Of a stretch of 25,380 nt of DNA, positions 1 to 25,380 are shown piece by piece. Position 1 is the first letter of the stretch, and every line of letters starts with the position of its first letter. The translations under genes and the position numbers were made by a program. Under the pieces are notes generated by a model, which saw only the letters and a program-made list of their open reading frames with translations, was not told the DNA's origin and made no database searches. The stretch is from Butyrivibrio sp. (lineage in GTDB: Bacteria; Bacillota_A; Clostridia; Lachnospirales; Lachnospiraceae), in assembly GCA_024690635.1 (NCBI GenBank), contig JAILOW010000174.1:1-25380 (forward strand), in the 5' to 3' direction.

Positions 1-345
1 GGACTATTGGCTGTATTTGCTCTGATCCTGCTGATCCTTCACTTTACTGCATCCACCGGAAAAGAGGTTGTAGTAAGCGTTGATGGAAAAGAGATCTCAA
101 TCTACCCTCTTTCCGAAGACGGCACCTATCTCATAAAAGGAGCAGGCGGCGGAACAAACCTTCTGGTGATAGAAAGCGGAAGCGCAAGGCTCACGGAGGC
201 TTCCTGCCCCGATCATCTGTGTGTTCACATGGGCAGCATCAACAAGGCAGGAGAATCAATTATCTGCCTTCCAAACAAGGTCATCGTGGAGATCCGTTCA
301 TCATTGGGCGAAGATACTGATTATGATGCAGTGGTGGGAGGATAA
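1..345 (+). CDS. NusG domain II-containing protein, 5'-truncated by window edge
   Basis: The frame is open from the first base, so the true start lies upstream; 114 codons are present. The visible part begins with the end of a hydrophobic, probably membrane-anchoring helix (about residues 1-16). A small beta-rich domain follows, with the family hallmarks SVDGKE, YPLSEDG, CPDHLC and ICLPNKV. This matches the stand-alone, membrane-anchored NusG domain II family of Firmicutes, which is not the transcription factor NusG. Its function is not established. The next gene starts 4 bases after the stop codon, so the two are surely co-transcribed. In related genomes this pair often sits beside apbE and/or rnf genes (remembered context), which suggests a role around flavin or redox proteins at the membrane. 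Family assignment is secure; function is open. Confidence 0.85.
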   Translation, partial: GLLAVFALILLILHFTASTGKEVVVSVDGKEISIYPLSEDGTYLIKGAGGGTNLLVIESGSARLTEASCPDHLCVHMGSINKAGESIICLPNKVIVEIRSSLGEDTDYDAVVGG

Positions 346-349
346 AGAC

Positions 350-841
350 ATGAATAAGACCAAAACCATTGCCTTATACGGCATTCTCTCATCCCTTGCT
401 CTTATCCTCAGCTACGTGGAAACACAGATACCGGCCTTTATAGCGATCCCCGGCATGAAACTGGGACTTACCAATATTGTTGTTCTGGTGGCACTTTATC
501 ACATGGATGAAAAAGCTGCCCTTATCATAAATTTCGTCAGGATCATTATCGTAGCGCTGTTATTCGGCACTGCCCTGTCCTTTGCCTTTTCCCTTGCAGG
601 CGGGCTTCTTTCGGGACTTGTCATGATCCTTATGAAAAAGACAGATCGCTTTGGCGTCATGGGTGTAAGCACGGTAGGAGCGCTAACCCACAACATAGGT
701 CAGATACTTGTAGCCATGATCGCACTAAATACCCGGGCTATCGCCTGGTATCTTCCGGTTCTTTGGATAACCGGCGTAATAACCGGACTTATCATCGGCT
801 TTATCGGTGCTATGGTAATAAAAAAACTGCCCGCTGTATAA
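350..841 (+). CDS. Gx transporter family membrane protein (PF07456-type)
   Basis: A 163-residue, very hydrophobic protein with five or six membrane segments. The ATG at 350 is chosen because GGGAGG (336-341) lies 8 bases upstream; the same frame stays open further upstream without a comparable site. Family marks include PGMKLGLTN (residues 34-42), an Arg in FVRI (61-65) and GALTHNIGQ (110-118). Databases have called this family 'heptaprenyl diphosphate synthase component I', but a small all-membrane protein without prenyl-synthase motifs fits poorly with that name; an S-component-like transporter is more plausible (inference). It follows the NusG domain II gene by 4 bases and converges on rnfB. 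The stop codon lies inside the shared terminator hairpin. Confidence 0.85.
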   Translation: MNKTKTIALYGILSSLALILSYVETQIPAFIAIPGMKLGLTNIVVLVALYHMDEKAALIINFVRIIIVALLFGTALSFAFSLAGGLLSGLVMILMKKTDRFGVMGVSTVGALTHNIGQILVAMIALNTRAIAWYLPVLWITGVITGLIIGFIGAMVIKKLPAV

Positions 842-853
842 CGGGCAGTTTTT
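822..853. terminator. Bidirectional intrinsic terminator between Gx transporter gene and rnfB
   Basis: A 12-bp inverted repeat (822-833 with 842-853) with an 8-base loop, A-rich on the left and T-rich on the right, so either strand yields a hairpin followed by a U tract. The core is ACTGCCCG/CGGGCAGT. The left gene's stop codon (839-841) lies within the loop, and rnfB ends 13 bases beyond the right arm. Confidence 0.9.
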
Positions 854-866
854 TATGCATATGTTT

Positions 867-1661
867 TTAATGCTTTGCAATAGCTTTCTTTGGACACTTC
901 TCTACGCAGGTTCCGCAGTGAGTGCACTTTTCCTGATCAATGACAGCCACGTTGTTTTCAACAGTGATAGCCCCTGCAGGACAGTTCTTTTCGCAGATGT
1001 GACAGGCGATGCATCCGATCTTGCAGTACTTATTGACTGCCTGGCCCATATCCTGAGATTTGCAGGATACAACCTGTGTTGCATCGTAAGGAATAAGATC
1101 GATAAGGTGTCTGGGACAGATGTCTACACACTTGCCGCAGGCCTTACATTCTTCCTTGTCTACGACCGCAACTCCGTTTACCACGTGAATAGCATCAAAC
1201 TGGCATACGGATACGCAGCTTCCGCCGCCGAGGCAGCCAAACATACAAACCTTGGATCCGCCGCCGGGAGCCTGAGTCTGAAGTCTGCAATCAGATACTC
1301 CGTCATATTCGTACTTGCTCTCTGCCTTTTCGCAATCTCCCTGACAGTGAACATAGGCAACCATTCTTTTGGCATCCCCTGCTTCCACACCCATAATGCC
1401 TGAGATGATCTCGGCAACGGGCGCTCCGCCTACGGGACACTGATTTACTGAGGCTTCACCTTTGGCAATCGCAGCTGCGCAGCCGGAACATCCGGGATAT
1501 CCGCAGCCACCGCAGTTATTTCCGGGAAGAGCCTCCAGGATAGCCTGCTCTTTTTCATCTACTTCAACATGCAGTTTAAGGTCAGCAACACCCAGGATCA
1601 ATCCGATAACAATTCCCACGCCGGCCACTACTGCTGTTGCAATAATAATTCCATTTATCAT
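867..1661 (-). CDS. rnfB: Rnf complex subunit RnfB, multi-cluster ferredoxin-like electron entry subunit
   Basis: RnfB takes electrons from reduced ferredoxin and passes them into the membrane part of the Rnf complex. The 264-residue protein has one N-terminal membrane helix (about 4-24). A 4Fe-4S domain with Cys50, Cys53, Cys58 and Cys75 (CGGCGYPGC) follows, then extra Cys106, Cys110 and Cys125. Four ferredoxin-like Cys motifs come next: 139-143-149-153, 172-175-178-182, 217-220-223-227 and 246-249-252-256. This cysteine-rich layout is the clostridial form, longer than the proteobacterial one. The ribosome binding site AAGGAG precedes the ATG. It is the last gene of rnfCDGEAB, 13 bases after rnfA, and is closed by the shared terminator. 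Confidence 0.97.
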   Translation of the reverse strand: MINGIIIATAVVAGVGIVIGLILGVADLKLHVEVDEKEQAILEALPGNNCGGCGYPGCSGCAAAIAKGEASVNQCPVGGAPVAEIISGIMGVEAGDAKRMVAYVHCQGDCEKAESKYEYDGVSDCRLQTQAPGGGSKVCMFGCLGGGSCVSVCQFDAIHVVNGVAVVDKEECKACGKCVDICPRHLIDLIPYDATQVVSCKSQDMGQAVNKYCKIGCIACHICEKNCPAGAITVENNVAVIDQEKCTHCGTCVEKCPKKAIAKH

Positions 1662-1674
1662 GATTGTTATCTCC

Positions 1675-2262
1675 TTATTTCAGTGCGCTGAATCCGGTAA
1701 ATGCAATAGCCATAAGTCCGGAAGTAAGAAGGACCATGGGCATTCCCTTGAAAGGAGCGGGAATGTCGTTGTATTCCATCTTTTCACGAAGACCTGCCAG
1801 AATAACGATGGCAATTGTAAAACCTACAGCAGTTGCAAATCCGCATACGGTACTCTCAAGAATCGTATAGCCGTCAGTTACGTTGTTAAGTGCAACACCC
1901 AAAACCGCACAGTTTGTGGTGATCAGGGGAAGGTATACACCAAGAGCCTGATACAGTGAAACCACGTACTTTTTGAGGATCATCTCAACAAACTGAACCA
2001 GCATGGCAATGACCAGAATAAATACGATGGTCTTGAGGTATGAAAGATCAAGAGGTGCCAGTATAAATTTGTAGATCAGGCTGCACACCAGTGAAGCCAT
2101 AGTGATTACGAAGATACAAGCAGCTCCCATTCCAAGAGCGGTGTCTGTTTTCTTGGATACTCCAAGGAAAGGACAAAGGCCAAGGAACTGACTGAGAACT
2201 ACGTTACTTACAAGTGAGGCCGAGATCATAAGTCCCACTAAACTGATAATAGATTCTGCCAT
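1675..2262 (-). CDS. rnfA: Rnf complex integral membrane subunit RnfA
   Basis: A 195-residue protein with about six membrane helices, the usual length for RnfA/NqrE. Marks are LSQFLGLCPFLG with Cys30 and LITTNCAVLG with Cys118. In this family such cysteines, together with the paired cysteines of RnfE, hold a membrane-embedded Fe-S cluster that carries electrons across the bilayer (established for Rnf/Nqr; not shown here). The start is supported by AAAGGAG about 10 bases upstream, which lies inside the end of rnfE. The gap to the rnfE stop is 2 bases, so translation is probably coupled. It pairs with RnfE, its inverted-topology homologue. Confidence 0.96.
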   Translation of the reverse strand: MAESIISLVGLMISASLVSNVVLSQFLGLCPFLGVSKKTDTALGMGAACIFVITMASLVCSLIYKFILAPLDLSYLKTIVFILVIAMLVQFVEMILKKYVVSLYQALGVYLPLITTNCAVLGVALNNVTDGYTILESTVCGFATAVGFTIAIVILAGLREKMEYNDIPAPFKGMPMVLLTSGLMAIAFTGFSALK

Positions 2263-2264
2263 GA

Positions 2265-3044
2265 TTATTCGGTCTCCTTTCCGGCCTTGTCAGCCATGAT
2301 CTTGTCTGCTGCAGCTTCTTCTGCAGATGAGCAGCAACCCTCTCCGAACTTGGAGGTATCTTTGCCCTTCTTTGCCAGATTTGATTTTACCTTGTTCATG
2401 ATGGCAATAAGGAATGCCAGAACAAAGAACGCACCCGCCTGCTGAACAAAAATGCTGACAGGCTGATATCCTGAAAGGAATCCTCCGACAGCTCCGGGAA
2501 CCACTGTTCCCTCGCCGAGGATCTGTACGTCAAAAAGTGTTCCAGCACCGATAAACTCTCTCACAAGACCGATGCATGTGATGGCGCAGGTAAATCCAAG
2601 TCCCATACCGATTCCGTCGAAGAATGAAGGAACGATACCGTTCTTGCTGGCATAAGCCTCCGCTCTTCCGAAGATGATACAGTTAACAACGATCAGCGGA
2701 ATGTAAACGCCAAGAGCTGCATTAAGTGTAGGAACGTAAGCTTTCATAAGAAGCTCAACAAGTGTAACGAAAGAAGCAATAACAACTATGAAGGAAGGGA
2801 TCCTGACAGTTGAAGGTATTGTCTTTCTGAGGGCTGAAATAACAGCATTGGAAAGTGCCAGAACAAAGGTGGTTGCAAGACCCATTCCAAGACCGTTGAT
2901 GGCAGATGATGTTACAGCCAGTGTAGGGCACATACCGATCATCAGTACCAGCGTGGGGTTCTCAACAATGAGACCGTTAAAAAATCTTTCTGCAGGAGTA
3001 TTCTGTTTAAAGCCTAAAGCGCCTTTTTTTGCTTCCATGCTCAT
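2265..3044 (-). CDS. rnfE: Rnf complex integral membrane subunit RnfE
   Basis: A 259-residue membrane protein homologous to RnfA. It has a short basic N-terminus and about six membrane helices. The cluster-type cysteines are Cys39 (MIGMCPTLAVT) and Cys122 (LIVVNCIIFGR), with two further Cys at 153 and 157. After the last helix (about 218) comes a hydrophilic tail of about 40 residues with adjacent Cys237-Cys238 and an acidic, Ala/Lys-rich end, longer than the minimal family core. The ATG shares its A with the rnfG stop codon (TGATG), and AAAGGAGG lies 6 bases upstream. Together with RnfA it should form the membrane electron channel and take part in ion translocation. Confidence 0.96.
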   Translation of the reverse strand: MSMEAKKGALGFKQNTPAERFFNGLIVENPTLVLMIGMCPTLAVTSSAINGLGMGLATTFVLALSNAVISALRKTIPSTVRIPSFIVVIASFVTLVELLMKAYVPTLNAALGVYIPLIVVNCIIFGRAEAYASKNGIVPSFFDGIGMGLGFTCAITCIGLVREFIGAGTLFDVQILGEGTVVPGAVGGFLSGYQPVSIFVQQAGAFFVLAFLIAIMNKVKSNLAKKGKDTSKFGEGCCSSAEEAAADKIMADKAGKETE

Positions 3045-3652
3045 CAGTTACCTCCTTTCAAAACATTTTCAAAATATGACACAGCCGCATTAACACCCTC
3101 GGTTACTGCCTTGGAAGTAATGGTAGCACCGGAGATGGCTTCGATCTGTGTTGTGGGATCGGTCTGCTGACCGTTTTTAACTACTGTGTAATCAGCTATA
3201 GCCTTGTTCTCAAACTGAGGAACAATAACCTTGGGCGCATTCATTCCAAGACCGGGAGTCTCGGCGATCTTTATGATGGAGATGCCGTTGATATTCTCGT
3301 CGTTGGTGATGCCCACGGTGTATTCAATGAAATCGCCGTAGCCCTTTGATTTAACCTGGATAACGTATCCCAGGCTCTTTCCTGAAGCATCCTTTGCCTC
3401 TTTTACACTCTCAATCGTCACGCCCGAGTGCTCGGAAGAAACTGTGGCTACTGCAGTATCATTAAGAGCTGCATCTTCAAAAGAAGCCGCATCCGCAAAG
3501 ACAGACTGATTAGCCTTGTCCTGAGCAAGCTTGTCCTGATATGCAATAGGGTCCTTGGTAACCTGATAAACAAGCCCCAAAAGAACGCCTGCCACCAAAG
3601 TTATCGCAAAGAGGATAAGGGCGTTTTTGATCATGGATTTTGTATCGTTCAT
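3044..3652 (-). CDS. rnfG: Rnf complex FMN-binding subunit RnfG
   Basis: RnfG carries a covalently bound FMN outside the membrane. The 202-residue protein has one N-terminal membrane helix (about 9-29) and an extracytoplasmic FMN-binding domain. GLGMNAP lies near residues 134-140. The flavinylation motif EAISGAT (171-177) makes Thr177 the expected FMN attachment residue for ApbE. No apbE is present in the window. The start overlaps the end of rnfD by four bases (ATGA), and the stop overlaps the rnfE start, so translation is probably coupled on both sides. Confidence 0.96.
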   Translation of the reverse strand: MNDTKSMIKNALILFAITLVAGVLLGLVYQVTKDPIAYQDKLAQDKANQSVFADAASFEDAALNDTAVATVSSEHSGVTIESVKEAKDASGKSLGYVIQVKSKGYGDFIEYTVGITNDENINGISIIKIAETPGLGMNAPKVIVPQFENKAIADYTVVKNGQQTDPTTQIEAISGATITSKAVTEGVNAAVSYFENVLKGGN

Positions 3653-4599
3653 GCCTGCTTAGCCTCCTTCTTTGCAATTTTTTTGATACCGAAAGCTTTG
3701 GGAATAGTGAACTTTTCAATAAGCGGAACCAGAAGGTTTGTAATGATGATGGCAAAAGAAACTCCCTCGGCATTTGCTCCGAAGATACGGAAAATACCTG
3801 TGAGAAGTCCGAGGATAATGCCGTAGATAAATCTGCCCCTTGGAGTGATGGGACATGTGACATAATCCGTTGCCATAAAGAAAGCACCAAGCATAAGACC
3901 GCCACCTGCAAGATGTGCGGAAATATAAGCCCAGTTAAATCCGTGTCCGCCAAAAAGCGCTACGAACAGTGCAAAGGTTATAATGTAAGTGAAAGGAATA
4001 ACGTAATCGATCACTCCTACAGCAAACAGTATCATTGCACCTATCGCAATACAAAGCATTGATGTCTCACCGATGGTTCCTGCGGTTCTACCGATGAGCA
4101 TGTCCATAACATTGACTTCAACGCCGTTTTTAAGATTTGCAAGAGGTGTTGCACCTGTATAGGTATCTGTAACAAAGTTGGTCATAAGTGCGGGGAAAGA
4201 GATCATAAGGAAGCATCTTCCGCCAAGAGCCGGATTCATAAAGTTCTGTCCAAGTCCGCCAAAGATCTGCTTTACCATGATAATGGCAAAGACACCGCCC
4301 ACAACTGGGATCCACCACGGCACTGTGGAAGGAAGGTTAAGTCCCAGCAAAAGACCTGTTACAACCGCTGAAAAATCTCCTATGGTGATGGGCTTGTGAA
4401 GAGCCTTTTCATAAAGAAATTCAGTCAGTACACAGGTGAAAACCGATAATAAAACAATAATAAGTGCATCCAGTCCAAAATTATAAATTCCATAACCTGT
4501 GGCAGGGAGAAGGGCGATCACTACCCACATCATAATGTTTGTTGTGGTGGATTTTGATCTCACATGCGGATTGGATGACACTCTTCTTAATTCACTCAT
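3649..4599 (-). CDS. rnfD: Rnf complex membrane subunit RnfD with covalent FMN site
   Basis: RnfD is a membrane subunit with a second covalent FMN and is thought to couple electron flow to ion transport. The 316-residue protein has about eight to ten membrane helices. The flavinylation motif DTYTGATPL (145-153) gives Thr151 as the FMN attachment site. The ATG at 4599 is preferred over an in-frame TTG one codon upstream, because AAGGAGG lies 8 bases before the ATG and only 5 before the TTG. This ribosome binding site overlaps the rnfC stop codon (TAAGGAGG). The gene ends in a four-base overlap with rnfG. Confidence 0.96.
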   Translation of the reverse strand: MSELRRVSSNPHVRSKSTTTNIMMWVVIALLPATGYGIYNFGLDALIIVLLSVFTCVLTEFLYEKALHKPITIGDFSAVVTGLLLGLNLPSTVPWWIPVVGGVFAIIMVKQIFGGLGQNFMNPALGGRCFLMISFPALMTNFVTDTYTGATPLANLKNGVEVNVMDMLIGRTAGTIGETSMLCIAIGAMILFAVGVIDYVIPFTYIITFALFVALFGGHGFNWAYISAHLAGGGLMLGAFFMATDYVTCPITPRGRFIYGIILGLLTGIFRIFGANAEGVSFAIIITNLLVPLIEKFTIPKAFGIKKIAKKEAKQA

Positions 4600-4612
4600 C
4601 AAAATGTCCTCC

Positions 4613-5929
4613 TTACTTTTTTCTCTTGCCGAGCTGAATCTTTCTCATACCCTTGATCAGCTGCGTGAGCTGACGTCTTGCAGGGCAAATGTAGCTACAG
4701 CATCCGCATTCACAGCACTCCATTCCGTACATGTCAAGGAATGCCTTCTCATTGTTATGCTCTACCGCATCCGCAAGGTTCTTAGGAATAAGCCTCTCAG
4801 GGCATACCTCAACGCACCTTGCACAGTTGATGCAGGCAGTAGGTTCCATTTCAGCCACCTGATCCACTGTAAGGCATGTAAGAGCCGATGCAGTCTTGGT
4901 GGTGGGAACATCCAGATCAAAGATGGCAAATCCCATCATGGGTCCGCCTGAAATGATCTTGGCAGGTTCCTTTACAAAACCGCCCGCATCATCAATAAGC
5001 TCACGATAGTTGGTACCTATCCTGACCTTGTAGTTTCTGGGATCATTTACAGCATCACCGGTAATGGTAACGATTCTCTCCATCAGAGGACGTCCCTCTT
5101 TTACCGCTCTGCATACAGCACAAAGAGTATCAACGTTGTCAACGATGCAGCCCGCGTCTGCAGGGAGCATTGAAGAGTTGATCTCTCTTCCGGTAACAGC
5201 GTAAATAAGCATACGCTCAGCGCCCTCAGGATACTTGGTCTTGACGGGCTTTACGCTGATAATGTCATCATCTTTTGTAAGTTCTTTGAAAATAGAGATA
5301 GCATCGGGTTTATTGTCCTCGATGGCCAGAATACCTCTGGCATTGGGAAAAATACTAACCGCGATCCTAAGACCTTCCAAAAGAAGCTCCGGCTCCTCGA
5401 TCATCCTTCTGTAATCTGAAGTAAGATAAGGCTCACACTCAGAACAGTTGGCAATGACATAGTCGATCTTGTCCGGTTCCTTTGGAGAAAATTTGACAGC
5501 AGTGGGAAATCCCGCTCCGCCCATTCCTACTACGCCTGCCTCGCGTACGGCTGCTATCTTGTCCTCAGCAGTCATCTCCTCATAAGGTTTGATGGGCTTA
5601 AACTCAACTTCCTCATATTTTTCATCGTTTTCCACAATGATACTGTCACACATAGCGCCTGTTGCAAGTCTTCTGGGTTCGATAGACTTGACAGTTCCGG
5701 AAACAGTCGAAAAAATGGGTGCCGAAACAAAGCCACCGGCTTCGGCAATCTTCTGACCTGTCAGAACATGGTCCCCAACAGCAACTATGGGCTTAGCAGG
5801 TGCGCCAATATGCTGGGATAAGGGATATACCAGATCCCCTTTTGGCAGCACGGATTTGATGGGCTTATCCTTGGAAAGTTCTTTTCCCTCATAAGGATGG
5901 ATTCCGCCCGAAAAAGTACCTCTAGCCAT
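4613..5929 (-). CDS. rnfC: Rnf complex NADH-binding subunit RnfC
   Basis: RnfC is the peripheral cytoplasmic subunit where NAD+ is reduced (or NADH oxidised) at a flavin. The 438-residue protein has an N-terminal barrel-sandwich-like domain (about 25-110, with VGDHVLTGQ). A flavin/NADH-binding domain follows, with GMGGAGFPT (135-143), ANCSECEPYLTSDYR (160-174) and GGPMMG (328-333). Two 4Fe-4S motifs close the protein: Cys366-369-372-376 and Cys405-408-411-415, with extra Cys406 and Cys410. It ends in a basic tail. First gene of the operon. GGAGG and AAGGG lie 11 and 6 bases before the ATG. Confidence 0.97.
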   Translation of the reverse strand: MARGTFSGGIHPYEGKELSKDKPIKSVLPKGDLVYPLSQHIGAPAKPIVAVGDHVLTGQKIAEAGGFVSAPIFSTVSGTVKSIEPRRLATGAMCDSIIVENDEKYEEVEFKPIKPYEEMTAEDKIAAVREAGVVGMGGAGFPTAVKFSPKEPDKIDYVIANCSECEPYLTSDYRRMIEEPELLLEGLRIAVSIFPNARGILAIEDNKPDAISIFKELTKDDDIISVKPVKTKYPEGAERMLIYAVTGREINSSMLPADAGCIVDNVDTLCAVCRAVKEGRPLMERIVTITGDAVNDPRNYKVRIGTNYRELIDDAGGFVKEPAKIISGGPMMGFAIFDLDVPTTKTASALTCLTVDQVAEMEPTACINCARCVEVCPERLIPKNLADAVEHNNEKAFLDMYGMECCECGCCSYICPARRQLTQLIKGMRKIQLGKRKK

Positions 5930-5965
5930 TTCCTACCCTTCCTCCGAAATTTTTTTGAAAAGCCT

Positions 5966-5989
5966 GCCGCCAAAAGACACTTTAGCGGC
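5966..5989 (-). other. Small hairpin in the leader of the rnf operon
   Basis: An imperfect inverted repeat: GCCGC (5966-5970) pairs with GCGGC (5985-5989), and inner AAAG/CTTT pairs close a three-base loop. It lies between the predicted rnf promoter and the rnfC ribosome binding site. No U tract follows it on either strand, so it is not a standard terminator. It may stabilise or regulate the leader, or be chance. Confidence 0.3.
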
Positions 5990-6006
5990 GAACAGCCAAC
6001 ACAATT

Positions 6007-6012
6007 ATTATA
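6007..6012 (-). promoter_or_regulatory. Probable -10 box of the rnf operon promoter
   Basis: On the - strand this is a perfect TATAAT, about 78 bases upstream of the rnfC start and in the only sizeable gap before the operon. No good -35 is seen at 16-18 bases (CCCATT at 17), so the promoter may need an activator or be weak. Confidence 0.4.
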
Positions 6013-6126
6013 CTACCTTTTATCATAAAAATGGGACTTGCAAGCAAAAATACATCAGTAAATATTCCACGTTTTTGTCGTGATCATGGCCGGAGAGAAA
6101 TAACGTAACGAAAGTGGCAGTACCTG

Positions 6127-6135
6127 TGGTAGAAT
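6127..6135 (+). promoter_or_regulatory. Possible extended -10 promoter for the RNase H-like gene
   Basis: TGG followed by TAGAAT forms an extended -10 element 33 bases before the ATG at 6169. The expected -35 region is poor, which is tolerated by extended -10 promoters. Confidence 0.4.
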
Positions 6136-6168
6136 AGTGTTTGTAGGCGATTTCGGAGAGGAAAAGCG

Positions 6169-7353
6169 ATGATCAAAATAGATGCTGAACTTAATGATAT
6201 AGACAGGGAATTGCTAAATGAGGTGCCGCAGCTGGTGGAATGTGACAGCAGCGATGTACTTTTTGTGGATATTGAGACCACAGGCTTATCTCCTAAAACC
6301 TCTGATATCTATCTTATCGGTACCGCTTTTTTTGAGGGCGGCAATTTCAAGATAAGACAGTTCTTTGCAGAGTCCGCAATGGAGGAAAAGGAGATCCTTT
6401 CTGCGTTTTCGGAATTTGTAAATGGCTATAAGACGCTTGTTCACTTTAACGGCGATAAATTTGATCTGCCCTTTATGGATGCAAAATACAAAAAATACGA
6501 TATGATCAACCCTCTTGAAGCGCTTTCATCCTATGATATCTACAAGAAGGTCAAACCCTACAAGCTTCAGCTTGGACTTTCCGACTGCAAGCAAAAGACC
6601 ATAGAGCTGTTCCTTGGCATCGAACGCGAGGATAAATACAGCGGTGGCAAGCTTATTCCCGTATATGAGGATTATAAAAAGACAAAATCCAGAGAAGCCC
6701 TTGAGCTTTTGCTTTTACATAACGCAGATGATGTAAGAGGTCTGTTCAGGATACTGCCTGTTCTTAAATATCACGAGTTCTTTTCACTTTTTAAGAACAT
6801 GCCCAAGGTATCGGTTAAAACCGACGAGCCCGTGGATGACAGCTCTTTTGACAACAACCTCCCTGTGAGGGCATCCAAGGTACAGGCCAATTATTATACA
6901 GACATTGACGGAAGCAGAAAGCAGGAAGTATTCATGAAGCTTAAGCTCCCCTTTGAACTTCCGGTTCCCCTTTCGGGAAATGTAAGCTCCTGCTTTTTTA
7001 AGACCGACAAAAATGAAGCCACACTTCGTGTACCGCTTTACGAGACAGAGCTTAAATATTTTTACGCAAATTACAAGGACTACTACTATCTCCCTCGCGA
7101 AGATATGGCTATTCACAAGTCACTTGCCACTTTTGTAGATAAAAACTACAGAGAAAAGGCAAAGCCCGAAAACTGCTATACAAAAAAAGAAGGCCAGTAT
7201 CTCGTGGAATGGGATCTTGTATTTGCTCCTTTTTTTAAGAGGGATTACGAAGATAAGAGCTTTTTCTTTGATCTTACGGAAAACATGAAAAAAAGCCGCT
7301 TTGCAATGTCGCTGTATGCAAGCCATGTCATTGCGCACATACTGGACAATTAA
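6169..7353 (+). CDS. YprB-like RNase H-fold (DnaQ-type) exonuclease-like protein
   Basis: A 394-residue protein whose first half is a DEDD-type 3'-5' exonuclease fold. DIETTG gives Asp34 and Glu36, HFNGDKFDLPF (92-102) supplies the second acidic motif, and HNADDV (184-189) the third. This matches the YprB/COG3359 family, predicted to be a metal-dependent nuclease acting on DNA or RNA; its substrate is unknown. The second half (about 200-394) has no fold I can name. It is rich in Lys, Tyr and Phe and includes YYYLPREDMAIHKS (near 305-318); I believe this tail recurs in Firmicute homologues. A GGAGAGG site precedes the ATG. The gene is monocistronic, ending in a terminator shared with cheR. Confidence 0.85.
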   Translation: MIKIDAELNDIDRELLNEVPQLVECDSSDVLFVDIETTGLSPKTSDIYLIGTAFFEGGNFKIRQFFAESAMEEKEILSAFSEFVNGYKTLVHFNGDKFDLPFMDAKYKKYDMINPLEALSSYDIYKKVKPYKLQLGLSDCKQKTIELFLGIEREDKYSGGKLIPVYEDYKKTKSREALELLLLHNADDVRGLFRILPVLKYHEFFSLFKNMPKVSVKTDEPVDDSSFDNNLPVRASKVQANYYTDIDGSRKQEVFMKLKLPFELPVPLSGNVSSCFFKTDKNEATLRVPLYETELKYFYANYKDYYYLPREDMAIHKSLATFVDKNYREKAKPENCYTKKEGQYLVEWDLVFAPFFKRDYEDKSFFFDLTENMKKSRFAMSLYASHVIAHILDN

Positions 7354-7390
7354 AAAATGCCCCCGTTCATCTGAACAGGGGCATTTTTTT
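7352..7390. terminator. Bidirectional intrinsic terminator between the RNase H-like gene and cheR
   Basis: A long hairpin: AAAAAATGCCCC (7352-7363), one C/A mismatch, GTTC, a 4-base ATCT loop, GAAC, then GGGGCATTTTTTT (ending at 7390). It has A and T tracts on its two sides, so it can end transcription from both directions. It overlaps the stop codons of both flanking genes. Confidence 0.92.
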
Positions 7391-8174
7391 ATGCCTTGGG
7401 CTTTTCGTAGTAGAAAGAATTCTTTCTTACAAAGCCGATATCCTTGTAATTTATGATCTGCTCCGTGCTTCCGATAAAGAGGATTCCTCCGGGAGCAAGA
7501 ACATCAAAGTACTTTCTGAATATATCATCCTTAGCTTCTTCTGTGAAATAGATAAGCACGTTTCTGCAAACAATGAGGTGATAATCCTTGGGATAAGGAT
7601 CTCTAAGAAGATCTGCCTGTTTAAAGGTAACTCTGGACTTGATCTCATCTGAAACCTTCATCCTGCCGTCGGCAGTTTCCGAGAAGTATTTCTTTTTAAA
7701 CTCTTCGGGAACTCCGGCAACTTCCTTTTTATCATAGATTCCGGCCTTTGCCTTGGCAAGAACAACAGCGTCAAGGTCTGTGGCAAGAACGCTTATCTGA
7801 TTAAGAGGAATGTGCTTACTGAGCATCATAACAATGGTGTAGGGCTCATCACCTGTGGAGCAGGCTGCGCTCCAGATCTTCAGGTTCTTGCCGAACTTGG
7901 ACATAAGCTCAGGCACCATCTCTTTATCCATAAGATTCCACTGATCGGCATTTCTGAAAAACTCGGAAACGTTGATGGTAAGATATGATACAAAGGAATC
8001 AAGGGCTTCCCTATCCTTTTTGATAAGATCCATAAAGCCGTTATAGCCCTGAACCTCATACTTTCCGATAAGAGTGTCGATCCTTCTCTTCATCTGCTTT
8101 TCTTTATAGGCATTGAGATCGATCTTTGTAAGATCATAGACTGCTTTTTTAAACCACTCGTAATCGTATTCCAT
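7389..8174 (-). CDS. cheR: CheR-type chemotaxis protein methyltransferase
   Basis: It transfers methyl groups from S-adenosylmethionine to glutamates of chemoreceptors during adaptation. The 261-residue length is typical. An N-terminal helical domain (1-65) is followed by TINVSEFFR (66-74), the SAM-binding loop ACSTGDEPY (104-112), ATDLD (131-135) and the family signature CRNVLIYF (203-210). The loop has GDE where GEE is more usual, a conservative change. No other adaptation gene (cheB, cheA, cheW) is adjacent, so it is an orphan cheR. A chemoreceptor that could be a substrate lies about 7 kb away. AGGAGG lies about 11 bases before the ATG, and a good promoter lies upstream. Confidence 0.95.
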   Translation of the reverse strand: MEYDYEWFKKAVYDLTKIDLNAYKEKQMKRRIDTLIGKYEVQGYNGFMDLIKKDREALDSFVSYLTINVSEFFRNADQWNLMDKEMVPELMSKFGKNLKIWSAACSTGDEPYTIVMMLSKHIPLNQISVLATDLDAVVLAKAKAGIYDKKEVAGVPEEFKKKYFSETADGRMKVSDEIKSRVTFKQADLLRDPYPKDYHLIVCRNVLIYFTEEAKDDIFRKYFDVLAPGGILFIGSTEQIINYKDIGFVRKNSFYYEKPKA

Positions 8175-8222
8175 AGAGTACTCTTCCTCCTGATTAATCT
8201 TAATTGCAGTGTCACTACTTCA

Positions 8223-8251
8223 ATTTTATATTAGACAGAATTGTATGTAAA
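8223..8251 (-). promoter_or_regulatory. Predicted promoter of cheR
   Basis: On the - strand, TTTACA (8251-8246), a 17-base spacer and TAAAAT (8228-8223), about 50 bases upstream of the cheR ATG in an A+T-rich gap. It looks like the main vegetative sigma type. No sigma-28 flagellar promoter pattern was recognised. Confidence 0.5.
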
Positions 8252-8300
8252 ATTAAATAATTCTAAATAAATTATCGAAATTTTGTTAATATGGTCACAA

Positions 8301-8330
8301 AAAAGAAGTGGTCAAAAAACCACTTCTTTT
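8301..8330 (-). terminator. Intrinsic terminator of the tetR-to-S1 operon
   Basis: Perfect 11-bp stem AAAAGAAGTGG / CCACTTCTTTT with an 8-base loop. On the - strand it is followed by a T run. It lies 28 bases after the S1 gene's stop codon. Confidence 0.88.
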
Positions 8331-8358
8331 ATAAGTTTCACTAATGTTCGGAAGATGA

Positions 8359-9519
8359 TTACTCCTCAGTCTTGTCCTCATTTCCCTGCTCTGCAATAAC
8401 CTTATCGATATCAACAGATACTACATCGCCCTCATCCTCAGCGGCAGGAGCCTCTTCTGTCTTTTCAGGAGCGAACATAGCCTTAACTGAAAGGCTGATC
8501 TTCTTGTCCTCTTCGTTGAAGTCAACGATCTTGGCTTCTACTTCCTGACCTACCTTAAGGACATCTGCAGGCTTCTCAACATGCTCTTTTGCGATCTGAG
8601 AAACATGAAGGAGTGCGTCAATACCGGGCTCAAGCTCGATGAATGCACCAAAGTCTGTCATTCTGGCAACCTTGCCCTTAACGATGTTGCCTACAGCATA
8701 CTTCTCTGTAGCATCCTTCCAAGGATTCTCATCGTCAAACTTTCTGGAAAGAGCGATCTTGCTGCCGTCGATGTTCTTTACAAGAACCTTAACGGTATCG
8801 CCGATCTTGAATACTTTCTTGGGGCTCTCAACACGTCCCCAGCTCATCTCTGAAATATGAAGAAGTCCGTCTGCACCGCCAAGATCGATGAATGCACCGA
8901 AATCTGTAACGTTCTTTACGGTTCCTTCTACTACATCGCCAACTTTGATAGTCTCGAAGAGCTTCTTAGCCTGCTCAGCCTTTTCTGCTGTGACAAGTAC
9001 TCTTCTGTTTCCGATATATCTTCTTCTCTTGGGATTGTACTCGGAAACTACAAACTGGATCTCCTGATCAAGATACTTGGAAAGATCTTTTTCGTAGCTG
9101 TCTGATACAAGGCTTGCAGGAATGAAGATCCTAACCTCATCAACTATTACTGTAAGGCCGCCCTCAAGTACCTGAACAACCTTGGCTGTGAGAACCTCTT
9201 TGTTATTGAAGGCCTCCTCAATTCTCTTGTTGCCTCTGTCAAGAGCAAGTCTCTTGTATGAAAGAATAACCTGACCGTCTGCATCGTTGGTCTTAAGAAC
9301 CTTGACATCCATTGTGTCACCGACTTTTACGGCTGTTGTAAGGTCAATGCTGTTGTCGTTGGAATACTCGTTCTTTGTTAAAACACCGTCGGACTTGTAA
9401 CCAATGTTAAGGATTATCTCGTCAGGCTTAACGTCAATAACAGTTCCCTCAACAACCTCCCCTGTGTGAATTGTTTTGAACGATTCGTTAAGCATCTGTT
9501 CAAATGTTTGTTCTGACAT
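8359..9519 (-). CDS. rpsA: Ribosomal protein S1-like RNA-binding protein with four S1 repeats
   Basis: S1-repeat proteins bind single-stranded RNA and, in some bacteria, help mRNA onto the ribosome. The 386-residue protein has four S1 domains at about 19-90, 107-176, 193-260 and 276-346. The last two are the most canonical (VTDFGAFIDL and MTDFGAFIEL). It ends in an acidic tail of about 40 residues. The ATG at 9519 is chosen because AGGAGG lies 9 bases upstream; the in-frame TTG further up is part of that ribosome binding site. It overlaps the end of ispH by 20 bases. In many clostridia these two are fused into one polypeptide; here they are separate. With four repeats it is the shorter Firmicute type, so a full S1 role is likely but not proven. 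Confidence 0.92.
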   Translation of the reverse strand: MSEQTFEQMLNESFKTIHTGEVVEGTVIDVKPDEIILNIGYKSDGVLTKNEYSNDNSIDLTTAVKVGDTMDVKVLKTNDADGQVILSYKRLALDRGNKRIEEAFNNKEVLTAKVVQVLEGGLTVIVDEVRIFIPASLVSDSYEKDLSKYLDQEIQFVVSEYNPKRRRYIGNRRVLVTAEKAEQAKKLFETIKVGDVVEGTVKNVTDFGAFIDLGGADGLLHISEMSWGRVESPKKVFKIGDTVKVLVKNIDGSKIALSRKFDDENPWKDATEKYAVGNIVKGKVARMTDFGAFIELEPGIDALLHVSQIAKEHVEKPADVLKVGQEVEAKIVDFNEEDKKISLSVKAMFAPEKTEEAPAAEDEGDVVSVDIDKVIAEQGNEDKTEE

Positions 9520-10354
9520 GTTTCTGAACCTCCTCAATAATGTTCTTTGGGGTTGAAGCCCCGGCGGTAATCCCCACTAGCTTAACCGCATTAGTTAATT
9601 CTAAGTGCAAGTCATCCAGTGTTTGAATAAAATATGTTTTTTCGCACTTTTCTCTACAGATTTCAAACAATTTTCTGGAGTTGGAACTGTGCGCTCCGCC
9701 TATGACGATCATAACGTCTGCTTCAGACGCTATCTGTTCTGCCTCCGTTTGGCGCTCGTCCGTAGCATTGCATATAGTATTCACAATATTAATATTGTAA
9801 CCGCATTTTTTTAAGATTTCAACGTTTTCTTGAAATTTCTTCCTGTTGAAGGTAGTCTGTGACACGACTGTGTACTCTGCGTTCTTGTCTTCGCTGAATT
9901 TTTCTGCCTTTTCAGCGGTGTCGATAACGAAAACGGGGCCGTTAGCAAAACTTACGATACCCTCCACCTCCGGATGGCTCTCGCTGCCTACCACGATGAT
10001 GCTCTTGCCCTTTTTACTCTCCTCATCCACTATGTTGTGTATCCTTTTTACAAAAGGACATGTGGCATCCACAAGTTCAAGTCCCGTAGCTTCAAGTTTC
10101 TTCTGAACCTCTCTGGTGACTCCGTGGGATCTGATGATAACTATTCCCTCTTTTATCCCCTCAAGTTCCTCGGGACTTTCTATGACCTTTACGCCTTTTT
10201 TCTCAAGATCCGAAACAACGGTTTCGTTGTGGATTATAGGCCCGTAGGTATATATGCTTTTTCCGGGATTGTTCCCTGCCTGTTCGTATACAGTATCAAC
10301 TGCTTTTGTTACTCCAAAGCAAAATCCCGCGTGCTCAGCTACTCTTACTTCCAT
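9500..10354 (-). CDS. ispH: 4-hydroxy-3-methylbut-2-enyl diphosphate reductase
   Basis: The last enzyme of the MEP isoprenoid pathway, turning HMBPP into IPP and DMAPP with an iron-sulfur cluster. The 284-residue length is usual. Cluster ligands are Cys12 (GFCFGV), Cys99 (DATCP) and Cys195 (NTICNAT). His42 (HNE), SHPEVEG (126-132) with His127 and Glu129, QTTFNR (166-171) and GASTP near the end fit the active site. The ATG at 10354 has AAAGGA 6 bases upstream and gives the canonical N-terminus. An in-frame ATG at 10399 would add 15 residues inside cmk and is less likely. The gene starts 4 bases after the cmk stop and its end overlaps the S1 gene. Confidence 0.96.
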   Translation of the reverse strand: MEVRVAEHAGFCFGVTKAVDTVYEQAGNNPGKSIYTYGPIIHNETVVSDLEKKGVKVIESPEELEGIKEGIVIIRSHGVTREVQKKLEATGLELVDATCPFVKRIHNIVDEESKKGKSIIVVGSESHPEVEGIVSFANGPVFVIDTAEKAEKFSEDKNAEYTVVSQTTFNRKKFQENVEILKKCGYNINIVNTICNATDERQTEAEQIASEADVMIVIGGAHSSNSRKLFEICREKCEKTYFIQTLDDLHLELTNAVKLVGITAGASTPKNIIEEVQKHVRTNI

Positions 10355-10358
10355 TTTT

Positions 10359-11018
10359 TCATCCTTTGTACAGCTCAATGATCCTTGCTGCAACTTCATC
10401 GATGGTCATATCCGAAGAATCTACCAAAACGGCATCTTCCGCCTGTTTAAGAGGAGAGATCTCCCTGTGCATGTCGCGGTAGTCTCTTTCGATGATATCT
10501 TTTTCTATTGCCTCAAGATCGCAGCTTTCGCCCTTGGTAACAAGCTCATTATAGCGTCTCTTTGCTCTTACAGCGCTACTTGCGGTAAGGTAAACCTTAA
10601 GATCCGCATCGGGAAGCACGACCGTTCCGATATCTCTTCCGTCCATAACAACATCTGTTGTCTTTGCAAGCTTCTGCTGAAGCTCCACAAGCTTCTTTCT
10701 CACATCGCCGTTTACACTGCTGGCGGAAGCCATGTTTCCGACTTCTTCGGTACGGATAAGACCGTTAACGTTCTCTCCGTTCAGATAAACCACCTGCTCG
10801 CCGTTTTCATGCTTTATGGTTATATCCGCATTTTGACAGGTAGCGCTTATTTTCTCGCTCTCCTGGGGTTTAATATCATTCTTTATCATATAAAGAGCCA
10901 TGGCTCTGTACATAGCGCCAGTATCAACATAAATAAATCCCAGCTCTTTTGCCACCTTCTTGGCTATGGTACTCTTTCCTGCTCCTGCAGGTCCGTCAAT
11001 TGCAATTGCTTTACTCAT
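10359..11018 (-). CDS. cmk: Cytidylate kinase
   Basis: It phosphorylates CMP and dCMP to the diphosphates with ATP. The 219-residue protein has the P-loop GPAGAGKST (9-17), DTGAMYRA (32-39), the NMP-site sequence MDGRDIGT (125-132) and the Arg-rich IIERDYRDMHRE segment of the lid region. The ribosome binding site AAAAGGAG precedes the ATG. The cmk-ispH-S1 order is common in clostridia and supports all three calls. The upstream flavoprotein gene ends 12 bases before it. Confidence 0.96.
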   Translation of the reverse strand: MSKAIAIDGPAGAGKSTIAKKVAKELGFIYVDTGAMYRAMALYMIKNDIKPQESEKISATCQNADITIKHENGEQVVYLNGENVNGLIRTEEVGNMASASSVNGDVRKKLVELQQKLAKTTDVVMDGRDIGTVVLPDADLKVYLTASSAVRAKRRYNELVTKGESCDLEAIEKDIIERDYRDMHREISPLKQAEDAVLVDSSDMTIDEVAARIIELYKG

Positions 11019-11030
11019 TTTATCTCCTTT

Positions 11031-12290
11031 TTATTCCGCTGCGGCGCTCTCTCCCGCAAGATGTCCCGTAGACCAGGCTGCCTGCAGATTGAAGCCTCCT
11101 GTCTCGGTATCTATATCAAGAACCTCTCCGGCAAAGAAAAGTCCCGATATCAGCTTGGATTCCATGGTGGAAGGATCAACTTCTTTTACATCCACTCCGC
11201 CTCTTGTGATGATGGCTTCATTAAAGCCTCTTGTGCCTGTTATGGTCACCTCAAGATTCTTTATAAGCTTTACAAAAGAGAGCCTTTCCTCTCTTGTAAT
11301 GCTATTTACCGCTTTTTCAGGATCTATTCCCGAAAGCTCCACCATTACAGGTATCAGTTTGGCAGGGAAAAGACCTCCCAAAGCGTTTTTAAACTGTTTA
11401 TTGGGGGCATCGTCAAAGTCCCTTAAGACTCTTTTATCAAGCTGCTCCTCCGAAAGAGCAGGCTTAAGGTCAAAAGAAGCCTTTGCGACAAGCTCCTTTT
11501 CATAATAGGAGCTTGCAGTCAGAACAAGAGGTCCGCTGATTCCGAAATGGGTAAAGAGCATCTCTCCAAAGCCTTCATAAACAGGCTTATTCTTATTCTT
11601 TCCCTTGGGTTTTTCCTGATAAAGTCTCATGGATACGTTTTTAAGGGCAAGTCCCTGCAGATCCGTCACCCAGCTTTCTTTTGTTTCAAAAGGAACCAGA
11701 GCGGGCCTTGTGGGAACTATCCTGTGTCCCAGATCCCTGGCAAATCTGTAGCCGTCACCTGTAGATCCGGTGGAAGGATATGAAACTCCTCCGGTGCAGA
11801 TTATAACAGAGTCAAACTCTTCTCTTGTAATGGGCTCGTCGGCCTTACTGTAGGTGATCCCTGTCACCCTGCCGCCTGCAGCCTCAACAGAAAACACTTC
11901 AACATCAAAAAGCACTTTAACGCCGGCTTTTTTAACTGCATTAAAAACAGCCTTTATGATATCAGATGAATGGTCTGAAACGGGAAATACTCTGTCTCCT
12001 CGCTCCACCTTAAGACGACAGCCGTTATCTTCAAAAAAGTCCATGACAGCTCTGTTATCAAAACCATAAACGGCACTGTACAGAAATCTCGGATTTCTCC
12101 TTACGCTGTCAAAATAGTCCTGAACCTCGCAGGCATTGGTAACATTGCATCTGCCCTTACCTGTGATATATATCTTTTTTCCGGGTTTTTCGTTTTTTTC
12201 AAAAACAGTGACTTTGGCACCGCCCTCTGCCGCTGCTATTGCAGCCATCATACCGGCAGCGCCGCAGCCTATAACTGCGATCTTTTTCAT
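11031..12290 (-). CDS. HI0933-family NAD(P)/FAD-dependent oxidoreductase
   Basis: A 419-residue flavoprotein. The FAD-binding Rossmann loop GCGAAG lies at 8-13, with Glu31 at the ribose-binding position. Family motifs are GKGRCNVTN (44-52), GGVSYPSTGSTGDGY in the middle and GEVLDIDTETGGFNLQ from residue 388. This is the HI0933/YhiN family, which is widespread and poorly characterised. One member (BaiN) reduces bile-acid intermediates in gut clostridia; nothing here points specifically to that substrate. It directly abuts the RpiR-type gene (stop codon followed at once by ATG), with GAGGAATAA as its ribosome binding site, so it belongs to the same transcript as cmk. Confidence 0.9.
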   Translation of the reverse strand: MKKIAVIGCGAAGMMAAIAAAEGGAKVTVFEKNEKPGKKIYITGKGRCNVTNACEVQDYFDSVRRNPRFLYSAVYGFDNRAVMDFFEDNGCRLKVERGDRVFPVSDHSSDIIKAVFNAVKKAGVKVLFDVEVFSVEAAGGRVTGITYSKADEPITREEFDSVIICTGGVSYPSTGSTGDGYRFARDLGHRIVPTRPALVPFETKESWVTDLQGLALKNVSMRLYQEKPKGKNKNKPVYEGFGEMLFTHFGISGPLVLTASSYYEKELVAKASFDLKPALSEEQLDKRVLRDFDDAPNKQFKNALGGLFPAKLIPVMVELSGIDPEKAVNSITREERLSFVKLIKNLEVTITGTRGFNEAIITRGGVDVKEVDPSTMESKLISGLFFAGEVLDIDTETGGFNLQAAWSTGHLAGESAAAE

Positions 12291-13229
12291 TTATTCCTCG
12301 TTCTCCCCAGCTTTTTTAAAGGGAAGTCCCATCATTATGTCATCAGCGGCGAAATTGATCTCATCATTCAAATACACCTGATAGTTATTCCAGGTTTCCT
12401 CCAGCATCTGAAGATCCGCCTTTACTTCGTTGGGTCGTCTCATGCAAAGAGCCACCACCAGCGCATTGATAACGCTAAGGGGCGCCACAAGAGAGTCAAC
12501 GATTGATGCCATCTCGCTCTTGGCAAGAAGGTTACAGGAAGAATACAGATTCATGGGGGAATGAATAGAGTCTGTTATGGTAATGACTTTGGCATTTCTG
12601 TCATTGGCAAACTCCATGCATTTTAAAGTCCTCATGGAATATCTGGGGAAGCTGATACCTATGATGCAGTCCCTGTCGCTGATCCTTATCATCTGCTCAA
12701 ACATTTCGCTTACATTGGTGGTCCTTATAAGGACATTGTTTCCGCGTATGATGTTCAGATAAAAGTACAGAAAATCAGCCAGAGGCTCACAGCTTCGAAG
12801 TCCAACTATGTAGACAGTCTTCGCCTTCAGAATAATATCAACTGCCGTTTTAAAAGCAGCCACATCAATATTATTTTTGGTATGTTCAATGTTGGAAATA
12901 TCCGACTGAAGAATGGAAGAGAGAATTTCACCTTCGCTGCTTTTTCCAAAGCGTCTTCCGACTTTTTCAACAGAGCCGAATTTGTCGGAAGCCCACTCCA
13001 CCAGCGCCTTCTGAAATTCAGGATACCCCTCGTAGCCAAGACTCATGGCAAAGCGGACAACTGTTGACTCGCTCATTCCCACGATCTTACCAAGTTCTGA
13101 GGCTGTCATGAAAACAGCCTGCTCATAGTGGTCACAGATGTAGGTGGCAATGTTCTTTTTGCCCTTGCTCATCCTGGGGTAACATTCGTTTATTCTGGTA
13201 ATGACATCAACATTTTTTTCGAATTTCAT
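12291..13229 (-). CDS. MurR/RpiR family transcriptional regulator
   Basis: A 312-residue regulator. The N-terminal helix-turn-helix (about 1-77) has ASELGKIVGMSESTVVRF at 43-60. A C-terminal SIS domain (about 130-265, with IVGLRS and GISFPRYS) is the kind that binds phosphorylated sugars. Members usually control sugar or amino-sugar catabolism next to their targets, but no sugar operon is adjacent here. The ribosome binding site is weak (no GGAGG before the ATG). The gene starts 9 bases after the tetR-type stop codon, so it probably depends on translational coupling. Ligand and targets are unknown. Confidence 0.9.
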   Translation of the reverse strand: MKFEKNVDVITRINECYPRMSKGKKNIATYICDHYEQAVFMTASELGKIVGMSESTVVRFAMSLGYEGYPEFQKALVEWASDKFGSVEKVGRRFGKSSEGEILSSILQSDISNIEHTKNNIDVAAFKTAVDIILKAKTVYIVGLRSCEPLADFLYFYLNIIRGNNVLIRTTNVSEMFEQMIRISDRDCIIGISFPRYSMRTLKCMEFANDRNAKVITITDSIHSPMNLYSSCNLLAKSEMASIVDSLVAPLSVINALVVALCMRRPNEVKADLQMLEETWNNYQVYLNDEINFAADDIMMGLPFKKAGENEE

Positions 13230-13238
13230 AAGCTACCG

Positions 13239-13790
13239 TCACATGCCAAAGGCTTTGTATGCAGACTCAAGCATAGAAACGGATGCCGCCTCATCAAGAT
13301 CGTAGTCTCCGGTAACAGCCATGCATCCGGCGCCGTGAATAAAGATCCACATCTGCATAAAGAGCTGCTGTGCGTTCTTTGCGCCCTTTGCTGCAGCCTT
13401 ATTGATCTCTTTTACCACGTTCTCGGACTGTCCGTTTACAAGATCATACATGCTCTTGGATTCGGGTCCCTGCTCTGAAACAAAAAGAAGTCTGAAAAGA
13501 TGGGGATACTTCTGCGCAAATCCGATGTATGCAAGTCCAAGGTCCACAAAAGGAACATCATGAGTCTTGGAAAACTCATTGTAATAGTCCTGATAATACT
13601 CGGCAGCCTTGTCGTAAACATCCTTTTTAAGCGCATCCATATTCTCATAGATACGGAAAATAGGCTGAGTTGAACAGCCTGCCATTGCAGCAAGCTTTCT
13701 TGATGTGATCTGTTCAAAGCCCTCTTTTCTTGTTATTTTAAAAGCAGCATTTACAATCTCTTTCTGGGTGATTGTTGCTTTTCTTGACAT
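13239..13790 (-). CDS. TetR/AcrR family transcriptional regulator
   Basis: A 183-residue protein. The N-terminal TetR-type DNA-binding domain has an HTH at about 29-48 (TSRKLAAMAGCSTQPIFRIY), and a helical ligand/dimer domain fills the rest. The ATG at 13790 is preferred over an in-frame TTG 18 bases upstream, because GGGAGG lies 6 bases before the ATG. It is the first gene of a six-gene operon and faces a divergent kinase gene across a compact promoter region, the usual setting for autoregulation. No ligand can be inferred. Confidence 0.9.
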   Translation of the reverse strand: MSRKATITQKEIVNAAFKITRKEGFEQITSRKLAAMAGCSTQPIFRIYENMDALKKDVYDKAAEYYQDYYNEFSKTHDVPFVDLGLAYIGFAQKYPHLFRLLFVSEQGPESKSMYDLVNGQSENVVKEINKAAAKGAKNAQQLFMQMWIFIHGAGCMAVTGDYDLDEAASVSMLESAYKAFGM

Positions 13791-13850
13791 ATTGATCCTC
13801 CCAAACAAAACTCGTGAATTTTTATGCTAAATATAAAAGCACGCGTTATT

Positions 13851-13879
13851 ATTTTACATAAACACCCAGACAGTGTCAA
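13851..13879 (-). promoter_or_regulatory. Strong predicted promoter of the tetR-rpiR-flavoprotein-cmk-ispH-S1 operon
   Basis: On the - strand a perfect TTGACA (13879-13874), a 17-base spacer and TAAAAT (13856-13851), 60 bases before the tetR ATG. Close by on the + strand AGTGT occurs twice, 10 bases apart (13873-13877 and 13883-13887), a possible operator half-site pair. Confidence 0.65.
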
Positions 13880-13884
13880 TTAAG

Positions 13885-13893
13885 TGTTAGAAT
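13885..13893 (+). promoter_or_regulatory. Possible extended -10 promoter of the shikimate-kinase-like gene
   Basis: TGT followed by TAGAAT, 33 bases upstream of the ATG at 13927, with no good -35. It nearly abuts the -35 box of the opposing tetR promoter, so one bound regulator could affect both. Confidence 0.4.
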
Positions 13894-13926
13894 AATAGGA
13901 CTGATTATTTGAAAGGAACAGACCAA

Positions 13927-14436
13927 ATGAATAAAGACAATATCATCCTTATCGGAATGCCCACTTCAGGAAAAAGCACCGTAGGTGTCATCCTTGCCAA
14001 GATCCTGGGCTACAAATTTATAGATGCGGACATCGTCATCCAGGAAAAGGAGAAAAGAAAGCTCTCTGAGATAATAGCATCCGACGGGATTGACGGCTTT
14101 ATAGACATTGAGAATAAAGTAAATGCAGGCATTGACTGCACAAACACCATCATAGCCACCGGCGGAAGTGTGGTTTACGGACGTCAGGCCATGGAACACT
14201 ATAAAGAGATCGGATGCGTTGTTTATCTCAAGGTAAGCTTTGAAACATTAAAAAAGCGCCTCCATCATGCAAAACAAAGGGGCGTTGTCATAAAAGAAGG
14301 TCAGACTCTTGAGTCCTTATACAAAGAACGCGTACTCCTCTACGAGAAGTACGCGGATATCGTTATTGATGAAGGTGATGATTCCCTTGAGGATGTTGTT
14401 GCAAAAGCCACAGAGATCATCCACTGTACTGACTGA
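13927..14436 (+). CDS. Shikimate-kinase-like P-loop kinase with altered substrate site
   Basis: A 169-residue kinase with the shikimate kinase fold. Walker A is GMPTSGKST (10-18), FIDAD gives Asp33/Asp35, ATGGS lies at 77-81, and the lid segment KQRGVVIKEG is followed by ERVLLYEKYAD with Arg135. Classical shikimate kinase has FRxxE, whose Arg binds the shikimate carboxylate; the aligned stretch here is FIDIE (58-62), with Ile59 in place of that Arg. The usual GGG is GGS. The true substrate may therefore differ. No other aromatic-pathway gene is nearby. The ATG has AAAGGA 9 bases upstream; an in-frame TTG at 13909 is rejected. Its last 20 bases overlap the end of the opposite-strand lipoprotein gene. 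Confidence 0.82.
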   Translation: MNKDNIILIGMPTSGKSTVGVILAKILGYKFIDADIVIQEKEKRKLSEIIASDGIDGFIDIENKVNAGIDCTNTIIATGGSVVYGRQAMEHYKEIGCVVYLKVSFETLKKRLHHAKQRGVVIKEGQTLESLYKERVLLYEKYADIVIDEGDDSLEDVVAKATEIIHCTD

Positions 14437-15421
14437 CATTGGTGGAATCCACAGGTACGAAAGGCACGTAGATATACTTGCCGTCGGAGGTTGCTCCTTC
14501 GATACCGGTGATGGATCCGCCTCCCGCCATGACTGCAGCGGCTGATACTGCAGCTGCTGCCTGATTCTTGGCATCCTGAAGTACGGTAAATGCCATCTCA
14601 CCTGCCATAATGGATGCACAGCCGTCTGCTGTTGCATCAACGCCGCAGACAGGGATGGTGTTGTAATCAAGTCCGTACTGTTTCATTCCTTCTATAACTC
14701 CAAGGGCCATGGAATCGTTGTTGCAAAAGATAGCGTCTACATTCTGGCCTGTCTTCATGAATATTCCAAGCTTTGTCTTTGCTTCTGCATCAGACCAGTC
14801 TGCATAATCCACGAAAACATAGTTTGCATTACAGCCGTTTTCTTTTAATGTTCTCTTTACCGCCTTGGTTCTTCCGATAGTTGCGGAATGGCCTGCCTCA
14901 CCCTCAAAGATGATAACATCAAGGCTCTTGGGATTTCCAAGTCTCTTTAATACATATTCAGCCTGATACTGTCCGGACTGCATTTCATCGGATCCCACAT
15001 AAACATATTTGCTGTCCTCAAGATGGCTTGAAGAAGGCTCGTTGTTTACATAGACAATGGGAATATCGTTGGAGGCAACGTTCATCTGAAGCGCAGTGCC
15101 TGGATCAGCTGACCTTAAAATGATAGCGCCATAGCCTGCTGCCTTAGCCTTGGATACCTCTGCAACCTGTGCTGCCACATCATCTCCTGTTTCAACCACA
15201 TCAAGGGCAACTTTCTGATTTGCTGCAGCATTTTCTATGCTGGATGAAAGAAGTTCTCTGAAAGTATCGTTTCTGTCTGTGACAATATATAAAACCTTAG
15301 CATTGCCCGCAGCTTTGGCTGAAGAAGATCCGGAGGAAGCATTTCCGCATCCCATAAGTGTAAGGGCAAGTAATGCTGTTAATAAAATATATGAGATCAG
15401 TCTTTTGTTATTGTTCTTCAT
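14417..15421 (-). CDS. Sugar-type periplasmic-binding-protein-like lipoprotein
   Basis: A 334-residue secreted lipoprotein. The signal sequence has a basic N-terminus and a hydrophobic core, ending in the lipobox LMGC with lipidated Cys25. A Ser/Ala-rich linker follows, then a type-1 periplasmic-binding fold of the ribose/galactose kind (PF13407-like), with VLYIVTDRNDTF, IILRSADP, YVGSDEMQSGQ, IFCNNDSMALG and PVCGVDATADG. The ATG at 15421 has AAGGAAGG 7 bases upstream; the frame is open further up but that part is shadow. It starts 13 bases after the chemoreceptor's stop codon and there is no ABC ATPase or permease in the window. It may therefore present ligand to that receptor rather than feed a transporter (inference). 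Confidence 0.88.
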   Translation of the reverse strand: MKNNNKRLISYILLTALLALTLMGCGNASSGSSSAKAAGNAKVLYIVTDRNDTFRELLSSSIENAAANQKVALDVVETGDDVAAQVAEVSKAKAAGYGAIILRSADPGTALQMNVASNDIPIVYVNNEPSSSHLEDSKYVYVGSDEMQSGQYQAEYVLKRLGNPKSLDVIIFEGEAGHSATIGRTKAVKRTLKENGCNANYVFVDYADWSDAEAKTKLGIFMKTGQNVDAIFCNNDSMALGVIEGMKQYGLDYNTIPVCGVDATADGCASIMAGEMAFTVLQDAKNQAAAAVSAAAVMAGGGSITGIEGATSDGKYIYVPFVPVDSTNVSQYSG

Positions 15422-15434
15422 GCTACTACCTTCC

Positions 15435-17429
15435 TTAAATTCTAAACTTCTGAACATAGCTTGTAAGTGTCTTGGATGTATCCGCAAGTTCCTGAGAATT
15501 GTCGGCAACATCCTGACTGTTCTTAGTGATATTTTCAGCCATCTGTACCATGTTCTCGGAAGTTGCAAGGATCTCATCGGCACTGGCTGCCTGTTCCTCG
15601 GAAATCGCTGCCACATTGGTTGCAACTTCATCAACCTTGCCTACGTCTTCGATCATAGCCTCAATAAGAGCGTTGGATGCCTCGATATTGGTATATATCT
15701 GTTCAAAGGTATCAACAGCCACATTTATAAGCTCGCTGTTCTCACGGATGCTCTCGGCACTTGCCTGAGCCTGTCCCACAGCATCTGCTATGAGCCTGTG
15801 GACCTCATCGATAAGTGCTGAAATACTGTTTGCACTCTGAGCGGAGGTCTGAGCAAGCTTGGCTATCTGGGTAGCTACCACCGCAAAGCCTCTTCCTGCC
15901 TCTCCTGCTCTTGCAGCCTCGATAGAAGCATTAAGAGATAAGAGATTTGTCTCATCTGCGATCTCACTGATCATTCCGACGATAGCAGTGATCTCTTCGG
16001 AAGCGGAACCAACCTTATTGATGGACTCAACGAGTTCGCTGTTGGCATTTTCAATTCCGCTCATGGCTTCGCTTACTTTTTCCATATCCTGTCGGCCTTT
16101 TTCGGAAATGCCCACAGTTTCTTTCATGCTCTCGTTTGCCTTTTCGCTGTTTTCTCTTGTATCCGCAACTACCTGTGCCAGAGTTGTGGCATTGGAAGCG
16201 ATGTCATTTACCGCGGTTGCAAGCTGATCAACGGTTTCGTTCAGCTGCTTCATGGCTTCAGACTGAGACTGCGAAGCATCAAACATGGACTTTGAAACCA
16301 TATCGGAGCTGTCGGACTCCTCTTTTAACTTATCGGATTCCTGACTGATACTTGCAAGCATACTTCTCATGGAAGTCACAAACTCGGATATCTTGCCGCC
16401 CATGACTCCGATCTCGTCGTTGGACCTTGTATCCACTTCTATTGTGAAATCACCTTCGGACATAGCCTTGATGTTATCGGAAATATGTCCGAGAGGAGCA
16501 ACAACCTTTTTAACAACATAGAGTATTGAAAGAACTATGAGAACAACCGCAACTGCTCCGATGATGATGAGTATATTTCCAAGCTGTCTTACGGAACGAA
16601 GGATCACTTTCGTGGGAATATAGGATACAAGCACCCAGTCGGTTCCCTTGATCTCCCTGAAGGCAGTCATATAATTGCCTATGGTCTGTGTGGTAAGATC
16701 TCCGTCACTGATGGCACGTGCTGCGCCTGCAAGGATCGGATCCTTGCTGCCTGTGCTGAGTGTTGAAAATACAAGAGAATTGTCCCTGTGCGCCAGAATG
16801 GTATTGTCTGTTGTATCCACAAGGAAGGAGCTTGCATTGCTCATCTTTACTCCGGAATTAACGATGATGCTTATGGCATTTAAAGAAACGTCAACGCCGA
16901 TGACTCTGAGCTCTTCTCCGCCGTCGTTTACGATACCGGTAGCACTTACAACCGTCTCGCCTGTGCTTTTTTCGTATGCGGTTCCGTATGCCATATCTAC
17001 TCTTGAAAGGCCCTGCTTGTACCATATGCTATTAAGAACATCGCTCTCTTCAAAAGGAGATAACCTTGCTTTATAAAGCTTGCCTGCGGCAGTTCCTATG
17101 TAGAAGCCCTCAGGCGAGTTCTTGTCATATCCGTAATAGGAATCAAGAACGATCTGAAGTTCAAGATCCGTCATATGCTTTGACTCGATCACATGCTTAA
17201 CTGTTGAGAAATACTTGAGATTCTCATTAAGCCATGATTCAATGTTTTCTCCCTGATTGTCTATTGAAGACTCTAGGGTCTCGGTAGCCATCTCCGTCAT
17301 TCTCGTCTCCGAGATACGTGAAGAAACAGCAACCAGGACGATGATCGTGATCACAACAAGCGGGACTATATAAGTCAAAAGCTTGGTACTGATCTTTCTG
17401 ATCCTTTTCTTTTTTCCGTTCTTTTCCAT
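15435..17429 (-). CDS. Methyl-accepting chemotaxis protein with dCache sensor domain
   Basis: A 664-residue transmembrane receptor. A basic N-terminus leads into TM1 (about 17-36). The extracytoplasmic double-Cache-like sensor spans about 40-280, with WYKQG (136-140), VVSATGIV and IGVDVSL. TM2 (about 284-306) is followed by a HAMP domain (about 308-360) and a long cytoplasmic coiled coil whose tip ETNLLSLNASIEAARAGE lies at about 493-510. The Arg expected two residues before WY in amino-acid-binding dCache domains is Ser134 here, so an amino acid ligand is not supported. There is no CheR-docking pentapeptide at the C-terminus. AAGGTGG lies 8 bases before the ATG. First gene of a two-gene operon with the binding lipoprotein. 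Confidence 0.95.
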   Translation of the reverse strand: MEKNGKKKRIRKISTKLLTYIVPLVVITIIVLVAVSSRISETRMTEMATETLESSIDNQGENIESWLNENLKYFSTVKHVIESKHMTDLELQIVLDSYYGYDKNSPEGFYIGTAAGKLYKARLSPFEESDVLNSIWYKQGLSRVDMAYGTAYEKSTGETVVSATGIVNDGGEELRVIGVDVSLNAISIIVNSGVKMSNASSFLVDTTDNTILAHRDNSLVFSTLSTGSKDPILAGAARAISDGDLTTQTIGNYMTAFREIKGTDWVLVSYIPTKVILRSVRQLGNILIIIGAVAVVLIVLSILYVVKKVVAPLGHISDNIKAMSEGDFTIEVDTRSNDEIGVMGGKISEFVTSMRSMLASISQESDKLKEESDSSDMVSKSMFDASQSQSEAMKQLNETVDQLATAVNDIASNATTLAQVVADTRENSEKANESMKETVGISEKGRQDMEKVSEAMSGIENANSELVESINKVGSASEEITAIVGMISEIADETNLLSLNASIEAARAGEAGRGFAVVATQIAKLAQTSAQSANSISALIDEVHRLIADAVGQAQASAESIRENSELINVAVDTFEQIYTNIEASNALIEAMIEDVGKVDEVATNVAAISEEQAASADEILATSENMVQMAENITKNSQDVADNSQELADTSKTLTSYVQKFRI

Positions 17430-17469
17430 TGTTTATACCACCTTGTATTCAATAAATAAGGGTGCTCAA

Positions 17470-17504
17470 GATCGCGCAGTCATGCATTTTCAGCATGCTC
17501 GATC
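17470..17504 (-). other. Hairpin in the chemoreceptor leader
   Basis: Nested inverted repeats: GATCG (17470-17474) with CGATC (17500-17504), and CATGC (17481-17485) with GCATG (17493-17497). They lie in the 5' leader of the chemoreceptor mRNA. No U tract follows, and I see no c-di-GMP riboswitch signature. It could also help end mnmA transcription, but weakly. Confidence 0.35.
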
Positions 17505-17524
17505 TACAGCCCCCATAATAATAG

Positions 17525-17553
17525 ATTTTATACTTTTTTTCAGTTTGGTTCAA
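17525..17553 (-). promoter_or_regulatory. Predicted promoter of the chemoreceptor-lipoprotein operon
   Basis: On the - strand TTGAAC (17553-17548), a 17-base spacer and TAAAAT (17530-17525), giving a leader of about 90 bases. The -35 box overlaps the mnmA stop codon (17552-17550). No terminator was found between mnmA and this promoter, so read-through may add to expression. Confidence 0.55.
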
Positions 17554-18635
17554 GCTTCAATGATACCGCCGCCAAGAACCACATCACCATCATACATTAC
17601 AGCAGACTGCCCTGCTGTGATGGCTCTTTGCTTTTCATCAAATACCACTTTGGCCCTGCCCCCTTCAAGAGGAGTGACCGTGGCAGGCTGTTCCTTGTGC
17701 TTGTATCTGATCTTCACACTGCATCTGAATTCACCTTTTGGTTCATCCCCTGTAATCCAGTGGAAATTCCTTATCGTAAACTCTTTTTGGAAAAGATCCG
17801 CATCATCCCCAAGGATCACCCTGTTACCCGGCACATCAAGCTTCACCACGTAAAGCCTTCTGTCTGCAGGTATGCCAAGACCTCTTCTCTGGCCGATGGT
17901 ATAGTTTATGATCCCTTCGTGCCTGCCAAGGACATTGCCCTCCATGTCTACAAAGTCACCCTTGGGATAGACCTTGTTCCTGAATCTCTTTATCATGGCA
18001 GCATAGTCCCCGTCGGGAACAAAGCAGATATCCTGGCTCTCTTTTTTATGAGATGTTACAAGCTCATGCTTTTCGGCTATTTTCCTGACTTCTTCCTTGG
18101 GATGTGCACCAAGAGGAAACATGGTATGCCGCAGCTGCTCTTCCGTAAGATCATAAAGCACATAGCTCTGATCCTTCTTGGGATCATCCGCCTTCACCAG
18201 GAAGAAATGTCCGTCCTTTTCCTCTATCCTTGCATAGTGCCCCGTGACTATATAGTCACAGCCCAGCTCTTTTGCCTTTTTATACAGAATGTCAAACTTA
18301 AGGTATCTGTTGCAGCGAATGCAGGGATTGGGAGTTTCTCCCCTTTCATAGCTGCACACAAAGGGCTCGATGACCTTGTCCCTAAACTCCGCTTCGTAGT
18401 GATAAATATTGTAAGGGATCCCTATCTTTTCACATACGCTTCTGGCATCCTGAGTATCCTCAAGACTGCAGCAGGTGCCGAAAAGATCAAGTCCCGCAAC
18501 ATCATTTTCATACAGCCTCATGGTGCAGCCCATGCAGTCATATCCGTTCTCTTTCATGATGACTGCGGAGACACTGCTGTCAACTCCACCACTCATTGCA
18601 ATTAAGGCTTTTTTATTTTTTGTACAATTTTCCAT
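17550..18635 (-). CDS. mnmA: tRNA-specific 2-thiouridylase MnmA
   Basis: It adds sulfur to the wobble uridine of the Lys, Glu and Gln tRNAs. The 361-residue protein has the PP-loop MSGGVDSSV (14-22). The catalytic cysteine pair is Cys105 (TPNPC) and Cys204 (DICF), and TGHYARIEE and YTIGQRRGLG are characteristic. The ATG at 18635 has AAAGGA 5 bases upstream; an in-frame upstream ATG at 18686 would add 17 residues and lies within the promoter region. It is a stand-alone gene divergent from the large receptor-cyclase gene. Confidence 0.95.
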   Translation of the reverse strand: MENCTKNKKALIAMSGGVDSSVSAVIMKENGYDCMGCTMRLYENDVAGLDLFGTCCSLEDTQDARSVCEKIGIPYNIYHYEAEFRDKVIEPFVCSYERGETPNPCIRCNRYLKFDILYKKAKELGCDYIVTGHYARIEEKDGHFFLVKADDPKKDQSYVLYDLTEEQLRHTMFPLGAHPKEEVRKIAEKHELVTSHKKESQDICFVPDGDYAAMIKRFRNKVYPKGDFVDMEGNVLGRHEGIINYTIGQRRGLGIPADRRLYVVKLDVPGNRVILGDDADLFQKEFTIRNFHWITGDEPKGEFRCSVKIRYKHKEQPATVTPLEGGRAKVVFDEKQRAITAGQSAVMYDGDVVLGGGIIEA

Positions 18636-18668
18636 AAATATCCTTTTTCTCCGAAAAAACTTTAATAA

Positions 18669-18677
18669 TATATACCA
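18669..18677 (-). promoter_or_regulatory. Possible extended -10 promoter of mnmA
   Basis: On the - strand TGG followed by TATATA, about 34 bases before the mnmA ATG, without a clear -35. It is 9 bases from the -35 box of the divergent promoter. Confidence 0.35.
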
Positions 18678-18686
18678 AATATTCAA

Positions 18687-18715
18687 TTGTTACTATAAGA
18701 AGAAAGTGCTAAAAT
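18687..18715 (+). promoter_or_regulatory. Predicted promoter of the receptor-type diguanylate cyclase gene
   Basis: TTGTTA (18687-18692), a 17-base spacer and TAAAAT (18710-18715), preceded by TGC, giving an extended -10. It lies 46 bases before the ATG at 18762, whose ribosome binding site is weak (GGAG 10 bases upstream). Confidence 0.6.
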
Positions 18716-18761
18716 GTATAAGTGATGCGCATTGAAAATTTTCCACCGGAGTGACTAGAGA

Positions 18762-21700
18762 ATGCAACAGCTTAAATCTTGGAAAACATGGCTATTTATC
18801 ATAATCTGCGTCGCATTTAATCTACTTGGCAGAGACATTGCCGGTACATTAAACCTGCCGTTGTGGATGGACGCCATGGGAACAATACTGGTAGCCATCA
18901 CTGCAGGCCCCATCAGCGGCGCTGTCTGCGGCTTACTCACCAATTCTATAATAGCATCTAAAGATATCGTCGCACTTCCATATATTCTTGTATCAATTAC
19001 AGTTGCTTTTGCTTCAGGTCTATATTATCCCAAAGTAAAAAATAAAAGCAACAGGACATTTCATATGGCTTCTGTGGCAATGGCCACCGGTTTTGCCGCA
19101 GCTCTTATTTCAACGCCCTTAAATATAATCATCTACGGCGGCTCCACAGGAAATTCCTGGGGAGACAGTCTAATGGAGATGCTCTCCAACGACGTTCACG
19201 TCCCCATTCTCAATTCATTTATAGGAGAAGCCTTTGTGGACATTCCCGACAAGGCTTTCAGCTTTTTCATTGCCCTTGGTCTTATAGCTTTTTACAAGCT
19301 CATCACCGGAAAAGGAAAAAAGCTCCCTCTTACATTTATGATCCTTGCCACAATATCGGCAGCACTCATCCCGTCATTCCCTTCGCATGCACAGAACTTT
19401 GCAGCGGAATATGCAGGAGATGTTTACGACACAGAGTTCGGCCTTGCCTCCGTTGAGATAACCGCCATTGCTCAGACAAGCGACGGATACATATGGGCAG
19501 GAACCTATTCAGGAATCTACAGATACGACGGCTACAGATTCAATGCCATGAACCTTGATGTTCGCATCAACAACGTAATGTGCCTTTATGTGGACAGCAA
19601 AAACAGGCTGTGGATCGGAACCAACGACAGCGGCGTAGTCTGCTATGAGCCCTTAACCGAAGAGATCAGATTTTACACAGTCAATGAAGGTCTTGCCTCC
19701 AACTCCATCAGATCCCTGACGGAAGACTCCGAGGGCAATATCTTTGTGGCAACTGTCAATCAGCTTTGCTCCATATCTCCCGATTCGGAGATCACAGTCT
19801 TTTCGGAAAAGAGCTTTTACGGAATCGAAAAGCTCAGCGCCAGCAAAGATGTGGTGGCTGCCATCAGAGGAGACGGCGATGTGCTCATAATCAAAAATAA
19901 CCGTATGTCCTACCTCATCGCAGGCGATTACACAGCCATCAGCACTCAGAACAACGGTAACTTCGTTCTGGGTACAGGCAGCAACCAAACTGCTCTCCTT
20001 CGCCTTGGCAATGGCAGTGTCGACATAATAAACAAATATCACTCGGACAGAATTAATTATTACAACGACATTCTCTACTCGAAGGAATTCGGCGGCTACT
20101 TCGTGGCTTGTGAAAACGGACTTGGTTTCATGACCGACGAAGGTGTTTTCATCAGTATGACCGCAGATAACTTCGACAGTTCCATAGACGATATCCTGAT
20201 AGATTATCAGGGCAACATATGGTTTGCCTCCAGCAAGCAGGGTATCAAGCGATTTACCTGGAACCCCTTCGAGGACATCTTTTCAAGAGCCAAGCTGGAC
20301 AGCGAAGTAGTTAACAGTGTCATCATAAAAAACGGACTTTTGTATGTAGGTACAGGTTCAGGTCTTTACACCATCGATCTTAAAACCTACTACTCCGTTC
20401 CCATTCCCTTTCCTGCGTACCTGAAAAATGTCAGGATCAGGGATATCATGTGCGACAACGATGATAACATCTGGTTTAGTACCTACGGCGAGCACGGACT
20501 TATTCAGCTAAAGTCGGATCACACCATAGATTATTACAACGTCAGAAAAGCCGGAACTTTGGGCGACAGATTCAGATTTGCCATGCAGCTTTCCGACGGA
20601 ACGATCATGGCATCCGACAACTCCGGCATCGATTTTATCAAGAACAATGAGGTCATCGGAACTCTGGGCGAAGTTGACGGCATCAACGCTCCGGTACTTT
20701 GCGCCATAGAAGATGCCAACCATACAGTGTATGCCGGCTCCGACGGTGACGGAATATATGTCATCAGAGAAGGTGCTGTTGTAGATCGCATCGACGAAAA
20801 CGACGGTCTCGGAACCATGGTTGTGTTAAAGATAATCCCCTGCAAGGGCGGATACATCTACGTGACCAGCAATGCTCTCTACTACTCAAGGGACGGATTT
20901 ATCAGCAAGTTAAAGAACTTCCCTTACAGTAACAACTACGATGTTTACCTTCCCGGCGACGGAAATGCCTGGGTGCTCTCCAGTGCCGGTATCTACGTTG
21001 TCAGCGAAAGTGCTCTGATACAGGATGAAGTATACAACTACGCTCTTCTTAATAAGAGCCGTGGACTTTACTCCTCCGTAACCGCCGACTCTTCCTATAC
21101 CGTAAAGGACGATATGCTTTACCTTTGCTGTACGGACGGTGTCAGCAGGATTTCGGTAAAAAATTACAGCTCCTTCCACAACAATTTCAACATCCTCATA
21201 TCCAATCTGTATGTGGATGATCAGCGAATAAAGGAAAAGGACGGTATATATAATATCCCTCCAACCTCAGGACGTATTCTCTTTGATGTGGCGGTATTAA
21301 ACTACAACCTTTCCAATCCTCTTTTGCACATATATCTGGAAGGCGCAGAGGACGAAGGTGTCACCTGCTATCAGAACGATATGAAGGAACTTACCTTCAC
21401 CAACCTGCCCTACGGCAATTATCAGCTGCATGTTCAGGTTATGGATTCCTCCGGAAGCACCATTTACCGCGAGGAGATCTTCCACATCCACAAGGAATCA
21501 AGACTGTTTGAACGGCCTTATTTCAAAGCATATCTGGCCTTCATAATATCGCTTCTTGTCATGTACATAGGCTGGGCCATCGGTAATATCATCCAGAACG
21601 CCAACTCTCTTGAGAAATGGCAGAACGCCGCAACCCAGGATCCTCTCACAGGTCTTTTGAACAAGCGTGGTTCACAGGAAATTCTGGAAGAAGCCTGCAA

Positions 21701-22553
21701 GAATGACAAAGGTATTTTGACCATCCTTGACCTTGACAGTTTCAAGCCCATCAATGATATTTACGGACACAGCATGGGTGACAGAATACTGGTTGCAGTA
21801 GCCCGTCTCATGCAGACCTGTACCCGTGAAGAAGATATCCTCTGCCGTGTGGGCGGTGATGAGTTTATCATGTTCCTTAAATATGCCGAGAGAGATGAAG
21901 TCGTAGCTGACAAGACCAATTATATAAATGTAGAGCTTTTAAAGACCGCCAGAACCCTTATAGGAAAAGATATGGAGATTCCCCTCGGAATATCCATAGG
22001 AGCCGTAAAAGCCCCTGCAGAAGGCACAGATTACGCAGAGCTTTTAAAGAAAGCCGACAAAGCGCTCTACACCGTCAAGAACAACGGAAAGCACGGATAC
22101 AGCATCTACAGCTCATCCAAAAACAACAGTTCCATCTCCGTAGCCCAGGAAGCATCAGGAAGCCTTGTTAGTCTTCGAAAGATCCTGAATGAGCGTACCA
22201 CCACAGACGGAGCCTACAGACTTGATTATGATTCACTTCAGGACACCTACAGACTCATGCGAAGGATGTCCAAGGTATCCATCATAAAAGCTGAGCTTGC
22301 ACAGTTTACAGTAAGGTCCAAGAGCGGCGGCGAAATAGAAAGAGACGTCATGGACAGGTTCTATGAAATAGTAAAGACCTCTCTTCTAAAGTCGGACATG
22401 TACACCATAGACGGCAAGAACAAAGTATTCATCATAATGCCCAATATCAACAAGCCAAGAGAAAACGATAACCTCGCTGATATCATGAAAAAATGGGAAG
22501 CACTTCCGGAATCAGAAAATTACGAAGTATTTGTTGAGTGGGAAGAACTGTAA
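18762..22553 (+). CDS. Receptor-type diguanylate cyclase: ECF-S-like membrane domain, propeller, Y_Y_Y, GGDEF, C-terminal module
   Basis: A 1263-residue transmembrane protein predicted to make c-di-GMP in response to an extracellular signal. Residues 1-206 are a six- or seven-helix domain resembling ECF transporter S components (DAMGTILVAITAGPISGA at 37-54). SFPSHA-QN (205-212) looks like a signal-peptide end. Residues 215-800 are two-component-regulator propeller repeats (IWAGTYSGIYRYDG 244-257, LWIGTNDSG 283-291, IWFASSKQGI 486-495, LYVGTGSGLYTID 527-539). A Y_Y_Y domain (832-898) and a membrane helix (920-943) follow. The GGDEF domain (about 953-1117) has DPLTGLLNKRG, DLDSFKPINDIYGH and an intact GGDEF at 1031-1035; Arg1022 and Asp1025 form the product-inhibition RxxD site five residues before it. 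Residues 1136-1263 resemble a degenerate second GGDEF. No ECF energising genes are near, so the first domain may sense rather than transport. Confidence 0.88.
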   Translation: MQQLKSWKTWLFIIICVAFNLLGRDIAGTLNLPLWMDAMGTILVAITAGPISGAVCGLLTNSIIASKDIVALPYILVSITVAFASGLYYPKVKNKSNRTFHMASVAMATGFAAALISTPLNIIIYGGSTGNSWGDSLMEMLSNDVHVPILNSFIGEAFVDIPDKAFSFFIALGLIAFYKLITGKGKKLPLTFMILATISAALIPSFPSHAQNFAAEYAGDVYDTEFGLASVEITAIAQTSDGYIWAGTYSGIYRYDGYRFNAMNLDVRINNVMCLYVDSKNRLWIGTNDSGVVCYEPLTEEIRFYTVNEGLASNSIRSLTEDSEGNIFVATVNQLCSISPDSEITVFSEKSFYGIEKLSASKDVVAAIRGDGDVLIIKNNRMSYLIAGDYTAISTQNNGNFVLGTGSNQTALLRLGNGSVDIINKYHSDRINYYNDILYSKEFGGYFVACENGLGFMTDEGVFISMTADNFDSSIDDILIDYQGNIWFASSKQGIKRFTWNPFEDIFSRAKLDSEVVNSVIIKNGLLYVGTGSGLYTIDLKTYYSVPIPFPAYLKNVRIRDIMCDNDDNIWFSTYGEHGLIQLKSDHTIDYYNVRKAGTLGDRFRFAMQLSDGTIMASDNSGIDFIKNNEVIGTLGEVDGINAPVLCAIEDANHTVYAGSDGDGIYVIREGAVVDRIDENDGLGTMVVLKIIPCKGGYIYVTSNALYYSRDGFISKLKNFPYSNNYDVYLPGDGNAWVLSSAGIYVVSESALIQDEVYNYALLNKSRGLYSSVTADSSYTVKDDMLYLCCTDGVSRISVKNYSSFHNNFNILISNLYVDDQRIKEKDGIYNIPPTSGRILFDVAVLNYNLSNPLLHIYLEGAEDEGVTCYQNDMKELTFTNLPYGNYQLHVQVMDSSGSTIYREEIFHIHKESRLFERPYFKAYLAFIISLLVMYIGWAIGNIIQNANSLEKWQNAATQDPLTGLLNKRGSQEILEEACKNDKGILTILDLDSFKPINDIYGHSMGDRILVAVARLMQTCTREEDILCRVGGDEFIMFLKYAERDEVVADKTNYINVELLKTARTLIGKDMEIPLGISIGAVKAPAEGTDYAELLKKADKALYTVKNNGKHGYSIYSSSKNNSSISVAQEASGSLVSLRKILNERTTTDGAYRLDYDSLQDTYRLMRRMSKVSIIKAELAQFTVRSKSGGEIERDVMDRFYEIVKTSLLKSDMYTIDGKNKVFIIMPNINKPRENDNLADIMKKWEALPESENYEVFVEWEEL

Positions 22554-22577
22554 ATAAGAATTGCAGAAAGATATTAA

Positions 22578-22614
22578 AAGAGCCTTTAGTGAACTTGGTT
22601 CACTAAAGGCTCTT
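22578..22614. terminator. Perfect inverted repeat between the cyclase gene and tpiA, probable bidirectional terminator
   Basis: A perfect 17-bp stem (22578-22594 with 22598-22614) around a three-base loop; arm sequence AAGAGCCTTTAGTGAAC. On the - strand it is followed by TTTTAATAT, so it best ends the pgk-tpiA transcript. On the + strand the U tract is poor, so termination there may be weaker. Confidence 0.85.
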
Positions 22615-22644
22615 AAATTATTATGATCGTTATCCTATCGGATA

Positions 22645-23391
22645 TTATGCGTTAACGATCTGGCCGAAGTCAGGCTTAAGGCTTGCGCCACCGATAAGAC
22701 CACCGTCGATGTTGGGCTTTGAAAGAAGCTCAGCAGCGTTTCCGGCATTCATTGATCCGCCGTACTGGATGCGAACAGCCTCAGCTGTTGCTGCGTCGTA
22801 CAGCTCAGCAATGAGCTCACGGATAAGCTTGCAAACTTCCTCAGCCTGATCTGATGTAGCTGTCTCGCCTGTTCCGATAGCCCAGATAGGCTCGTAAGCG
22901 ATAACAAGCTCTTTTACCTGATCAGCTGTTACACCGTCAAGATCCCATGTGATCTGTCTCTTGATCCACTCTCTGTAAGTATCAGCCTTACGAAGTGCAA
23001 GGGACTCACCGCAGCAAAGAATGGGCTTAAGGCCTGCTGCAAATGCCTTCTTAACCTTCTGGTTGATGAGGATATCGTTCTCACCGAAGATATCTCTTCT
23101 CTCTGAATGTCCGATGATGATGTACTCAACACCTGCATCCTTGAGCATGGGAGCTGAAATCTCACCTGTGAAAGCGCCCTTGTCCTCGATGTAGAAATTC
23201 TCTGCACCAACATGTACATTGGTTCCCTTAACAGCCTCAGCTACAGGAACAATGTCAATTGCGGGAACGCAGTAAACTACGTCCACGTTATCGTTCTTTA
23301 CAAGATCCTTAAGTTCGTTGCAAAGTGCAACAGCCTCGCTGGGAGTCTTGTTCATCTTCCAGTTGCCGGCAATTATACGTCTTCTAGACAT
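22645..23391 (-). CDS. tpiA: Triosephosphate isomerase
   Basis: It interconverts dihydroxyacetone phosphate and glyceraldehyde 3-phosphate in glycolysis. The 248-residue TIM barrel has Lys12 (AGNWKMN), His95 (IIIGHSERR), the catalytic Glu167 in [11 protein letters not shown] and the phosphate-binding YGGSM. The ATG at 23391 has GGAGG 8 bases upstream; the longer frame would start at a TTG that overlaps this site. It follows pgk by 100 bases with no terminator, so it is probably on the same transcript, and it ends at the perfect inverted repeat. Confidence 0.97.
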
Positions 23392-23419
23392 ACTTATTTC
23401 CTCCAATTATTCATAATGA

Positions 23420-23490
23420 AGTTCTGCTCTCGGACTTCGTCCTCGCCAGAACTAAGTAGTGCACTAAGCTCGAAAAAACCTCGCTAAGTG
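23420..23490 (-). repeat. Two hairpins in the pgk-tpiA spacer
   Basis: AGTTCTG (23420-23426) pairs with CAGAACT (23447-23453), and inside it GGAC/GTCC encloses a three-base loop. CACTAAGC (23462-23469) pairs with GCTAAGTG (23483-23490) with one mismatch, directly after the pgk stop codon. Neither is followed by a U tract on the - strand. They may be mRNA processing or stability structures that let tpiA be expressed differently from pgk; this is inference. Confidence 0.45.
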
Positions 23491-23491
23491 A

Positions 23492-24727
23492 TTACTTATC
23501 ATCTGCTGCGTAAACGCCGGGAAGCTTCTTGCCCTCAAGGAACTCAAGAGAAGCTCCGCCACCTGTTGAGATGTGGCTCATCTTGTCAGCATATCCAAGC
23601 TGGTTAACAGCTGCTGCGCTGTCGCCGCCGCCGATGATTGTTGTAGCTGCGGTCTCTGAAAGAGCCTTGGCAACTTCCTTTGTACCGTTAGCAAGAACAG
23701 GGTTCTCGAATACACCCATAGGTCCGTTCCATACTACAGTCTTTGCGGACCTAACTGCCTCTGAGTAAAGCTCAACAGTCTTAGGTCCGATATCAGCGCC
23801 CTCTTTGTCTGAAGGGATCTTGTCAGCATCAACGATTATTGTTGTGATGTTAGGATTGTCGATAGGATCAGGGAAAGAATCGATGCAAACAGTATCAACG
23901 GGAAGAAGAAGCTGCTTACCTGCCTTCTGTGCCTTTTCCATCATCTCTTTGCAGTAATCAATCTTTGTCTCATCAAGAAGTGACTTACCAACTTCATATC
24001 CCTTAGCCTTAAGGAATGTGTAAGCCATACCGCCACCGATGATAAGTGTATCGCACTTATCAAGAAGAGTGTTGATAACGTTGAGTTTGTCGGCAACCTT
24101 TGCTCCGCCAAGGATAGCTACGAAAGGTCTAACAGGATTCTCAACTGCATTGCCAAGGAAGTCGATCTCCTTCTGCATAAGGTATCCAACAGCGTTGTTT
24201 CCGCCTTTTTCCTTGATGTACTTGGTAACAACCGCTACAGAAGCGTGTGCTCTGTGAGCTGAACCGAAAGCGTCGCATACGTAATCATCAGCAAGATCAG
24301 CAAGCTCTTTTGCAAAAGCCTCACCGGCCTCTTCAGGCTTTGTCTCCTCTTTGCCTCTGAAACGTGTATTCTGAAGAAGAATAACATCTCCGTCATTCAT
24401 AGCCTCAACAGCACCTGTAGCTGTTGCGCCGGTTACGTTGTAATCATCGATGAACTTAACATTCTTGCCAAGCTTCTCGGAAAGTCTCTTTGCAACAGGT
24501 GCAAGTGACTCGCCCTCGTTGGGGCCGTTCTTTACTTTGCCAAGGTGTGAGCAAAGGATAACCTTGCCGCCGTCCTTAACAAGCTTTTTGATAGTAGGAA
24601 GAGCTGCAACGATTCTGGTCTCGTCTGTGATCTCACCGTTCTTTAAAGGTACATTGAAATCGCAACGAACAAGAACGCGTCTGCCCTTTACGTTGATGTC
24701 ATCTACTGACTTTTTGTTTAATGCCAT
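23492..24727 (-). CDS. pgk: Phosphoglycerate kinase
   Basis: It transfers the phosphate of 1,3-bisphosphoglycerate to ADP. The 411-residue length is typical. Motifs are RCDFNVP (21-27), SHLG (60-63), [12 protein letters not shown], the [13 protein letters not shown] hinge region, NGPMGVFE and [16 protein letters not shown] lies 8 bases before the ATG. It follows gap after a strong terminator, so it is expressed by read-through or from a weak promoter (TTCAAT 24777-24772, 18-base spacer, TAAATT 24753-24748). It precedes tpiA in the usual Firmicute glycolytic order. Confidence 0.97.
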
Positions 24728-24780
24728 TAGAATACCCTCCTGCTTTTAATTTAGCTTTTAGCTTTTTTAACATTGAAAAA

Positions 24781-24806
24781 GGGTCCGGTCCTAATGGACC
24801 GGACCC
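24781..24806 (-). terminator. Strong intrinsic terminator between gap and pgk
   Basis: A perfect 11-bp GC-rich stem GGGTCCGGTCC / GGACCGGACCC with a TAAT loop. On the - strand it is followed by TTTTTC. It lies about 50 bases after the gap stop codon and 54 bases before the pgk ATG. On the + strand no U tract follows, so it acts on gap transcription. Confidence 0.9.
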
Positions 24807-24854
24807 TCTCGAATAATCTTTTCTGACTAAACTCGCAAATACTTCGACGGGTTA

Positions 24855-25380
24855 TTACTTAACGAACTTCTCGAAGTACTTGATAGTTCTAACCATCTGT
24901 GATGTGTAAGAGTTCTCGTTGTCATACCATGAAACAACCTGAACTTCGTAGAGGCCATCACCAACAGCTGTAACCATTGTCTGAGTTGCATCGAAGAGTG
25001 AGCCGTATGTCATTCCAACGATATCGGAAGAAACGATTTCGTCCTCGTTGTATCCGAATGTCTCAGGATCAGAAGCCTTCTTCATAGCCTCGTTAACTGC
25101 TTCCTTTGTAAGCTCCTTGTCAGACTTAACAACTGCGAAAAGAAGAGTTGTTGATCCTGTAGGAACAGGTACTCTCTGAGCAGCGCCGATGAGCTTGCCG
25201 TTAAGCTCAGGGATAACAAGACCGATAGCCTTTGCAGCGCCTGTTGAGTTAGGAACGATGTTAACAGCGCCTGCACGTGCTCTTCTAAGGTCGCCCTTTC
25301 TCTGAGGTCCGTCAAGGATCATCTGATCACCTGTGTAAGCATGGATTGTTGCCATGATACCGGACTGGATAGGTGCGAAA
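24855..25380 (-). CDS. gap: Glyceraldehyde-3-phosphate dehydrogenase, C-terminal part (N-terminus beyond window)
   Basis: The frame is open to the window edge; 174 codons of the C-terminal catalytic half are present. The remainder, with the NAD-binding domain and the active-site Cys, lies beyond position 25380. Seen here are the activating His in [10 protein letters not shown], the phosphate-binding [28 protein letters not shown] and the C-terminal [16 protein letters not shown]. The enzyme oxidises glyceraldehyde 3-phosphate with NAD+ and phosphate. It is the first visible gene of the gap-pgk-tpiA cluster and has its own terminator. Confidence 0.97.

Follow-up and report, generated by a model that had tools for sequence, protein, structure and literature searches.

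An S-component-type membrane domain ahead of an internal signal peptide, propeller and GGDEF domain in a probable Butyrivibrio c-di-GMP receptor

The open reading frame at positions 18762 to 22553 of the window (the whole 25,380-nucleotide stretch of Butyrivibrio DNA analyzed here) encodes what we consider, with moderate confidence, to be a Lachnospiraceae transmembrane c-di-GMP receptor whose N-terminal ECF S component was recruited for sensing, by a mechanism that we infer. The computed part of this explanation comprises the S-component fold, kinship with ECF-linked free S components, loss of the helix-1 face in most receptors, a conserved set of residues predicted to face the pocket, an internal signal peptide, a propeller with a Y_Y_Y domain and an intact GGDEF domain. 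The sequence GGAG lies 10 nt 5′ of the ATG, and the gene is flanked by mnmA on one side and by tpiA, pgk and a partial gap on the other. Its features are as follows.

18762..22553, + strand: whole open reading frame (ATG start, 1,263 amino acids, intact)
18762..19322, + strand: S-component-type membrane domain of six helices (residues 1-187)
18855..18872, + strand: LPxWxD motif in the helix 1-2 loop (residues 32-37)
19146..19166, + strand: TGN-x-WGD motif in the predicted outer loop preceding helix 6 (residues 129-135)
19323..19391, + strand: helix 7 or internal signal peptide, with an SPase-I-type site S-H-A at 208-210 (residues 188-210)
19392..21296, + strand: extracellular propeller region, from Reg_prop and PDB 4a2l (about residues 211-845)
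21306..21491, + strand: Y_Y_Y domain, Pfam E 4.9e-9 (residues 849-910)
21522..21596, + strand: transmembrane helix 8, from hydropathy (residues 921-945)
21630..22091, + strand: GGDEF diguanylate cyclase domain, Pfam E 9.1e-36 (residues 957-1110)
21825..21836, + strand: I-site RxxD (residues 1022-1025)
21852..21866, + strand: GGDEF signature (residues 1031-1035)
22164..22550, + strand: degenerate GGDEF-like C-terminal domain (about residues 1135-1263)

The succession of S-like domain, propeller, Y_Y_Y and GGDEF given in the preliminary description was recovered with Pfam and NCBIfam profiles. A homologue search returned 686 matches, and most of the 120 listed share the layout, at 36% to 57% identity. 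Since it recurs in these homologues and in genomes of the genus, chance or an assembly artefact was ruled out as its origin. Among the listed homologues, GGDEF is replaced in some by HisKA/HATPase/REC, often with Hpt (for example P0089, P0094, P0096 and P0099), and by HD-GYP in P0115, P0118 and P0120; Pfam confirmed the swap for P0089 and P0115. The S domain is missing from P0100-P0108 and others. Across the family of G001 (a Butyrivibrio isolate), 94 of 250 genomes contain a match to the S-component model NF045596, as do 28 of 199 in its phylum. Many of these matches are weak or fall on free S proteins, and 2 of 14 control genomes match as well. Within the genus of G001, the receptor-like S protein P0122 has matches in 57 of 79 genomes, and an S match falls within a frame of at least 1,200 amino acids in 43 of 79 (our own count, with frame length as a proxy for architecture). 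The architecture is a recurrent family in Butyrivibrio and not a one-off.

Several related arrangements were encountered. In G622:C2, G630:C24 and G672:C57, S matches of receptor size come in pairs on one strand with a spacing of about 3.9 kb, and are probably tandem receptor genes. Proteins of about 2,000 residues with two histidine kinases (L006:6474-12467, L012:6471-12497 and L015:2814-8792) run in the order HisKA/HATPase, S domain, signal peptide, propeller and hybrid kinase with REC and Hpt. Receptors of about 700 residues (L036, L038, L041-L043, L049, L050, L054 and L058-L060) join an S domain to an apparently extracellular domain, which we label "Cache" on our own reading, and to HD-GYP; L055 is similar, with a kinase instead of HD-GYP. 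In the window, a methyl-accepting chemotaxis protein adjoins an MglB-like sugar-binding protein (14417-17429, - strand). An Rfam search of the window found no family (riboswitch) at gathering score, and PHROGs matched the reading frame in its GGDEF region only.

Residues 1-187 form the six-helix S-component fold, and by sequence the domain is kin to free S components, so that its S-component-like nature as first proposed is supported on both counts. The extent proposed (residues 1-206) was right for the S-like part and wrong at the boundary, which lies near residue 187; residues 188-210 form the signal-peptide-like helix 7. NF045596 (CD3073 putative ECF S component) matches residues 13-176 with E 4e-19 and 68.9 bits (cut-off 180), and ECF_trnsprt (PF12822) matches residues 15-125 with E 0.0064 and 17 bits (cut-off 30.7). 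Both scores are below the curated cut-offs, and the protein therefore falls outside both the CD3073 equivalog and PF12822 in their curated form. No MASE family appears among the 11 that Pfam listed at E values up to 1, in keeping with the initial assignment, and PF07694 (5TMR-LYT) scores 14.0 bits against a cut-off of 24.6; with no match above cut-off, a MASE or plain 5TMR identity was rejected. The first long helix (residues 7-30) aligns with the start of S components, with no extra H0 before the fold. With ThiT as the reference for topology, charge and homology would have helix 1 run from inside to outside, with the LPxWxD loop and TGN-WGD outside, GP49-50 as an inner turn, and both the KR-rich stretch 89-98 and the KK-rich end that follows helix 6 inside. 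This putative topology fits L006, L012 and L015, where an additional histidine kinase stands ahead of the S domain.

Both the Reg_prop repeats and the Y_Y_Y domain described earlier were found by Pfam, the former with E 1.2e-23 in 5 stretches, and PDB 4a2l matches the propeller region with E 5.6e-36. The histidine kinase output of hybrid two-component sensors is missing, and GGDEF stands in its place (Pfam). Signature (1031-1035) and I-site (1022-1025) are intact, as had been reported, and the metal and substrate residues occupy D/F/K/N/D/G/H columns that are invariant in 20 sequences; the GGDEF domain looks active. The first description proposed to measure c-di-GMP made by residues 953-1263; the cyclase domain itself spans 957-1110, and the last ∼130 residues of the protein form a second GGDEF-like domain that is degenerate. 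This part forms an alpha/beta domain in the predicted model and aligns with GGDEF at a profile-profile probability of 90% over 45 columns; no structural match spanning the domain was found among the matches listed. In all 90 GGDEF homologues checked, 150 to 169 residues follow the active GGDEF. The degenerate domain is probably regulatory or structural.

Residues 188-210 comprise the n-region, h-region and small -3/-1 residues of a signal peptidase I substrate. A210 is conserved in 92 of 96 homologues (4.0 bits), as against an average of 1.3 bits for the diverged columns 186-207 between S domain and propeller. Position -3 to A210 is V/A/S/I/T/L in 95 of the 96, the -3/-1 rule, as we set it, holds in 93, and net charge ahead of the hydrophobic core is at least +2 in 87. 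A looser signal-peptide pattern fits 40 of 42 anchored sequences in a second set (60 loci gave 52 usable frames, of which 42 were anchored), which overlaps the first in part, some genes being shared with it or duplicated. At this position, fifteen homologues that lack the S domain begin with what looks, on inspection by eye, like a signal peptide. In 14 Cache-like/HD-GYP receptors the helix after the S domain ends without such a site, and conserved alanines lie about 15 to 20 residues further on. Note that helix 8 is a weak control for this comparison, as it runs the opposite way. From the conserved A210 site and the S-less homologues that start there, we conclude that the S domain was probably placed ahead of a complete signal peptide during fusion; cleavage after A210, at the predicted SPase I site, is plausible but unproven.

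If such cleavage occurs, signal peptidase I would split the product in two, an S-type membrane protein on its own and a propeller/GGDEF receptor whose mature N-terminus is of the ordinary kind; the halves may stay together or part. We regard this polyprotein as a serious contender, falling just short of an even chance. The conservation of A210, the -3 and charge patterns, the second set, the S-less homologues and the contrast with the Cache-like/HD-GYP receptors all speak for it, as does the kinase ahead of the S domain in L006, L012 and L015, by which both halves would keep an output after cutting. Against it, the motif may be a relic of a signal peptide that predates the fusion, and searches for S domain and propeller as naturally separate genes, made beside free S components and also with P0131 in 397 genomes and P0122 in 79, found no clean pair. 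The receptor-like S proteins of 191 to 195 amino acids (P0122, P0127-P0129, P0131 and P0132) may be fragments, and L145 (G160:C97), where only an in-frame stop within the signal peptide stretch divides an S frame from a propeller frame, is probably a broken gene or an assembly error. A literature search by title found no bacterial precedents for internal signal peptides; the FbcH cytochrome bc1 precursor of Bradyrhizobium is one. To our knowledge, a bacterial receptor polyprotein cut at such a site would be unusual. The proposal that one protein senses both ligands is weakened by this conserved signal peptide, which may sever the S domain, and stands as one possibility only.

The origin of the S domain was examined in a tree of 104 S domains: 40 free S proteins, 49 propeller receptors and 15 Cache-like receptors. 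Group labels (TGN-WGD, TudS, nucleoside hydrolase, other) are our own, and the "TudS" rows L091 and L093 had no TudS neighbor in a later search. The 40 free proteins do not include L071, L098 or the frames above 400 amino acids (L080, L083, L084, L087 and L089); L083 and L084 entered the tree as receptors. A branch with support 100/99 puts 10 free TGN-WGD S components together with all 49 propeller receptors, apart from the remaining 45 sequences, and the propeller receptors make up one side of a 95/92 branch. The Cache-like receptors lie elsewhere, joined with nucleoside-hydrolase-linked S components (96/90). A single clade of all 64 receptors was rejected, weakly, at an AU p of 0.036, the groups having been named after the tree was seen. 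If the transporter state is ancestral (the root being assumed), S components would have been recruited into receptors at least twice in Lachnospiraceae.

Six residues outside the group definition (W35, Y74, N121, E156, D160 and P162) are common to receptors and TGN-WGD S components and present in 0% to 37% of other free S proteins; W35, shared by the receptors and their closest free S components, is absent from the other free ones. That the S domain might merely anchor or dimerize the protein, leaving the propeller as sole sensor, would accord with the occurrence of the same kind of receptors without it. This is unlikely, since an anchor would have no need of the polar and aromatic side chains that are predicted to lie on the outer side (W35, D37, N131, W133 and D163) and rank with the best conserved positions in the domain.

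The preferred reading, recruitment for sensing, also draws on helix 1. Small residues occupy both position 14 and position 18 in 35 of the 40 free S proteins, as against 4 of the 49 propeller receptors and none of the 15 Cache-like ones (each receptor set includes one row without a residue at this point); an exact AxxxA is present in 6 of the 40 and 1 of the 49. The window protein, with I14 and A18, lacks an AxxxA-type small face for EcfT docking. The accessible text of PMC11109136 links receptor function to absence of the AxxxA helix-1 motif. No EcfT was found at the 30 receptor loci searched, of which L028 alone has an EcfA-like ATPase match. A transporter-receptor that is served by a shared ECF module encoded at another locus and reports uptake to the cyclase is very improbable: receptors and ECF-linked S components keep the predicted pocket-side residues and four receptors keep both small residues, but 45 of 49 lack the small-xxx-small face (one for want of residues), EcfT is absent from those loci, and mutation of either alanine in the motif abolishes ThiT docking, according to the same accessible text (PMC11109136).

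Neighboring genes of the free relatives bear on the ligand. EcfT and EcfA lie within 1.5 kb of all 10 free TGN-WGD relatives, with a uridine-phosphorylase-like gene at 5 of the 10 and an isochorismatase-family gene at 3; wider TGN-WGD loci carry an HTH/3H regulator in 6 of 9 and a PfkB kinase in 2 of 9. In NiaR, niacin is bound by the 3H domain, as stated in the accessible part of PMC7713382. By our own count, a gene for a nucleoside phosphorylase, a nucleoside hydrolase or a TudS-type protein neighbors 26 of the 40 free S proteins, as against none of 30 receptor loci, which, rather than random loci, served as the comparison set. Inspection by eye of the neighbors at those 30 loci and in the window gave no telling recurrent gene. 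Because the free relatives adjoin nucleoside enzymes and 3H regulators, our best guess for the ligand of the S domain, at two removes, is a nucleoside, perhaps an NAD-precursor riboside. Separately, L117-L122 are S-T-AA′ ECF operons with an HTH/3H (NiaR-type) regulator and variously a nucleoside phosphorylase, isochorismatase or PfkB kinase, and are candidate loci for uptake of NAD-precursor ribosides. S components of the CD3073 kind adjoin TudS-related desulfidase genes (CD3072) at L061-L065, L067-L069, L090 and L092, a hint that they may take up thiolated nucleobases or nucleosides.

In the mechanism that we propose, the S domain would still bind a small outside ligand, probably a nucleoside or NAD-precursor riboside. 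Unable to dock to EcfT, it would convert binding into a shift of membrane packing against helix 8, the propeller or both, while the propeller may bind a second ligand. The change in packing would set the dimer state of GGDEF and hence c-di-GMP output, with feedback through the I-site. A bolder version, which we offer tentatively and rather doubt, has one gene encode a two-protein sensor: an S component turned nucleoside or NAD-precursor sensor, freed by signal peptidase, would regulate the propeller cyclase in the membrane, such recruitment having happened at least twice in Lachnospiraceae with the transporter kin still recognizable.

Among known systems, the free TGN-WGD S components (for example L073/L117; Hungatella P0169), found by the receptor profile, are like the window's S domain in N20, LPxWLDxIGT, GP, STPLN, TGN-WGD and D160/P162/D163, at an average of 34.7% identity; they differ in being free 200-residue proteins beside EcfT/EcfA, with a small P14/G18 helix-1 face and without signal peptide or output. 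The 5TMR-LYT histidine kinases and GGDEF proteins (PF07694; YpdA, BtsS) likewise use the S-component fold as a receptor, some with GGDEF, but begin with an extra helix H0 and carry the cytosolic output directly after helix 6 (accessible text of PMC11109136), where the window protein has a signal peptide and extracellular propeller. GdpX2 and GdpX3 of Xanthomonas oryzae are GdpX (GGDEF) proteins with a Reg_prop and Y_Y_Y periplasmic sensor; the accessible text of PMC6637768 names no S-component or ECF domain for them. Hybrid two-component sensors of the 4a2l family share the propeller and Y_Y_Y ectodomain; in the window protein GGDEF replaces the kinase and an S domain is added ahead of the signal peptide. 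The Lachnospiraceae S-domain/HD-GYP receptors (L036, L042, L054 and others) also pair an N-terminal S domain with a c-di-GMP-type output, but belong to another S branch, near nucleoside-hydrolase-linked S components (96/90), and have neither propeller nor AxA site.

The layout had been thought undescribed. This holds for the combination, of which no description was found in open-access titles and abstracts (an absence that is not proof); receptors of the S fold (PMC11109136) and Reg_prop/Y_Y_Y with GGDEF (PMC6637768) are, as far as the accessible texts go, already in print. In its accessible part, a comparative genomics study of Butyrivibrio (PMC6912079) makes one mention of diguanylate cyclase and none of propeller or ECF. 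What is new and notable here among receptors of the S-component fold is the traceable transporter kin, the internal signal peptide and the position of the S domain ahead of an extracellular propeller.

Transporters and receptors share this fold, as shown in the accessible text of PMC11109136, where the evolutionary origin is called elusive. In the present family the step from transport to sensing is visible in the sequence, the EcfT face having been lost and pocket-side residues retained. Receptor S domains adjoin ECF S components in a supported tree, and the change can therefore be tested residue by residue; neighbors of the free relatives suggest a ligand for the receptor S domain. For Butyrivibrio, which degrade polysaccharides in the rumen, the finding suggests that c-di-GMP may be tied to two external cues.
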